From the NCBI GenBank assembly GCA_028066595.1, contig JALCBJ010000003.1, positions 72,936-136,935 on the forward strand: a stretch of DNA of 64,000 nucleotides, in the 5' to 3' direction. Source of the stretch: Thermoanaerobaculia bacterium (GTDB lineage Bacteria > Acidobacteriota > Thermoanaerobaculia > Multivoradales > J023). Position 1 is the stretch's first letter, and every line of letters starts with the position of its first letter. This document shows, one piece after another, positions 1-64,000 of this stretch. The notes under the pieces were generated by a model. It was given only the letters and a program-made list of their open reading frames with translations. It searched no databases and was not told where the DNA came from. A program made the translations under genes and the position numbers.

Positions 1-400
1 ACAGGCGCCGAACAAGAGGCCAGGCAGCTGGCAGGATGCCTGCGGTCCCAGCGGGTGCCGGTTGGGTTCTGGCTCCGAGGCAGCAGGCAAGGTGCTGGTG
101 CCGATTCTCGGGACAGGCGCCGAACAAGAGGCCAGGCAGCTGGCAGGATGCCTGCGGTCCCAGCGGGCGCCGGTTTGGGTTCTGGTTCCGAGGCAGCAGG
201 CAAGGTGCTGGTGCCGATTCTCGGGACAGGCGCCGAACAAGAGGCCAGGCAGCTGGCAGGATGCCTGCGGTCCCAGCGGGTGCCGGTTGGGTTCTGGCTC
301 CGAGGCAGCAGGCAAGGTGCTGGTGCCGATTCTCGGACAGGCGCCGAGCAAGAGGCCAGGCAGCCGGCGAGAAGCCGGCGGTCCCAGCAGGTTGCTGGGA
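1..400. repeat. 112-bp tandem repeat (minisatellite), about 3.5 copies
   Basis: Copies of a unit beginning ACAGGCGCCGAACAAGAGG start at positions 1, 113, 226 and 337, giving periods of 112, 113 and 111 bp. The fourth copy is partial and more diverged (GAGCAAGAGG, then CCGGCGAGAAGCCGG). The array is probably cut by the window edge. Each unit contains a perfect 6-bp hairpin, CAGGCA-10 nt-TGCCTG (21-42 in the first copy). No plus-strand frame is closed by a stop inside the unit, which explains the three overlapping ORFs listed here. Because 112 is not a multiple of 3, the repeat does not encode a regular peptide repeat, so it is most likely non-coding. Confidence 0.93.
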
Positions 401-425
401 CAGATCCCTCTACCAGCTGGTCCTC

Positions 426-463
426 GCGTCTCGTGACCGGCTCAGCGTCTCGTGACCGGCTCG
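426..463. repeat. 19-bp tandem duplication across a stop codon
   Basis: GCGTCTCGTGACCGGCTCA at 426-444 is followed directly by GCGTCTCGTGACCGGCTCG at 445-463, differing at one base. The pair sits on the 3' end of the minus-strand VWFA-like gene and contains its stop codon, so the duplication shaped that gene's last residues (EPVTRR). Confidence 0.9.
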
Positions 464-1851
464 ACGCCTGCACCGTTCGCCATCTGGATCGAGCTCGGCA
501 GATGGACGCCTTCGAACCAAACGATGCGCTGTCGATCGACGTCCTTGCGCATCCGTCGCGCCGCAGCGCGCAGCTGAGAGAACTTGTGGATTCGCTCCGC
601 GCTACCGCCGACGACAGCCGTTTCGGCTCTGTCGTCGACGACATGCCACACGTAGAGCGGCACGCGGATGGCCTCGAGAAACCGGCGCACCGCAGGCTCC
701 GAGTACAGACTGCGTTCGTGCCACCCGCCGGCCACCGCCAGCACCACCGCTCGCCGGCGATTGGACTCGGCCGCCCGTAGACCAGCCAGGGCCACCGCGT
801 CCCAGATCCGGACCTCGCCACCGTCCTCCACTTCGTCGAGCGGCAGGCTCAGTGCCCGTGGGAGACCGCCCATCTGCTCGGTGATGTCGGGAGAGATCAA
901 AAATCGATCGAGCTCCACGCGACGCCCGCTTCCCGATCGAGCTCGGGGAAGAAGGACGCGCAAGCGGATGTCGTGAGGCAGGCCGAGAGCCGATCGGACT
1001 TCTTCCTCGGCGCTCAACTGCTGGGGTGGCCCGCCGCGGAAACCTCCCAGGTTCGACGAATCGATGCCCGAGCCGACGGCCACCGTGCCGAGAGCGGCTG
1101 TATCGACGGATAGACCACCTTCGGGCATGCCGTCGAGAGACAACAGCGTCTCGTCGACCTCAGGACCCAACACCACGACGACATCGGCCAATCCCTTTTC
1201 CACAGCGACGACTTTCGGTGCCCTCTCTCCATCGACGAAGCGGAACCAGCCGTTCATCTTCTCTGCTCGGAGTCGTCTTCCACCGGTCACCGGAAAGGCC
1301 GTCAGCTCGGCATTCGTCTGGAAGCCCGGTCCAAGACCGAAGATCAAGTGCGCCGACGCCTGCACCTCAGGTCCAAACTCCAGCTCCACTTCCAGAAGAT
1401 GAGACACACCCGAGTCGACGTCGGGCAGCGAGATGACCGACACCCGCTCGGCAGGCGTAGCACCCTCGAGCGCCAACCTCTCGCCGTCGAGGATGACCGA
1501 GGCCGCCGTCGGGTCGACTGCCACTGCACTCTCCCAGTGGGTCCGAACCACGGCCGAGCCATCGTCACGGACGAGAACGAGGCGCACTTCCGCAGGCGGC
1601 CGGGGGAGGTTGAGCAGTTGTCGGGTTCGAGACACTTCGCGACCGGCGTCGTCAAATGCCACAGCCTCCAGCTCGCGCGGAGCGAGGTCGTTGCCGAAAT
1701 CGACCTCGAAGTTCCAAGGTGGATGCTCCCGCGCGCCGACGACCTCGCCCCCCAGACGAAGCTGGATGACAGCCACCTCAGGTGAGGTATCGAGCGCGAC
1801 TAACTGTGGCCCGCCAACCAAACCGAGGAAAAGAGTCAGAAACTCGACCAT
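442..1851 (-). CDS. VWFA-related domain protein
   Basis: The 469-residue protein has a short hydrophobic N-terminus (FLTLFLGLVGG) that could be a weak export signal. A beta-rich region resembling repeated Ig-like modules follows. The C-terminal third (about 300-440) has the alternating strand/helix pattern of a von Willebrand factor A fold, including IWDAVALAGL followed by RRRAVVLAVAGG. Such proteins are abundant in Acidobacteria and usually exported, but their substrates are unknown. A clear MIDAS DxSxS motif was not seen, so metal binding is doubtful. The gene lies 35 bp downstream of holA on the same strand and probably shares its transcript. Its extreme C-terminus is shaped by the 19-bp duplication. 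Confidence 0.6.
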   Translation of the reverse strand: MVEFLTLFLGLVGGPQLVALDTSPEVAVIQLRLGGEVVGAREHPPWNFEVDFGNDLAPRELEAVAFDDAGREVSRTRQLLNLPRPPAEVRLVLVRDDGSAVVRTHWESAVAVDPTAASVILDGERLALEGATPAERVSVISLPDVDSGVSHLLEVELEFGPEVQASAHLIFGLGPGFQTNAELTAFPVTGGRRLRAEKMNGWFRFVDGERAPKVVAVEKGLADVVVVLGPEVDETLLSLDGMPEGGLSVDTAALGTVAVGSGIDSSNLGGFRGGPPQQLSAEEEVRSALGLPHDIRLRVLLPRARSGSGRRVELDRFLISPDITEQMGGLPRALSLPLDEVEDGGEVRIWDAVALAGLRAAESNRRRAVVLAVAGGWHERSLYSEPAVRRFLEAIRVPLYVWHVVDDRAETAVVGGSAERIHKFSQLRAAARRMRKDVDRQRIVWFEGVHLPSSIQMANGAGVEPVTRR

Positions 1852-1886
1852 GCTGCCCTAAACGTATAGCGAAGGACGCAGGGGGA

Positions 1887-3374
1887 TCAAAGGCGCGATG
1901 CCACCAGCCTGCCCAGCAGAGCCGCCACCGCCGCATCGGCGTTGGTGACCTCTCCCTTGATCTGCAACTCGGTCTCCAGCACTCTCCAGGGAAGCTTGCC
2001 CAACTCCCCGCGATCCATCTGCGATGCCGCAAGGTAAGAACGGTGAAGGCGAAACGGATGGAGACCTTTGAGAGGGTTGGGGGCTCCATCGGGAGTCTCA
2101 CCCTGGAGAACGGGTGCCCACCGGTTCTTGAACTGGTTGTAGTTGCGAACACCCGGAGGAACCTTGCCGGAACGTGCCATACCCGCCACCGCGGTGAGCT
2201 GGCGGCAAAAGCCTGCCAGCAGTCCGAAAAACGACAGGCGGGCACCCATGGCGTCGCCGCTCGATTCCATCAATCGGTGGTACCGCGCCAGCGCTTCGTC
2301 GCCTCGGCCCTCCGCAACAGCGTCGAGGATCTTCCATACATCTTCGTCACCGCGGTCCTTGACCGTCTCCTCCACCAGCTGCCGGCGGATCAACGTGAGT
2401 TCACCGTCACCCTGTGCCTGGGCCAGGTTCGCCAGCTTGCGGTATTCACCTGCGAAGCGTCCCGTGGACTCTGCGTCGATGCCCTTGTCGCGCCAGCCGC
2501 CCGACTGCTTGAGCGTACGGCGAGCCAGCTCGTCGAGCGCGTCGCGGGTAATCCCGACGCCGGTCGTACGTTCCAGCTCCGCCACCACATCCGACAGCCC
2601 GTCGAAACCCCTCTTGCCAGCGGTCACTTGGGCCACCTGGACGAGGGCGTGCTGTTTCCGCAGCGTCTGAACCACTGGATGGTCCTCCGCTGCAACACGT
2701 TCTGCCAGCACCAGGGCGTGACCATCGGGGAGACCGCCCTCGGCCATCTTTCCGAGCTCGGCGAGATCACCCTCAGCGATGCCGAGCAGACCGCTACGGA
2801 GACCGGCCTCGAGCAATACGGCCAGGTCGTTCTTGAGCTCTCCAGCTTGCTTCTTCGAACGACCGCGTGGCTTCTTCTTCCGCAGTATCGCACCGCCCTG
2901 AAAGGCCCACTCCGGCAGTTCCCCGAGACACGATGAGGCCGATCCCGACTCGGGATCGATGCCGAAGACTCTGAGCGCCTGCATCAACCGCGAGGCGGCC
3001 TCGCGGCCCCGGCCGTCCAACTCGACATCGGCACCGGACACGGGAAGACCTTCCGCCGCCTCGTCCACCAAGTCCGCCGCAGATCTCGCATCGGCCAGGA
3101 TCGCCGCATCGATTACCAAGACGATCTTGGCGCTCGCAAAAAGGGAGAAGGTCTGGAGGTCGGTGAAGACCCGGTTCAGGTCAGCTGGCCGCCGGTGAAC
3201 GTCGACCTCACAGCCTGCTGCCTCCGCCAACCTCTCGGCGATGCGCAGCGCCTGGGGCTCGGCGACCACCAAGTCGCCGGACACGAGGTACACCGGACGG
3301 ATGTCGCCTTCCCCGATCGCCTGCACGACGGCGTCGGACAGAGCGCCTGTCGAGTTGTGGGAGGAACCGCTCAT
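1887..3374 (-). CDS. holA: DNA polymerase III subunit delta
   Basis: HolA opens the sliding clamp within the clamp-loader complex. The N-terminus has the family pattern RPVYLVSGDLVVAEPQALRIAERL, then the AAA+-like region (FSLFASAKIVLVIDAA). The C-terminus carries the collar-type helical domain (RQLVEETVKDRGDEDVWKILDAVAEG and FRLHRSYLAASQMDRGELGKLPWRVLETELQIKG). At 495 residues it is longer than the usual roughly 340. The extra length lies mainly in the middle and includes a basic patch, RKKKPRGRSKK. The track start is a TTG at 3410; the ATG at 3374 (MSGSSHNSTG) is preferred because the family-conserved part begins soon after it. Neither start has a strong ribosome binding site. Confidence 0.85.
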   Translation of the reverse strand: MSGSSHNSTGALSDAVVQAIGEGDIRPVYLVSGDLVVAEPQALRIAERLAEAAGCEVDVHRRPADLNRVFTDLQTFSLFASAKIVLVIDAAILADARSAADLVDEAAEGLPVSGADVELDGRGREAASRLMQALRVFGIDPESGSASSCLGELPEWAFQGGAILRKKKPRGRSKKQAGELKNDLAVLLEAGLRSGLLGIAEGDLAELGKMAEGGLPDGHALVLAERVAAEDHPVVQTLRKQHALVQVAQVTAGKRGFDGLSDVVAELERTTGVGITRDALDELARRTLKQSGGWRDKGIDAESTGRFAGEYRKLANLAQAQGDGELTLIRRQLVEETVKDRGDEDVWKILDAVAEGRGDEALARYHRLMESSGDAMGARLSFFGLLAGFCRQLTAVAGMARSGKVPPGVRNYNQFKNRWAPVLQGETPDGAPNPLKGLHPFRLHRSYLAASQMDRGELGKLPWRVLETELQIKGEVTNADAAVAALLGRLVASRL

Positions 3375-3434
3375 GGGCTTCGAGGATAGCCCACGAGCGG
3401 CCCTTCGCAACGGTGGATCAGAAGGCCAAGTGGA

Positions 3435-4136
3435 TCAGAAGGCCAAGATGAGACCTACAGAGATCTCCGGCTGTACCAGGTAGCTGTCTTCGTCATAGTA
3501 ATAGCAGTCGTCGAAGCCGAAGTCGTCCTCGCAGAAGAAATCGTCCCGGCCCACGTCTGTGGACAGGATGCGACCTTGAAACCGAAAACCCAAGTGTTCG
3601 CTTACGAAGACCTTGACGCCGCCTCCGACTCCGACCGAGAACTCATCTGCCTCGTCGATCCCTGGACCCTTCGGCGAGATGTTCGTCGTTCCGATCGTCA
3701 CGTCCACGAAAGGCTCGATCTGTCCCAGCGCCCAGGTATAGGCCACCCCGACGTGGAAATACTCCAGGTCGACCTCGACGGAGTCCCTGAAGTCCGGACC
3801 GTTGAATCGGAAGCGGCGAAACTCGAACTCGGTCTCCTGCTGGCTGTACATCAGCTCGACCTGCCAGTGACGATTGACGCGAAAGGCGGCCAGGATGCCG
3901 GCGCCTTCGCCTGCCTCCACATCGACGTCGTCGAACGAGAAGCCGAAGTCGTGCTCGCTGCCGATCTCACCTTCGAAGTAGTAGCTGGCGAACGGAGTGA
4001 GCTCGAAGCTCTTGCCGATGGATCGGCCACGGTGGCCGTCGTCGGCCCAGGCGGACTGTGCGGACAACAGGAGGAAAGCGCTGGTTGCGAGAAGGGTATG
4101 GAGAAAACGGAGCATCTTTGATTTCCGAATGAGCAT
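3435..4136 (-). CDS. Outer-membrane beta-barrel protein
   Basis: The start at 4136 (MLIRKSKMLRFLHTLLATSAFLLLSAQSAWA) gives a classical signal peptide cleaved after SAWA and has GGGAGA just upstream; the track start at 4262 adds an implausible leader. The mature protein of about 200 residues shows alternating amphipathic strands such as WQVELMYSQQETEFEFRRF and FFDVTIG-like stretches, and it ends in phenylalanine (GLILAF), typical of BAM-inserted barrels. It looks like an OmpW/OprF-like eight-stranded barrel. One loop near the end is very acidic and tyrosine-rich, with two cysteines (CEDDFGFDDCYYYDED). Function is unknown; a small porin or surface-binding role is inference. Confidence 0.72.
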   Translation of the reverse strand: MLIRKSKMLRFLHTLLATSAFLLLSAQSAWADDGHRGRSIGKSFELTPFASYYFEGEIGSEHDFGFSFDDVDVEAGEGAGILAAFRVNRHWQVELMYSQQETEFEFRRFRFNGPDFRDSVEVDLEYFHVGVAYTWALGQIEPFVDVTIGTTNISPKGPGIDEADEFSVGVGGGVKVFVSEHLGFRFQGRILSTDVGRDDFFCEDDFGFDDCYYYDEDSYLVQPEISVGLILAF

Positions 4137-4362
4137 GAGGGGTCTCCCATCTGTGCCGAGAGCATCTCGGACACATCGATCTCGAACGGGTGTGACGAGC
4201 CAGATATGGAGTAGCGAGAAAAAAGGATCGTCGAAGAATTGGTGTCCGACCGACGGCTTCAAACTAACAGATCTTTAGCCAGGCCAAGACGTACCAACGG
4301 GTTGTACGGTGGTGGGCACGAATCGTTACACATCCAAACGCATCCCGTCGGAGGACCTTACG

Positions 4363-5049
4363 ATGTACCTCTCCGAGTTCTTCATTCCCCGTCCTGGCCG
4401 CCTCGTCGTTGCGCCACTCCTTCTGTTGCTGGCCACTGCTTGCTCCGCCAGCACCGAGGGGCGCGAGGCGAGCGCCACCAAGGCCGACACGACACCCCAC
4501 GAGAGCCATGACGAGGAGGCCGACGCGATGCGCGAGCTGCTACGTCTCCAACCCGGAGACGTGGTGGCCGATGTGGGAGCCGGCGATGGCGACTGGACCG
4601 AGGACCTAGCGGCCTACGTGGGTGAAAGCGGCATCGTATGGGCCACCGAAGTGGACCCGGATCTTGTGGACGAGCTGAAGGATCTAGCGAAAGATCACCC
4701 TCAGATCCGGCCTGTCCTCGGTGATCAAGACAAGACCGGCCTGACCGAGAACTGCTGCGACGCGATCCTGCTTCGTCTCGTCTATCACCACTTCACCGAT
4801 CCCACCGTCATGCGTGCTGACCTCCACCGTGCGCTGAGACCGGATGCCCGCCTTCTCGTGGTCGAGATCACACCGCAACGAGGCTGGAGGGAGCTCGATG
4901 GCGTCCCGGAACGCGGGGGCCACGGCATCTCGATGGCACGGTTGATCGAAGAAATGGAATCCGATGGTTTCCGGGCCGTCGAGCGCCTCGAAGAGTGGGG
5001 CGACGAGGAAGACGAATTCGCAGTCGTCTTCGTCGCGACGACCGAGTAG
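4363..5049 (+). CDS. Exported class I SAM-methyltransferase-like lipoprotein
   Basis: The ATG at 4363 has GGAGGA seven bases upstream. It gives a lipoprotein signal (VVAPLLLLLATAC, lipobox LATAC, Cys about residue 27) followed by a low-complexity linker. The rest is a Rossmann methyltransferase: motif I DVGAGDGDW, motif II acidic VDPDL, motif III-like GDQDKTGL, and motif IV region CDAILLRLVYHHFTDP. A SAM-dependent enzyme in the periplasm has no obvious cofactor supply, so export is the odd point. It may have another small-molecule activity or be an enzyme relic. It is transcribed divergently from the barrel gene. Confidence 0.75.
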   Translation: MYLSEFFIPRPGRLVVAPLLLLLATACSASTEGREASATKADTTPHESHDEEADAMRELLRLQPGDVVADVGAGDGDWTEDLAAYVGESGIVWATEVDPDLVDELKDLAKDHPQIRPVLGDQDKTGLTENCCDAILLRLVYHHFTDPTVMRADLHRALRPDARLLVVEITPQRGWRELDGVPERGGHGISMARLIEEMESDGFRAVERLEEWGDEEDEFAVVFVATTE

Positions 5050-5178
5050 AGCAGCCGTCGATGGTCGGCGCTCGGGCGTTCGGCCCAGGATTCTCACCAC
5101 CAGCGCCAACCCTCTCGAACTAGCCGTCTTCGAGCGCCTCGTACCGCCAGCGCACGAGCTCGCGCGGTCGATCTCTCC

Positions 5179-7626
5179 CTACTCGTAGCGCAACGCCACC
5201 ATCGGATCCACCGAGGACGCACGAATCGCCGGCCACAGCGTGGCGGCGATGGCGACGGTGAGGAGGATCACCGGGACGGTGACGAAGGTGACGAGATCAC
5301 CGAAACCGACCCGAAACAGAATGCTGGAGAGCAGCTTCGACAAGCCGAGGCCGAGAACCAGGCCGGCAGCCAGGCCGAAGCAAGTCTGCTTGAGGCCCTG
5401 ACCGAGCACCATGCGCAACACTTCGCCCGCGCTGGCACCGAGCGCCATGCGCACACCCATTTCTTGCGTGCGCTGCGCGACTGCGAACGACATGAGGCCG
5501 AACAGACCGACGCAAGCGAGAACCAGCGCGACGACGCCGAAGATTCCGAACATGACGGCGATGAGGTTCGGTATGAACAGTGTTTCGGAAAGCACCTGGT
5601 TCATGGAGCGGACGTAGTAGAGGGGCAGGTCGGGATCGAGAGCCAGCACTTCCCGACGCAACGTGTCACCGAAGCTGTTGGGCTCGCCCTTGGTCTTGAC
5701 GACGATCCAGGTGAAGCGGGGCGTCTGTTGGGCGATCGGTAAGTAGACGCCATGCTGGTCGTCGGCGTCGTCGAAGTCGGCGAATCGAAGATCGGACACC
5801 AGACCCACGACTTCGACGACGCCGGCATTGGGGTCCTCAGCTTCCGCTTCCTCGCCCATCCACAGGTCGATCGACTTACCGATGGGATTCTCGTCGCCCC
5901 ACTCTCGGGTGGCGAAGCCCTGGTTCACCAGAGCTACCGCGGGTGCTTTGGCGCGATCGAACGCCGTGAAGTCGCGACCTGCCATAATCGGGACTTCCAA
6001 ACTATCGAAGTATCCCGGCGTGACCAGCACCCGGCGCGACCACGGCATCTGCCAGACCTTTTCGTACTCTTCACCGGGTCGCTCATAGTTTCCGCCGCCC
6101 GCGCCGATCGCTGTGTCGGTGGGTACCACGGTGCCGAGAGAAACTCCGGCCACCTCCGGACGTTGCTCCAGCCGGCGCGTGAGATCTTCGTAGAACGCGA
6201 CGCGCGACGCATCATCAGGGTACGCCTCCTCGAACAGACCGAGTCGCGCCACCAGCAGATTGTCGGTCTCGAATTGGAGGTCGTACGAATTGGCCTGCAC
6301 GATGCTGCGCACGGTCATGGCCGCGCCCACCAAGAGAGCCGCGGACACCGCGACCTGCGAGATCACCAGCGTCTTCCCGACCCAGCCCATTCGAAAGCTG
6401 GTGGAACCGCGACCCGCGTCCTGCAGAGCCTCGGTGACGTTGGAGCGAGTCGCCTGGAGCGCAGGCAGAAGGCCCGCCACGCCGGACGCCAGGAGTGTCG
6501 CGGCCAACGCCACGAAGAGTCCGCGAAGGCCGAACTCGATGTCGACCCAGAATCCTGGGTTGTCATTCTCGATGGCCACGGCGAAGGCTCCGGTCGCGTA
6601 GTACGCCAAGGCGCAACCCAGGACGGCTCCGACGAGCGCGATGGCCGCGGACTCCCAGAGCACCTGCCGGACGGCATGCCAGCGACTCGATCCGAGGGCG
6701 GTTCGGATGGCCAGCTCGCGGCTGCGCCGGGTCGCACGGCCCATGAGCAGGTTGGCGACGTTGAAACAGGCCATCAGCAGAACCAGGAGAACCGCCGTCA
6801 TCATCACACCCAGGATCATGCGGGTGGTTTCGCCGATGTACTCGTCGAGATAGGGCTGGACGATGGCACCGACACCTTCGTTCTCTTCTGGATAGGCCTC
6901 GGCCAGCCGACCCGCGATCAGACTCATCTCGGTTTGCGCCTCGTCGATTTCCACGCCGTCTTTCAGACGAGCCACGACCTCCAACGTACGTCCCTCGCCC
7001 CGGGCTACCTCGCCCGTCTCCAGGACCAGCGGCATCCAGAGCTCCTCTTCGATCGGGAACTCGAAACCGTCAGGCAACACGCCGATGACTTCCACCGGTT
7101 CGGCGTTGACTCGAACCTGACGTCCCACGATGCTCTCGTCGGAGCCGTAGCGCTGACTCCATACCTTGTGGCTGAGGAGCAATACCTTGGGCGCCTCGGG
7201 TGACTTGTCCGTTGGCTCGAAGCCTCGGCCCAGAACCGGCTCGACGCGGAGCAGGTCGAGAAAGTCGGGAGATATCCAAGCGCCGTTGAAACGTTCCGGC
7301 AGATTGTCCCCATCGGCCAGATTGAACGTCCCCATGGTGAAACCGGCCATGCCTTCGAACGACGTCTGCTGACGGCGCCAGTCTTCGAAGTTGTGGACTC
7401 CCACCTCGATCGAATCCCAGCCCTGCTCGAGGTTGTTCTGCTCCAGGTGCACGAGTCCACCCGGATCCTCGAAAGGCAATCCCTTGAGATAGATGCCGTC
7501 GATGATCGAGAACATCGTGGCAGTCAAGGCAATCCCTAGCGCCATCGCGACCACCGCCACGAGAGACGAGCCCGGAGACTTGAGGAGCTTGCGGAAGGCG
7601 TAGCGGAAGTTGAGGATCGCGTCCAT
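5179..7626 (-). CDS. ABC transporter permease, ADOP/MacB type
   Basis: This 815-residue inner-membrane protein has two copies of a MacB periplasmic-core plus FtsX unit. The layout is one membrane helix at about 20-40, a periplasmic core with the typical SPDFLDLLRVEPVLGRGF motif, three helices at about 275-395, a second core (about 430-650, SLEVPIMAGRDFTAFD), and three C-terminal helices. There is no ATP-binding cassette in the protein or beside it, so it must borrow an ATPase encoded elsewhere. This matches the acidobacterial duplicated orphan permeases. Such systems may export macrolides or peptides or act mechanically on the envelope; the substrate here is unknown. GGAG eight bases upstream supports the ATG. 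Confidence 0.9.
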   Translation of the reverse strand: MDAILNFRYAFRKLLKSPGSSLVAVVAMALGIALTATMFSIIDGIYLKGLPFEDPGGLVHLEQNNLEQGWDSIEVGVHNFEDWRRQQTSFEGMAGFTMGTFNLADGDNLPERFNGAWISPDFLDLLRVEPVLGRGFEPTDKSPEAPKVLLLSHKVWSQRYGSDESIVGRQVRVNAEPVEVIGVLPDGFEFPIEEELWMPLVLETGEVARGEGRTLEVVARLKDGVEIDEAQTEMSLIAGRLAEAYPEENEGVGAIVQPYLDEYIGETTRMILGVMMTAVLLVLLMACFNVANLLMGRATRRSRELAIRTALGSSRWHAVRQVLWESAAIALVGAVLGCALAYYATGAFAVAIENDNPGFWVDIEFGLRGLFVALAATLLASGVAGLLPALQATRSNVTEALQDAGRGSTSFRMGWVGKTLVISQVAVSAALLVGAAMTVRSIVQANSYDLQFETDNLLVARLGLFEEAYPDDASRVAFYEDLTRRLEQRPEVAGVSLGTVVPTDTAIGAGGGNYERPGEEYEKVWQMPWSRRVLVTPGYFDSLEVPIMAGRDFTAFDRAKAPAVALVNQGFATREWGDENPIGKSIDLWMGEEAEAEDPNAGVVEVVGLVSDLRFADFDDADDQHGVYLPIAQQTPRFTWIVVKTKGEPNSFGDTLRREVLALDPDLPLYYVRSMNQVLSETLFIPNLIAVMFGIFGVVALVLACVGLFGLMSFAVAQRTQEMGVRMALGASAGEVLRMVLGQGLKQTCFGLAAGLVLGLGLSKLLSSILFRVGFGDLVTFVTVPVILLTVAIAATLWPAIRASSVDPMVALRYE

Positions 7627-7745
7627 TTTCGGGCTCCGACGGGTAGGTGAATAGAAGAGACGAAGCTCAGCAAGGAATACGTCGGGGTCTCGGATCGGTT
7701 ACACATGGCTCACCGATGGCCGTATCGCGGCCGGAAGGGATCACC

Positions 7746-8054
7746 GTGCAGCACTCGGAACCCGATGATCATCACCTCCCGAATGGGATCCGTCTGGACG
7801 CGAACGCGGGGGAGTATCTCCTCGAGCTCGATGGCATGACGGCCGTGCTCCGCTTCCGCGAGCTCCCGAACGACGTAGTCGATCTCTACAGCACCTTCGT
7901 GCCTCCCGAAGCTCGAGGTCGGGGCATGGCGGGACGTTTGGTGGGAGCCGCGCTCGACCACCTACGTGCCGAGGGCAAACGGATCGTGCCTACTTGCTCC
8001 TACCTCGGTACCTATCTCGACCGACATCCCGAGGCGCGCGATCTCGTAGCCTGA
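7746..8054 (+). CDS. Small GNAT-family N-acetyltransferase (NATD1/YidJ-like)
   Basis: The track ORF starts at 7647, but GGAAGGGA precedes a GTG at 7746 at ideal spacing. That start gives a compact 102-residue protein (VQHSEPDDHH). Features of the small GNAT subfamily are the acetyl-CoA loop PEARGRGMAGRLV and the C-terminal block IVPTCSYLGTYLDRHPEARDL, which closely matches the NATD1/YjdJ pattern. Acceptor substrates of this subfamily are poorly defined. The gene stands alone between two minus-strand genes. Confidence 0.82.
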   Translation: MQHSEPDDHHLPNGIRLDANAGEYLLELDGMTAVLRFRELPNDVVDLYSTFVPPEARGRGMAGRLVGAALDHLRAEGKRIVPTCSYLGTYLDRHPEARDLVA

Positions 8055-8099
8055 AGGCCTTCAACGAGCAAGCTGCTGCCAGGCCGATTGCCGAGAGAT

Positions 8100-10274
8100 C
8101 TAGTGGCGCTTCCGAGCTTCCCGGCGTCGCCTCTTCGCTTCCGAGCCTGCCAGCTTCACCGTCGTCGCGAGCAGGTCTCGCAGCTGGTCTCGGATCTCCC
8201 GTTGTAGCGGCTTCTCGCCGTAGCTGGCGTCGAGGTAAAGGTCCACCAGACGCCCTCCGGGCTCAGCCGCCGCGGGGATCTCGATCGCAAGTCGCCGGCG
8301 CAGCTCGAGGGGCGCCGTCGCCTCGTCGACGCCGAAGCCCTGTTCTTCGAGGGTCGACCGCAATCGTTCGTAGGCTTCCACTGCACGCAGCGGCCGTCGC
8401 CTCCACAGCCACAACGCGGTCACCAAAGCAGCAAAGATCAGGAGACCCCCGAGCCGCACCTTAGGGGAGGTCCACAGAGCGAAGCCCTGCGTGGGCTCCC
8501 CCGCAACGACCGTCGTCAAGACGGTATCTGGTGCAAGGTCGGGATCTGGTTCCTCGGGCCAAAATCGATTCCACAACTCTGCGAGGCGCGTCTTCATCGC
8601 CTCGATGATGCTCTCTTGGTCGTCTGAGCCGTAGGTCAAGATATAGCGATCGAAGCGGTAGACGACGAAGTCGTATATCTGAATAGCGAGAAGGAAGAGA
8701 CCTCGGTCCGGCGCCGTCGGGCGGCCAGCGGGAGGTGTCGGATCAAAGACTTGCCAACCGTCCTCGGTCAGTGCTTCGACCCAGGCATGGGCGTTGCTCG
8801 CCCGCACCACGAGCTGGTCTTCCAGGTTGTTGACCTCGGCACCCAGGAAGCCTGTCACCAACCGCGACGGAATGCCTTCAGATCGAAGCATCAGCACCAT
8901 CGACGTAGCGAAGAGCTCACAATGGCCGCTTCGATGCTCGAAAAGGAACTCCTCGATCGGACGTCTCCCCTCGCGCCCGGCGAAGTCAGTGGTGTAGTCG
9001 ATCTCGTTGATCAACCACCGCTCCAGACGCCGAGACCGCTCAAACGCCGAGCCTTCGCCCATTACCTGGCGCGCCAGCTCCCGCACTCGCGGCGATGCAG
9101 CCGACGCATCGAGTCCGTCGGTACCATCGTGCGCCGCGATCACCACCTGGCGCGACACCAGCACATCGTAGTTCACGGCCTGCCCTCGCTGGGCCAGCCC
9201 ACGGTGCGCGAAGTCGCCGCCCGGGCCCCAACCCAAAGCACGCACGCTGCCCGGTCCCACGTCGACCGCCACGGTTTCCATGGGCAAAACCAAACTCGGA
9301 CTGTCGATGGGCTCCAAGCTCACCTGCCAGCGTCCGACCACATCGGGTCCCTCGCCCTCCGGCTCCAGACGCACGACGCCTTCGGCATCGGCCTCGAGCG
9401 CTCGAAACTCCCCATAGGATCGAGACCAGCGGTTCTCCGCATTGTCGTACGTCTCGAAACTGGCGCCTTTGAGTCGTAGATCTCCTGCATCGGGCCAGGA
9501 ACCGGTCTCTACTCCGATGCGCAGCACGACTTCTCGATTCTCGCGAATTCCCGAGGTCAGGCTCGATAGATTGACCTGATCGCTGAAACCGGTGGTGCGT
9601 GCGAGACCGATCTGCCCAGCTCCACGCCCGAGCACCCACGGCTTGCGTAGGCGCGGCATGGCTGCAAAGACCGGGATGGCGAGAGCGATGATCAACAGGA
9701 GCGACACCCAGCCGGCCCAGCTGATGCGAGGCAGCGGCGTGGCCCGGACGGGCTCCTTCGCGGGCTCCTTCTCCTTCTCGCGGGACACCGCACGTCCGAC
9801 AGCGGCGAGCATGCTGAGATGGGCCAGCCGCGCCAGACCGTACAGACACAGTGCCGCGGCGCCCACCAGGTAGAGAATCACCGTCATGTGGGAGCTGGTG
9901 GCCATGGCGGCCACGAACAAAAAGAAGATGGCCGAAAGGATGTGCCACTTTTCGTTCTCCTGCTTCATCGAGTAGAGCTTCACCACCAGGAGAAACAGAA
10001 GCAGATGAAGCAGCGCCCGCACCACCTGGTCACGCAGGAGAGATTGGCGGAGATCGATCGCCAGGACCGGCAGGTAGAGGAAGCCCAGCAGGTTGAGGGC
10101 AGTGTTGGACAGGACGATCGGGCGGCCGTCTTCGACCCGTTGCAGGAAGTAGACGACAAAGCCGGCATAGACGAAAAGTACCGGCCACTCGAGTACTTGA
10201 TTGAGCGGCAAGGGCAACGGCAACAAGAGGGCCAGCCATCCCACCAGAAGGCGCTTTTCGCGTGCGAATTTCAC
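8100..10274 (-). CDS. Transglutaminase-like membrane protein (DUF3488/TgpA type)
   Basis: The start was moved from 10466 to the GTG at 10274 (VKFAREKRLLVGW) because the upstream part lies inside the DUF58 gene in another frame. The 724-residue protein begins with a run of six or seven membrane helices (DUF3488), then a large periplasmic region with a transglutaminase core. The triad is visible as Cys in GHCELFATSM, His in SNAHAWVEAL and Asp in WQVFDPTPP. One more helix (LIFAALVTALWLWRR) and a cytoplasmic DUF4129-like tail rich in basic residues follow. It comes last in the MoxR-DUF58-transglutaminase order, a widespread set linked to envelope protein processing, though its substrate is unknown. 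Confidence 0.85.
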   Translation of the reverse strand: MKFAREKRLLVGWLALLLPLPLPLNQVLEWPVLFVYAGFVVYFLQRVEDGRPIVLSNTALNLLGFLYLPVLAIDLRQSLLRDQVVRALLHLLLFLLVVKLYSMKQENEKWHILSAIFFLFVAAMATSSHMTVILYLVGAAALCLYGLARLAHLSMLAAVGRAVSREKEKEPAKEPVRATPLPRISWAGWVSLLLIIALAIPVFAAMPRLRKPWVLGRGAGQIGLARTTGFSDQVNLSSLTSGIRENREVVLRIGVETGSWPDAGDLRLKGASFETYDNAENRWSRSYGEFRALEADAEGVVRLEPEGEGPDVVGRWQVSLEPIDSPSLVLPMETVAVDVGPGSVRALGWGPGGDFAHRGLAQRGQAVNYDVLVSRQVVIAAHDGTDGLDASAASPRVRELARQVMGEGSAFERSRRLERWLINEIDYTTDFAGREGRRPIEEFLFEHRSGHCELFATSMVLMLRSEGIPSRLVTGFLGAEVNNLEDQLVVRASNAHAWVEALTEDGWQVFDPTPPAGRPTAPDRGLFLLAIQIYDFVVYRFDRYILTYGSDDQESIIEAMKTRLAELWNRFWPEEPDPDLAPDTVLTTVVAGEPTQGFALWTSPKVRLGGLLIFAALVTALWLWRRRPLRAVEAYERLRSTLEEQGFGVDEATAPLELRRRLAIEIPAAAEPGGRLVDLYLDASYGEKPLQREIRDQLRDLLATTVKLAGSEAKRRRREARKRH

Positions 10275-10287
10275 CGTGGAGACACCA

Positions 10288-11343
10288 TCACGCCACGTCG
10301 CGTCGGCCAGGTTGCTCGGGTTCCGACATCGACAGCTCCAAGCTGCGGGTGGCTTGGGCCGGTGCCAAGAGGGCTCGCGACTCCACCGGCTTGGCCTCCA
10401 CCAATGCCAGCACTTCCAAGATGTTGCGACGCTGGCGGCGGCCCGTCGCGAAGGGGACACGGACATCGCGCGTCACGAGGGAGACCTCGAATCCGTCGTC
10501 GAGGAAATCGAGCGCGGCAGTAGCCGCCTCGCTCACCAAGCGCTCGAACCGTTGGCGGTCGGCCTCCTCTTTCAGACTCCCGATGGCGTTGTCGAACACG
10601 ATCGCAAGCCTCTGCGAGGCTTCGCTCTGCCGTTGCTGGAAGATGAGCCGACCATGGCGCGCGCTCTGCTTCCAGTGCATATGTCGAGGGTCGTCTCCCG
10701 GGTGATAGTCCCGGAGACCGTAGAGCTCGTGGCCCCAGCCCGGACGCCGGGTCGCTTCGTCACCGGCGCGCCCTGCTTCGGCCGGTCGCGAAAGAGCCGC
10801 ACCGAAGATTTCGGGATAGATCAAGATCTCCAAGTCGGTGCGTAGATGAATCCCCTTGCGGAAGAGGCCTAACGGGAAGAGCGACACGACATGCACGGCT
10901 CGGACCCTGCGCAGCCCGCGCCGACGCATCATCAACTCGAGACGCCCCCGAATCTCCTCCTTCGGCGCCAATGACGCCACGAAACAGGGTGTCGGTCTGC
11001 GGCGACCGGAACGCACCGGAGGTTCCACGTCTTTCGGGTCGATGGTGAGAAGCAACATCCATCGCGGCAACAGCCTGCCCCGATGTCGCAACTGAAAACG
11101 CAAGTGGCACGGGGAGTTGGCATAGAGCTCTCCCAGCTCGTCCAGGTCCAACTCCAGACCCCTGACGTTGACACGAGCCATCCACGCCGACACCAAGAAG
11201 ACCGCGACCATGGTGGCCACGATCAAAAACAGACCGTTGTTGCCAGTGTTGGTCGCGGCAGCGGTCAGGACCACCGTGGAGGCGACGTAGAAGACGCCGA
11301 CCCGCGTCAGGGAGATGCCATCGGATCGCGCCGCCGCGCTCAC
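10288..11343 (-). CDS. DUF58 membrane protein
   Basis: The 351-residue protein starts with GTG and has two adjacent N-terminal helices (VGVFYVASTVVLTAA and LFLIVATMVAVFLVSAW). A beta-rich domain follows, then the DUF58 signature GLRDYHPGDDPRHMHWKQSAR, leading into a degenerate VWFA-like fold. DUF58 proteins are encoded next to MoxR ATPases and probably act as their membrane partners. It lies 51 bp after moxR and 13 bp before the transglutaminase gene, so the three are almost certainly co-transcribed. Confidence 0.88.
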   Translation of the reverse strand: MSAAARSDGISLTRVGVFYVASTVVLTAAATNTGNNGLFLIVATMVAVFLVSAWMARVNVRGLELDLDELGELYANSPCHLRFQLRHRGRLLPRWMLLLTIDPKDVEPPVRSGRRRPTPCFVASLAPKEEIRGRLELMMRRRGLRRVRAVHVVSLFPLGLFRKGIHLRTDLEILIYPEIFGAALSRPAEAGRAGDEATRRPGWGHELYGLRDYHPGDDPRHMHWKQSARHGRLIFQQRQSEASQRLAIVFDNAIGSLKEEADRQRFERLVSEAATAALDFLDDGFEVSLVTRDVRVPFATGRRQRRNILEVLALVEAKPVESRALLAPAQATRSLELSMSEPEQPGRRDVA

Positions 11344-11394
11344 CGCAGGGTGCTCTCGCCGAAGGCTGAGTGTAGCTCCGTCACCGCGCTCGCA

Positions 11395-12378
11395 TCAGAG
11401 TGGCACCGGCGTGGTCGACAAGATCTGGCGGATGGCGTCGCGGGCCTCGTCCGTATCACCAGTGCCGCGCTTCAAGGTCACGCGATGGCTGAGCACAGGA
11501 ACCGCCAGGCGCTGCACGTCGTCAGGCACCGCATAGTCGCGACCTTCGCACAACGCCAAGGCCTGGGTCGCTCGATAGAGGCTTTGGACACCGCGGGTCG
11601 AGACCGGCAGAGCGAACTCCGCTCCTTTGCGCGTCGTCTCGGCCAGCTGCAAGATATAGTCCGCCAGCTTTTCGGTGACCTTGACCTCCCGAGCGCGCTG
11701 CTGCAAAGACACCAGCTCCGCCTGATCGAGCGCCGGCTCGACGCGGTCGACGAGCGCGTCGACCCCGCCCGAGAGGATGAGGCGCCGCTCCTCGTCGCGC
11801 GGAGGGTAACCCATGGTGAGGGACATGAGAAAACGGTCGAGCTGCGACTCTGGCAGCGGGTAGGTTCCCAGATACTCCAGCGGATTCTGCGTTGCCAAGA
11901 CCAGGAAGGGACGGCTCAGCTGATATCGACGCCGCTCCACGGAGACCTTTCGCTCGCTCATGGCTTCGAGCAAGGCAGATTGCGTCTTGGGGGTGGCCCG
12001 ATTGATCTCATCGGCGAGGACGACGTTGGCGAACAGTGGCCCCGGAACGAACTCGAACGTCTGCTGTTCCTGACGATAGATCGAGACGCCGATGATGTCT
12101 GAGGGCAGCAGGTCACTGGTGAACTGGATGCGCTGAAAGGCGAGGCCCAGTGCGCGAGCCAGAGTTCGTGCCAGGGTCGTCTTGCCAACACCCGGAACGT
12201 CCTCCACCAGCAGGTGGCCGTCGGCCAGCAAGCACACCACCGCCAGACGAATGACGTCGCGCTTGCCGCGCACGACCTGGGCTACCGTGTCCTCGAGTCG
12301 CCTCAAAGCCGATAGATCGGCGGCGGCCGGCGTGGTTAGATCGGCTGCTGGAGAGATCGTGGCCGTCGAAGTCGTCAT
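11395..12378 (-). CDS. MoxR-family AAA+ ATPase
   Basis: The ATG at 12378 is preferred over the TTG at 12381 because AAAGGA stands at suitable spacing. The 327-residue protein has Walker A GVGKTTLA, Walker B VVLADEINRATP, the sensor region LVLATQNPLEYLGTYPLPESQLDRF and the C-terminal lid (STRGVQSLYRATQALALCEGR). MoxR proteins act as chaperone-like ATPases that mature or activate partner proteins, often VWFA-domain proteins. The neighbouring DUF58 and transglutaminase proteins are the likely clients. Confidence 0.93.
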   Translation of the reverse strand: MTTSTATISPAADLTTPAAADLSALRRLEDTVAQVVRGKRDVIRLAVVCLLADGHLLVEDVPGVGKTTLARTLARALGLAFQRIQFTSDLLPSDIIGVSIYRQEQQTFEFVPGPLFANVVLADEINRATPKTQSALLEAMSERKVSVERRRYQLSRPFLVLATQNPLEYLGTYPLPESQLDRFLMSLTMGYPPRDEERRLILSGGVDALVDRVEPALDQAELVSLQQRAREVKVTEKLADYILQLAETTRKGAEFALPVSTRGVQSLYRATQALALCEGRDYAVPDDVQRLAVPVLSHRVTLKRGTGDTDEARDAIRQILSTTPVPL

Positions 12379-12439
12379 CAACGGTCCTTTACGGATGTCG
12401 GTGCTCGGCGGTTGAGGCCCGCTACGGGCCCCGACGAGT

Positions 12440-13066
12440 TCAGCTGCCCGCGGACTGAAATTCGCGGTACTGAGAACGCTCGGCGGGGGGCACGGACTTG
12501 TTCAGGTTGACGGCGAAGACGTCACCCTCTTCGAAGAGAACGCCAGTCTTCTGGAAACCCACCTGCTCGCTGACACCCTTCGACATCGCCGGCAACTCCA
12601 GGTACTCCAGCCAAGAGGCCTTCTCGGCACCCGAGGCTCCGGCCTGAGTGACCTCCACGGTGATTCCCTGGAGGGCCTCGCCGCGACCGTCGTAGAGAAC
12701 CAAGAGGTCGAAAACGATGGTGTGAGGCTGTGGACCCGGAACGAGGTCAACGATTGCGACGTCGGTCGAAGCTTCGTCTCCTGCTCCATCTCCCACCGGC
12801 GTCGGAGTCTCGGCCGCCTCTCCCTCCGGCGTCGGAGTCTCGGCCGCCTCTCCCTCGGCAACTTCGTCTCCGGCCTCGCTATCTGCCGCTTCGTCCACCG
12901 CCTCGTTCTCCAACTCGGGATACCAGCTATTCAGGCTGACGGTGTACTGAGCACGCTTGGCGGCCACCTGCTCTTCGGGACTTCCCGCCTGACAGCCGGC
13001 GAGGAGGAGCGAGAGCAGAGCGAAGGCGGTGAGAAGCGAAAAGAAACGGCGCACGTCGAACTCCAT
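12440..13066 (-). CDS. Lipoprotein with Glu/Thr/Pro repeat
   Basis: The track start at 13168 lies inside the upstream gene. The ATG at 13066 gives a lipoprotein signal (FFSLLTAFALLSLLLAGC) and a 208-residue protein. An acidic low-complexity linker follows, containing the 10-residue repeat EGEAAETPTP twice. The C-terminal half is a folded beta-rich domain (HTIVFDLLVLYDGRGEALQGITVEVTQ, then KTGVLFEEGDVFAVNLN). No family was recognised. It lies 22 bp after the GT2 gene and 61 bp before moxR, so it may belong to that transcript. Confidence 0.7.
   Translation of the reverse strand: MEFDVRRFFSLLTAFALLSLLLAGCQAGSPEEQVAAKRAQYTVSLNSWYPELENEAVDEAADSEAGDEVAEGEAAETPTPEGEAAETPTPVGDGAGDEASTDVAIVDLVPGPQPHTIVFDLLVLYDGRGEALQGITVEVTQAGASGAEKASWLEYLELPAMSKGVSEQVGFQKTGVLFEEGDVFAVNLNKSVPPAERSQYREFQSAGS
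12796..12856. repeat. 30-bp in-frame tandem duplication
   Basis: GTCGGAGTCTCGGCCGCCTC begins at 12801 and again at 12831. The two units are identical over about 26 bases. They encode the repeated EGEAAETPTP linker of the lipoprotein. Being a multiple of three, the repeat can expand or contract without a frameshift. Confidence 0.88.
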
Positions 13067-13088
13067 GTGGGGCGTTGGATCTCTTACG

Positions 13089-13796
13089 TCAGGGCAGCAG
13101 ATTATAGCGAAGGATCGCCCAGATCGCCGAGACGCCGTCCTTCCAACCGATCTTCTTGCCTTCGGCATAGGTACGCCCGTGGTACGAGATCGGTACTTCG
13201 TAGACCCGCCACTTCTTGCTCTTCGCCACCTTGGCCGTGAGCTCCGGCTCGATGCCGAATCGATCGGATCGAAGCTTCATGCCTCGCAACACTTCCGCAC
13301 GAAAGACCTTGTAGCAGGTCTCCATGTCGGAGAGGTTGAGGTCGGTCATCATGTTGCTGAGCATGGTGAGGACGCGATTGCCTACCGAATGCCAGAAGAA
13401 GAGGACACGATGGGGTCCGGACAGGAAGCGCGAGCCGTAGACCACGTCGGCCAAGTCGTCGAGTATCGGCTGGAGCAACACGGGATACTCGCGCGGGTCG
13501 TACTCGAGGTCGGCATCCTGCACGAGGACGATGTCGCCACCCGCACGCTCGAATCCGGTCCGCAACGCGGCACCCTTGCCGCGGTTGCTCTCGTGCTCGA
13601 CGTAGGTCATCGGAAACTCGCCCGACGCGTCCAGCCGGCGCAACACGTCGCGAGTCCCGTCCCGGGATCCGTCGTCCACGACCACCATCTCCAAGCTCAA
13701 CCCCTCCGGCAACGGTGCCGCGAGGACCCGACGAAGCAAGGTCTCTACGGTCGCTTCTTCGTTGTATGCGGGGATAACGACGCTGAGCTGAGTCAT
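13089..13796 (-). CDS. Family 2 glycosyltransferase (polyprenyl-phosphate sugar synthase type)
   Basis: The true start is the ATG at 13796 (MTQLSVVIPAYNEEATV); the track ORF runs back through non-conserved sequence toward recA. The 235-residue GT-A enzyme shows the nucleotide-binding strand VVIPAYNEE, VVVDDGSRDGT, and the metal-binding motif VLVQDADLEYDP. NLSDMETCYKVFRAEVLRG is characteristic of dolichol-phosphate mannose synthase-like bacterial enzymes. It has no C-terminal membrane helices, so it is probably membrane-associated only. It likely transfers a sugar from a nucleotide donor to undecaprenyl phosphate or a related acceptor. Confidence 0.88.
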   Translation of the reverse strand: MTQLSVVIPAYNEEATVETLLRRVLAAPLPEGLSLEMVVVDDGSRDGTRDVLRRLDASGEFPMTYVEHESNRGKGAALRTGFERAGGDIVLVQDADLEYDPREYPVLLQPILDDLADVVYGSRFLSGPHRVLFFWHSVGNRVLTMLSNMMTDLNLSDMETCYKVFRAEVLRGMKLRSDRFGIEPELTAKVAKSKKWRVYEVPISYHGRTYAEGKKIGWKDGVSAIWAILRYNLLP

Positions 13797-13869
13797 GCTT
13801 CTGAGACGACTTTCGCTGGTAGGGGCCTGGCAGGCTAGGACCGACGATCTCGGCCCGGACTTACGCCTC

Positions 13870-13898
13870 TTGACTGCCTCTTTGGGATGCACTACTCT
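13870..13898 (+). promoter_or_regulatory. Candidate sigma-70-type promoter of recA
   Basis: TTGACT (13870-13875) is followed after 17 bp by TACTCT (13893-13898), a good -35 and a weak -10, 160 bp upstream of the recA start. The doubled TTCGAA element lies just downstream. This is a pattern match only. Confidence 0.4.
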
Positions 13899-13916
13899 CG
13901 TGCTCGACCAAGGTAT

Positions 13917-13930
13917 TTCGAACCTTCGAA
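13917..13930. promoter_or_regulatory. Doubled TTCGAA element upstream of recA
   Basis: TTCGAACCTTCGAA consists of two copies of the palindrome TTCGAA with an 8-bp period, placed about 20 bp downstream of the candidate recA -10. The position suits a repressor such as LexA, but the motif does not match a LexA box that I can name with confidence. Confidence 0.35.
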
Positions 13931-14057
13931 CGGAGCTTCGAGAGGCGAGAGTATAGCGTCCCTCCAGCCTCGACTCGTCGGTCTTCTCAGCATCAGACCC
14001 GTCTTCACGAGCCACGTCAACGCGCAGGTGGCCTGCGCGCGAGGAAGGATCGCAATC

Positions 14058-15113
14058 ATGGCCCGAGCTTCGCAAAACTCCGAAACCGACAAGACCAAGG
14101 CCCTCGAAGGTGCGGTCGCACAGATCGAACGCCAATTCGGCCAGGGCTCGATCATGCGATTGGGCCAGCACGAGACGCTGTCCATCGCGTCGATCCCCAG
14201 CGGTTCCTTGGCAGTCGATACCGCTATCGGTATCGGCGGCTTCCCGAGGGGTCGCGTGGTAGAGGTCTTCGGACCCGAGTCGTCCGGCAAGACGACACTG
14301 GCTCTTTCAGTGGTCGCCGGCGCCCAACGCCACGGCGGTGCGGCCGCGTTCATCGACGCCGAGCATGCCCTCGATGCCGAGTACGCGACCAAGATCGGCG
14401 TCGATATCGACAACCTGCTGGTCTCGCAGCCCGATTCGGGCGAACAGGCTCTGGAGATCGCCGAGATGCTCGTGCGCTCCAACGCCGTCGACGTGGTCGT
14501 GGTCGATTCGGTAGCGGCCCTCGTTCCCCGCGCCGAGCTCGAGGGCGAGATGGGCGATTCCCACGTCGGCCTGCAGGCGCGCTTGATGTCGCAAGCGTTG
14601 CGCAAGCTCACCGCCATCGTCGCCAAGTCGAATACATGCCTGGTCTTCATCAACCAGATTCGCGAGAAGATCGGTGTCATGTTCGGCAGCCCGGAGACCA
14701 CCACCGGAGGTCGGGCGCTCAAGTTCTACTCCTCCGTACGCATCGACATCCGCCGCATCGCGGCGATCAAGGACGGCGACCAGGTCGTGGGCAGCCGCGC
14801 AAAGATCAAGGTGGTGAAAAACAAGACCGCAGCGCCGTTTCGTCAGGCAGAGTTCGACATCGACTACGGCGAAGGCATCTCACGCACCGGAGAGCTGATC
14901 GACATGGGCGTGGAGAACAAGCTCGTGGTGAAAAGCGGAGCCTGGTACAGTTACGGCGAAGTCCGTCTAGGTCAGGGTCGGGAGAACGCCAAGCGGTTCC
15001 TGCGCGAGAACGACGATCTCGCCGATGAGTTGGAATCCAAGCTGCGCGAGGTTCTCGGCTTGCCGCCGATGCCCGCCAGGACCGATTCGGACGACGACCA
15101 GGAACAGAACTAG
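14058..15113 (+). CDS. recA: Recombinase RecA
   Basis: RecA forms an ATP-dependent filament on single-stranded DNA for homologous recombination and SOS induction. The ATG at 14058 ([20 protein letters not shown]) is preceded by GAGGAAGG; the track start at 13887 is a 5' extension. The 351 residues match the normal length. Motifs are Walker [11 protein letters not shown], the family stretch [36 protein letters not shown], loop L2 region [30 protein letters not shown], and the C-terminal acidic tail (DSDDDQEQN). It stands alone, divergent from the GT2 gene; no recX follows. Confidence 0.98.
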
Positions 15114-15163
15114 CATCGCAGCCGTCCCGTCGAGGCCGCTGCCAAAACTCCCGACGGACGAAC

Positions 15164-17161
15164 ATGACGGCGACACTCCCTCGATCAGGCTCTCTGCGAG
15201 ACCGCCCGGTCCTCGCTCTCGTTCTGCTAACGCTCTGTGCGGCGCTCTGTTCGCCGCCCGCCGCCGTTCTCGCGCAGGACGCGGGGGCTAGCGGTGTCGA
15301 CCTCGCAGGGGCCGAGCTTTCGGTACCCGTCAACATGTCGGCGACACCGCTGCGGCTGACGACGTCGCTTCAAGAGGGAACCGAGGTACGAGTCACACTC
15401 AGCGGCGTCTCGGAAACGGTCGTCGTAGGTGAAGACGGCGCCTTCACGACCGCAACGTTGAAGCTCGGCGGCGGCGTCAACCAGGTAACGCTGAACGCAG
15501 CAGGACAGAGTCGTGAAGTCCGGGTACCGACGCTGCCGGGCTGGACATCGATCCTGCCGCCCCTCCTCGCCGTCATCCTGGCGCTGATCTTCAAAGACGT
15601 GCTGGTGGCGCTTTTCCTCGGCATCCTGTTCGGCGCCATGATGATTGAGAGCTGGCACCCCGGCGCCGCCTTTGCGAGGACCATCGACACCTACATCGTG
15701 AATTCGCTCACCGATGCGTCGCATATCTCGGTCTTGTTGTTCACCAGCTTGTTGGGCGGCATGGTCGGCGTGGTGACCAAGAGCGGGGGTACCCAGGGCA
15801 TCGTCGAGCGGTTGCGCCCATGGGCCACATCACGACGTCGCGGTCAGATCGCTACGTGGTTCATGGGCCTGGCGATTTTCTTCGACGACTACGCCAACAC
15901 ATTGATCGTCGGCCCGACCATGCGACCGATCACCGACCGGTTGAAGATCAGTCGCGAGAAGCTCGCCTATATCGTCGACTCCACTGCAGCCCCCGTGGTC
16001 TGTCTGTTCCCCATCTCCACGTGGGTGGGATTCGAGATCGGCCTGATCGGCGACGCCTTCGAGAAGCTGGGCCTCGAAGCCGATGCCTACGGTGCGTTCC
16101 TGTCGTCGATCCCCTACCGCTTTTACCCATTCTTCGCTATCACGCTGGTGCTGATGCTGGCCATCACCCGTTTCGATTTCGGCGCCATGCGTCGAGCCGA
16201 GATGAGGGCCATGAACGAAGGGAAGGTACTCGGAGACGATGCCCGACCCATCGCGGACTATGCCAGTCAGGGCATTCAACCGTCGACAGACAGTCCCAAG
16301 CGAGCTCTCAACGCCCTCGTCCCGATCGCGACGGTGGTGCTGGTGACACTCTTCGGGCTGTGGCAAACCGGCTCGCAAGCGCTGGCCGAGAAGGGCGAAC
16401 CGGCAGCGGAGGGTTTCTGGCTCGGGATACGCCAGCTGCTACAAGGCGCCGACAGCTACGTGGCCCTGCTCTGGGCCAGCTTGGCGGGTGCGTTGGTGGC
16501 TCTCGTGCTGCCGCTCTTCCAGCGGATCTTTCGTGTCGAAGAAGGCGTCAGCGCTCTGGTGGCCGGCATCAAGTCGATGTTGCTAGCGCTTCTCGTGTTG
16601 ACCATGGCATGGTCGCTTTCCGCCGTATGCGAGGGCTTGTCAACGGCCCACTATCTCTCGGGACTGGCCCAGGGAAACCTCGAGCCGCACCTTCTGCCGG
16701 CCTTGACCTTCGTGCTCGCGGCAGCCGTTGCGTTCGCCACCGGCAGCTCGTGGGGGACTCTGGGCATCATGGAACCGCTGATCATTCCCATCGCCCACGC
16801 GCTGTCGGTGGACGCCGGCTACAGCTTTGGCGATCCGGTCTACCAAGTCGCCATGATGGGCTCCATCGGTGCGGTGCTCACCGGTGCGGTGTGGGGCGAC
16901 CATTGCTCGCCCATCTCCGACACGACGATCCTTTCGTCCATGGCCTCTGGATGCGATCACGTGGCTCACGTTCGCACCCAGCTACCCTACGCCCTCACCA
17001 CCGGGGCAATGGCCATCTTCGTCGGCGCCGTTCCGGCAGCCTACGGCGCTCCCGCCTGGTCGATGCTTCTGCTGGGTATCGCTATGATCTGCGTGGGCGT
17101 CGTGTTCTTCAGCCGGCGTCAACGGGCCTCTGAGGAGGCCGGGGAGCCGGCCGTTGGCTGA
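15164..17161 (+). CDS. NhaC-type Na+/H+ antiporter with exported N-terminal domain
   Basis: The 665-residue protein starts with a signal-peptide-like segment (VLALVLLTLCAALCSPPAAVLAQ). A beta-rich region of about 90 residues follows (VTLSGVSETVVVGEDGAFTTATLKLGGGVNQVTL), resembling an Ig/carboxypeptidase-regulatory fold that should face the periplasm. From about residue 125 it is a polytopic transporter of the NhaC/YuiF family, with about eleven helices, FFDDYANTLIVGPTMRPITD, and GSIGAVLTGAVWGDHCSPISDTTILSSMASGCDHVAHVRTQLPYA near the end. Sodium/proton exchange is known for relatives; amino-acid/proton exchange is also possible. The exported N-terminal domain is unusual. The next gene overlaps its stop. 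Confidence 0.85.
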   Translation: MTATLPRSGSLRDRPVLALVLLTLCAALCSPPAAVLAQDAGASGVDLAGAELSVPVNMSATPLRLTTSLQEGTEVRVTLSGVSETVVVGEDGAFTTATLKLGGGVNQVTLNAAGQSREVRVPTLPGWTSILPPLLAVILALIFKDVLVALFLGILFGAMMIESWHPGAAFARTIDTYIVNSLTDASHISVLLFTSLLGGMVGVVTKSGGTQGIVERLRPWATSRRRGQIATWFMGLAIFFDDYANTLIVGPTMRPITDRLKISREKLAYIVDSTAAPVVCLFPISTWVGFEIGLIGDAFEKLGLEADAYGAFLSSIPYRFYPFFAITLVLMLAITRFDFGAMRRAEMRAMNEGKVLGDDARPIADYASQGIQPSTDSPKRALNALVPIATVVLVTLFGLWQTGSQALAEKGEPAAEGFWLGIRQLLQGADSYVALLWASLAGALVALVLPLFQRIFRVEEGVSALVAGIKSMLLALLVLTMAWSLSAVCEGLSTAHYLSGLAQGNLEPHLLPALTFVLAAAVAFATGSSWGTLGIMEPLIIPIAHALSVDAGYSFGDPVYQVAMMGSIGAVLTGAVWGDHCSPISDTTILSSMASGCDHVAHVRTQLPYALTTGAMAIFVGAVPAAYGAPAWSMLLLGIAMICVGVVFFSRRQRASEEAGEPAVG

Positions 17162-19187
17162 GTCGGAGCCCTCCGTCGAACCCAACGCCACGATACGGAA
17201 TCCCCCCTCCTTTCGGCACCGAGCCTCCGTTCGTTTCCTCGCTGCGTTCTTCGTTCTCTGGCTGGTGTTCGGCTGGGTAGCGCTCCAGCTGCCTGCATTG
17301 CCGGACACCGACTCCTACTTCCACCTGGCCGTCGCTCGCCTTTATGCCGAGGAGGGTTGGGTGGATCAACTCCCCTGGCTCAGGTTCAGCCTGCTGCGCG
17401 GTATCGAGGGCGTAGGATTCGGCGACAAAGAGCTGCTCTTCCACGGGCTGCTGGCTCCGTTCGCAGCATTCGGCGACGGAACCGACGGCGGCCGTTTGGC
17501 GCTGGCTTTCTGGAACGCTCTGGCCTTCACGACACTGGCCGCCGTCGGGCGCCGGGCAGCAGGAAACTGGGGAATCCTCGTTCCTGTCCTTCTATGGCTG
17601 GGCTCTATGGACTTCCTCGGTCGGCTGATCCGGTTACGTCCGGAGACGCCTGCCATGATCCTCTTCGTGCTGGCCGCTCTCTGTGTCGGAAGCCGGAAGT
17701 ATCGTTGGCTGGGCGTGGTGGCTTTGGTCTTCACACTCACGTACACCGCCTTCCATGCACTTCTCGGTCTTTGCCTGATCTGGTTTCTCTGGCAAGCCTG
17801 GCAGGATCGGCGGACGGGTGGGACGGTTCCCTGGCCTGGGCTGATCTATCCGATGACCGGTTTCGGAGCGGGCTTTCTCCTGCACCCCCATTTTCCACAA
17901 AACCTCGTTCTGTGGAAGGTCCAGAGCATCGACTTCTTCCGCTGGAAGGACCAGTTGGACGTCGGTACGGAGATCGGAGCGCAAGCCACGGACAAGCTGC
18001 TACTCGCCAACCTGCCCTGGTTCGCCGGATGCGCGATCCTCCTACTGGCTGCTCTGACGAATCGCGAAGGAGACGTTGCTCGAGATCTTCCCTCGGCCCG
18101 GGACCCACACCTCCGAGGCATATCCGACGCCATGACCCTCGCAGCAGCTTGTTTCGGCCTGCTGTATCTGCTGATGATGCGCTTTTCCACGCATGCCCTG
18201 CCGATATTGACGCTGGCCCTGCTGTTCCGTCTGGCCGCCGCCGGGCACCGACCCGGACGAAGCATGAGGCTACCGGGCGGTCTTCGCCTCCCCACAGCAC
18301 TGGCACTGACCCTGGTATTGGCAGTGGGCGCTTGGCGAAGCACCTCGTTCCTCTACGGCGTCACGGCCGCCCCGGACCGCGAGACGGAATGGAAGGCCCT
18401 GGGCCAGGCGATTCCCGAAGGGGCCCGGGTCGCAGCGCCCTGGGGGCAGACGCCGCAATACCATTTCTGGGCACCGACGGCCAGCTTCCTCAACGACCTC
18501 GATCCGGTATTCATGGCCGTGCCTTATCCCGAGGCCTACTGGCTCCAACGCAGCGTCTTCGACGGCTCCGAGCCAGACGTGCCGATGGCCGTCGCCGCCG
18601 GACTGGACAGCGACTACCTCGCCATGTCGCGCTTTCTCATGCCACCGCGTCTAGCGGCTCGCCTGACGGCTGATCCGCGGGCCCAGCTGGTCTACGAAGG
18701 CTGGAATCTCCTCTATCGCATGACACCGCCAACAGCAGCTGGATCAGGAACGTTCCTAGTCGACTGGAATCTGGTTCCCCAGGGTGGCGAGCTTCCCGTG
18801 CCACCAACCACCGATATCACTCGCTGGCTGCCCTACCCGAGACTCGACGAGCCGAGGCTGCGCTCCCTGGAAGCCTTTGTCGACGGCCGTCGTATCGACC
18901 GGCCGGGGCGCTGCTTCGCCGTCAGCCACGATCTCGCACCCGGAACCCATCACTTCGAGCTCGCGCCGGTCGGTCCGACCACGCTCTGGTACCAACCAGC
19001 CGGTCAGCCTGCCGAGAGCATCCAGATCCTCGACTCACCAGGGGCGGTGCTCGGTCGCGGCGTCGTATTCGCCGTCCCCGGCGACCCCGACCGCGGTACA
19101 CGTCTGTCGGTCGTCAGCTGCCTGGCCCGCACCGAGGAGCCCAAGTCGCGCCGACAGATCGGCTTCTATCTACGCCGCCTGCACTAG
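17154..19187 (+). CDS. GT-C-like multi-spanning membrane protein
   Basis: A TTG at 17154 overlaps the antiporter stop by 8 bp, with GGGGAG upstream, so translation is probably coupled. The 677-residue protein has a short cytoplasmic tail, about ten to twelve helices in the first 400 residues, and a soluble C-terminal part. The first extracytoplasmic loop contains PDTDSYFHLAVARLYAEEGW, very like the acidic, metal-binding loop of lipid-linked GT-C enzymes such as STT3 and PMT. A sugar or oligosaccharide transfer role in the periplasm is inference from that fold. The beta-rich tail (about 520-677) may bind carbohydrate. Confidence 0.6.
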   Translation: MAESEPSVEPNATIRNPPSFRHRASVRFLAAFFVLWLVFGWVALQLPALPDTDSYFHLAVARLYAEEGWVDQLPWLRFSLLRGIEGVGFGDKELLFHGLLAPFAAFGDGTDGGRLALAFWNALAFTTLAAVGRRAAGNWGILVPVLLWLGSMDFLGRLIRLRPETPAMILFVLAALCVGSRKYRWLGVVALVFTLTYTAFHALLGLCLIWFLWQAWQDRRTGGTVPWPGLIYPMTGFGAGFLLHPHFPQNLVLWKVQSIDFFRWKDQLDVGTEIGAQATDKLLLANLPWFAGCAILLLAALTNREGDVARDLPSARDPHLRGISDAMTLAAACFGLLYLLMMRFSTHALPILTLALLFRLAAAGHRPGRSMRLPGGLRLPTALALTLVLAVGAWRSTSFLYGVTAAPDRETEWKALGQAIPEGARVAAPWGQTPQYHFWAPTASFLNDLDPVFMAVPYPEAYWLQRSVFDGSEPDVPMAVAAGLDSDYLAMSRFLMPPRLAARLTADPRAQLVYEGWNLLYRMTPPTAAGSGTFLVDWNLVPQGGELPVPPTTDITRWLPYPRLDEPRLRSLEAFVDGRRIDRPGRCFAVSHDLAPGTHHFELAPVGPTTLWYQPAGQPAESIQILDSPGAVLGRGVVFAVPGDPDRGTRLSVVSCLARTEEPKSRRQIGFYLRRLH

Positions 19188-19217
19188 TGAGGCCGGAGCG
19201 GTAGGCGTTTGCGAGCT

Positions 19218-20660
<1,443 letters not shown>

Positions 20661-20912
20661 GGATACCCTGACCTGGCCAAGGAGAACGTCGGCGGAAGGC
20701 CATTGGGCAACGCCCGCCGCCGGGATCAGATTCGTCGCCCCATGCTATCCCGCATTGCCCGTCAGGGCACGTTCTCGTGACGTTTCCTCCGAACCCTCAG
20801 TCGAGCAACCGCAGCAGGCGGTCGGGCCGCGGACCGTTTCGGCCAAGTCGCTTCGGCCCGAACCCAGGCTTCCGCACTAGGTTCCGAGGCCGAAAGGGCC
20901 CGAGCGGTCCGC

Positions 20913-20918
20913 TACAAT
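20913..20918 (+). promoter_or_regulatory. Candidate -10 element (TACAAT) of the glycan gene run
   Basis: GCTACAATCC lies 36 bp upstream of the first glycosyltransferase start. No convincing -35 was found at 16-18 bp spacing, and no sigma-54 GG/GC signature was seen. Similar TACAATC elements precede two other genes in this window. Confidence 0.35.
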
Positions 20919-20954
20919 CCGATTCCCGTCCAGCATCTCTCACCGGAGCCAGCC

Positions 20955-22097
20955 TTGACCGACGCCGAAAGCTCTATCCCGTCTACCATCGCGATCGATG
21001 CGCGCAAGATCCGCGACTTCGGCATCGGCACCTATGTGCGCAATCTGGTGAGGGAGCTCGGGGAGATCGACCAGCACAACCGCTACCTTCTTTTCCTGGG
21101 CCCCCAAAGCCGCGACGAGCTGCGCAACCTGCCGGAGAATTTTCAGGTCGTGCCCCAAAGGTCTCCTGTCTATTCGATTCGGGAGCTCTTTACGGTCGCC
21201 TGGGATCTCTACCGCCAGAAAGTAGACCTCTATCACGCAACCCACTACGTCTTGCCACTCGTGGTTCCCGCCAAGGCCGTCGTCACGATCCACGACATCA
21301 TCCACCTTCTCCATCCGGAATTCCTGCCGAACCGGTTCGCCTTCCACTATGCCGAGAGGATGATCCGTCGCAGCCTGCAGCGAGGTGACCGGATCCTGAC
21401 CGTGTCCCACAACACCAAGAAAGATCTGGAACGTCACTTCGGCTACGACGGGCGCAAGATCGAGGTGATCCACAACGGGATCGAGGATCTCTTCCACGAG
21501 CAGTTGGAAGACGCGGAGCTGGCACGCTGGATGAAGCAGCTGGGACTTCGCGAGGGTCGCTACCTGCTGTTCGTAGGCAATCCCAAACCCCACAAGAACC
21601 TCGACCGCGTCGTACAGGCCTACGCCCGCGCCGTGGAGCTGCACGACTTCCCCCATCAGCTGGTGTGCGTCGGTGACCGCTCGGGTTTGGAATTTCGGAT
21701 TCGTCAACGCGCCGAGCAGTTCGGCCTCGGCGACCGGATCGTACTGCTAGGCCACGTCGCCCAGGAGGCGTTGCCGGCCATCTATCAGGGAGCTGCGCTC
21801 TTCCTTTACCCAACCCTCTACGAAGGATTCGGCTTGCCCGTGGTCGAATCGATGGCGTCGAACACACCGGTCATCACGTCCAACACCTCGGCACTCAAGG
21901 AGATCGCCGCCGGCTATGCAACGCTGGTCAATCCGCTCGACGTCGAAGGCATGGCTCGGGCCATCGTGAAATGCCTGACGAACGACGATCACCGCAGTAG
22001 CCTCGCCCGCATGGGGCTACGTAGGTCGAAGGATTTCAGCTGGCGGCGAGCGGCCGAGAAGACCCTGGCGGTCTATCGTCAGGTCCTGGGACAGTGA
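20955..22097 (+). CDS. Family 4 glycosyltransferase (GT-B)
   Basis: The start is a TTG at 20955 with CCGGAG eight bases upstream (LTDAESSIPSTIAIDARKI). The 380-residue protein has the two-domain GT-B layout. The N-terminal acceptor domain includes IAIDARKIRDFGIGTYVRNLVREL. The C-terminal donor domain has RYLLFVGNPKPHKNLDRVVQAY and the E-x7-E motif (YEGFGLPVVESMASNTPVITSN). It probably adds one sugar of a cell-surface glycan from an NDP donor at the inner membrane face. It overlaps the next glycosyltransferase by 4 bp (GTGA). Confidence 0.9.
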   Translation: MTDAESSIPSTIAIDARKIRDFGIGTYVRNLVRELGEIDQHNRYLLFLGPQSRDELRNLPENFQVVPQRSPVYSIRELFTVAWDLYRQKVDLYHATHYVLPLVVPAKAVVTIHDIIHLLHPEFLPNRFAFHYAERMIRRSLQRGDRILTVSHNTKKDLERHFGYDGRKIEVIHNGIEDLFHEQLEDAELARWMKQLGLREGRYLLFVGNPKPHKNLDRVVQAYARAVELHDFPHQLVCVGDRSGLEFRIRQRAEQFGLGDRIVLLGHVAQEALPAIYQGAALFLYPTLYEGFGLPVVESMASNTPVITSNTSALKEIAAGYATLVNPLDVEGMARAIVKCLTNDDHRSSLARMGLRRSKDFSWRRAAEKTLAVYRQVLGQ

Positions 22098-23275
22098 CTT
22101 CCTCGGGCGCGGCGGACGCCGAACATAAGTTCCACGATGCGGTGGCTGGCCGCAGGGTCGCTCTCGTTCACGACTGGCTCACCGGAATGCGGGGCGGCGA
22201 GAAGGTCCTGGAAGCGATCGCGGACCTGTTTCCGGGCGCACCGATCTACAGCCTGATCGCCTACCCGGTGGCATTGTCCGAGCGTCTCCGACGCCATCCC
22301 ATCCACAGCAGCTTCGTTCAGAACCTACCGCTGACGCGGCGCAAGTATCGCTACTATCTACCGCTGTTCCCGGCGGCGATCGAGAGCTTCGATCTGACTT
22401 CCTACGATCTCCTCGTAAGCACCAGCCATTGCGTGGCCAAGGGTGCGGTACCGGGGCCTCATGCGATGCATCTATGCTACTGCCACAGCCCGATGCGCTA
22501 CGTCTGGGATCAGGAAAAAGCATACTTTCCCAGCTCCCGCGGGCCGGTGGGACTGCTGCGCTCTCTCAGTCTTTCCAAGCTGCGCCTTTGGGACGTGGCC
22601 TCCATTCCTCGAGTCGACGGTTTCTGGGCCAACTCCCGATTCGTCGCGCAACGGATCCAACGCTACTACGGGCGCGACGCTGAGGTGCTGCCCCCACCCG
22701 TGGACGTGGCCGCATTCCGAGACGAGGACCACCACGACCCCGGCACCTATGCACTGGCAGTTTCGGCTTTGGTTCCTTACAAGCGACTCGACTTGGCGAT
22801 CCGAGCTTGCGAGGCACGCGGGCTGGAACTGCGCGTCGTCGGTACCGGACCGGAAGAAAAGGCACTCCGAGCGCTGTGTGGGCGTCACGCCAGACTCCTG
22901 GGGAGGGTCGACGGCGCCGAGCTGCGACGTCTTTACCGAGGAGCGCGGCTCTTTCTGCAGCCCGGAGTCGAGGACTTCGGCATCGCTACCGTCGAGGCAC
23001 TCGCCGCCGGAACGCCGGTGGTGGCCCTCGGTCGAGGCGGAGTGCTAGACATCGTGGAAGACGGAGTTCACGGAGTGCTGTACGATCCTCCCGCCGAGGG
23101 ATCGGCCCGCGTCTCGGACACCAAGAGCCTGGAGGCGCTATCGGAGGCGATTGACAAATGCCTCGCGATTCGCTTCAATTATTTGGAATTGGGAGCCCGA
23201 GCTGACACCTTCTCCTCTGATCGTTTCCGAGAGCGGTTGCGGTCGTCGATCGTTCAACAACTGGCTCTGCCCTGA
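22094..23275 (+). CDS. Family 4 glycosyltransferase (WbaZ-like)
   Basis: A GTG start overlaps the previous stop by 4 bp, indicating translational coupling. The 393-residue GT-B protein begins with VALVHDWLTGMRGGEKVLEAIADLFPGAPIYSL and CYCHSPMRYVWDQ, a pattern common in O-antigen mannosyltransferases of the WbaZ group. The donor site motif is QPGVEDFGIATVEALAAGTPVVALG. It probably works after the preceding enzyme in assembly of a lipid-linked oligosaccharide. Sugar specificity cannot be read from sequence. Confidence 0.9.
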   Translation: MTSSGAADAEHKFHDAVAGRRVALVHDWLTGMRGGEKVLEAIADLFPGAPIYSLIAYPVALSERLRRHPIHSSFVQNLPLTRRKYRYYLPLFPAAIESFDLTSYDLLVSTSHCVAKGAVPGPHAMHLCYCHSPMRYVWDQEKAYFPSSRGPVGLLRSLSLSKLRLWDVASIPRVDGFWANSRFVAQRIQRYYGRDAEVLPPPVDVAAFRDEDHHDPGTYALAVSALVPYKRLDLAIRACEARGLELRVVGTGPEEKALRALCGRHARLLGRVDGAELRRLYRGARLFLQPGVEDFGIATVEALAAGTPVVALGRGGVLDIVEDGVHGVLYDPPAEGSARVSDTKSLEALSEAIDKCLAIRFNYLELGARADTFSSDRFRERLRSSIVQQLALP

Positions 23276-23384
23276 CCCCAACCCAGGGGGCTCCCTTCGG
23301 CGACCCGATCCTTCCTGCCGTCGCCTTGTGTTCTTTCTCGACTGGTACCTTTCGTAGCGATTTGCCGCGACCCTCGGAGAGACG

Positions 23385-24812
23385 ATGATCCGTCAGCAAC
23401 GCCGGAGCAACGCTCTGCTCTATTTGACGGGCGACCTGCTCGCGACTCTCGCCGCTTTCTTCGTCGCCTGGTTTCTCCGCTTCGAAGTCCAGCTCGTGCC
23501 CTTGACCAAGGGCAAACCGGACTTCGAGCCCTATCTCTTCCTTCTACCGGTGATCCTCGTGATCTGGCCGGTGGTGCTGTATTTCCACGGCCTGTACCAG
23601 AGCCGACGCGACCGCAGTCGGGTCGACGAAGCATTGACCCTGGCGTTGGCCGTGGTCGTCGCCACATTCCTCATCTCGGCTGGCCAGGCCTGGTACCGCC
23701 CGCTGGATGAGGTCACCGACGAGTACTTCCAATACAGCCGCGCCTTCATGGCATTGTTCGTCGCCGTCGACCTGGCGCTCTTGGTCGTCACGCGCACAGT
23801 CATTCGCTGGCATCTGCAACGCCGGCGTCTCGCGGGTCACAATCTCCAGAGGATCCTCATCGTCGGAGCGGGCAACCTCGGGAAGGAGATCGCGTTCAAG
23901 CTGCAAGCGCACCGCGAGCTGGGCTTCGCGGCGGTCGGATTTCTGGACGACGACCCCGGCAAGACCGGCAGCACGTTTTTCGACGTACCGGTGCTCGGCA
24001 CGCTACGTGAGGTCGAACGCGTGATCGAAGTGCAACGCGTCGACCAGGTCTATATCGCCCTGCCGCTGGAGGCCCATCGCAAGATGCTGCGGGTCATGCA
24101 GACGGTGGGGAGGCACTGCGTCGAAGTGAAATTGGTCCCCGACGTGCTGCAATACGCCACCCTGAAGTCGAGTCTGGAAGACCTCGACGGCATGCCGGTG
24201 ATCAACCTCTCCCAGGTGCCGTTGCAGGGCTGGAGCAGCTTGGCCAAGCGTGGAATGGATCTGACCATCGCCGGCGCCGGCCTTCTCTTCTGCATGCTCT
24301 TCGTCTTTCCTTGGATTGCACTAGCGATCTGGATCGAAGACCGAGGACCGATCTTCTACAAGCAAGAACGCATGGGTCTGGATGGAAAGAGCTTCCTGAT
24401 CTTGAAGTTCCGATCCATGAGAGTGAACGCCGAGTCGAGCACCGGACCTGTATGGGCCAAGAAGGGCGACGCGCGTCGCACTGCGATCGGTGAGTTCATC
24501 CGCCAGTGGTCGATCGACGAGCTACCCCAGTTGTGGAACGTGCTGAAGGGCGAGATGTCGATCATCGGACCTCGTCCGGAGCGTCCGATCTTCGTTCAGG
24601 AGTTCAAGCACAAGATCCCCGACTACATGCTCCGCCACCGAGTGAAGGCAGGTATCACGGGCTGGGCCCAAGTTCATGGCTGGCGGGGCAACACTTCGAT
24701 CCGCAAGCGGATCCAGTATGACCTCTACTACATTCAGAACTGGTCGCTGACTCTCGATCTCAAGATCCTGTGGATGACGTTTCGCAGCGGCCTGTGGCAC
24801 AACGCGTACTAG
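23385..24812 (+). CDS. Polyprenyl-phosphate hexose-1-phosphate transferase (WcaJ/EpsE-like)
   Basis: This integral membrane enzyme starts glycan synthesis by moving a hexose-1-phosphate from UDP-sugar to undecaprenyl phosphate. The 475 residues comprise four N-terminal helices, a Rossmann-like domain (ILIVGAGNLGKEIAFKL), a fifth helix at about 290, and the catalytic domain. That domain has KRGMDLTIAGAG, the basic motif YKQERMGLDGKSFLILKFRSM, DELPQLWNVLKGEMSIIGPRP and PGITGWAQV-type sequence (KAGITGWAQVHGWRG). Placed 109 bp after two GT4 genes, it completes an exopolysaccharide or O-antigen start module, but no flippase or polymerase is present here. Confidence 0.93.
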   Translation: MIRQQRRSNALLYLTGDLLATLAAFFVAWFLRFEVQLVPLTKGKPDFEPYLFLLPVILVIWPVVLYFHGLYQSRRDRSRVDEALTLALAVVVATFLISAGQAWYRPLDEVTDEYFQYSRAFMALFVAVDLALLVVTRTVIRWHLQRRRLAGHNLQRILIVGAGNLGKEIAFKLQAHRELGFAAVGFLDDDPGKTGSTFFDVPVLGTLREVERVIEVQRVDQVYIALPLEAHRKMLRVMQTVGRHCVEVKLVPDVLQYATLKSSLEDLDGMPVINLSQVPLQGWSSLAKRGMDLTIAGAGLLFCMLFVFPWIALAIWIEDRGPIFYKQERMGLDGKSFLILKFRSMRVNAESSTGPVWAKKGDARRTAIGEFIRQWSIDELPQLWNVLKGEMSIIGPRPERPIFVQEFKHKIPDYMLRHRVKAGITGWAQVHGWRGNTSIRKRIQYDLYYIQNWSLTLDLKILWMTFRSGLWHNAY

Positions 24813-24870
24813 CAGCCCGTGGCCGACGTCCCGGCGGTAACCGCTGGCCAGTGCCGGATAACATCCCCTC

Positions 24871-25950
24871 ATGAGCCACACGACACCGTCCGACGCGACC
24901 TCCGAGCTCGACACCTTTTCTCCCATCGCGTGGCGGGACGGCACTCTTCACCTGCTCGACCAGACGCTTCTTCCCGAAGAGGAACGCTGGATCGAGTGTC
25001 GCGACGTCGCCACCGTGGCCGATGCCATTCGCCGGCTGGCCGTGCGCGGTGCGCCAGCGATCGGCGTGACCGCAGCCTATGGGCTGGTCGTGGGGTTGGA
25101 CGGACTCGGGGAGTCGGCGGACGGGTTGGAGACCCGCTTCGACGACGTCTATCGGAGGCTTCTCGAAACACGACCCACGGCGGTGAATCTGCGCTGGGCA
25201 CTCGATCAGGGTAGGGAGATTCTGGAGCGCCATCGATCCGACGGCATCCGGGCCGTTCGGGACGCTCTCCTCGAGCGCGCCCAGGCCATCCACCAGCACG
25301 ACATGGTGGCGAACCGGAGGATGGGCGACTTCGGTGCAGACCTCTTCACACCGGGAGACCGGGTGCTCACGCATTGCAACGCAGGGGCGCTGGCCACCGG
25401 TGGCTACGGCACCGCGGTCGGTGTGATCACGTCGGCGTATCGAGCGGGCCGGGTGGGCCAGGTATGGGTCGACGAGACCCGACCCTTGCTTCAGGGAGCT
25501 CGCCTCACGGCTTGGGAGCTGAGCCGTCAGGACATCCCCCATCGGCTGGTCACAGATTCCAGCGTCGGTGCTTTGATGTCGCGGCGACTGGTAGACCGGG
25601 TCGTCGTCGGCGCCGACCGGATCGCGATGAATGGCGACGTCGCCAACAAGATCGGCACCTATACCGTGGCGGTGCTGGCCGCACGCCACGGCGTGCCGTT
25701 CTACGTCGCAGCGCCACTCTCCACCATCGATCCGAGGACGCCAACAGGCGACGAAATCCCTATCGAGGAACGTGACTCCCAGGAGATTACTTCCTTCGCC
25801 GGTAGCGCCGTAGCACCCGACTCGACCCTCGGTCAGAACTTCGCCTTCGACGTAACGCCCCATGAGCTGGTGTCGGCGATCATCACCGAGGTCGGCGTCC
25901 TTGGACCGCCCTTCGAAGTGAGCATTGATCAGGCGATGTCCAACGCCTGA
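24871..25950 (+). CDS. mtnA: S-methyl-5-thioribose-1-phosphate isomerase
   Basis: This cytoplasmic enzyme converts methylthioribose-1-phosphate to the ribulose form in the methionine salvage pathway. The 359 residues match family length. Key segments are IRRLAVRGAPAIGVTAAYG, the active-site cysteine in LTHCNAGALATGGYGTAVGVI, ETRPLLQGARLTAWEL, and the catalytic aspartate in VVGADRIAMNGDVANKIGTYTVAVLA. The stretch EERDSQEITSFAG near the end is also typical. No other salvage genes are near, and the link to the glycan genes is positional only. Confidence 0.95.
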   Translation: MSHTTPSDATSELDTFSPIAWRDGTLHLLDQTLLPEEERWIECRDVATVADAIRRLAVRGAPAIGVTAAYGLVVGLDGLGESADGLETRFDDVYRRLLETRPTAVNLRWALDQGREILERHRSDGIRAVRDALLERAQAIHQHDMVANRRMGDFGADLFTPGDRVLTHCNAGALATGGYGTAVGVITSAYRAGRVGQVWVDETRPLLQGARLTAWELSRQDIPHRLVTDSSVGALMSRRLVDRVVVGADRIAMNGDVANKIGTYTVAVLAARHGVPFYVAAPLSTIDPRTPTGDEIPIEERDSQEITSFAGSAVAPDSTLGQNFAFDVTPHELVSAIITEVGVLGPPFEVSIDQAMSNA

Positions 25951-25993
25951 ACTCGCTCCCCGCCGAATCTGCACACTAGTCTCCGGAACCCGC

Positions 25994-27559
25994 ATGAATC
26001 TGGACCACGTCAAGAAATGGCTGTGTAGCGACCGGGTCTCTGCTGGCCTTCGGTTGACGTACCACGGGTTGGTTCTTCTCTGTCTGACCCTGGCCCTCTG
26101 GGTCTGTCTCAGGCCCTGGTTGCAACCGACTACAGCTGACGCCGTGCCGAACGGTCCTCGAATTCGCCTGGTGGGAGTGCTCGGAGCGCTGACCGCGCTA
26201 CTCGCAATATTCCTCCAGCTTCGCAACGGGAGCCGAGGCTGCTTGCGCATGACCGGGATCGAGTTTCGGCTCCTGGCATTCGTCCTGATCAGCCACTGGC
26301 TCGTCTACCTGGTGGCCTTCCAGCCCTTCGCCCTGCCGATGTTGTGGAAAACCTGGGCAGTGGCGGCCCTCGGTTTCGCCACCTTGATGGTGCTACGCCT
26401 CACGGCGGCCCAGTGGCTGAGCGGTCGGCTGCTACGAGCCGCGGATCTGCTGGTCTTTTACCTTTGCGTGCTGGCTGTAGGCGGCGAGCTGATGGCGAAG
26501 ACAACGGCCAAGATGCGTCCGTCTGTTCTCTTGTTCCATCCCGATGTGGGTGCCGAGCGAAGGGTCGAGGCCCAGCGGCGACCGCCAGGCTACATCCGCT
26601 TTGGAATGCCCGTGAACAGTCAGGGCTTCTATGATCACGAGCTGGCGGCAGAGCGCCAAGGACCACTGGTCGCCGTGGTCGGCGATTCCTTCAGCCAGGG
26701 AGTCGTGCCGCACTACTACCACTACACGACCGTCGCAGAGCGGAAAACGCCGGGGGTGGAGATCTACAATGCCGGCATTGCGGGCGTCGACCCTCGAGAG
26801 TATCTCCACCTCCTGCTGCACGATGTCCTGCCGTTGGATCCCGACATTGTGGTGATCGCTCTTTTCGTCGGCAATGACCTCACCTTCTCGTTGCCGCCTG
26901 CCGGACCGAGTCTGTTGGCGGACTGGTATTCCGCGGAGCGATCTCTCCTCATCCAGATTCCCAGACGACTGGCAGCGCTACGAGCGGCAGCCGTCAACGA
27001 GGTGCATCACGATGTATCCGTACTCGGAGGAGACTCCGAAGCCGGCATCATCGAGCAAACGCCTGCGGCGCTCGGAGCCGTCTTCCCCTGGGTACTGGAT
27101 CCTCTGCAGGAGCGACCGACCTTCCTCCGAAGGACGTTCCTCGAGATCCAAACGAAGCGAGCCCGTGACCTGAGTCTTCAGGACGATGATAGCTACCAAA
27201 GAAGATTCTCGGTCTTGCGAAGGATTGCCGACGCATGCGGGCGAACTCCGGTCTTGTTTTTGGTGATCCCGGACGAAAATCAGGTCGACGATGCTCTGTG
27301 GTCGGAGGTCCAGTCGCGAACCGAGATGCACCTCCAAAGGGACCGCCCCCAAAGGCTCCTGTTCGAGTGGTTCAAGGAGCAGGGGTTGACCTTCATCGAT
27401 CCTTTGCCTTCCTTGCGATCCGCAATGCCTCTGGAAGATGGCCACCCCCACGTTTTTCATTTGCAGGACACCCACTTGAACGCGCGTGGCAACCGCATCG
27501 TCGGCGAGGCCTTGGTCGAGGGCCTGCGACCGGTCATGGATCAACTCAAGGGTCGATGA
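25994..27559 (+). CDS. Membrane-anchored SGNH/GDSL hydrolase-like protein
   Basis: The ATG at 25994 (MNLDHVKKWLCSD) is preferred; the track start lies inside mtnA. The 521-residue protein has four N-terminal helices in its first 170 residues, then a soluble domain with SGNH blocks: VVGDSFSQG (catalytic Ser), YNAGIAGVDP, LFVGND (Asn) and LQDTHLNARGN (catalytic Asp/His). This layout resembles the acetyl-esterase or acetyltransferase partners of exported polysaccharides (AlgX/AlgJ-like). Given the upstream glycan genes, surface-polymer deacylation or acylation is a reasonable inference. Confidence 0.7.
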   Translation: MNLDHVKKWLCSDRVSAGLRLTYHGLVLLCLTLALWVCLRPWLQPTTADAVPNGPRIRLVGVLGALTALLAIFLQLRNGSRGCLRMTGIEFRLLAFVLISHWLVYLVAFQPFALPMLWKTWAVAALGFATLMVLRLTAAQWLSGRLLRAADLLVFYLCVLAVGGELMAKTTAKMRPSVLLFHPDVGAERRVEAQRRPPGYIRFGMPVNSQGFYDHELAAERQGPLVAVVGDSFSQGVVPHYYHYTTVAERKTPGVEIYNAGIAGVDPREYLHLLLHDVLPLDPDIVVIALFVGNDLTFSLPPAGPSLLADWYSAERSLLIQIPRRLAALRAAAVNEVHHDVSVLGGDSEAGIIEQTPAALGAVFPWVLDPLQERPTFLRRTFLEIQTKRARDLSLQDDDSYQRRFSVLRRIADACGRTPVLFLVIPDENQVDDALWSEVQSRTEMHLQRDRPQRLLFEWFKEQGLTFIDPLPSLRSAMPLEDGHPHVFHLQDTHLNARGNRIVGEALVEGLRPVMDQLKGR

Positions 27560-27580
27560 CCAGTTCGCCGGTTCGCGATC

Positions 27581-27617
27581 TGCCACAAACGTAGCATTTT
27601 CTGCTACATTTGTGGCA
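27581..27617. promoter_or_regulatory. BlaI-type operator palindrome
   Basis: TGCCACAAACGTAGCA (27581-27596) and TGCTACATTTGTGGCA (27602-27617) form a 16-bp inverted repeat with one mismatch and a 5-bp spacer (TTTTC). Each arm contains a TACAnnTGTA-like core (TACATTTGTG on the right), the half-dyad recognised by BlaI/MecI repressors. The element ends one base before the ATG of the blaI-like gene. Confidence 0.85.
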
Positions 27618-27618
27618 G

Positions 27619-28023
27619 ATGCGCGACGAACCAGCCTGTTCTGGCCCGGAGCCCGCCCAGCTCAGCGACGCCGAGTGGACCGTGATGGATGCGGTCTGGA
27701 AGCGTGGTGAGGTCACGGTGCGAGATGTCCTCACGGACGTCCAAGGGGAGACCGACTGGGCCTATTCGACAGTCAAGACTCTGCTCCAACGGCTGGTCGA
27801 AAAAGGCGCCGTGTCTCGCGAGAAGCGTGGCAATACCAGCGTTTTCCGGCCGGCAGTGGAACAGAAAGCGGCCCGAGGTGCTGCCCTCAGAGCGTTGGTA
27901 CGCCGCGCTTTCGATGGCACGCTCGGTACCCTCGTTCACCATCTCGTGGCCGACGAAAGACTGTCTCGCCGGGAGCGAGAGGACCTGGAACGAATCCTGC
28001 GGGATGAAGGTCTGGACCCTTGA
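27619..28023 (+). CDS. BlaI/MecI-family transcriptional repressor
   Basis: The track start is a TTG inside the operator; the ATG at 27619 (MRDEPACSGPEPAQLSDAEWTVMDAVW) is more likely. The 134-residue protein has the winged helix typical of BlaI (LSDAEWTVMDAVWKRGEVTVRDVLTDVQ, then WAYSTVKTLLQRLVEKGAVSREKRGN) and a C-terminal dimerisation helix region containing the cleavage zone. It should repress its own operon through the adjoining palindrome and be inactivated by the M56 protease. The start codon lies immediately beside the operator with no visible ribosome binding site, so the mRNA may be leaderless or very short-leadered. Confidence 0.93.
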   Translation: MRDEPACSGPEPAQLSDAEWTVMDAVWKRGEVTVRDVLTDVQGETDWAYSTVKTLLQRLVEKGAVSREKRGNTSVFRPAVEQKAARGAALRALVRRAFDGTLGTLVHHLVADERLSRREREDLERILRDEGLDP

Positions 28024-29267
28024 GCACCCTGCTCGATCTCGGAGTCCACTCCTTCTGGCACCACGTGGCGCCGTTGTCCGTCAGCGTCACGGTCTGGGTC
28101 TTGGTCGTCGCAGTGATGCAGCGCCTACTGCCGAAGAACACCTGGCCGGAGTTGCGGCTGGCGCTCTGGCTACTGATCGTCGTGCGCCTGGTCGTCCCTC
28201 TGTCCGTGTTGCCGACGTTGCCTTTCGAGGGACTCCCGTGGACGGCTCCCGGATCGATCGACGCCGTCGCCCCGACCACCGAGACGACGATCGTGGCCAT
28301 TCCCGGATTCCTGCCACCGGTGGCGGTGCCTTCGGCTGAGATCGTCGGCCCTGCCCACGAGCGTCCCCCGTCGGACCCGGCGACGGCGCTCCCCACCATT
28401 TGGCACGCCGAGGCGTTGGCGGTGGTTTGGCTCGCCGGAGCGATCGCTTTCTTCGGGATACAGCTCGCCTGGACGCGACGGACACTCACTCGATGGCGGG
28501 CTACCGGGGTCCACGTCACGGACGGCGATCTCCAGGATCTGCTAGACATCGAGGCACGGCGGATGGGCCTTACGCGACCACCGGAACTGGTGCTGACGCC
28601 CGATGTCGTAGCACCCATGGTCGCAGGTGCGATCCGACCGACCATTTTCTTACCGGCGGCGCTGCCGAGCCGACTGTCGCGAGAACTTCTGGCCGCCGTC
28701 CTCCTCCATGAGCTGGCCCATGTCCGTCGCCGAGACACCTGGTTCGGGTTGGCTTGTCTCGCGGTGCACGCAACCTATTGGTTTCACCCTGCGGTCTGGT
28801 ATTGCCGCCGCCGTGTCCATGCCCTGATCGAACCGTGCTGCGACCGCACCGTGGCCCGGGCGCTCCGGGGCGACGTCGCTAGCTATCGGCGCGCGTTGCT
28901 TCATTTCGCGCGCGCGAACCTCTCCACCCCCGGAGCCGTGGCGAACAGGTCTTTCCTCGAGCACTCGTTCCTCGCGCCGGAGAGCTTGATCTTGCTGCGG
29001 CTCCGCCTGCTGGAGAACGCGCTGGACCGGCCCTGGCGCCGCAGAGGCGCGACCACCATCGTCCTCACGTTGACAACCCTCGCCAGCCTCCCCGCTGCCG
29101 GCGCAGCCGACCGATCCGTGCAGCAAGTCCAACAAACCCTCGTCGAGCGGCCGTCGGGATGCCTGACGCTGCGCTACACGGTGTTGCGAGAACTGGCCGG
29201 GGCAACCTCCGGTCTTCCCACCACACATCAGTCCGACTCACGCCAACCCAAGGAGAGCTCTCCATGA
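28020..29267 (+). CDS. M56-family (BlaR1-like) membrane metalloprotease
   Basis: A TTG start overlaps the repressor stop (TTGA). The 415-residue protein has three N-terminal helices, a cytoplasmic protease domain with the zinc motif HELAH at residues 230-234 (LLHELAHVRRRDTWFG), WFHPAVWYCRRRVHALIEPCCD carrying the third ligand region, and a fourth helix near 355 (TIVLTLTTLASLPAAGA). BlaR1 is about 585-600 residues with a beta-lactam-binding sensor; here only about 45 residues follow the last helix, so there is no sensor domain. The signal it responds to is unknown. Confidence 0.9.
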   Translation: MSTLLDLGVHSFWHHVAPLSVSVTVWVLVVAVMQRLLPKNTWPELRLALWLLIVVRLVVPLSVLPTLPFEGLPWTAPGSIDAVAPTTETTIVAIPGFLPPVAVPSAEIVGPAHERPPSDPATALPTIWHAEALAVVWLAGAIAFFGIQLAWTRRTLTRWRATGVHVTDGDLQDLLDIEARRMGLTRPPELVLTPDVVAPMVAGAIRPTIFLPAALPSRLSRELLAAVLLHELAHVRRRDTWFGLACLAVHATYWFHPAVWYCRRRVHALIEPCCDRTVARALRGDVASYRRALLHFARANLSTPGAVANRSFLEHSFLAPESLILLRLRLLENALDRPWRRRGATTIVLTLTTLASLPAAGAADRSVQQVQQTLVERPSGCLTLRYTVLRELAGATSGLPTTHQSDSRQPKESSP

Positions 29268-29902
29268 AGGCATGCCGAACCCCGACGCTGATCATCCTCG
29301 CCTCGATGCTGTTTCTGGGAAGCACAACCGCTGGGGCTCAAACTCCCGACCAGGCCAACCAAGCCACGCCTACGGGCGAAGGCTCGGTCGATCTGGCAGC
29401 CATGATGAACCGAGCACGCGAGTTCACCGCGCCCGGCGAGCATCACCAACTCCTGTCACGGTTCCTGGGCACCTGGGACACCGAGTTCCGCATCACGATG
29501 ATGCCCAACCAGCCAGCGGAGAAAGGCGAGGCTACCTTCGGTTGGCTGGTCGACGGCCGCTGGCTGAAGCAAGAATCGACCGGGACACTGATGGGCCAGC
29601 CGATGCAAGCGTTCATGATCCTGGGCTACGACAACTTCAAGCAGAGCTATGTCACTGCGACGGTCGGCTCCGTGGACACGGCCCTCCTGACGAGCGAAGG
29701 CGATCTCGACCCGGGCGGCGAAGTCCTGATCACGTACGGCACTCTCGATGAATACCTCACCGGCGAACACGACAAGATGGTGAAGTACGTCTGGCGCTTC
29801 CATTCGGAAGATCGGATGACCATGGAGGTCCACGATCTACCCATCGGCGAGAAGAACACCCAGGTCATCGAAGTGACCTACACGAGGAAGAGCGAGTCAT
29901 GA
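29264..29902 (+). CDS. Exported DUF1579 protein
   Basis: The ATG at 29264 with AGGAGAG upstream overlaps the M56 stop by 4 bp (ATGA). The 212-residue protein has a signal peptide (LIILASMLFLGSTTAGAQ), then a DUF1579 domain: HHQLLSRFLGTWDTEFRITM, LVDGRWLKQESTGTLMGQPMQAFMILGYDNFKQSYVT and VIEVTYTRK. This lipocalin-like fold has no established function. The coupling places it under BlaI control, which is the main clue to its role. It may be a periplasmic binding or stress protein. Confidence 0.85.
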   Translation: MKACRTPTLIILASMLFLGSTTAGAQTPDQANQATPTGEGSVDLAAMMNRAREFTAPGEHHQLLSRFLGTWDTEFRITMMPNQPAEKGEATFGWLVDGRWLKQESTGTLMGQPMQAFMILGYDNFKQSYVTATVGSVDTALLTSEGDLDPGGEVLITYGTLDEYLTGEHDKMVKYVWRFHSEDRMTMEVHDLPIGEKNTQVIEVTYTRKSES

Positions 29903-30345
29903 CGGAGATCTCCCTCAGCAGGACCATAGCGGCACCAAGAAACGAGGTTTTCGCCCGCTTGAGCGACTTTCCGAAGGCTGCCGAGACCATCTCCGCGATC
30001 ACCCGAATCGAGATGTTGACCGAGGGCGATGTCGGAGTCGGAACGCGGTTCAAGGAGACCCGCAAGGTCTTTGGTCGCGAGGCCACCGAGGAAATGGAAG
30101 TCACCCGCTTCGACCCGCCACGCTCTTACACATTGGAGGCCGAGAGCCACGGCGCCCACTATGTGTCGACGTTCACCCTTGAGGAGACGTCCGACGGTAC
30201 CGAGGTGGAGCTCGTATTTCGCGCTACGCCCCTGACACTCCTGGCCAAATTCATGTCGTTTCTGACGAAACCCATGATGAGGAAGGCGATGCAGGAGTGT
30301 GCGAAGGACCTCGAGGACGTGGCACGCTCCTTCGAGGCAGGTTGA
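29899..30345 (+). CDS. SRPBCC-family protein
   Basis: The ATG at 29899 overlaps the DUF1579 stop by 4 bp. The 148-residue protein is a START/SRPBCC fold: EISLSRTIAAPRNEVFARLSDFPKAAETISAI, then a long antiparallel sheet, and a C-terminal helix LLAKFMSFLTKPMMRKAMQECAKDLEDVA. Such proteins bind hydrophobic ligands or act as cyclases or polyketide partners. It has no signal peptide and is probably cytoplasmic. The last 95 bp overlap the 3' end of the opposite-strand flavoprotein gene. Confidence 0.85.
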   Translation: MTEISLSRTIAAPRNEVFARLSDFPKAAETISAITRIEMLTEGDVGVGTRFKETRKVFGREATEEMEVTRFDPPRSYTLEAESHGAHYVSTFTLEETSDGTEVELVFRATPLTLLAKFMSFLTKPMMRKAMQECAKDLEDVARSFEAG

Positions 30346-31408
30346 GTCTTCGGGCGATGGTCGCCGCGATGGTCCGCGCGTCTCTCGCCATACCGTGCAG
30401 GAATTGACTGTCGGCGCCATGAGTACACGGGAATCCGAGGAAGAACAGGTCGGGCAACCGGGGTGATTCTCCATGCTCTACCAAGGGATAACCTTGCTCG
30501 GAGCGAGGCAAGTCGGCGGATAGAAAGGGCAGCTCGAATCGGTATCCGGTGGCTAGCACCACCAGATCTGGCGACCAGGATGGCGATGCGTCAGCGAAGA
30601 CGGCCGTGCCGGCATCAAGTCGAGCGAGCGGCCCTCGCACCTGAATTCTCCGGCTGGCGAGAAGACTGCCGAAGCTGTCGTCGATTCCCGGAAAACGCCA
30701 GCCGGACCGACACCGCTGGCGCACGAAAAAACGGGGTAGCCGACGCAACAGTGGAAACGTCACGTGGCGCAAGTCAAGACCGAAGATCTTGCGCGGATAA
30801 GCAACGACCCGGCGACGGGTGCTCATCACGACCCTCGCGCCTGCACTGGCACACTCCTCTGCCAACTCGACGGCACGCATACCGCTGCCGACGATCAACA
30901 CCCGTTTGGTCCGATGTGCCTGAATGCCCCGCCAGTCACGGGAATGGAGAACCTCCGGCATGGTCGGACCTCCGGCCTCAAGCTCGATCCCGTCGGGAAT
31001 TACAGGATGGTCGCACATGCCGGTGGCAACGACGACGAACCGAGCTCGCGCAGATCGCGATCGCGAATCGAAATCGGCCCAGTATCCAATTCCATCCTCG
31101 GCCGCCTCCAGCCGTGTAACACACCGCTGCTCCACGACCAGCCCGGCCCTTCGGCCATAGTCAGCAAGGTATGCAGCGTATTCGCTCGCACGAGTGTACG
31201 GACCTGATGCCTGGAGCGCCCGGTCCGGCAGATCCAAGTAGCGACTCAGTGAGGAGAGAACCAGCGGTGCATACATCCGCGTGTAGGCACCTCCCATCGC
31301 TCCATGACGATCGACGAGTCTGACCCCGATTCCTCGCTGCACCAAGCAAGCAGCAACAGCCAGCCCGGCCGGACCCGAACCGATCACGAGCACGGGTGGC
31401 GTACTCAC
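30251..31408 (-). CDS. FAD/NAD(P)-dependent flavoprotein monooxygenase-like
   Basis: The 385-residue protein starts with GTG at 31408. Two Rossmann sites are visible: FAD site VLVIGSGPAGLAVAACLVQRGIGVRLVD near the start and NADPH site VLIVGSGMRAVELAEECASAGARVVMSTRRR in the middle. VVLATGYRF precedes the C-terminal region. It resembles flavin monooxygenases (FMO/CzcO type) that oxidise small molecules; the substrate is unknown. The last 25-30 residues are Ser/Pro/Arg-rich and not family-like, matching the segment that overlaps the SRPBCC gene. It overlaps the upstream methyltransferase stop by 4 bp (GTGA). Confidence 0.82.
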   Translation of the reverse strand: MSTPPVLVIGSGPAGLAVAACLVQRGIGVRLVDRHGAMGGAYTRMYAPLVLSSLSRYLDLPDRALQASGPYTRASEYAAYLADYGRRAGLVVEQRCVTRLEAAEDGIGYWADFDSRSRSARARFVVVATGMCDHPVIPDGIELEAGGPTMPEVLHSRDWRGIQAHRTKRVLIVGSGMRAVELAEECASAGARVVMSTRRRVVAYPRKIFGLDLRHVTFPLLRRLPRFFVRQRCRSGWRFPGIDDSFGSLLASRRIQVRGPLARLDAGTAVFADASPSWSPDLVVLATGYRFELPFLSADLPRSEQGYPLVEHGESPRLPDLFFLGFPCTHGADSQFLHGMARDARTIAATIARRLNLPRRSVPRPRGPSHTPASPSSSWVSSETT

Positions 31409-32106
31409 CTACGACAACTCCAGACCATCGCAGGAGGTAGGTTTCTCCACACGACACCATGAGTTTCGACATCATCGAACACGCGAGGAAACTCTCGGTC
31501 GAGGCGCCGGGCAGGCAAGAAAATGCCACCCGACACGTAGGAGTACGTCACGAGCTGTCCAGCCGGACCGATGGCCTGTGCGGCGGCTTCTAGACATGCC
31601 TTCCTATCCACCCGACTGAGGATCGACCAGGGCAGGGAGGCAACGACGCGAGTCGGCTCGACGTCCGCGGCTCGTAGGAGCTCGGACAGTCCTAGGGCAG
31701 AACCATGGACAAAGGAGAGGTCGGGAAACGCTGTCCGCAGACCTTCGACGAGCTCGGCGCGCACTTCGATTCCCACGTAGCGACCGGGATTCAGCCCGCG
31801 GCGCAGCAAGGCCCGGGTCAGAGCACCCGTGCCGGGTCCAAGCTCGAGCACGTGCGGCGAGTCGCCGAGGTCAAGCCGAGACACGACCGCATCCGCCAGC
31901 GCCTGCGAGCTCGGCGCGATGGAAGCGATCGTTCGAGGCGCGGTCACCAAGGCGCGAAGCCACAGAAGCTTCTCCGACAAGGGCCGCCGGTCAGAGGTCA
32001 ACGGAACGAACGGCTCGGCTCGGAAGGCAGCGCACGGAACCTCAACCGACGGCGCGTCGCAGCCAGGCTCCAGGCGTGTCAGCGAAACATCATCGCTCGA
32101 AGTCAA
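31405..32106 (-). CDS. SAM-dependent methyltransferase (phospholipid N-methyltransferase-like)
   Basis: The 233-residue protein has motif I LELGPGTGALTRALLRRG, acidic motif II YVGIEVRAELVEGL, and a motif IV segment VVASLPWSI. The long N-terminal helix (PLSEKLLWLRALVTAPRTIASIAPSSQALADAVV) is typical of PmtA-like phospholipid methyltransferases, so phosphatidylethanolamine methylation is possible; rRNA dimethylases share parts of this pattern. It precedes and is coupled to the flavoprotein gene, which suggests a two-step modification. Confidence 0.78.
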   Translation of the reverse strand: MTSSDDVSLTRLEPGCDAPSVEVPCAAFRAEPFVPLTSDRRPLSEKLLWLRALVTAPRTIASIAPSSQALADAVVSRLDLGDSPHVLELGPGTGALTRALLRRGLNPGRYVGIEVRAELVEGLRTAFPDLSFVHGSALGLSELLRAADVEPTRVVASLPWSILSRVDRKACLEAAAQAIGPAGQLVTYSYVSGGIFLPARRLDREFPRVFDDVETHGVVWRNLPPAMVWSCRR

Positions 32107-32534
32107 CGGATCTCTCCCACATCGTTTCGGGATCAGGGCTCACGAGCTTGGACTACGGGGCAGTAGCCGGTTTGGCTACACATTCCTCCGAACTAGTTCC
32201 CCGCGGCCCTGTACTCCGACGCCACGTCTGGAAACGTCCCTCACTCTGCGTTCGCCAGCGCCCGAACCGAGAGCAGACCAACTCGACGCACGCTCCGTTC
32301 CGCATCGGACCGGCAGCACTGCCCCGACCTCTCGACCCAGGCGGATTCGGACGAACCTGTCGTGCGCCTGGGCACTCCGACTCACCCCCGAAGCTCGGAT
32401 CTCCGCGAGCATCGGTGCCGTGTCTCCCGGGCCGCAGCATCGACCGGCCCCATCGAAAGGAGGATCCGATCGAAAACCAGCTGGCCTTCGCGCCTCCGGG
32501 AAGGCTCGGATCTCGTCCCGTCGCCGAATCGACG
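32107..32534. other. Non-coding gap (428 bp)
   Basis: Between the 3' end of the pilT-like gene and the 5' end of the methyltransferase gene. It must hold the promoter of the methyltransferase/flavoprotein pair. No convincing ORF, hairpin or repeat was seen. The long plus-strand ORFs crossing it lack family features. Confidence 0.5.
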
Positions 32535-33998
32535 TCAGCGGAAGATGCCGGTCTTTCCGCTCACCGAGCTGCTGCTGCTGCCGCCACCATCGCCGGAGAT
32601 GCGTTGATTCAGCTCCTTGATGCGTTCCATCAGCTTGTTCATCTTCTGCTGGGCTTCTTCTTGGAGACGCTGATAGTCACCGCGCATCTTGTCGTGCTCT
32701 TGACGTGCCTCGTCGAGGCGAGCGTCCATCTCCTGAATCCGTTGATCGCGCCCCGCGATGGTCTGCTCCAGGCCTCGGATGACCTCATCTTTCTCGGCCA
32801 GCTGATCCTTGGTCTTGAGCTCCTGCTCTTCGTACAGCTTGCGGAACTGCTGCAGCTCTTGGATCTCGGCAAAATCTGAATCGGGCACGTCGCTTCCTCC
32901 TTCCATTTCCAGGTTCGGAAACATCTTGCGCAGCTTGAGAGACAGATCTTCCGGGTCGGTCGACGCCTCCATCGCCTCTTCGTATGTGATGGTGCCGTGC
33001 ACCAGCAGAGCCATGAGCGAATGATTCATGCTCTGCATCCGGTAGTAGCCGACCGAGGCCTCCAGCTCGTCGTGCAGATGGGTCGTGTCGCCCTTTTCGA
33101 TCATCTCGGCGATCTTCGGCGAATTGCGCATGATCTCCAGCGCCGCCACACGACCCTCGCCGTCGCCCCGCTGCACGAGCTTCATCGACACCACGGCGCG
33201 CAGGACGAGTGACAGCTGCGAGCGGACCTGGCCCTGCTGCTCCGGCGGAAACGAATCCAGGACGCGGTCGATGGTCTGGGTGGAATTGTTGGTGTGCAGC
33301 GTCGAGAACACCAGATGCCCGGTCTCGGCCGCCGTGATCACGGTCTGGATGGTCTCGGGATCCCGCATCTCGCCCACCATGATGACGTCGGGATCCTGTC
33401 GCAACGAGTTCTTGAGCGCCTCCGCGTAGCTCATGGTATCCGTGCCCAGCTCCCGTTGGGAGATCGATGCTACGTTGTCGGCGAACAGAAACTCCATCGG
33501 ATCTTCGATGGTGATCACATGCACCGGCCGGTTGGCCACGATCCACTTGATGATCGCAGCCAGAGTTGTCGACTTGCCACTGCCCGTCGGCCCGGTGACC
33601 AGTACCAGGCCCTGATGGAGCTTGCAGAACTCGCCGAGAACCAGTGGCAGGTCGAGCTCCTCGAGGGACTTCACCTGGAACGGCACGCGCCGAAACACCG
33701 CCGCGAGATTGCCACGCTGCGAATAGAGATTGCCACGGAAGCGGGCGACGCCGGGCACACCGTAGCCGACATCCACCGCCATGTGTTTCTCGAGCCTCTC
33801 GCGCTGGGTATCTTTCTTCAGGACCTTGTCGACCACCCGCTGCATGTCTTCGATCGTCAGCGGATCCGTCTTCAGTGGCAAGAGCTTGCCATTCAGGCGC
33901 AGTAGCGGAGGTCGGGTCGGTTTCAGATGGAGATCCGAGGCCTCCTGCTTGGTCATGATCGTGAGTAGCTGATCGATGTCTAGCACCTGGCCGGCCAT
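32535..33998 (-). CDS. PilT/PilU-type twitching ATPase with coiled-coil tail
   Basis: The ATG at 33998 (MAGQVLDIDQLLTIMTKQEASDLHLKPTRPPLLRLNGKL) has GGGGAGA upstream; the track start is an extension. Residues 1-350 form the secretion ATPase: Walker A VTGPTGSGKSTTLA, Asp box ITIEDPMEF, Walker B-like VIMVGEMRDPETIQTVITAAETGHLVFSTLHTN, and the His box. This is the motor that retracts type IV pili. The usual family length is about 345-375; here about 110 extra residues form an acidic/basic coiled coil (LEQTIAGRDQRIQEMDARLDEARQEHDKM) with a Gly/Ser-rich end. No other pilus genes are near. Confidence 0.92.
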   Translation of the reverse strand: MAGQVLDIDQLLTIMTKQEASDLHLKPTRPPLLRLNGKLLPLKTDPLTIEDMQRVVDKVLKKDTQRERLEKHMAVDVGYGVPGVARFRGNLYSQRGNLAAVFRRVPFQVKSLEELDLPLVLGEFCKLHQGLVLVTGPTGSGKSTTLAAIIKWIVANRPVHVITIEDPMEFLFADNVASISQRELGTDTMSYAEALKNSLRQDPDVIMVGEMRDPETIQTVITAAETGHLVFSTLHTNNSTQTIDRVLDSFPPEQQGQVRSQLSLVLRAVVSMKLVQRGDGEGRVAALEIMRNSPKIAEMIEKGDTTHLHDELEASVGYYRMQSMNHSLMALLVHGTITYEEAMEASTDPEDLSLKLRKMFPNLEMEGGSDVPDSDFAEIQELQQFRKLYEEQELKTKDQLAEKDEVIRGLEQTIAGRDQRIQEMDARLDEARQEHDKMRGDYQRLQEEAQQKMNKLMERIKELNQRISGDGGGSSSSSVSGKTGIFR

Positions 33999-34135
33999 CG
34001 TGTCTCCCCGAGGTGTCCCCAAATCGCGCTCGTCGACAGAGCGGGCTTCGCGCAGCTCCGGCGTTCCGGAATTCAAGACTCCGAAGTCTACCAGGGGCCG
34101 AGAGCCGACGAAATCGCCCCGTTTTCCGCTCCGGA

Positions 34136-34141
34136 TACAAT
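34136..34141 (+). promoter_or_regulatory. Candidate -10 element (TACAAT) of the S9 peptidase gene
   Basis: GGATACAATCC lies 44 bp upstream of the peptidase start, in the pilT/peptidase divergent gap. No clear -35 is present. Confidence 0.33.
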
Positions 34142-34185
34142 CCGGCCGAACCCGCCTACGCACCCCACTAGATCCAGGAGTCTCG

Positions 34186-36336
34186 ATGCTCTTCTTCGCT
34201 CGTTCTGCCCTGACGTCCGCACGGCAATCCGCTATTCTCTCAACGGCGGCTCTGTTCGTTCTCGTCACTGCGTCGCCCAGCGCGGGAGCCGGTCTGGACT
34301 TCGACCATCTCGCTGCCCTGCACAGCGTAGGCGAAGTGAAGGTTGCGCCCGACGGAAGTCTGGTGGCCTACACCCTCTCCTTGCCTCGTATTCCGGGAGA
34401 CGACGAAGACGGTAGCAGTTGGAACCAGCTGTGGATCGTGTCGGCTGACGGCGAATCGGCACCCCGGCCCTTCGTTCACGGTCAGGTCCGCGTGTCCGAC
34501 ATTTCGTTCAGCCCCGATGGCCGACTCGTGTACTACCGAGCTCAGCGCGGCGACGACGATCATCAAGCCCTTTGGGCCGTCCCTGTGGCGGGAGGTGAAT
34601 CACGGCGCATGCTCGTCCACAAGACCGGCATCGGGTCCTACGACGTCTCTCCGGATGGGTCACGCGTGGTATTCCTTGCCACCGACGAAAAAGACGAGCT
34701 GGGAAAGAAGGCCGCCAAAAGAGGGTACGACGCTGTCGTCTTCGAAGAGGATTGGCGCCACGCGGGCCTATGGCTCGCCGAGCTACCCCCGTTCCACCCT
34801 ACCCCTTCGATGCCAGGAGCAGAGAAAGAGGAGCCTGAGGCACCTCGGCGTCTCGTGGTCGACGGCACCACGTCATCGCCCAGTTGGTCGGCCGACGGCA
34901 AGCACATCCTCACCGCCGTTCAGCCGCGCAACCTGATCGACGATCGCTACATGAAGCGCAAGGTCCAGCTCTACGACGCAGATAGCGGGGAGAGGGTCGC
35001 AGCATGGGACAACCCCGGAAAGCTCGGCGCCTATCGCCTGTCCCCCGATGGTCAGCATGTCGCGATGGTCTCGGCCGCTGATCCCAATGACACGCGGGAA
35101 GGACGCTTGCTCGTCGGCTCCATCGGCGAAGGAACGTTGCGTGACCTGATGCCCGACTTCGAAGCCCATGTGAACGACCTCCGATGGCAATCACCCGACA
35201 CGATCCTCTGGTCGGCCAACACGGGTTCGGAAACCACAGTCGGAACTGTAAGCCTCACAGGTCAGGTACAGAAGCTCTTTCAGTCTGGCCCGGCGGGTGG
35301 TGGTGCCCCCATCGTCAGCGGATTCTCCGCTGAAGGCTGCACCGTCGCGCTGGCTGGGGAGACACCGACCCACCCGGATGAGGTCTTCCTCTACCGGCCG
35401 TGCGATGCGAATGCCGAACCCCGGCGTCTTACCGATTCCAATCCATGGCTCGAGGCCGTTCGCCTGGCGAAGCAAGAGGTGATCACCTGGGAGGCCTCGG
35501 ACGGGCTGGAACTCGAAGGTATCCTCATCCATCCACTGGAAGGAAGTCGAAACAGCGACGGGCCCGCGCCGCTCCTGCTGATGGTCCACGGCGGCCCCGA
35601 AGCCAACGACCGCAATGGCTGGGTTACCAACTACAGCCGCCCCGGGCAACTCGCCGCAGCGCAAGGCTTTGCCGTCCTGTACCCAAACTACCGGGGCTCC
35701 ACGGGACGCGGCGTCGAGTTCGCAAAGACCAGCCAGGGCGACGCCGCGGGCAAGGAGTTTCTGGACCTGGTCGAGGCCGTGGACCACTTGGTGGCCGTAG
35801 GGGTCGCCGACAAAGAGCGGGTGGGCATCACTGGTGGTTCCTACGGTGGTTACGCCACTGCCTGGTGCTCGACCTACCACAGCAGCCGGTTTCGCGCTGG
35901 GGTGATGTTCGTAGGAATCTCGAACAAGCTGTCGAAGGGCTTCACTACCGATATTCCGGTAGAGGACAAGATGGTCCATACGCGCTTCGACCCTTGGGAA
36001 AACTGGGAGTTCAGCCTGGATCGCAGTCCGCTCTACCATGCCGAGAAGTCGACCACGGCGCTGCTCATCGCAGGCGGCGACGCGGACACACGGGTCCATC
36101 CATCACAAAGTTTGCAGCTCTACAGGGCTTTCAAGCTGATGGGCAAGACGGTGCGATACGTGCGCTATCCCGGCGAACCGCACGGCAACCGGCGCGCGGC
36201 ATCGCGCGACGACTACGCTCGCAGACTGATGCGCTGGATGATCCACTTCGTGCGCGATGGTGAGTCCGAGGTACCGGACAAGATTCTGCCCTCCGTTCGA
36301 GAGATGGTTTCCGACACGGCGGAGGATGACGCCTAG
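34186..36336 (+). CDS. Exported S9-family peptidase (dipeptidyl/acylaminoacyl peptidase-like)
   Basis: The ATG at 34186 with AGGAG just upstream gives a 716-residue protein with a signal peptide (AILSTAALFVLVTASPSAGA). Residues 30-430 form the beta-propeller (repeated blades such as VKVAPDGSLVAYTLS and ISFSPDGRLVYYRA), followed by the alpha/beta hydrolase. The triad is Ser552 (GGSYGGYATAW), Asp634 (DADTRVHPSQSLQLYRAFK) and His666 (PGEPHGNRR). Prolyl-oligopeptidase-fold enzymes of this type cleave short peptides, and a periplasmic peptide-recycling role fits. It is divergent from pilT. Confidence 0.93.
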   Translation: MLFFARSALTSARQSAILSTAALFVLVTASPSAGAGLDFDHLAALHSVGEVKVAPDGSLVAYTLSLPRIPGDDEDGSSWNQLWIVSADGESAPRPFVHGQVRVSDISFSPDGRLVYYRAQRGDDDHQALWAVPVAGGESRRMLVHKTGIGSYDVSPDGSRVVFLATDEKDELGKKAAKRGYDAVVFEEDWRHAGLWLAELPPFHPTPSMPGAEKEEPEAPRRLVVDGTTSSPSWSADGKHILTAVQPRNLIDDRYMKRKVQLYDADSGERVAAWDNPGKLGAYRLSPDGQHVAMVSAADPNDTREGRLLVGSIGEGTLRDLMPDFEAHVNDLRWQSPDTILWSANTGSETTVGTVSLTGQVQKLFQSGPAGGGAPIVSGFSAEGCTVALAGETPTHPDEVFLYRPCDANAEPRRLTDSNPWLEAVRLAKQEVITWEASDGLELEGILIHPLEGSRNSDGPAPLLLMVHGGPEANDRNGWVTNYSRPGQLAAAQGFAVLYPNYRGSTGRGVEFAKTSQGDAAGKEFLDLVEAVDHLVAVGVADKERVGITGGSYGGYATAWCSTYHSSRFRAGVMFVGISNKLSKGFTTDIPVEDKMVHTRFDPWENWEFSLDRSPLYHAEKSTTALLIAGGDADTRVHPSQSLQLYRAFKLMGKTVRYVRYPGEPHGNRRAASRDDYARRLMRWMIHFVRDGESEVPDKILPSVREMVSDTAEDDA

Positions 36337-36446
36337 GTTCGAGCGCACAGATCTCGGTGACAAGGCTGTAGACTACGGACCTCGGCCGGTTCGACGGCCG
36401 CCGGAGCCGATTCTGCGAGAAGACTCAGCCACTCCGAGCTTTCATC

Positions 36447-37541
36447 ATGAGCGACGACTTCCCCGCCGGCTCCGGCTCGGCGGGACCCAGGCTGTCTAAG
36501 GAAGAGCGCGAGAACCTGCTGACCCAGCTGGAAGCCAGTGCCGGTCATTCCGAATCTCCAGACCGGCAACTGGCGCGGGCCCGCGAGTGTCTAGCCCAAG
36601 GAAACCATGGCCAGGCGCAGCGCCTTCTGAAGAACCTCGAAGTCAACGCACCGTATCTCCAGGGCCTCGAACTCCTCCGCAAGCAACTGATGAGTGCAGA
36701 ACAAGATGCCAAGCGCCAGGCCAACCTGAAACGGGCCGAGGACATGCTCACGCAAGCGATACAGGAACGTAAGAAGACGCTTGCACAGATGGCGCTGGAT
36801 ACTCTACGAGAGATCGCTCCGTCCCACCCTCAGCTCGCGGAATACGAGATCTGGATTCGCGATCTGGACCAGGAAGTGGCGTTGCAACAGCGTGTCGATT
36901 CGCTTGTCACGACTGGCCGGGAGGCGCTGCAATCCGGTGACGTCGACAAAGCCAGGGAGCAGCTCGAGGCGCTTCGGAGTCTCGATCCCTGGAGCCAAGC
37001 GACGGACGACCTGGCGGAGGAGATCGAAGAGGCCGAGCGCGGAGCCGAGGCTCGGTCAGGAATCTTCAACCTCAAGCATCTCATCCAGGATGCCCTCGAC
37101 GCCCGCGATGCCGGAGCCGCGCAGATGGCGCTGGAGAAGCTAGGGGCCATGGATGTCCCCAAGATCACGCTCGACACGTATGCAAAACGCATTCAAGATC
37201 TGCGGCAGACGTTGCAAGACGAATCCGAAGCATCGAGCTTGGAGAAGCGTTTCGCCCAGGCCCTCGACGCTGGCCGCTACAGTCAAGCGAGGGAGGTGGC
37301 GCGGGAGCTCGGTCGGCGCTTCCCCGACGACCCTCACAGTACCGAGCTGTTCAACCGCGTGGCCGAAGTCGAGGCCGGCGAAAGACGCAAGGCGTCGATC
37401 CAGCAAGGAATCCTCCAGGTCGAGCGCTTCATCGCGGCTGGCGATAGAGGGCAGGCCGAAATGGCCCTGCGCGTGGTACGGGGCATGGGACCGGACGCCG
37501 TCAGCATCGCCCAACTCGAGGCCAAGATCCGAATGATGTGA
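36447..37541 (+). CDS. Helical-repeat (TPR-like) cytoplasmic protein
   Basis: The 364-residue protein has no signal peptide or membrane helix. It is almost wholly helical, with degenerate TPR-like pairs such as RARECLAQGNHGQAQRLLKNL, GREALQSGDVDKAREQLEAL and FAQALDAGRYSQAREVARELGRRFPDD, separated by charged coiled-coil stretches. No enzyme motif was seen, so it is likely a scaffold. It lies 82 bp before the E1 gene on the same strand and 110 bp after the peptidase gene. Confidence 0.68.
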   Translation: MSDDFPAGSGSAGPRLSKEERENLLTQLEASAGHSESPDRQLARARECLAQGNHGQAQRLLKNLEVNAPYLQGLELLRKQLMSAEQDAKRQANLKRAEDMLTQAIQERKKTLAQMALDTLREIAPSHPQLAEYEIWIRDLDQEVALQQRVDSLVTTGREALQSGDVDKAREQLEALRSLDPWSQATDDLAEEIEEAERGAEARSGIFNLKHLIQDALDARDAGAAQMALEKLGAMDVPKITLDTYAKRIQDLRQTLQDESEASSLEKRFAQALDAGRYSQAREVARELGRRFPDDPHSTELFNRVAEVEAGERRKASIQQGILQVERFIAAGDRGQAEMALRVVRGMGPDAVSIAQLEAKIRMM

Positions 37542-37623
37542 CCGCTGAGGCGGCGTAGCGAGGTAGTCTAGGCCGCCGTTGCGAGAGCTTCCCTACCCGC
37601 CACCTTCCCTGCGAGCACTGTCC

Positions 37624-39699
37624 ATGCGTGACCCGAAGACGGAGCGCCTGCTCCACTACGCCTACATGAAGTTCGCGCGTGATTTCGACACGCGCTACGC
37701 CATGCTGCTGAAGACCGGCCGGCTGGCCAAGTGGTACAGCCAGATCGGCAGCGAAGCCACCACCGTGGCTGCGGGTCTCCATCTCCGGCAAGGCGACGTG
37801 CTGTGTTCGCTACACCGTGACCTCGGCGCCATCCTCTCCGTCTACCTCGATCCGGCCCGAACCTTCCCCGGCTTCGGATTCGGTGAAGAATCCGACGAAG
37901 TGCGCCCCGAGCCCTCGGAGCTCCTCTACCGGCTCGCCTGCCAACTCCTCGGACGCGCCGACGGGTTCTCGAACGGCGTCGAGCGTTCCTTCCACCATGG
38001 ATATCTCGATGCCGATCACGGAATACGACATATCGGCATGATCAGCCACCTCGGCTCGATGATTCCGGTGGCCGCGGGAGCCGCCTACGCCCTCAACAAG
38101 GACCGGTCGCAAGGGGTCGCTTTGAACTTCATCGGCGACGGCGGCACGTCGACCGGCGATTTCCACGAAGGCCTCAACATGGCCGCAGTGTGGAAGCTGC
38201 CACTCATCTTGGTGGTAGAGAACAATCGATACGCCTTTTCGACACCCGTACGCGATCAATTCGCCTGCGACAGACTCAGCGATCGGGCCCTAGGCTATGG
38301 AATGGCTGGCGAGACGGTCGATGGCAACGACCCTCTCGCGGTATCCGAAGTCATGGGTCGCGCGGTGGCACGAGCTCGTGCTGGAGAAGGTCCGACCTTG
38401 ATCGAGGCCATGCTGGGCCGCATGCGGGGCCACAGCGAAGGTGATGATTCACTGAAAGTCGTGCCCGAGGACGAGCTGAGGCAATACCTCTCGCAGGATC
38501 CAGTGCCGTCCTTCGCTCGACGTCTTTTCGACGAGGGCGTACTGACTCCCGACCTCCAGGAGCGCCTGGAGGACCGGATCTCGGAGCTAGTGGAGAGCGC
38601 GCTCCAGCGAGCGCTCGACTGTCCTGAGCCCGACACCGAGGTCGCCCGCCGTCCGGCGCTCGCGCCCATCGAGTTCGACGACGACACCAACGCAGCAGCC
38701 GAAGCCGAGGTCGACCGCACCGGAGATGACGAGCTCGTCACGTACGTCGAGGGGGTTCATCGAGCCCTGCGGGCGGAAATGGCACGCGACGACAAGGTCG
38801 TCCTCATGGGTCAGGACATCGCGGTGTTCGAGGGCGCGTTTCGTATCACCAAAGGCCTTCACCAACGGTGGCCCGACCGCGTGCACGACACGCCCATCGC
38901 CGAGTCGGGCACCCTCGGCATCGCGGCCGGCGCGGCACTACTCGGCTGGAAACCGGTCGTCGAGATGCAGTTCGCCGACTTCATCTCCTGCGGCTTCAAT
39001 CAGTTGGTCAACGTCATCGCCAAGTTCCACTACCGCTGGGGCGTACCCTGTCCGTTGGTCGTACGGCTACCCGCGGGAGGCGGTGTCGGTGCAGGCCCGT
39101 TTCACTCTCAGAACCCCGAGGCCTGGTTTAGCCACGTAGCCGGCCTGAAAGTCGTGTGTCCAGCCACTGCAGCCGACGCCCAGGCCCTCCTGCAGGCCGC
39201 GATCCGCGATCCGAACCCAGTGGTGTTCTGTGAGCACAAATTCCTTTACAGGCGCATCAAAGCCAGCCTGCCGGAGCTCGAGACGCCTCCGGTTCTTGGC
39301 CGCGCAAAGATTCGCCGCGAAGGTACGGATCTCACCTTCGTAACCTATGGAGCCCAGGTCTGGACCTGCCTCGAAGCAGCCGATCGGCTCGCCGAAGAAG
39401 GCATCGACGCCGAGGTCGTCGACCTTCGCACGCTGGTGCCCTATGACGGCGAGACCGTCCACGACTCCGTGAAGAAAACCCACCGAGCTCTGGTCGTTCA
39501 CGAGGCTCAGCGGACGTCGGGTTTCGGAGCCGAGATCGCGGCCCACCTGGCCGAGTTCACCTTCCCCTGGCTCGACGCGCCCATCCGCCGCATCGCATAC
39601 CCGGACCGACCGGTACCCTTCGCCAAGGGACTGGAGAAAGCGCTGCTACCCGACGTCGAAAGTGTCGTCCAGGCCGCACGCGAACTCGCTGGGTTCTAG
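37624..39699 (+). CDS. Fused alpha-beta 2-oxoacid dehydrogenase E1 component
   Basis: This thiamine-diphosphate enzyme decarboxylates a branched-chain or related 2-oxoacid and feeds an E2 acyltransferase. The alpha half (about 1-345) has the cofactor motif GDGGTSTGDFHEGLNMAAVWKLPLILVVENN. After a roughly 35-residue linker, the beta half (about 375-690) has VVLMGQDIAVFEGAFRITKGL, TPIAESGTLGIAAGAALLGWKPVVEMQFADF and a C-terminal transketolase fold (VVDLRTLVPYDGETV, then KTHRALVVHEAQRTSGFGAEIAAHL). A TTG at 37579 is an alternative start; the ATG at 37624 is chosen because MRDPKTERLLHYAYM is family-like. No E2 or E3 gene is adjacent. Confidence 0.9.
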   Translation: MRDPKTERLLHYAYMKFARDFDTRYAMLLKTGRLAKWYSQIGSEATTVAAGLHLRQGDVLCSLHRDLGAILSVYLDPARTFPGFGFGEESDEVRPEPSELLYRLACQLLGRADGFSNGVERSFHHGYLDADHGIRHIGMISHLGSMIPVAAGAAYALNKDRSQGVALNFIGDGGTSTGDFHEGLNMAAVWKLPLILVVENNRYAFSTPVRDQFACDRLSDRALGYGMAGETVDGNDPLAVSEVMGRAVARARAGEGPTLIEAMLGRMRGHSEGDDSLKVVPEDELRQYLSQDPVPSFARRLFDEGVLTPDLQERLEDRISELVESALQRALDCPEPDTEVARRPALAPIEFDDDTNAAAEAEVDRTGDDELVTYVEGVHRALRAEMARDDKVVLMGQDIAVFEGAFRITKGLHQRWPDRVHDTPIAESGTLGIAAGAALLGWKPVVEMQFADFISCGFNQLVNVIAKFHYRWGVPCPLVVRLPAGGGVGAGPFHSQNPEAWFSHVAGLKVVCPATAADAQALLQAAIRDPNPVVFCEHKFLYRRIKASLPELETPPVLGRAKIRREGTDLTFVTYGAQVWTCLEAADRLAEEGIDAEVVDLRTLVPYDGETVHDSVKKTHRALVVHEAQRTSGFGAEIAAHLAEFTFPWLDAPIRRIAYPDRPVPFAKGLEKALLPDVESVVQAARELAGF

Positions 39700-39879
39700 C
39701 AGCCCGGTTGCAAGTCGGGTGTGGCCGCCGGGGACCTGCGGTCGGAGACAAGGCGGTCTCACGATAGCGGTGTGGGCCATCGGGCAAGGGGGTCAACGCT
39801 GTATCCGACTGCAAACCCTGAAGCCCGAGTCTCCAGCATCATGGTGACGCCGACACCACCCAGTATCGACGTCGCCGTC

Positions 39880-40926
39880 TCAGCCGGATTCCGCGGGCGC
39901 AGCCTCGAGTTCCCGACGACGGCGGCGGCGCGAACGCTGCACGTCGATCGTGAAGATCGCCAAACCGGCCCAGATGAATGCGAAAGCGACGAGACGTCCC
40001 GAGTCGAAGGGCTCGCCAAAGGCAAACACGGCGAGAAGGCCCTGGAAGGTAGGAGCGATGTATTGCAACATGCCTACCGTCGACAAGGGCAGGCGCCTCG
40101 CGCCATGGGTGAACCAAAGGAGTGGCAGCGCGGTGACCACTCCCGTGAGCAGCAGTGCCACGGCCGTCCCCCCACCAAATCCGAGCAGGACGGGTTCGCC
40201 GAGCGCCGCGCGCTGTACCAAGTAGAGGGCAGCGATCGGACCCAGAATCCAGGTTTCCAGGGCCAAACCCTCTTCCGGGCCGGCAGGTACGGTCTTGCGC
40301 AGAAGACCGTAGAGGCCAAAGGAGAAAGCCAGCGCGAGCGAAATCCAAGGTAGCGAGCCCAGCTGCCATGTCATGACTCCGACACCGACGGCGGCGAGAC
40401 CACACGCCATCCACTGTGCCGTGCGCAGGTGCTCGCGCAAGAAGATCAAGCCGAGAAAAACGCTGACCAGCGGGTTGATGAAGTAGCCCAGACTGGTCTG
40501 GAGTAACTGATCGGTGGCAATGGAATAGAGGAAGATGAACCAGTTGGTCCCGATCATCGCCGTCGAAAGAACCAGCGCCAGGATGGTCTTCGGCTGGCTC
40601 AGCACCGTGCCGAGGCCCGACATCTTGCCTCGCACAGCAAGCAGCACTGTCATGAGGATCGCACACCAGAAAATCCGGTGCGCTAGCTGCTGCTCGGCGG
40701 GTACTTCAACCAAGAGCTTCCAGAAGATCGGAATCAAGCCCCAGAACGAGAACGCAGCCACCGTGAACGCCAGACCGAGACGGTGCTCTCGGGCTGCGTC
40801 GGTGACTGACTTGTCGGCAGGACTTACGGAGCGGCGCAGAGCGGCACCCCCGAGAAGTAACCCCTGTTCCCCGGACCGGCACTTGTCGGACTGCGAAGCG
40901 TAGCGGGCGGAGCCGAGGACGGGCAT
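39880..40926 (-). CDS. RarD-like EamA-family transporter
   Basis: The 348-residue protein has about ten membrane helices after a roughly 45-residue cytoplasmic tail, with two EamA repeats. Family-like segments are FWGLIPIFWKLLVEVPAEQQLAHRIFW, NWFIFLYSIATDQLLQTSLGYFINPLVSVFLGLIFLRE, WISLALAFSFGLYGLLRKTVPAGPEEGLALETWIL and LQYIAPTFQGLLAVFAFGEPF. RarD proteins are predicted small-molecule permeases of unknown substrate. The first 40 residues are not family-like. No better start codon was found downstream, so the start is uncertain. Confidence 0.86.
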   Translation of the reverse strand: MPVLGSARYASQSDKCRSGEQGLLLGGAALRRSVSPADKSVTDAAREHRLGLAFTVAAFSFWGLIPIFWKLLVEVPAEQQLAHRIFWCAILMTVLLAVRGKMSGLGTVLSQPKTILALVLSTAMIGTNWFIFLYSIATDQLLQTSLGYFINPLVSVFLGLIFLREHLRTAQWMACGLAAVGVGVMTWQLGSLPWISLALAFSFGLYGLLRKTVPAGPEEGLALETWILGPIAALYLVQRAALGEPVLLGFGGGTAVALLLTGVVTALPLLWFTHGARRLPLSTVGMLQYIAPTFQGLLAVFAFGEPFDSGRLVAFAFIWAGLAIFTIDVQRSRRRRRRELEAAPAESG

Positions 40927-41117
40927 CGACCGCCAAAGGCGAGTAGCTCGGGTTCGATCTCAGCTCGCTTCATGGGAGGCGCAGTCTACTTCAGGCCGTG
41001 GCCACCCTGGGTGGATTCGTTCCCGGACGATCCGACCTGCCCAAAGAGATCGGACCGCCTACTAGCCTCGGGCGACGTGCCGCGATCCGCTGGACCGTAT
41101 TCGACCCCCCCGGCTCC

Positions 41118-42626
41118 TCAGGAGCCGCTGGTGCACGGAACGATCTCTACACAACTATCCCCGTCCCGCACGACGGCATGGGTCCCCAGACGGAGGAGCA
41201 CTTGCCGCCCTTCGCCGAGATCCACCGGTGTCGACATCTCGGACTGCAAACCGATCCGCCCCATCAACTCGCGGTAGCCCTGCGACAAGTAGTCGACCCG
41301 CTCACCAGGCACGGAGTCGGCGCACGACGCCTCCACCCACCGCCCGGGCTCACGGAGAAACGTGCGCCCCTGGAACTCGACGCCGTCGTGCATGCGGAAA
41401 TACGCGGCGTGGACTCCCGTGGACTCTTGCGCTGGCGAAGCGATGCGCAGCTCGATGCGGCGGTTGTCCTCCTCGAGGGGTCCGGCGTCGGCCCGCAAGG
41501 CAAAGTTCCCGAACCAATCGACGGCAAACCTAGAGCTTTCTCCCAGGCGCTCCTGCAGGAACTCGCGCACTGCTTCGGCACGCTGACGCGACAGCTGGAG
41601 ATTGCGCATCGCCGATACGCAGGAGCGTACGCCACGGAAGGCACGACTGTCCGCGTGACCATCGATGTGGATCTGCAGCTCCCCCCACTCGTCCCAACCG
41701 GTGCGCAACGCCTCGGACAGCAACTCCAAATTCTCCCGCTCCACATCGGAGATCTCCTGGAGCTCGTGGCGCGCCGTGGGGAAGCGCACTTCGAGGACGT
41801 ACGCCAAGTACAGCGCTTTCTCCATCCGCAAGTCGCTTTCCTGCTGCCTTCGGAAGGTACGTACAACGTCTTCGCTCAAGACGCCTGCAGCCAGCTCCCG
41901 ATTGCGCTGGCGGATACGCGTCTCGTAGTGATCGACCAAGAAGCTTGCCTCTTGACCAGCGAGCTTGCTCCGGGCCAACCGGATTCCCTCGCGATAGTAA
42001 CGACGCTGGAGATCGACCGTCTCGCGATAGATCGTCTGGATCTCGCGAGCGAAGAGCTCCTCGTCCGACAGCGGCTCCGCGGTCGTCAACGAAGCCGTCA
42101 ACTCGGCGCGCCGCTGTTTGCGCTGTGCTCGGATGTCGCCCAGCTCCTGCAGTCGCCCGCTCAGTTCCTCGGCCTCTTCGTTCAACAGAGCACCGGCCCG
42201 TTCACCCGACGACTCCCGAACTTCGGCAACTCTCGTTCGAACTTCCGCCAGACGCCCGGCGGTGGTTGCGATCTCGGTTTCCAGCGCCGCGATCTCCTCG
42301 TCGAGCCGGGCCAGCTCATCGCGATCTCGCAGATCCTCCTGGCGAGCTCGAGCGACGATCTCCTCGCGTTGCTGCGCAGTGGAGTCGAGCATACGGTGTA
42401 GGGTCTCGAGAGCCGGGGCGTACGTGGCGTCGAGTTGATCGAAGGAGTCGGTGATGGGCTCGTCCGGTTGCGGAGCCTCTTGGGTCGCCTTCGTAGGCGA
42501 TTCCACCTCTGATCGCGACCATAGGCTACAGCCACCCAGCGCCAACGAGCCGGCCGCCACGCACACCCATGCCAGTTCCCCGAGGGACCGTCGTGGCTCG
42601 GACGAACGTAAGGACACCGCCTTCAT
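41118..42626 (-). CDS. OmpA-like coiled-coil lipoprotein
   Basis: The ATG at 42626 (MKAVSLRSSEPRRSLGELAWVCVAAGSLALGGC) gives a lipobox LALGGC; the track start at 42902 lies inside the upstream gene. The 502-residue protein has a long heptad-like coiled coil in its first half (residues about 75-190, AALETEIATTAGRLAEVRTRVAEVRE and related) and an OmpA_C-type domain at about 315-425 (LQIHIDGHADSRAF, SRQRAEAVREFLQERL, NRRIELRIASP). OmpA domains of this kind bind peptidoglycan. It lies 4 bp after the exported repeat protein, in the same operon as the kinase. Confidence 0.8.
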   Translation of the reverse strand: MKAVSLRSSEPRRSLGELAWVCVAAGSLALGGCSLWSRSEVESPTKATQEAPQPDEPITDSFDQLDATYAPALETLHRMLDSTAQQREEIVARARQEDLRDRDELARLDEEIAALETEIATTAGRLAEVRTRVAEVRESSGERAGALLNEEAEELSGRLQELGDIRAQRKQRRAELTASLTTAEPLSDEELFAREIQTIYRETVDLQRRYYREGIRLARSKLAGQEASFLVDHYETRIRQRNRELAAGVLSEDVVRTFRRQQESDLRMEKALYLAYVLEVRFPTARHELQEISDVERENLELLSEALRTGWDEWGELQIHIDGHADSRAFRGVRSCVSAMRNLQLSRQRAEAVREFLQERLGESSRFAVDWFGNFALRADAGPLEEDNRRIELRIASPAQESTGVHAAYFRMHDGVEFQGRTFLREPGRWVEASCADSVPGERVDYLSQGYRELMGRIGLQSEMSTPVDLGEGRQVLLRLGTHAVVRDGDSCVEIVPCTSGS

Positions 42627-42630
42627 AGGT

Positions 42631-44433
42631 CTATTCTCGCTCACCGGCGCCCGTCTCCTCCACCGGAAGATCCAGATCACCTGCAAAGACGAGCTGGGCA
42701 CAGGCCACCACCGCCTCGCCCTGGCTACCGATCTCGACCACGGATCGCACGTGGTGACGATATGCCGATTCGATGTCTCGAATCCGCTCGAGGGCAGCGG
42801 GAGTCGGGATCGCATCGCTATCCGCGCCTTCCAGGTCGATACGCATCCGCAGTTCCAACAGGTTATTCTCGACCGCAAGCCGCCACGGATCGAGCTTGGC
42901 ATCCCCGTCCAGATCGCGTACTCGTTCGGCCAACGAGTCCAGTTCCTTCACGGCGATCGGGCCGCGCAGCTCACCGGCCAGCACGAGGGCATTGTTCTCG
43001 ACCACCAATTGGTCGAGATGCGACGCGGAAAGACGGGTCGGACGCCATGTACTCGCCGCTGCCTCGAAGGCTCCGAGGGCGTCCATGGGACGGCCGGCAC
43101 GCAATAGCGCATCCCCTTGCCGGCAGTCCCAAACCCCGAGTCTTCGTGGCGAGACGTCAGCGGAAAACCGAGCTCGGAGCTCCCCGAACAGTCGTGCCAC
43201 CTCGTCCCACGACCCGCGGGTCGCCTCTACCTCGGCCAGATCTTCGATCTGCCAGGGCTGTGCCTCGTCCAGCGATCCGCGCAATGCGTCGGCATGGGCT
43301 GCGAGTTGCGCGTCGTCCCCGCATCGCAAGATCAAGTCAGTGCGTGCGCGCGCGCAGGTTCCCTCGGGGAGAACCCTACACGGCGTCTCCATCGACGGTT
43401 GCTTTCCTATGCCACCCCGCGATAACCAAGGTTCTACATCCGGACATTCGCCGACGATGGCTGCCGACCAGGCCGCGAGGAAGGTACCCAGATCTCGAAC
43501 CGCGGCGTTCGACACCGATGCGGCGTCCTGCGCCACCTCGGCTGCACGACTCAACTGACCCAGGCCGAGACGAAAGAAGTATTCCCACTCCACGGGCTCC
43601 GGGCTCCCCGGACACAGCTTTCGAGTTCGGCGGATCGTCGCAGCGGCTGCAGCGGTTTCCCGTAGCTCGGAATGGGCCGCCGCCAAAACACGCGACCGCT
43701 GTGCATCGCACCACCCGGATCCGTCGATTCCCGCGGCAATGGAAACAGCACGACGTAGCAAGAGCTCCCGCCGCTCGTAGGGATCGCCCGTTGCCGTCTC
43801 GATCAGCGCACATTCGAGATGAAGCGACGCCAGCTCCACTACAGCCGGATCGGATCTGGCGAAGTCCGGCGCGTCTTCCGAAAGCTGTTGCGCCGACCTC
43901 AATGCCGCGCGACAGTCGCCCCGATTCCTCGCTTCGGCCAACTGGCGTTGGAGACGTAGCAGGCAGACGATGTCGTCACGACCACCGCAACGCAGCGGCT
44001 CCCGAGCTTGGGACCCATCCTTCGACGCTTCCTCGGGACCCTCATCCACGATGGGCTTTACGTCCGCGCGGTGCAGAAGAGCAGCCACGTCGAGCTCCAG
44101 CGGTATGTCGGGATCGAGATGGGCGTTACGTACCGTGGCCACCCAGTCCAGCTTCCAGGAACGGGAGGCCGATACAAATCGGATCTCGTCGTGGTGCGCA
44201 ACCCGCAGAACGAACAGCAGTTGCCCGTCGGCGTCCGTCACACCCTGGTGGGAGTCGCCACCTCGCAGCGACGTCACTTGTAGGGCCACGTCAGCAGTCT
44301 CCGCGCGCACGACGAAAAGCCGCTCGCGAAGGGCATCTCCATCGTCGGCACGCACACCTGGCACGAGCAGGGTGAGCAACAACGGCGCGAGCGCCCAGAA
44401 GATCCGCCGGCCGTCAGCCCACGACGAGAACAT
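42631..44433 (-). CDS. Exported protein with helical repeats
   Basis: The ATG at 44433 (MFSSWADGRRIFWALAPLLLTLLVPGVRADD) gives a signal peptide; the track start lies within the kinase gene. The 600-residue protein has a beta-rich N-terminal domain (VALQVTSLRGGDSHQGVTDADGQLLFVLRVAHHDEIRF, a possible Ig/carboxypeptidase-like module), a Cys-containing linker (CGGRDDIVCLLRLQRQLAEA), and then tetratricopeptide-like helices to the end (CRAALRSAQQLSEDAPDF and WRPTRLSASHLDQLVVEN). No enzymatic motif was seen. Its start overlaps the kinase 3' end by 20 bp, so the two are coupled. Confidence 0.62.
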   Translation of the reverse strand: MFSSWADGRRIFWALAPLLLTLLVPGVRADDGDALRERLFVVRAETADVALQVTSLRGGDSHQGVTDADGQLLFVLRVAHHDEIRFVSASRSWKLDWVATVRNAHLDPDIPLELDVAALLHRADVKPIVDEGPEEASKDGSQAREPLRCGGRDDIVCLLRLQRQLAEARNRGDCRAALRSAQQLSEDAPDFARSDPAVVELASLHLECALIETATGDPYERRELLLRRAVSIAAGIDGSGWCDAQRSRVLAAAHSELRETAAAAATIRRTRKLCPGSPEPVEWEYFFRLGLGQLSRAAEVAQDAASVSNAAVRDLGTFLAAWSAAIVGECPDVEPWLSRGGIGKQPSMETPCRVLPEGTCARARTDLILRCGDDAQLAAHADALRGSLDEAQPWQIEDLAEVEATRGSWDEVARLFGELRARFSADVSPRRLGVWDCRQGDALLRAGRPMDALGAFEAAASTWRPTRLSASHLDQLVVENNALVLAGELRGPIAVKELDSLAERVRDLDGDAKLDPWRLAVENNLLELRMRIDLEGADSDAIPTPAALERIRDIESAYRHHVRSVVEIGSQGEAVVACAQLVFAGDLDLPVEETGAGERE

Positions 44434-46033
44434 CGGCAGTTTCGGAGGTGGCCAGAAGTCGTCCGGAGCTGTCGCGGAGACGAACCTCATAGGAATAACG
44501 AGTACCGGGATCGACGTCCACATCCTCGTACACCACACCAGCCTCCTCCCGACGCCAGCAATCGTCTCGACGTTTACGGGGCTGATCGAGCTCTCCCAGG
44601 CGCCAAGGAGGGTTGCGCTCCACTTGGCAGTAGGCGACCGAGTCACCGTGCGACGACAGTTCCGCTACCAAGCCTCTCAAATGCACGGTCGGCCGCGTCT
44701 CGGTACCGCCTGCAGTAGCCTCGATCTCGAATCGGATCGTCTCGATTTCCACGCCCCCCGTCACATCCTCCGTAGCCTCTACTAGAGCCGGAGCCGCTGG
44801 AGGCGAAACCGACACGGGGGGCGACGATCGCTCTCCGGATGGCAGAGGCGACTCGGCGGTCGTACCTGTCGGCACGGAACGAGCTTGGAGATCTTGCGCG
44901 GGTAGGCTCCGCGGAGCTTGAACCAGAGAGCGGGCACCGATTCCCAAGGCCACACCCAGCACTACGCCGAGGATCAGGGTCGGCACAAGCCATGGAATGA
45001 GCGCCACCCGGCGCGCGAGAGCACTGACTCGACTCTTCGCGGAGCTCTTCCACCGGCCGGCCACGCGCGATGGTGTCACTTGGATCGATGCGATCCTGGC
45101 GGCCTCGGCATCGCGGGAATCCCAGCGTCTGCGGACTGTCGCGGGAGTGGTGTCGCCACGCTTCGATTGCGCTACCGGTGGCATCGACAACGACCGGGCA
45201 TCTCGGATCGACTGCCGCAAGACCTTGCGCACCTCGTCGAGTTTGGGTCGCACCGACGGCTGCCGTCGTAGGCACGCCATGATCGTCGTGTCGAGATCGG
45301 CCGGACAATCGGGCCAATAGCGCGTGACCGGCGGCGGTCCAGCGGTCCGCAGAAGCTCGAAGTATTGAGGCCAGTTCGCGGCCTCGTAGGGCCGACGAAT
45401 CGTCAGCAGCTCGTAAGCGATGACGCCGAGGGAGAAAACATCGGCGGGCGCCTCCACGAGCTCACCATCGTGACCTCCGACGTCAAGGCTCTGCTCTGGC
45501 GCCGCGTACGACGGAGTCCCCACGCCAGCGTGTTGCTCGGCGAGGGTGTCCTCACCGACCACCTTGGCCAGACCGAAGTCGAGCAGTTTGATCTCGTGGT
45601 TGTGCAACACTCGGACGTTGCCGGGCTTCAAGTCCCGGTGCACCACCCCCCGTTTGTGCACTTCGGAGAGCCCGTAGGCGATCTTGTCCAGGTAGACCAA
45701 TCGCAGCTCGGCGGGTAGCCGGTCCCCTTCCTCGATCTTCGTCCTCAAATCGACCCCCGAAAGGAACTCTTCCACCAGGTAGTGAAGATCGTGCTCCGGG
45801 TCGGAGAAGAAGTCGTAGATCTGGGCCACCACCGGCAGTTGCGGACCCAATGCGGCGATGACACGAGCCTCTCGTTCGAAACGCCGACGATCCTCGTCGT
45901 CCCGTGGCTCCAGTACCTTGATCGCGACGTTGCGGCCGAGTGCAGAGTCCCAGCCCTCGTACACGTTGCCGAAACCACCACGTCCGGCCTTGCGGACGAT
46001 GAGATATTTGCCGATGCGCTCAGGTACTCTCAC
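44414..46033 (-). CDS. Transmembrane serine/threonine protein kinase
   Basis: The 539-residue protein has an N-terminal Hanks-type kinase with ATP loop GRGGFGNVYEG, Lys39 in VAIK, catalytic HRDLKPGN (Asp134) and DFG (Asp152). The activation-loop end is GTPSYAAPEQS. A juxtamembrane region follows, then one membrane helix at about 340-365 (LIPWLVPTLILGVVLGVALGIGA), a proline/serine linker, and a C-terminal extracytoplasmic beta-rich domain with four cysteines (VAYCQVERN, DDCWRREEAGVVYEDVDVDPGTRYSYEVRLRDSSG) resembling fibronectin type III. It should transmit an envelope signal to the cytoplasm. It is first in the kinase/repeat/OmpA operon. Confidence 0.92.
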   Translation of the reverse strand: MRVPERIGKYLIVRKAGRGGFGNVYEGWDSALGRNVAIKVLEPRDDEDRRRFEREARVIAALGPQLPVVAQIYDFFSDPEHDLHYLVEEFLSGVDLRTKIEEGDRLPAELRLVYLDKIAYGLSEVHKRGVVHRDLKPGNVRVLHNHEIKLLDFGLAKVVGEDTLAEQHAGVGTPSYAAPEQSLDVGGHDGELVEAPADVFSLGVIAYELLTIRRPYEAANWPQYFELLRTAGPPPVTRYWPDCPADLDTTIMACLRRQPSVRPKLDEVRKVLRQSIRDARSLSMPPVAQSKRGDTTPATVRRRWDSRDAEAARIASIQVTPSRVAGRWKSSAKSRVSALARRVALIPWLVPTLILGVVLGVALGIGARSLVQAPRSLPAQDLQARSVPTGTTAESPLPSGERSSPPVSVSPPAAPALVEATEDVTGGVEIETIRFEIEATAGGTETRPTVHLRGLVAELSSHGDSVAYCQVERNPPWRLGELDQPRKRRDDCWRREEAGVVYEDVDVDPGTRYSYEVRLRDSSGRLLATSETADVLVVG

Positions 46034-46127
46034 CAGCTGATCATACCAAGTCAGCTATAAGGCGGTGCCTGGGCCGCGGAGTAGGTGCACTGGACTGAAC
46101 GGAAGAGTGTCGGATTGCCGCGGACGG

Positions 46128-47540
46128 CTAATCCTCCACATATCCCAAGGCTCGAAGGCGGTCTAGCTCCTCTTCGGTCATCTGCGACTCCGGCGTCGGG
46201 CCCTTCGGCAACGGATCGAGGCTCTGGAGCTGGCGGCTGTAGCTCGTGCCCAGATCGAGTCGTGTAGCAAGAAGGTTGTTGGCTTCGTCCGGATCGTCGC
46301 CGAGGTGGTAAAGCTCACTCTCGCGGGGTTTTTCCAGGTGGTGGATGTACTTCCAGGGAGGGTCGACGACGACGAGCAAGAAGTCGTCGTTGACGTTTCC
46401 ATCGTCGCCGACGCCGGGGAAGACCCTTTTGTTCATCAGGTCGGCATAAGCCCACGGCGCGGAGGATTCCGCCGGTGTCGGTCCGCCTTCAAGGAGCGGC
46501 AGGAGGCTTCGTCCGTCCATGGGCGGACGCTCTCCCTCGAAGCCCGTGAGGTCGAGGACGGTCGGCGCTAGGTCGACCTGCCGCACCATCGTCTCGATGC
46601 TGCGAGCGACGACACTGGGCCCTCGGACCAGGAGCGGGATATGGATCTGTTCCTGGTAGAGGATGCCGTGTCCCCACCAGCCGTGCTCCCCGAGACCTTC
46701 GCCGTGATCGGCGGTGACGAGAATGGTCGTCCCGTTCTTGTCGAGAGCAGCGAGCAAGCGCCCGACCTGGGCGTCCATGTAGGCGACCTCTCGGTCGTAC
46801 ACGGCCCGTAGCGCCTCGAAGGGATCCGAGCTGCCCACTCCCTCGATGGGTTGTGGCGGCGCGAAGTCCTCGGGCGGCAGCACCTCGGTGTCGTGCGGGT
46901 CGAAATAGTGGACCCAGAGAAAGTACGGCTCTCTGGCCTGTCGGAGCCAGGCCAGGGCGCGATCTGTGGTGGCGTCGGCCCGACGCTGTGACCGCCCGGT
47001 GTCGATCGTGCCCCCTGCTTGGACGGTGTCGGGTCCGGGCGGCTCCAAGAACTCCTCGTCGAAAACCCCGAAGCCCTGTGCGAGGCCAAAGCGACTGCCG
47101 GCCGGAAAGGCGCTGATGACGCCGGCGGTAGCGTAGCCGGCGTCCGAGAGCAGCTCGGCCACCGTCACGGCGTCGTCGGCCAGCAGGTAACGGCTACCGT
47201 GAAGCACCCTCAGGCCGTGGCCGTAGGGGTTGAGACCCGTAAAGATCGATGCATGGGACACCGGCGTCACCCCCGACTGGGCGATCGCCAACTCGAAGAC
47301 CGCCGACTGGGCCGCGAGCTCGTCCAGGTTAGGTGTCAGCCCTCTGTTGGATCCGTACGCACCGAGGCGGTCCGCCCGCGTGGTGTCGAGAGTCACCAAG
47401 ACGATGTTCTGTCGCCTATCCAGCCGTCCTTCCTCCCCGGTTGGCGAACACCCAACGCCGGTGACAAGAAGCAGCAACACCCAACCAGAAGCAACGACTT
47501 GTCGCTCCGAAATCCTTGAGATCCAACGGGTTCTGGGCAT
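46128..47540 (-). CDS. Sulfatase-like (alkaline phosphatase superfamily) lipoprotein
   Basis: The ATG at 47540 gives a lipoprotein signal (VLLLLVTGVGC); the track start is an extension. The 470-residue protein has the N-terminal metal motif IVLVTLDTTRADRLGAYG, the nucleophile region VTPVSHASIFTG, ILVTADHGEGLGEH with metal ligands, and a C-terminal substrate domain. At the position where sulfatases have the formylglycine Cys/Ser of C-x-P-S-R, a Thr is present (VTPVSH), and the Arg is a His. This suggests a phosphodiesterase or phosphotransferase activity rather than a classical sulfatase. It is outer-face anchored and divergent from the PQQ-propeller gene. Confidence 0.82.
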   Translation of the reverse strand: MPRTRWISRISERQVVASGWVLLLLVTGVGCSPTGEEGRLDRRQNIVLVTLDTTRADRLGAYGSNRGLTPNLDELAAQSAVFELAIAQSGVTPVSHASIFTGLNPYGHGLRVLHGSRYLLADDAVTVAELLSDAGYATAGVISAFPAGSRFGLAQGFGVFDEEFLEPPGPDTVQAGGTIDTGRSQRRADATTDRALAWLRQAREPYFLWVHYFDPHDTEVLPPEDFAPPQPIEGVGSSDPFEALRAVYDREVAYMDAQVGRLLAALDKNGTTILVTADHGEGLGEHGWWGHGILYQEQIHIPLLVRGPSVVARSIETMVRQVDLAPTVLDLTGFEGERPPMDGRSLLPLLEGGPTPAESSAPWAYADLMNKRVFPGVGDDGNVNDDFLLVVVDPPWKYIHHLEKPRESELYHLGDDPDEANNLLATRLDLGTSYSRQLQSLDPLPKGPTPESQMTEEELDRLRALGYVED

Positions 47541-47668
47541 GGCGCGCAGTATACGAAACCCAGCTCGAGACCGAGCCTGGTGGGCGCCGGAGACGATCCG
47601 AACCACAGCCGCCGAGGCTGAAACTAGGTGACTCCAAATCCCGAGCGGCAGCGAATACAGGGGACGCT

Positions 47669-48958
47669 ATGAGGAAAACCAGCTGCAGATTCTCGTGCCA
47701 GTCCCCGACTTTCGCATTGGCCCTATCGCTCGCGAGTGCTCTGGTGCTCACTCCGTTCGGCTTGCTGGCGCAGTCGGCCAGCGATCCCGGCTGGCCGCAG
47801 TGGCGCGGTCCACAGCGCGACGGCAACGCTGCGGGACCAACCTGGGCCGACAGCTTACGAGGGTTGCAGCTGCTGTGGCGGGTCGACCTGGGACCCGGCT
47901 ACTCAGGGCCCATTGTCACGGAACAGCAGGTATTTGTCGCCGAGACCGTCGGCGGCAAGACCGAGTCGGTTCGCGCCCTGAACCGGCAGACCGGCGAGCA
48001 ACAGTGGCGCGTCTCGTGGCCGGGAGAAGGCAAAGTACCGTTCTTCGCGCGCGCGAACGGCGACTGGATCCGGGCGACACCGGCCTGGGATGGCGAGAAC
48101 CTATATGTCGGCGGAATGAACGAGGTGCTGGTCAAGCTCGACGGCGCCACCGGCCGCGAGCTGTGGCGGGTCGATTTCCCTCGGCGATTCGGTACCAAAG
48201 TGCCGGATTTCGGCTTCGCCAGCTCGCCGCTGGTCGACGGTGAGGCGGTCTTCGTCCAGGCCGCCAACTCGCTGGTCAAGCTCGATCGGCAAACCGGCAA
48301 GACCCTGTGGCGCCAACTCGAATCCGACGGGGCGATCGCAGTCAGTGGCGCGTTTTCGTCGCCGGTCCTGGCCGAGCTAAGCGGCCGTCGGCAGCTGGTC
48401 GTGCAGACCCGGACCACGCTCTACGGGCTCGACCCGCAGTCTGGAACCGTGCTCTGGTCGCAGGATGTGCCGGGCTTCCGGGGTATGAACATTCTTACCC
48501 CGAGCCCCTATGGCGACGCGATCCTGACCAGCTCTTATCGGCAGAAGTCGTTCCTGTTCGGCATCGAGCCCGAAGGCGACGGTTGGCGGGTGAGCGAGCT
48601 GTGGACCAACAAGGCGCATGCCTACATGTCCTCGCCCGCCATCATCGGCGACCACGCCTATCTGCACCTCGGCAACCAGCGGCTCACCTGTCTCGATCTG
48701 CGGACCGGCGAGAGCCGCTGGACCAGCCAGCCGTTCGGCAAGTATTGGAGCGTCGCGATCCAGGGTGACCGAATCCTGGCGCTCGATGCCGACGGCGAGT
48801 TGCACCTGCTGCGGGCCAATCCCGAACGCCTCGAGATTCTCGACTCGCGACAAGTCAGCAACAGTCCGACCTGGGGACACCTCGCAGTCGCCGACGGTGA
48901 GGTTTTCATCCGCGAGCTCGAGGCGGTTGCCGCCTACCGCTGGCCAGCCGGCAACTAA
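47669..48958 (+). CDS. Exported PQQ-type beta-propeller protein
   Basis: The ATG at 47669 (MRKTSCRFSCQSPTFALALSLASALVLTPFGLLAQ) gives a signal peptide; the earlier track start is rejected. The 429-residue protein has repeated propeller blades: WPQWRGPQRDGN, LWRVDLGPGYSGPIV, RALNRQTGEQQWRVSW, LVKLDGATGRELWRV and LVKLDRQTGKTLWRQL, all with the A-x-D/N-x-x-T-G-x-x-L-W pattern of PQQ/YncE-like domains. These can bind PQQ in dehydrogenases or serve as scaffolds. The short length and lack of a dehydrogenase signature suggest scaffold or outer-membrane assembly-like (BamB-type) use. Confidence 0.8.
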   Translation: MRKTSCRFSCQSPTFALALSLASALVLTPFGLLAQSASDPGWPQWRGPQRDGNAAGPTWADSLRGLQLLWRVDLGPGYSGPIVTEQQVFVAETVGGKTESVRALNRQTGEQQWRVSWPGEGKVPFFARANGDWIRATPAWDGENLYVGGMNEVLVKLDGATGRELWRVDFPRRFGTKVPDFGFASSPLVDGEAVFVQAANSLVKLDRQTGKTLWRQLESDGAIAVSGAFSSPVLAELSGRRQLVVQTRTTLYGLDPQSGTVLWSQDVPGFRGMNILTPSPYGDAILTSSYRQKSFLFGIEPEGDGWRVSELWTNKAHAYMSSPAIIGDHAYLHLGNQRLTCLDLRTGESRWTSQPFGKYWSVAIQGDRILALDADGELHLLRANPERLEILDSRQVSNSPTWGHLAVADGEVFIRELEAVAAYRWPAGN

Positions 48959-49277
48959 CAGTCACCGTCGCCCCCCTTAGCGCAAAAGGAATGTGCTTCA
49001 CGCAGCTGCCGCAGGCCGACTTGGAGGCGCCATCGCGGCGCAGCTGGACTGACGAGGGTCATGGAAACATCACCTGGTCGGCCCGCCAATGGACCGCCTG
49101 GGCAAGAAGATGCACGATGAGGCGTTTTCGGCGATACAATCTCGTCAGCGCAACCAGCTAGGCGCCCTTTCTCGCCCATTCGCGGCAAACCAGCGTTCGG
49201 TAGGTCTTCTCCAGACCTGCCTCGGGTGTTGGATCGTGTCGTAATCCCCTTCGCTTGCCACCGATGACGTTCAAAGC
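48959..49277. other. Non-coding gap (319 bp)
   Basis: Between the PQQ-propeller gene and the second kinase gene. Apart from the candidate -10 element at 49135, no ORF, repeat or hairpin was noted. Confidence 0.5.
49135..49140 (+). promoter_or_regulatory. Candidate -10 element (TACAAT) upstream of the second kinase
   Basis: GCGATACAATC lies 137 bp upstream of the kinase start, leaving a long leader. No clear -35 is present. It resembles the elements at 20913 and 34136. Confidence 0.3.
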
Positions 49278-50273
49278 ATGATTGGCTCTCAGATCTCCCA
49301 CTACCAAATCAAGGACAAGCTCGGGGGCGGTTCCATCGGCGTGGTGTATCGCGCTGAAGACACCCGGGACGGACACGAAGTCGCGTTCAAGTTCTTGCCC
49401 TTCGATCTGCGCGACGATCAGGTCGCGCGGGATGCGTTCGTCGACGAGGCTCAGGCGTCTTCGTCGCTGGAACACCCGAACATCTGCACGATCCACGACA
49501 TAGGCAACGCGGAGGACGGCCGCATGTTCGTGGTGATGACGCTCTACGACGGCGAAACGCTCAAGCAGCGTCTCGAGAGCGGAGCGCTACCGACCGAAGA
49601 GGCAGTGCGCATCGTACGTGCGATCGCCGATGGACTGGCAGCGGCACACGAGCGCGGTATCGTGCATCGCGACATCAAGCCCGGCAACGTGATGTTGACG
49701 GAGGATGGTGGCGTCCGGATCGTCGACTTCGGGTTGGCACGAGTGGTCAGTCACGGACAACCTGGCTTGACGCAGATCGGCGCGTCTATGGGCACGCCTA
49801 CCTACATGTCGCCGGAGCAGACCTTGGGCGACGAGGTGGACGAGCGTTCCGACGTTTGGTCGCTAGGAGTGCTCTTCTACGAATGCCTTACCGGCGAGCT
49901 TCCTTTCGATGGAGCCAACCTGCCGACAGTCATTCAGGCCATCCATTCGAAGCAACCCGAGCCTCCGAGCCAACTCAACGCCGAGATCCCCGCGAGCCTG
50001 GACCACTCGGTCCTGGCTTGCCTCGCGAAGTCACGTGACGACCGCCTTTCTTCCTGTCGTGACTTGCTCGACGAGTTGGATCGCTTGGCGGAACGATCCG
50101 CCGCCGGTACGTCGGAAGACGATGGCGGCTCGCAGGCGACATCCGCCCAAGCAGAATCCGGTGAAGAGCGGGACACAGCGAGCCCGTCCGATACGAGTTC
50201 TGCCGGCTCGGGTGGATGTCTCCTGATCTTCGCAGCCCCGTGGCTCGGGCTTCTGGGTTTCCTCCTTCTATGA
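49278..50273 (+). CDS. Serine/threonine protein kinase, C-terminal membrane anchor
   Basis: The 331-residue kinase has the ATP loop LGGGSIGVVYRAED, Lys38 in the unusual VAFKF context, catalytic HRDIKPGN (Asp132), and DFG (Asp150). The APE region is GTPTYMSPEQT, and SDVWSLGVLFYECLTGELPF is canonical. After the kinase domain, about 40 residues of acidic/Ser-rich linker lead to one short helix at the end (GCLLIFAAPWLGLLGFLLL), so it is probably tail-anchored with the kinase in the cytoplasm and no external domain. It is monocistronic. It shares the fold but not the sensor layout of the first kinase. Confidence 0.92.
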   Translation: MIGSQISHYQIKDKLGGGSIGVVYRAEDTRDGHEVAFKFLPFDLRDDQVARDAFVDEAQASSSLEHPNICTIHDIGNAEDGRMFVVMTLYDGETLKQRLESGALPTEEAVRIVRAIADGLAAAHERGIVHRDIKPGNVMLTEDGGVRIVDFGLARVVSHGQPGLTQIGASMGTPTYMSPEQTLGDEVDERSDVWSLGVLFYECLTGELPFDGANLPTVIQAIHSKQPEPPSQLNAEIPASLDHSVLACLAKSRDDRLSSCRDLLDELDRLAERSAAGTSEDDGGSQATSAQAESGEERDTASPSDTSSAGSGGCLLIFAAPWLGLLGFLLL

Positions 50274-50398
50274 CCCGGCGCTCTTCGATCTCGACGGCGT
50301 CTACTGAACCGACACAGACTTCTCCGACCCGACGCATTCCACCTCCTCCACATTCCTGACCGGACGCTCCTGCTCCGACAGTCGCAAAAGGAGATGCC

Positions 50399-50653
50399 AT
50401 GTCCGTTGAAACACTCCTCGTCATTCTGCTCGTCGGTGGTATCGCGGGCTGGCTCGCCGGGCTCGTCATGCGCGGCCGCGGACTCGGTCTGGTGGGAAAC
50501 ATCATCGTGGGAATCTTGGGCGCCTTCGTGGGCGGCTGGCTACTCGGGGTCCTCGGCATCAGCCTGATGGGCGGCCTGATTGGCTCGATCCTCCAGGCAA
50601 CACTAGGCGCCGTCGTCCTGCTCGCGATCATCAGCGTTCTGAAGAAGGCGTAG
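50399..50653 (+). CDS. GlsB/YeaQ/YmgE-family stress membrane protein
   Basis: The 84-residue protein has an AAAGGAG ribosome binding site. Three tightly packed hydrophobic segments with glycine motifs (LLVILLVGGIAGWLAGLVMRGRGLGLVGNIIVGILGAFVGGWLLG) are the transglycosylase-associated (PF04226) signature. Relatives are small inner-membrane proteins induced by stress, with no known enzymatic role despite the name. It lies 125 bp after the kinase gene, so co-regulation is possible. Confidence 0.9.
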   Translation: MSVETLLVILLVGGIAGWLAGLVMRGRGLGLVGNIIVGILGAFVGGWLLGVLGISLMGGLIGSILQATLGAVVLLAIISVLKKA

Positions 50654-50757
50654 CGTCCTCCACTTCCACGGCAGTCGCTGGAATCAGGCCTCGAGGCAGC
50701 GGATCGGCATTGCCCGGGCGGAAGGGCACGACCTCGCGAGGTGCGCGCTTCGCCGCC

Positions 50758-52674
50758 TCAAGGCTCTCGGGCGACCGGATAGATCCGGTATCGCTCGTCG
50801 TAGAACGGTGTGCGACGGTAGAAGAACTGGAGACGCTCCCGGGGTGAAGCAGCGAAGTCGGGATCGTCCTCGAGACGCGCTTCGTACTCGGCCCGAAGCT
50901 CCTCGTCTTCGGCCAGCATGCGACGAGCCATGGGCTCCATGACATAAGCCTCGACATACTCGGGCTGTGTAAGGGTGTGAAGGAAAAAGCCCCATCGGAA
51001 GAACGAGTCATCAGCCTGGGGTTCCAGCAGCACGGCTGCCAGAAGCCCCAGTGGCTGGTCGACGGGTACACGGACCGATCCGGCCGGCAAAGCTATGGTG
51101 CGCCGTTCCAGGGTCGGTGGGCTGTCGAAGGAGACACGAGCTCGTCCTTCGAAGGGTCTGGGTTCCAGGACCGCCCCATCGACACGGTATAGGTCGACCT
51201 CGAGACTCTTTCCCCTCTCCAACGTCTCCATCTCGACACCGTGCAGGCGCAGGCGCTCGATGACCTCCTGCCAGGGCGCGGGGATCCAGTAGGCACTCGG
51301 CAGCTCCACCTCGACGGTCGGCGACGTCGGATACACCGCGGACAGCTTCTTTTCGGTGGGCAATCCCAACCACCGGATCTGATCCGCTCCAGTCACGTCC
51401 GAAGCCTCTTTCTTCCACTCCACCCCGAGGAATTCCTGTTCGGCCAAATCGGGCGCAGATCGGTTTACGGTCCACCCCAGAGCCTGTCTCCTTGGTCGCG
51501 TCGCTCGATCGGCATCGATCGCTGTACGCAAGGATCTGACCTGCCGCGCGGCCACGTCGAGCAACGCCTCGAGAAAGACCCGTGTACCCAGGACGCGCTG
51601 ATCGTAGGGCTTCAATGAATGGTTCTCCACCAGGATCGTCGGTAGATGACGCCAGCCGCCGTAGCCGTCGGAGTATCGCGGCCCTGAAGCGTTCCAGTGA
51701 AAGAGCATCGTCGGATTCTGGGAATCGGTGGCGAACACCAGATACCCAGGCACATGCCCCGCTTCTGCGAGCCGCGCCGACACCGCCGGATCGAAGATCT
51801 TCTTCAGAAACCGGTGGATGGATGGCGACGAGGTGTGCTCGCCGGCGTATCCCCACGTGATGTCGTACTGATAGTCGATACCGTCGGTCACGTGGAGATC
51901 TACGTAGAGATCGGGCTGCCAATTCCCGAGCGCCCGAAGCATCGCCTGCATCTCGGGCGAGTCCGCCTTGGCATAGTCGCGGTTGAGATTGAGGTTGGTC
52001 GCGGTCGAGCGCCAGCCCATCACTTCCGGACCGCGTTGATTGATGCGTGCGAAACGAGATTTTCGCTCATGCCCATCGACGTTGAAGATCGGTACGAAGA
52101 GGAAGTGCACACCGTCGAGCAAGGTCTCGGCCCTTCGGCCCATGTCCGTCGCCGCCTCCGGCTGAACCATGTCGCGCAGCAACATGAGACCCGCGTCCTT
52201 GCCATCGATCTCACCAGAGTGGATCCCCGCCTGCGCGAACACCACCGGCTCGCCAGTCGCGTGAAGTTCTGCGGGCGTCGGTACTCCGCCGTCCCGCCGC
52301 TGCACCTTGGAAGCCACCACCATCCAGATCTCACGGCCTTCGCCGCTCCGGCCCAGGGAAACCATGTGTAACTGCGGCGACGAGGCCACGAGAGCCTCCA
52401 GATACGAGACCGTCTCGTCGTAGGACGGCGTGCAGCGCAGGTCCGAAGCCTCTGCGTGGGTCAGCCACGGCGAAGAAGAATCTGAACGCAACGCCAGACC
52501 ACGGCTGGCTCCGTCCCAGTGCAACACCGGTGGCAAGATGTTTCGCGACGCAGCCTTGAGGCCAGAGTCCCCGCCGGGCGGCGGGCAGTCGGCAGGCGGA
52601 CCGGCTGCCCAGGTACCGACGCTTGCCAAAGAAAGCAATAAAAGAGAGGCCAGGATCGATGATCGGCGCTGCAT
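50758..52674 (-). CDS. Exported M14-family zinc carboxypeptidase
   Basis: The ATG at 52674 (MQRRSSILASLLLLSLASVGTWA), with GGAG at good spacing, is preferred over 52686. The 638-residue protein has a signal peptide, then the peptidase domain: zinc motif HSGE in AGIHSGEIDGKDAGLML, a second His in LYVDLHVTDG, substrate-binding and Tyr/Glu region TILVENHSLKPYDQRV. The C-terminal 200 residues are beta-rich (VEVELPSAYWIPAPWQEVIERL). It probably trims peptides or peptidoglycan stems in the periplasm. The gene converges on the GlsB-type gene across about 100 bp. Confidence 0.87.
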   Translation of the reverse strand: MQRRSSILASLLLLSLASVGTWAAGPPADCPPPGGDSGLKAASRNILPPVLHWDGASRGLALRSDSSSPWLTHAEASDLRCTPSYDETVSYLEALVASSPQLHMVSLGRSGEGREIWMVVASKVQRRDGGVPTPAELHATGEPVVFAQAGIHSGEIDGKDAGLMLLRDMVQPEAATDMGRRAETLLDGVHFLFVPIFNVDGHERKSRFARINQRGPEVMGWRSTATNLNLNRDYAKADSPEMQAMLRALGNWQPDLYVDLHVTDGIDYQYDITWGYAGEHTSSPSIHRFLKKIFDPAVSARLAEAGHVPGYLVFATDSQNPTMLFHWNASGPRYSDGYGGWRHLPTILVENHSLKPYDQRVLGTRVFLEALLDVAARQVRSLRTAIDADRATRPRRQALGWTVNRSAPDLAEQEFLGVEWKKEASDVTGADQIRWLGLPTEKKLSAVYPTSPTVEVELPSAYWIPAPWQEVIERLRLHGVEMETLERGKSLEVDLYRVDGAVLEPRPFEGRARVSFDSPPTLERRTIALPAGSVRVPVDQPLGLLAAVLLEPQADDSFFRWGFFLHTLTQPEYVEAYVMEPMARRMLAEDEELRAEYEARLEDDPDFAASPRERLQFFYRRTPFYDERYRIYPVAREP

Positions 52675-52862
52675 GGGGAACTCCATCTATAGATCGTGAA
52701 CGGGGATCATAGCTTCCGTCGCCCTTCAGTGATCACCGGGTCGAAGATCTGTTGCCGAGATCCGCCCTACGCGGGCGCGTCAACATTGGGACAGCAACGC
52801 ATTCGCGACGCGCCAGGTGGCGGGATCGAGGCGATCTACCGCGAAGAGCAGTGGAGAACGAC

Positions 52863-54287
52863 TCAGCCGACGCCGCCGTCGGTCTGACCCCGGGGATCGA
52901 GTGCCGCGTCGAGCTCGTCCGCTGGTAGGACCTGGCGCTCGGTGGCGATCTCTCGAACGGTGCGCCCCGTCTTGAACGCCTCTTTGGCAATAGATGCCGC
53001 CTGGTCATAGCCGATCTTCGGAGCCAACGCTGTGCACATCGCAAGGCTCTTTTCCACCAGCTCGCGATTGCGCTCTGCGTTCGCCTCCAGACCCACCACG
53101 CAGCGCTCCTCCAACAGATGGCAGGCATTGCCCAGAATCTCAATCGACTGCAAAAGGTTGTAGGCAATCACCGGCATCATCACGTTTAGCTCGAAGTTCC
53201 CAGCCGAGCCGGAGAATGCGATCGTGGCGTCGTTGCCCATGACCTGGGCGGCCACCATGAGTGTCATCTCGGGCATCACGGGGTTGACCTTTCCCGGCAT
53301 GATCGAGCTTCCGGGCTGGAGGCTAGGCAATACGATCTCACCGATTCCGCAACGCGGTCCGGAACCGAGCCAGCGGATGTCGTTGGCTACCTTTGCCAGA
53401 GAGACTGCAAGGGTTCGCAACGCGCCCGAAGTCTCGACCGCTGCATCCTTGGCGGCCAGAGCCTCGAAGAGATTCGGCGCTTGCACGAAGGGAAGGCCGG
53501 TGGTCGTCGCGATGCCTGCGATCACCCGGGTGGCGAATCCCGATGGCGCATTGAGACCGGTACCGACTGCCGTTCCTCCCAGTGCCAGCTCGGCAAGCCG
53601 CGGCTTCACCGATTCGAGCCGGGCCCCACCGTTCCGGATCTGCTGGGCGTAGCCGGAAAACTCCTGGCCCAGGCGCACCGGCACGGCATCCTGAAGGTGG
53701 GTACGGCCGATCTTCACGACATCGTCGAACTCCGACGCTTTGGCTTCGAGCGCATCGGCGAGTCCCGACACCCGCGGCTCTAGATCCTCCACCAAAGCCT
53801 GGTAGGCGGAGACGTGAATCGAGGTCGGGATGGTGTCGTTGGAAGACTGGCCGGCGTTGACGTGGTCGTTGGGATGGACCGGCGATTTGGAGCCCACTGT
53901 GCCGCCGAGGATCTCGATCGCCCGGTTGGCGATCACCTCGTTGACGTTCATGTTGGTGGAGGTACCGGAGCCGGTCTGAAAGATGTCCAGCGGAAAGTCA
54001 TCGCGACGCGCGCCGCTGATCACCTCGTCGGCAGCCTGGACGATGGCGTCGGCGATGTCCGGCGGTACGATCCCCAACTCCTTGTTGACCTTGGCTGCCT
54101 CGCGTTTGATCAAGGCGTGAGCGGCGAGAAATCGATGGGGGAAACGCAGTCCGCTGACCGGAAAGTTGCGGCGGGCACGTTCGGTCTGGGCACCGTAGTA
54201 GGACCGGGAGGGAACCTCGATTTCTCCGAGGCTGTCGGTCTCGATTCGTGTCTCGGCGCCGGTATCGGAAAGGTCTCGTTGACTCAT
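52863..54287 (-). CDS. fumC: Fumarate hydratase class II
   Basis: This cytoplasmic enzyme interconverts fumarate and malate in the TCA cycle. The 474-residue protein matches family length. Motifs are PSRSYYGAQTERARRNFPVSG, QTGSGTSTNMNVNEVIANRA, HPNDHVNAGQSSNDTIPT, KIGRTHLQDAVP, and the signature GSSIMPGKVNPVMPE. Its ATG at 54287 has AGGATCT upstream. A proline-rich membrane protein gene starts 66 bp away on the other strand. Confidence 0.96.
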   Translation of the reverse strand: MSQRDLSDTGAETRIETDSLGEIEVPSRSYYGAQTERARRNFPVSGLRFPHRFLAAHALIKREAAKVNKELGIVPPDIADAIVQAADEVISGARRDDFPLDIFQTGSGTSTNMNVNEVIANRAIEILGGTVGSKSPVHPNDHVNAGQSSNDTIPTSIHVSAYQALVEDLEPRVSGLADALEAKASEFDDVVKIGRTHLQDAVPVRLGQEFSGYAQQIRNGGARLESVKPRLAELALGGTAVGTGLNAPSGFATRVIAGIATTTGLPFVQAPNLFEALAAKDAAVETSGALRTLAVSLAKVANDIRWLGSGPRCGIGEIVLPSLQPGSSIMPGKVNPVMPEMTLMVAAQVMGNDATIAFSGSAGNFELNVMMPVIAYNLLQSIEILGNACHLLEERCVVGLEANAERNRELVEKSLAMCTALAPKIGYDQAASIAKEAFKTGRTVREIATERQVLPADELDAALDPRGQTDGGVG

Positions 54288-54353
54288 GGCGAGATCCTAC
54301 CAGCGGAGGCGAAGCAGTACGTCTCCTGGCCTATGTGGTATTTTTTTGGCGCC

Positions 54354-55013
54354 ATGCCTCCGACAAGAGAGCTGTCGTCCGGAAGCCTCACAGGCCCTCC
54401 GCTGTGGACCCTCACGGCGGCTGTGGTCCTGGTGGCCGGCATTCTTTTCTATTTCGTTTCGGAGCCCTTGGCTGCGGCGTTCGATCTCTTGCTCCCGGCC
54501 CCCCCCGTGGTCGAGCAACCGGAGATCGCGGCGCCCGAGCCCGCCCCGGCACCAGAGCCCACCGAGCCGCCGCCGCCCCCACCGAGGGTCTGGACGCAAA
54601 CCGAGATCGAGGCTGGCATGGCGGAGCTCGGCGAGACCCTGGCTCAGCTGATCGAGGCTGGGCGCAGCGAGCTACCCACCTATGAAGATCTGGGCACCGA
54701 CGACGCGGTCAAGGCCCAGCGGGCCACCGCACGCTGGTCCCGCTGGGGCGTCGTATGGCACAACCGGGTCGAGGTGGAGCGCTCCAAAATGCCACCGCGC
54801 GAACAATGCCGGATCCACGAGGACGTACAGGATTCCTGTACCGAGATCCACGGCATCATGGACGACCTGGAGGCTGTCTCCGACGCGCTGACCTATGACG
54901 GCGCACGGACCCATCTCGATACGGTGGAAGACCGACTCGACCTGTACCTGGAACCCCCACCTCCCGAAGAAGAAGAATTGTCGGAGTCATCGGACGACAC
55001 CGGATCGGAATGA
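54354..55013 (+). CDS. Proline/glutamate-rich single-pass membrane protein
   Basis: The track ORF runs back into fumC; the ATG at 54354 (MPPTRELSSGSL) is the likely start, with 54333 as alternative. The 219-residue protein has one helix at about 15-37 (PLWTLTAAVVLVAGILFYFVSEPLAAAF), then a TonB-like Pro/Glu/Ala stretch (PEPAPAPEPTEPPPPPP), and a helical soluble domain with two cysteines (EQCRIHEDVQDSCTEIHGIMDDL). The end is acidic. No enzyme motif was seen; a periplasmic spacer or scaffold role is inference. Confidence 0.6.
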   Translation: MPPTRELSSGSLTGPPLWTLTAAVVLVAGILFYFVSEPLAAAFDLLLPAPPVVEQPEIAAPEPAPAPEPTEPPPPPPRVWTQTEIEAGMAELGETLAQLIEAGRSELPTYEDLGTDDAVKAQRATARWSRWGVVWHNRVEVERSKMPPREQCRIHEDVQDSCTEIHGIMDDLEAVSDALTYDGARTHLDTVEDRLDLYLEPPPPEEEELSESSDDTGSE

Positions 55014-55020
55014 GCTTCGA

Positions 55021-56511
55021 TCATTCGATATAGCCGAGACGCCGGAGCAGCTCCTTTTGGTACTCCTCGTCTAGTTGCTCGGCATCGGAACCGTCTCTCC
55101 ATACCTCGATCAACCTGCGGCGGTACTCTCGTACCCGCTCGAGAGCGGCGTCGCGATCTAGCGGCGGGGATCCGACGAATGCAGGAACGATCGACACGCT
55201 ACCCGCTTCGTCGAGGTGACCGCGCAACTGCACCACCGAGTTGTCGAACGACGCGTCGGCCACGGGTCGAGCGCTACGCAGCTGAGCCCACATGAGCTCC
55301 GGATCTTCTCGAGGAAACCAGCTCCGGAACCGCCCCCAGGATGCCGACTCCTCGACCACGACACGAGCGGTCAACGCCGTGTGACTGTAGGCTTCCAGAG
55401 CTGGCTCGGGCGCTTCATTCCGCATCGCGGCGGCCAAGTCGACGCCGTTCCACGGATCGGAAGGCAAAACTGGCGGCTTCACCCCCGCCAGCGAAGCCAG
55501 GGTAGGAAGCAGATCGGTCGAGCGAGTGACCACGCGATAACGACGGGGAGCCACGCCCGGCGCCCGGATCAGGAGCGGTACTTGTAGGACCTCGTGCGCC
55601 AGCTGATGGCCGTGTGTCCACGGGAACAGGAGCTCCTCCCGATACATGGCCTCTCCGTGATCCGCGGTGAACGCTACCAGCGAGACGGACGTCAGGCCGT
55701 GGGCTTCGATCGCGTCGAGCAACGAGCCGAAGTGATGATCGAGACGTGCGATATTCGCACGGTAGAGAACCTCGATCACCTGGGCGAGATAGTCGATCTG
55801 TTCCTTCGAAAGCTCATAGCGGGCGACCACGTCGGGGAAGTCGTGCGACAGCTCCGCGTGGTGGTTCAGATAGAAGCCCGCTGCGGCGTCGAATCGCTGC
55901 GGATCTTCGGCGCGCAAGCTGCATTCCTCGGAATGGCGAGCACAGAAGGGTCCCAAAGACTCGACACGGTAGGGTGAATGAGTCAACGTGTGGTTGGCGA
56001 CGACCAGCGCTTTCGCCCGTGGCTCGTCCCGAAGCCGCCGAAGTAGGTGAACGAACTCCGGCGTGCCGTGTGTCAGGGCCAAGTGGTGGACTTCGTTTGC
56101 TCCCCGGCCGTAGCCCAGCTCACCCGAGGCCATGACGTGAGCCAGCCACGCCTCGACGTAGAAGCCCGCTCTACGAAAGACCTCACCGACGATCGCGATC
56201 TCCGAATCGATGGGCGTAGGATGGTGGAAGACGCCGTGGCCGTCGGCATGGCGACCGGTGAAGATCGAGGCGTAGGACGGACCGGACTGCCCCGATTCCG
56301 TCATATGCCGTTCGAATACGACCGATTGCGCCGCGAATTCCTCGAGCCTCGGCGTGAACGTCACATCTTCGTAGGGAGCGAGGAATTCGACGTTCACGGT
56401 GCACGGTAGGTAGAGAAGGACCAGCCTCGGAGTGGGTTCCACCGATGGTGTCGAACACCCTACGCAGGCGAACAGCAACGCGATTGCGAGGCGGCGAGAG
56501 CGCAACGTCAT
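55021..56511 (-). CDS. Sulfatase-like lipoprotein, paralogue 1
   Basis: The 496-residue lipoprotein (LAIALLFACVGC) belongs to the alkaline phosphatase superfamily. The C-terminal metal motif VAFTADHGEAMYREELLFPWTHGHQLAHEVLQVPLLIRAPG is intact. The N-terminal metal-binding motif is replaced: where IVLVTLDTTRADRLGAYG stands in the nearby homologue, this protein has LVLLYLPCTVNVEFLAPY. The nucleophile position reads SGPSYASIFTG, a Ser in place of Cys. It is a tandem paralogue of the next gene. Either the activity is altered or the metal site differs. It may act on a surface glycan or lipid. Confidence 0.8.
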   Translation of the reverse strand: MTLRSRRLAIALLFACVGCSTPSVEPTPRLVLLYLPCTVNVEFLAPYEDVTFTPRLEEFAAQSVVFERHMTESGQSGPSYASIFTGRHADGHGVFHHPTPIDSEIAIVGEVFRRAGFYVEAWLAHVMASGELGYGRGANEVHHLALTHGTPEFVHLLRRLRDEPRAKALVVANHTLTHSPYRVESLGPFCARHSEECSLRAEDPQRFDAAAGFYLNHHAELSHDFPDVVARYELSKEQIDYLAQVIEVLYRANIARLDHHFGSLLDAIEAHGLTSVSLVAFTADHGEAMYREELLFPWTHGHQLAHEVLQVPLLIRAPGVAPRRYRVVTRSTDLLPTLASLAGVKPPVLPSDPWNGVDLAAAMRNEAPEPALEAYSHTALTARVVVEESASWGRFRSWFPREDPELMWAQLRSARPVADASFDNSVVQLRGHLDEAGSVSIVPAFVGSPPLDRDAALERVREYRRRLIEVWRDGSDAEQLDEEYQKELLRRLGYIE

Positions 56512-56570
56512 TCTACGGACGGCAGGCCACCTCCAGCAGATTCAATCCAAGTGGGTGCCGAGCTAGTGAA

Positions 56571-58070
56571 TCAATCGACATACCCCAGAGCCTTCAAAAG
56601 CTCCTTTTCGCGCTCTTTTCCCAAACCCTCATCGCCAGACGCGACTTTCTCCTCCCACGCTGCGATCAAACTCTCAAGGTAGACATCGAGCCGAGCCCGC
56701 CTCTGCATCGCTAAAGCTCGCTCCGGCATTGCGATATCCAGTCTACCGGAGGTGCTCAAACGATAGTGGACCGGCTTCATATCCAGCATATCGTCGTCGT
56801 CCAGTACGCCGCGCAACTGCAGCAGCTCGTCGCCGACTCGGACCTGCGTCCACATCAGGGTTGGGTCCGTGCGTGGGTAGTAGCGGCGGAAGTGATGCCA
56901 GTCGGCTGACGCTTCACTGACGGCGCCGGCGACCACCGCTGTATGGCTATAAGCCTCCAGATCAGGTTCAGGAGAGTCACCACGGATCGCTGCCGCCAAA
57001 TCGACACCGTTCCAAGGCTGGTCAGGTAGTTTCGGCGGCGCAATTCCCGCCAGCGAAGCGAGTGTGGGCAAGAGGTCGGTGGAACGGGTGACGGCCTCGT
57101 AGCGGCGAGGCTCCAGGCTCTTCCCGCGTATCAGAAGCGGCACCCGCAGCACCTCCGGCGCCAGCTGGAAGCCGTGGGTGAATGGGAAGAGCAAATCCTC
57201 GCGGTAAAACACCTCACCGTGATCGGCCGTGAAGACGACCAAGCTCTCCTCCTCCAAACCGTACATGGCAACGGCATCGAGCAGCCTGCCAAAGTGGGCA
57301 TCGAGCTGCCATAGGTTGGATCGGTAGAGAACTTGAACAACGCGTGCCAAGAAAGCGACATCGTCGTCGCTGAGCCCGCGCTCAGCGACAACCGCCGGGA
57401 AGTCGCGTTGCAGCTTGGCATCGAGGTCACGGTACATGTGAACGAAAGAGTAGAAGCGCTCTGGTTCATCCCGCAACACGTTGCATTCCCACGGATGCGC
57501 ATCACAAAAGGGCTCGAGCGCCACCAACCGGAACGGCGAGTGAACGAGGATGTGGTTCACTACCACCAGCGCTCGGGAGCTCGGATCGTCACGTAGTCCA
57601 GCGAGCAGTTGCATCAGCTCGGGCGTGTCGCTATCGGGTACCGCCATGTGCTGCTCGTGGGCGCCACGCCCGTAGCCCAACTCGGGCGAAGCCATCATGT
57701 GCTGTAGCCAAGCCGCGACATAGAAGCCCCCATTGCGGAAAACCTCGGTGAGCCACGGGCCCTCAGCGCTCGAAACATCTGCCGGGTGGTAAAAGACCCC
57801 GTGCCCGTCGCTTTGGCGGCCGGAGAAGATCGATGCGTACGCCGGGCCCGACTGCCCGTCCTCCGTCATGTGGCGCTCGAAGACCACCGACTGCGCCGCG
57901 AAGTCCTTGAGTCGCGGTGTGTAGGTCGCGTCTCCGTAGGGAGCCACGAACTCGGCATTCACGGTACACGGCGCATAGAGCAAGACGAGCCTCGGAGCAC
58001 GATCTGGCTCGGGGCCACCACATGCACCCAAGACAACCCAAGCGGCACCGATCAGGAAGATGCGTCGCAT
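56571..58070 (-). CDS. Sulfatase-like lipoprotein, paralogue 2
   Basis: The start was moved from 58262 to the ATG at 58070, which gives a lipoprotein signal (IFLIGAAWVVLGAC). The 499-residue protein is a tandem paralogue of the downstream gene, with the same substitutions: LVLLYAPCTVNAEFVAPY for the N-terminal metal motif and QSGPAYASIFSG at the nucleophile. VVFTADHGEVFYREDLLFPFTHGFQLAPEVLRVPLLIRG is intact. The two share stretches such as AAQSVVFERHMTE and ELGYGRGA. It is the first gene of a two-gene minus-strand run. Confidence 0.8.
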   Translation of the reverse strand: MRRIFLIGAAWVVLGACGGPEPDRAPRLVLLYAPCTVNAEFVAPYGDATYTPRLKDFAAQSVVFERHMTEDGQSGPAYASIFSGRQSDGHGVFYHPADVSSAEGPWLTEVFRNGGFYVAAWLQHMMASPELGYGRGAHEQHMAVPDSDTPELMQLLAGLRDDPSSRALVVVNHILVHSPFRLVALEPFCDAHPWECNVLRDEPERFYSFVHMYRDLDAKLQRDFPAVVAERGLSDDDVAFLARVVQVLYRSNLWQLDAHFGRLLDAVAMYGLEEESLVVFTADHGEVFYREDLLFPFTHGFQLAPEVLRVPLLIRGKSLEPRRYEAVTRSTDLLPTLASLAGIAPPKLPDQPWNGVDLAAAIRGDSPEPDLEAYSHTAVVAGAVSEASADWHHFRRYYPRTDPTLMWTQVRVGDELLQLRGVLDDDDMLDMKPVHYRLSTSGRLDIAMPERALAMQRRARLDVYLESLIAAWEEKVASGDEGLGKEREKELLKALGYVD

Positions 58071-58428
58071 GCCTGATGCTAGCCCGCCACCAAGGCTGAT
58101 TGGATCAGACTGCGACGTCCACACAGTTCGGCCCTGTGTCCATGATCGGCATTCATAGTGTCGGCTCGGGACCCAGTTTTCAGGACGCCGCCCCAAAAAC
58201 AACCGCAACATATTGTGCTCAAATCCAACAGGTCTACCATATATCGATAATTTCCCGACCAACCTTTCAATAGGTTCCAGGGACCGGCCGACTCAGTTGG
58301 GTCTGGAGGTCTGATGTCTCTTTCGTGAGACCACTCCGCTCCACTGCTGACCCTAGCACTGGTTTCACGGGTAGTTTTCGAGCAATTCCAGGGCTTGAAA
58401 CGGCTGCAATGAAGGGTATTTACGTCGA

Positions 58429-58448
58429 CCTCTCGGACATCTGAGAGG
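58429..58448. repeat. Short inverted repeat upstream of mraZ
   Basis: CCTCTC-ggacatct-GAGAGG is a perfect 6-bp stem with an 8-base loop. It is not followed by a T run, so it is not a standard terminator. Confidence 0.5.
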
Positions 58449-58510
58449 GGTCCTCAGAGCATTTCTCCTGACCAGGGGGTGGTGTTTCAGGAAGATTTCG
58501 GGGACAATAT

Positions 58511-58545
58511 TGGACTGACGTGGACCGCAGTGGACAAATGTGGTC
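58511..58545 (+). promoter_or_regulatory. Four-box MraZ-type operator (10-bp-spaced TGGAC)
   Basis: TGGAC occurs at 58511, 58521 and 58531, and TGGTC at 58541, each separated by 5 bp, so the four boxes lie on one helical face with a 10-bp period. MraZ of E. coli binds direct repeats of TGGGN spaced by 5 nt upstream of its own operon; this array matches that geometry with a C/A variant. The last box lies 44 bp before the mraZ start. Confidence 0.8.
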
Positions 58546-58589
58546 GCCGCTGATACGTTCTGTCGAATCGGACGATTCTAAGACTCAGC

Positions 58590-59030
58590 ATGTTTCGAGG
58601 CAGCTCACCCACCAAGATCGACGACAAAGGTCGCCTCAAGGTACCGACGGAGTTCCGAACGGCCTTGGAGGACGGCTGGGGTGCGGACGTCTTCGTCACC
58701 TCCGTCACGGGTGAGTCGGCGCTGGTCTACCCCTTGCCCAATTGGGAATCGATCGAGCGCAAGCTCGAGGGCGTGCCGTCGTCCAATCGCTCGAAGCAGC
58801 GCTTCTTGGAACGAGTCAACTACTTCGGCCAGCAACTTCGGTTGGACAAACAGGGGCGGGTGGTGATGCCGCAGATCCTCCGAGAAACGGCCGACATCGC
58901 GGGCGACGTGGTGGTCAGCGGGCGCCTCGACCACCTCGAGGTGTGGAACCGCGAACGCTTCGACCAACGCCTCTTGGAGGAGCCGTTTACCAACGAAGAT
59001 TTCGCCAACCTGGCGGAGCTGGGCATCTGA
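58590..59030 (+). CDS. mraZ: Transcriptional regulator MraZ
   Basis: The 146-residue protein has two AbrB-like MraZ repeats: PTKIDDKGRLKVPTEFRTAL and, after the linker, LRLDKQGRVVMPQILRETADI. It forms rings and represses the dcw operon by binding direct repeats upstream, here the TGGAC array. The ATG follows a weak ribosome binding site. The last residues (EEPFTNEDFANLAELGI) are family-typical. The gene opens the cell-division and cell-wall cluster, 37 bp before rsmH. Confidence 0.95.
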   Translation: MFRGSSPTKIDDKGRLKVPTEFRTALEDGWGADVFVTSVTGESALVYPLPNWESIERKLEGVPSSNRSKQRFLERVNYFGQQLRLDKQGRVVMPQILRETADIAGDVVVSGRLDHLEVWNRERFDQRLLEEPFTNEDFANLAELGI

Positions 59031-59067
59031 TGTCCCGAAGACCCTCCTCGTACGAGATGGAGCTCCC

Positions 59068-60117
59068 ATGGAAACCGCCGGAATGCCGACCCACGCGCCG
59101 GTGCTCGTGCGCGAGGTCCTCGACCTTCTCGCCCCGGCGCTCGCAGGAGGCGGCTGGACCGTCGACACCACATTGGGCCTGGGCGGTCACGCCGCGGCCG
59201 TTCTCGACCGATTCCCAAGCGTCCGTCTCTTCGGCCTCGATCGCGATCCGCGGGCTCTCCAGATCGCTGCCCAGCGCCTCGCTCCCTTCGGTGAACGTGT
59301 GCTCCTCGAACGGGGCCGGTTCTCCGACCTCACGGACCGTCTCGATCGCCACGGCATCCGACGAGTCCGGGGCCTGCTGGCGGACCTCGGCGTTTCCTCC
59401 ATGCAGCTCGACATCCCCTCCCGTGGCTTTTCCTTCCAGGCGAACGCACCCCTCGACATGCGGATGGGTGCCGCAGCCGTCGACCGGTCCGAACCCACTT
59501 TCCTGTCCGCCGAGGCCGAGTCACTTCTGGCTCGCGCCAAGGCTCTAGACATCGAACCCGACGAACCGACGGCCCACGACATCGTCAACCGCTATCCGGA
59601 GGAAGAGTTGGCCAACATCTTCAAGCAGTACGGCGAAGAACGACACGCCCGGCGCATCGCTCGCGGCATCGCCGAGGCGCGTCGTGAGCAGCCCGTGGAA
59701 ACCACGGGCGAGCTGGCGAAGCTGGTGGCGGAATGGAAACCGGTACCGCCCCGCCACGGCGGCCGTCGGCCCGGTCAGCGAAATCTGCATCCCGCGACGC
59801 AAGTCTTCCAAGCTCTCCGCATGGAGGTGAACCGGGAGATGGACGAGCTGGAGTCGTTGCTCGACCAAGCGGTCACGCTGCTGGAGAAAGAGGGCTGTCT
59901 GGCGATCATCTCGTACCACTCCGGGGAGGATCGCGCGGTCAAACACACGCTACGCGACCTGGCGACCGGGCAGATCGACCGAGTCACCGGACGTCCCCGC
60001 GCCGAGACCCAGGTGATCGAGGTGCTGACCAAGAAGCCCGTACGCCCTACCGACGCCGAGGTCGCTCAGAATCCTCGCTCGCGCTCCGCACGCCTGCGGG
60101 CGGCTCGCCGCATCTAG
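59068..60117 (+). CDS. rsmH: 16S rRNA (cytosine-1402-N4)-methyltransferase
   Basis: RsmH (MraW) methylates the N4 of C1402 in the ribosomal P site. The ATG at 59068 has GGAG upstream. The 349 residues include HAPVLVREVLDLL, SAM motif VDTTLGLGGHAAAVL, GLDRDPRAL, and LADLGVSSMQLDIPSRGFSFQANAPLDMRM. DELESLLDQAVTLLEKEGCLAIISYHSGEDRAVKH and the basic C-terminus (SARLRAARRI) are also typical. It is placed as usual after mraZ. Confidence 0.96.
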   Translation: METAGMPTHAPVLVREVLDLLAPALAGGGWTVDTTLGLGGHAAAVLDRFPSVRLFGLDRDPRALQIAAQRLAPFGERVLLERGRFSDLTDRLDRHGIRRVRGLLADLGVSSMQLDIPSRGFSFQANAPLDMRMGAAAVDRSEPTFLSAEAESLLARAKALDIEPDEPTAHDIVNRYPEEELANIFKQYGEERHARRIARGIAEARREQPVETTGELAKLVAEWKPVPPRHGGRRPGQRNLHPATQVFQALRMEVNREMDELESLLDQAVTLLEKEGCLAIISYHSGEDRAVKHTLRDLATGQIDRVTGRPRAETQVIEVLTKKPVRPTDAEVAQNPRSRSARLRAARRI

Positions 60118-60138
60118 GGCCGGCTCGAAGCCGAGGCC

Positions 60139-60510
60139 ATGCGGAGTCCCTACGCAGTCCACAAGCCGGTCGAGAACGCGTACCTGGTACGCGAGCGGGA
60201 GAGCCGTCGCCTGCGCGAGCTGGCAGCGGTGGCCGCAACGGTCATCTTGCTGGGCGCCGCGTTCCTGGCTTACACCTGGATCCACACAGAGATCACCCGC
60301 ATCGGGTACGACGTCAACCAGTTGGAAGGCCAGCTGCACGAGCTGCAGCAGCAAGAACGCCTTCTCCGCCTCGAGATCTCCCAGAAAACCCAACCCAGAA
60401 TCATCGAACAACGCGCCCGCAGTGAGCTCGACATGCGGCCACCCACCGTCCTCCAAACCGTCTTCTGGCACGAGGTGGCCGACGGGACGGCCCAACCGGA
60501 CCCGCCCTGA
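60139..60510 (+). CDS. ftsL: Cell division protein FtsL-like
   Basis: The 123-residue single-pass protein has an approximately 28-residue cytoplasmic tail, a membrane helix (LAAVAATVILLGAAFLAYTWI), and a periplasmic coiled coil (GYDVNQLEGQLHELQQQERLLRLEISQKTQ). This is the layout of FtsL, which joins FtsB and FtsQ in the divisome. The call rests on layout and on its position between rsmH and ftsI, since FtsL sequences diverge strongly. Confidence 0.8.
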   Translation: MRSPYAVHKPVENAYLVRERESRRLRELAAVAATVILLGAAFLAYTWIHTEITRIGYDVNQLEGQLHELQQQERLLRLEISQKTQPRIIEQRARSELDMRPPTVLQTVFWHEVADGTAQPDPP

Positions 60511-60706
60511 GGACCGGATCCATTGCACAAGCACCCAACACGACCACGATTCACCGGCGGGCCCCCTGGGCCCGTTGACGCGTTCCTAGGGAACTGACGA
60601 TTCCGATCCGATGAATCGATCCACGAAGATCACGAGCACCTACTCCCAAAGCCAACGCGAGCCCTCGAAGAGCCGGTTCCAAGCCTCCTGACGCCTCCAC
60701 TCTTAA
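60511..60706. other. Gap between ftsL and ftsI with GC-rich hairpin
   Basis: This 196-bp gap is unusual in a tightly packed dcw cluster. It contains a perfect inverted repeat CGGGCCC-CCT-GGGCCCG at 60558-60574, directly followed by TTGACG. No ORF in frame with its neighbours was seen. It may hold an internal promoter, attenuator or RNA-processing site. Confidence 0.6.
60558..60574 (+). terminator. GC-rich hairpin, possible attenuator
   Basis: CGGGCCC and GGGCCCG form a 7-bp perfect stem with a 3-base loop (CCT). No T run follows, so factor-independent termination would be weak; an RNA-processing or protein-binding role is as likely. Confidence 0.35.
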
Positions 60707-62584
60707 ATGTCCAACCAACCTATTTTCCACCCCGCCGCCGAGCGTGTCGTCTGGAATCACGGACGACTCGTGGTGTTGTGCGCGCTCGCTGCGGGCTGGC
60801 TGCTGTTGGCGATGGGACGTCTGTACTGGCTCCAGGTCGAGCGCCACGAACACTTCCTCGGCAAAGCTCTCGAGCAACAGCGCGAGGTCTTGGAGCTCGA
60901 CGCGCCCCGCGGCACGATCTACGACGCGCGCGGGCGAGAGCTGGCGGTGTCCATCGAGGCGATGTCGGTCGTGGCCGACCCGGTGTACTTGCGACGCCTG
61001 GCGGAACCCGCGCCAGGCGAGAACGGCGAGGACGAGAATCGAGAGCCCCTCGATATCGACACCCTGGCCACGCAGCTCGCTGTCGTGCTCGGCCAGGGAA
61101 CCGCCGAGGTGCGAGCGAAGCTCGATTCCGACAAGCGCTTCGTCTGGATCGAGCGCAAGGTCGACCGGCCCGTGGCAGAACGAGTGGCATCGCTCGATCT
61201 GCCGGGTATCCACTTGCTTCCTGAATCCAAGCGCTATTACCCCATGGGAACGCTGGCGGCCCAGATCATCGGGTATGTGGGGACGGACCATCAGGGCTTG
61301 GCAGGGCTCGAAGCTCACTACGACGCTGCAGTGCGCACCGAGAAGGGTCGGACGACGGTCCTGAGGGACGGTCGCGCCGGCACCCTGGTCTACCCAGGTC
61401 TCGGTCGTTCCGAAGCTCGCCCGGGTCACGATCTTCACCTGACCATCGACTCCGTTCTACAGAACATCGTCGAGCGGGAGCTGGCAGCCGGAGTGGAGTC
61501 GTCGAACGCAAGATCCGGCCAGGCGGTGATGCTCGATCCAGAGACCGGCGCCGTGCTGGCGATGGCGTCGGTACCCACCTTTGATCCCAATCGCTGGAAC
61601 GACTACCCCAAGAACACCTGGCGGAACCCTCCGGTACAAGACGCCTACGAGCCCGGTTCGACATTCAAGATGGTGACGCTGGCGGCCGCCCTCGAGTCAG
61701 GCCATGTCGATCCGCTCCTGCCCATTCACTGCGGCAACGGCGTATTTCGCTACGGTTCCAAGACCACGATCAACGATCACAAGAGTTTCGGCGAGCTAAC
61801 GGTCCGTGAAGTCATCGCCAACTCGTCGAACGTCGGCGCCATCCATCTAGGCCGTTTTGCAGGCGAAGACCTGCTCTTCAGTACAATCCGCCGGTTCGGA
61901 TTCGGCGAGCCTACGGGGATCGATCTACCCGGCGAGAGCTCCGGCCAGCTGCGCTCCGCCGACCGCTGGTCGAAGACGGATCCGTTCTACATCTCCTTCG
62001 GCCAGGGAGTCGGCGTGACGGCCATCCAGCTGACCAACGCCTTCGCTGCCTTGGCGAACGACGGTCGACGACTACGTCCCCACGTCGTTCGGCGGGTCGG
62101 AGACCGTGACATCGGCCGCCACGAAGTGCGGGGTCTGGTCGCCGCGCCCTCCACCGTGCGGCAGGTCAAGACCATCCTGGAACAGGTCGTTCTCGACGGT
62201 ACTGCCACCTCCGCCGCGCTCGACGGCTACCGGGCCGCGGGCAAGACCGGCACTGCGGAGAAAGCTGTACCCGGACGGGGCTATCTCGATGGCAGGTACG
62301 TCGCCAGCTTCGTCGGCTTCGCTCCTCTCGAACGTCCCCAGATCGTGCTGTTGGTGCTCCTTGACGAGCCACTACCGCGCTACCACGGCGGCGAAGTCGC
62401 AGCCCCCGTCTTCCGCAACGTAGTCCAAGAGGCTCTGCTCTATCTGGGCGAGCAGGCCCCCCAGCGTGGTCGCCCACTCGGGGAGATCTTGTCCTCTCGG
62501 CTCTTCACCGAGCAGGGCCAGACCCCCGTCGACATCGAAGCGCCGGTGGGCGCGCCCGAAGTGACGACAGGAGGAGTGGGATGA
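60707..62584 (+). CDS. ftsI: Penicillin-binding protein, FtsI/PBP3 type (divisome transpeptidase)
   Basis: The 625-residue protein starts MSNQPIFHPAAERVVW, has one N-terminal helix (LVVLCALAAGWLLLAMGRLYWLQV) and the dimerisation domain (RGTIYDARGRELAVSIEAMSVVADP). The transpeptidase domain carries the nucleophile motif STFK in YEPGSTFKMV, SSN in ANSSNVGAIHL, and KTGTAEK. The length is close to that of E. coli FtsI, and no PASTA domain is visible at the C-terminus. It cross-links septal peptidoglycan in the periplasm. It overlaps murE by 4 bp (ATGA). Confidence 0.94.
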   Translation: MSNQPIFHPAAERVVWNHGRLVVLCALAAGWLLLAMGRLYWLQVERHEHFLGKALEQQREVLELDAPRGTIYDARGRELAVSIEAMSVVADPVYLRRLAEPAPGENGEDENREPLDIDTLATQLAVVLGQGTAEVRAKLDSDKRFVWIERKVDRPVAERVASLDLPGIHLLPESKRYYPMGTLAAQIIGYVGTDHQGLAGLEAHYDAAVRTEKGRTTVLRDGRAGTLVYPGLGRSEARPGHDLHLTIDSVLQNIVERELAAGVESSNARSGQAVMLDPETGAVLAMASVPTFDPNRWNDYPKNTWRNPPVQDAYEPGSTFKMVTLAAALESGHVDPLLPIHCGNGVFRYGSKTTINDHKSFGELTVREVIANSSNVGAIHLGRFAGEDLLFSTIRRFGFGEPTGIDLPGESSGQLRSADRWSKTDPFYISFGQGVGVTAIQLTNAFAALANDGRRLRPHVVRRVGDRDIGRHEVRGLVAAPSTVRQVKTILEQVVLDGTATSAALDGYRAAGKTGTAEKAVPGRGYLDGRYVASFVGFAPLERPQIVLLVLLDEPLPRYHGGEVAAPVFRNVVQEALLYLGEQAPQRGRPLGEILSSRLFTEQGQTPVDIEAPVGAPEVTTGGVG

Positions 62585-64000
62585 AGCTCGGGGAGCTCCT
62601 TCGAGGGTGGGAAGACCAGGTCGTCTTGCCCACTGCGGACCATCCAGAGCTGCACGAGCTGGAGATCCGAGGCATCTGCCACGATTCGCGGCGGGCACAA
62701 CCCGGTGATCTCTACGTGGCCATCGTCGGCGAACGGTTCGATGGTCGCGACTTCGCCCGCGAAGCAATAAAGCAGGGTGCGGTCGCGGTGCTCGGCCCCG
62801 ATCCCGATCGGCCCGAGGTACAGCGGAAAGCCCAGGGAGGACACGTCCCGTGGATCGTGTCCGACGAGCCTCGAGAGCTTCTCGGCGATCTGGCAACCCG
62901 CGTCTACGGCTCACCCCACGAGGACCTGCTCACGGTGGGCATCACCGGCACCAACGGCAAGACCACGATCGCTCTGCTCGTGGCCGATGCGCTCGGAGCG
63001 GCAGGGAGACCTTCGGCGGTGCTCGGAACTCTGGGCTGCCACTTCCGGGACATGACCCTCGACGTGGGCGATCGCACGACACCTGAGGCACCGGACCTGT
63101 TCCGGGCACTCCATCGGATTCGCCAGGCCGGCGCCCAAGCCATGGCCATGGAGATCTCCTCCCACGCGCTCGACCTCGGCAGGCTCGGGGGGCTGAAACT
63201 GGACGTTGCCGTCTTCACCAATCTCAGCCGCGACCATCTCGACCATCACGGCGACATGGAAAGCTACTACCGCGCCAAGAAACGGATCTTCTCGCGACTG
63301 AAGCCCGGTGGCGTGGCGGTGGTCTCGGTGGTCGACGATTGGGGCAAGCGCCTGGTCTCCGAGCTGGTCGAAGAGCTCCCCGGTGACGCCAAGCTGGTGG
63401 CCTACGGGCTCGACGAGGGTGACGTGACGGCTGCATCGGCGGCTCTCAGCCTCGATGGTATCCAGGCCACTGTCGAGTCCCCGGACGGCGAGATCAAGGT
63501 TTCCTCGCGCCTCCTCGGCCGGTACAACCTGGAGAATCTGCTGGCAACCATGGCGGTATGCGATGGGCTCGATCTCGACCTCGAGCCCATCGCGGCCGAG
63601 GTGGGTCAGCGTAGTGCTCTGCCGGGTCGACTCGAGCCCGTATGCGCCGTCGACCACCAGCCTTTTCCTGCGTTCCTCGACTATGCCCACACGCCTGGTG
63701 CGATGGAAGCGGCACTGCGCTCCGTACAGGAGCTCACCGAGCGACGGATCATCCTCGTGTTCGGATGTGGTGGTGAGCGCGACCAGGGCAAACGTCCGCT
63801 CATGGGCAAGGTCGCCGGAGAGCTGGCATACGTACCGATCCTCACCTCCGACAATCCCCGGCGCGAAGATCCCATGATGATTCTGGCGGCGGTGGAGAGC
63901 GGCGTCGAGCTATCGGGAAACAAGCGCTACGAGCTGGTGCCCGACCGACGTGAGGCCATCCGTCGAGCCGTCGAGATCGCGTCCCACGACGAAGATGGCG
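62581..64000 (+). CDS. murE: UDP-N-acetylmuramyl-tripeptide synthetase MurE (partial, runs off the window)
   Basis: The ORF track omits this gene because no stop occurs before the edge. The ATG at 62581 overlaps the ftsI stop by 4 bp. About 473 residues are present, a near-complete Mur ligase: RGICHDSRRAQPGDLYVAIVGERFDGRDF, ATP loop VGITGTNGKTTIALLV, TTPEAPDLFRAL, MEISSHALDLGRL, NLSRDHLDHHGDMESYYRAKKRIF, and DYAHTPGAMEAAL. LTSDNPRREDPMMIL is the DNPR segment linked to meso-diaminopimelate specificity. It adds the third stem residue in cytoplasmic peptidoglycan precursor synthesis. Confidence 0.95.
   Translation, partial: MKLGELLRGWEDQVVLPTADHPELHELEIRGICHDSRRAQPGDLYVAIVGERFDGRDFAREAIKQGAVAVLGPDPDRPEVQRKAQGGHVPWIVSDEPRELLGDLATRVYGSPHEDLLTVGITGTNGKTTIALLVADALGAAGRPSAVLGTLGCHFRDMTLDVGDRTTPEAPDLFRALHRIRQAGAQAMAMEISSHALDLGRLGGLKLDVAVFTNLSRDHLDHHGDMESYYRAKKRIFSRLKPGGVAVVSVVDDWGKRLVSELVEELPGDAKLVAYGLDEGDVTAASAALSLDGIQATVESPDGEIKVSSRLLGRYNLENLLATMAVCDGLDLDLEPIAAEVGQRSALPGRLEPVCAVDHQPFPAFLDYAHTPGAMEAALRSVQELTERRIILVFGCGGERDQGKRPLMGKVAGELAYVPILTSDNPRREDPMMILAAVESGVELSGNKRYELVPDRREAIRRAVEIASHDEDG

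Follow-up and report, generated by a model that had tools for sequence, protein, structure and literature searches.

A recurrent BlaI-M56-DUF1579 operon with a sensorless metalloprotease and a candidate dedicated partner

Introduction

In the staphylococcal penicillin-sensing system, the receptor BlaR1 cuts the repressor BlaI (PMC9834060). A sensorless M56 homologue paired with BlaI is also described in Mycobacterium tuberculosis, and the parts of PMC9834060 that deal with this pair treat its activation as an open point. Copper repressors provide a further point of reference, as the published CopR/CopY operator, as given in the relevant part of PMC7253601, has the core TACANNTGTA.

Here we describe a four-gene operon in which BlaI and a short M56 protease are joined to a DUF1579 and an SRPBCC protein. 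A literature search returned no description of a BlaI-M56-DUF1579 module and no paper on DUF1579, in keeping with an initial annotation that did not recognise such a unit as described; the novelty claimed there narrows to the DUF1579 partnership, for which we found no precedent in the literature, since a sensorless M56 with BlaI is already known from M. tuberculosis (PMC9834060, in the part covering that pair).

Results

The window, the whole 64,000-nucleotide stretch of DNA that we analysed, carries four consecutive genes on the plus strand: blaI (27619-28023, +; ATG at 27619, with an additional in-frame TTG at 27610), encoding a BlaI/MecI/CopY-family repressor of 134 aa (Pfam PF03965); a gene for a short M56 metalloprotease of 415 aa (28020-29267, +; TTG start; PF05569); a DUF1579 gene of 212 aa (29264-29902, +; PF07617); and an SRPBCC (Polyketide_cyc2) gene of 148 aa (29899-30345, +; PF10604). 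Open reading frames and sequence confirmed both these coordinates and the three 4-bp overlaps that had been said to join the genes (TTGA, 28020-28023; ATGA, 29264-29267; ATGA, 29899-29902). Upstream, a GDSL-like gene ends at 27559, ahead of the operators (27582-27616), and the gene downstream of SRPBCC is convergent. This ORF, for an FAD-dependent oxidoreductase (30251-31408, −), overlaps the SRPBCC 3′ end by ~95 bp (30251-30345) and shares a 4-bp overlap with a methyltransferase gene (31405-32106) that resembles the phospholipid N-methyltransferase PmtA at a score below the curated cut-off. A promoter scan of the operon and window found no sigma-70-type promoter, a terminator scan of the operon found one terminator-like site (on the opposite strand, under the shuffled mean), PADLOC gave no defence model, and the sole PHROGs match linked BlaI to a phage transcriptional regulator family. 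Pfam found neither a beta-lactamase nor a resistant PBP among the four operon genes or their nearest neighbours, and beta-lactamase was not a recurrent neighbour family across the 40 loci described below, which bears out its reported absence.

In BlaI, the Penicillinase_R domain (PF03965) covers residues 15-128 of 134 (1.6e-33), the family profile matches MecI/BlaI structures (2.2e-26 to MecI), and H108-L109 falls opposite the MecI/BlaI cut site N101-F102 in the alignment; the score against CopY_TcrY (TIGR02698; 89.5 bits vs. a cut-off of 121.95) leaves the protein outside the CopY family proper. Two predicted 14-bp palindromes lie 5′ of blaI, namely GCCACAAACGTAGC (27582-27595), a TACAnnTGTA-like BlaI/CopY box with 2 mismatches that occupies the same place in three other loci (L006-L008), and GCTACATTTGTGGC (27603-27616), with 1 mismatch and 21 bp from the former, centre to centre. 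Having a predicted TACAnnTGTA palindrome as the operator of its own promoter places the repressor with BlaI/MecI/CopY. The exact 21-bp pair preceded blaI in 22 of 33 loci (vs. a mean of 0.04 in shuffles), each other spacing from 12 to 39 bp occurred in at most one locus, and at least one site with no more than 1 mismatch was present in 28/33 loci (vs. a mean of 1.4 in shuffles). The window's operator pattern occurs at five places in the genome, two at this operon and three elsewhere, and, because the latter are single sites and all lie within ORFs, the regulon looks limited to this operon at the pattern stringency used. We therefore rejected a wider regulon, and the earlier description of the operon as a stress unit finds no support here, the genome having this pair of operators just once.

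The protease had been described as lacking a beta-lactam sensor, and we found this to be correct: the C-terminus is short, Peptidase_M56 covers residues 18-299 only (Pfam, 7.9e-37) with no Pfam domain behind it, Pfam and NCBIfam detected no C-terminal penicillin-binding sensor domain after the protease, and the blaR1_generic score (88 bits vs. a cut-off of 400) is not that of a beta-lactam receptor. Its gluzincin residues (HELAH at 230-234 and E271xxxD275, with H230, E231, H234, E271 and D275 unchanged throughout 32 homologues) form the HExxH and ExxxD motifs present in BlaR1 (PMC9834060, in its account of these motifs) and mark it as an M56 peptidase of BlaR1 type. The last hydrophobic segment (344-362) is followed by ~50 residues, and this tail (residues 363-415; 29106-29264, +), which contains the motif G380-C381-L-x-L-R385, is probably periplasmic, because BlaR1 has an N-out/C-out plan (PMC9834060, in its topology account) and basic residues flank the segments. 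The structural model, which has a pLDDT of 79.4 and is of low quality around the TM2-TM3 loop, matched BlaR1 best, with a large rmsd, and predicted a tail helix at 381-397 with moderate confidence. The motif, as G-(C/S)-[LFMIV]-x-x-R, was present in 32/32 aligned operon M56s (31 with Cys), 17-57 residues from the C-terminus, and absent near the C-terminus of the remaining M56s that we examined; in a few of these non-operon proteins, a chance match lies ~83 residues after HExxH. Among more distant DUF1579-linked M56s the motif is looser, and the tails of L144, L149 and L150 are clearly different.

The DUF1579 protein is a full-length member of its family (PF07617, with residues 57-208 spanning model positions 2-155 of 155; 118.5 bits vs. 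25.2, 3.3e-34), and a signal-peptide-like hydrophobic segment (7-25) predicts its export. A PDB sequence search gave no meaningful match; the AlphaFold2 model (pLDDT 86.7) is a ten-stranded beta barrel whose nearest solved folds by Foldseek were OssO/OlmO, RsfG and nitrobindin (E 7e-07 to 1e-04). The initial annotation had called the protein lipocalin-like; the modelled fold resembles nitrobindin more than a classical lipocalin. Residues 158-174 (YGTLDEYLTGEHDKMVK; 29735-29785, +) are nearly invariant in operon-linked members and mostly different in unlinked ones, and D138, D147, much of 158-174, H190 and 192-194, among others, are common to linked DUF1579s and rare or absent in unlinked ones. 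From this co-occurrence and parallel conservation, we infer that the M56 tail motif and the invariant residues of linked DUF1579s would touch each other. In a tree of 62 DUF1579s, which is unrooted and whose bootstrap had not settled, a branch with support of 100/97 split unlinked members from linked ones plus three exceptions. The same genome holds two further paralogues (G000:C4:6887-7471 and G000:C178:69707-70162), and a single operator-like site lies ~5 kb from the first of these, within an ORF.

To ask how widely this arrangement recurs, we surveyed gene neighbourhoods. An order-wide M56 search yielded four closer relatives (G003, G004, G035 and G066), and in all four DUF1579 and SRPBCC come next (the G066 contig stops at M56, so that its BlaI region is off the contig). 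A DUF1579-alignment scan of GTDB genomes yielded 40 loci, including the near-duplicates L057/L060 and L072/L073, in MAGs labelled by their submitters as Acidobacteria, Planctomycetota (many of them Phycisphaerae), Krumholzibacteriota, Delta-/Gammaproteobacteria and Actinomycetota, and in one complete planctomycete genome. Two loci are cut at DUF1579, and in 34 of the 38 informative upstream, M56 lies immediately before DUF1579, with BlaI visible in 31 of these 34; one of the remaining four (L044) has BlaI directly before DUF1579 and three have neither BlaI nor M56. BlaI and M56 genes share a 4-bp overlap in 29/32 cases, counting the window. An all-vs-all comparison of neighbouring ORFs across the 40 loci revealed no other recurrent neighbour family, barring antisense shadows and groups of 2-3 loci. 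The neighbourhood survey that had been proposed thus recovers the same order throughout most informative loci, and BlaI-M56-DUF1579 is a recurrent module spanning several phyla.

Co-conservation of all four genes, as initially implied, holds for this core and breaks down at SRPBCC, which is missing from 11 of the 34 M56-bearing loci and present in 25 of all 40. The window's SRPBCC belongs to Polyketide_cyc2 (PF10604; 71.7 bits vs. 27.4, 1e-19) and has no export signal visible in the sequence; assignment as an Rv0910-type toxin (NF047960) was rejected (39.1 bits, cut-off 100). Another species of the genus carries a lone SRPBCC 63-64% identical to it (L186:5907-6344, genome G006, 98% complete), with no BlaI, M56 or DUF1579 beside it. 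On this comparative evidence, SRPBCC is an accessory member of the operon and not part of its core.

Is DUF1579 tied to the protease specifically? When 396 genomes from this phylum were scanned, M56 accompanied DUF1579 at each of the five best loci, while 25 more distant DUF1579 loci had neither BlaI nor M56 within 1.5 kb; in Planctomycetota, more distant DUF1579s are linked too and the boundary between linked and unlinked is not sharp (these two scans and the M56 scan described next scored the best few candidates per genome, so genome counts are lower bounds). We also started from M56, with a profile built from operon M56s, in 294 Planctomycetota genomes: among the best 30 loci, two of them cut by contig ends, 14/14 short M56s (≤210 residues after HExxH; the broken copy L161 counted as short) adjoin DUF1579, vs. 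0/14 long ones (≥424 residues). Seven of the 14 long M56s extend past the end of the retrieved sequence, and their neighbourhood was judged from a genome-wide DUF1579 list, which holds no match on the same contig. The probability of this split by chance is 2.5e-8 if loci are treated as independent, a figure overstated by kinship; M56-DUF1579 distances correlate at 0.42, exceeding all 999 permutations. The window's order also contains short M56s that lack both the tail motif and DUF1579, so a short M56 is not per se DUF1579-dependent and the pairing rule applies to tail-bearing M56s. The exceptions are a variant operon, L044 (4530-6031), in which BlaI, DUF1579 and SRPBCC follow intact operators, M56 is missing and the BlaI stop adjoins the DUF1579 start, and three loci (L061, L071, L076) with linked-clade DUF1579s and no BlaI or M56 nearby. 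We found no convincing tail-bearing M56 elsewhere in these four genomes; a match in L120 was rejected as a different sequence (GCSKTEARQ). Nor did we see a natural M56-DUF1579 fusion, the six long M56s analysed by Pfam carrying HEAT, PEGA, ACR_tran or no further domain. Taken as comparative sequence evidence, these patterns suggest that DUF1579 is most likely the dedicated partner of the tail-bearing short M56. The initial annotation had cast DUF1579 as an output; it need not be one, and, because short tail-bearing M56s have DUF1579 and long M56s do not (14/14 vs. 0/14), it may instead be the independent signal-domain gene that was there named as a contrary explanation.

Discussion

We propose that the operon represses itself and is switched by proteolysis, in the manner of BlaI/BlaR1, with a sensorless protease and DUF1579 as its dedicated partner. 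Taken whole, we regard this explanation as evenly balanced between right and wrong; its foundation, an operon under a BlaI/M56 switch, we consider highly probable. BlaI dimers would sit on the two operators 21 bp apart before blaI and repress all four genes, and M56, with its transmembrane helices and cytoplasmic gluzincin site, would be the transducer that cuts BlaI once activated. The short periplasmic tail would stand in for the penicillin-binding domain, and DUF1579, exported to the periplasm as a ligand-binding barrel of the nitrobindin type, would partner that tail and either pass the signal on to the protease or, after its synthesis, switch the response off; SRPBCC would play an accessory part, binding a ligand in the cytoplasm. 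Direct observation here extends to gene order, conservation, operators, active-site residues and the tail motif, and the barrel fold comes from a model, while BlaI cleavage, topology, periplasmic location and the contact between DUF1579 and the tail are our interpretation of them. That DUF1579 acts on the protease is a plausible proposal that falls somewhat short of probable.

The same switch could operate with DUF1579 and SRPBCC as plain outputs, that is, binders or carriers of hydrophobic ligands, and with M56 sensing the membrane or a ligand via its tail and TM2-TM3 loop. DUF1579 has the downstream position expected of an output gene, SRPBCC too comes from a family of ligand binders, L044 keeps DUF1579 without M56, and a tail conserved in 32/32 proteins would suit a sensing role; however, this reading does not account for the presence of DUF1579 with every short and no long M56 in the Planctomycetota set, or for the extra invariant patch that linked DUF1579s have and unlinked ones lack, and we consider it possible but doubtful. 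A further idea is that control of the protease comes from elsewhere, for instance from an unlinked membrane protein or kinase, as suggested for the sensorless M. tuberculosis homologue, with the tail as a structural element. Its support is literature precedent, PknB being discussed for M. tuberculosis in the relevant part of PMC9834060, but no other neighbour recurs and the tail motif tracks DUF1579, which makes it improbable.

More improbable still is a model in which sensing falls to BlaI, in the way that CopY senses copper, and M56 is not the switch. The CopY_TcrY match and the resemblance of the operator to the cop box (PMC7253601, for the published box) would fit, but the match scores under the family cut-off, the locus has no copper-export gene, and an M56 with intact catalytic residues adjoins BlaI in nearly all loci. 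An accidental neighbourhood of the four genes is scarcely credible and already contradicted by the same order recurring in several phyla with unrelated flanks.

The proposed partnership of DUF1579 with the M56 tail can be carried one step further, into a BlaR1-type receptor split over two genes, with the M56 tail as docking site and the DUF1579 barrel as a sensor in trans, so that a ligand bound to DUF1579 outside would lead to BlaI cleavage inside. We offer this as a speculative and, on balance, unlikely extension; if true, it would be the first function for DUF1579, a family for which we found no paper. The module ties DUF1579 to a regulatory circuit and offers a compact, testable answer to how a sensorless M56 might be activated, namely that a separate exported protein replaces the missing sensor.

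Several known systems share parts of this plan. By model, DUF1579 has a fold like those of nitrobindin, the OlmO/OssO spirocyclases and RsfG, with identity of just 11-18%. The CopY/CopR copper repressors (PMC7253601, as far as their operator is described) have the repressor family and the operator core in common with the operon, but copper-export genes are absent here and the score is below the CopY cut-off. Long M56s also stand beside BlaI in the same phyla (for example L039; L040, with HEAT repeats; L183, with PEGA); these differ in that the chain continues C-terminally for several hundred residues beyond HExxH, and they have no DUF1579 nearby. The second of these (L040:7546-9348), with HEAT_2 repeats fused behind M56 (Pfam, 3.5e-46), belongs to a set of three further BlaI-M56 pairs in the genome. 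Five loci of one family (L024, L026, L029, L030 and L031), from the same order, have M56s of 428-520 aa followed, at about −47 to +13 bp, by a PAS/LuxR-type-like ORF (LTPAESRVAVSLAEGLT...) and lack a BlaI match; they may represent a further kind of protease-regulator pair. M. tuberculosis BlaI (Rv1846c) and its sensorless M56 show the same pairing as here; we compare them by description only, and the part of PMC9834060 devoted to them does not mention a DUF1579 or SRPBCC partner. With the staphylococcal BlaI-BlaR1 and MecI-MecR1 systems, the operon shares a BlaI-type repressor, an M56 gluzincin with HExxH and ExxxD, a predicted membrane plan and TACAnnTGTA-like operators at the regulator gene, and it differs in the length of its M56 (415 aa vs. 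about 585), which has no penicillin-binding sensor domain, and in having a DUF1579 gene and a short tail with the G-C motif instead of a beta-lactamase or PBP2a gene. Although it fails the sensor and output tests that define a beta-lactam receptor, the operon is BlaI/BlaR1-like in plan.
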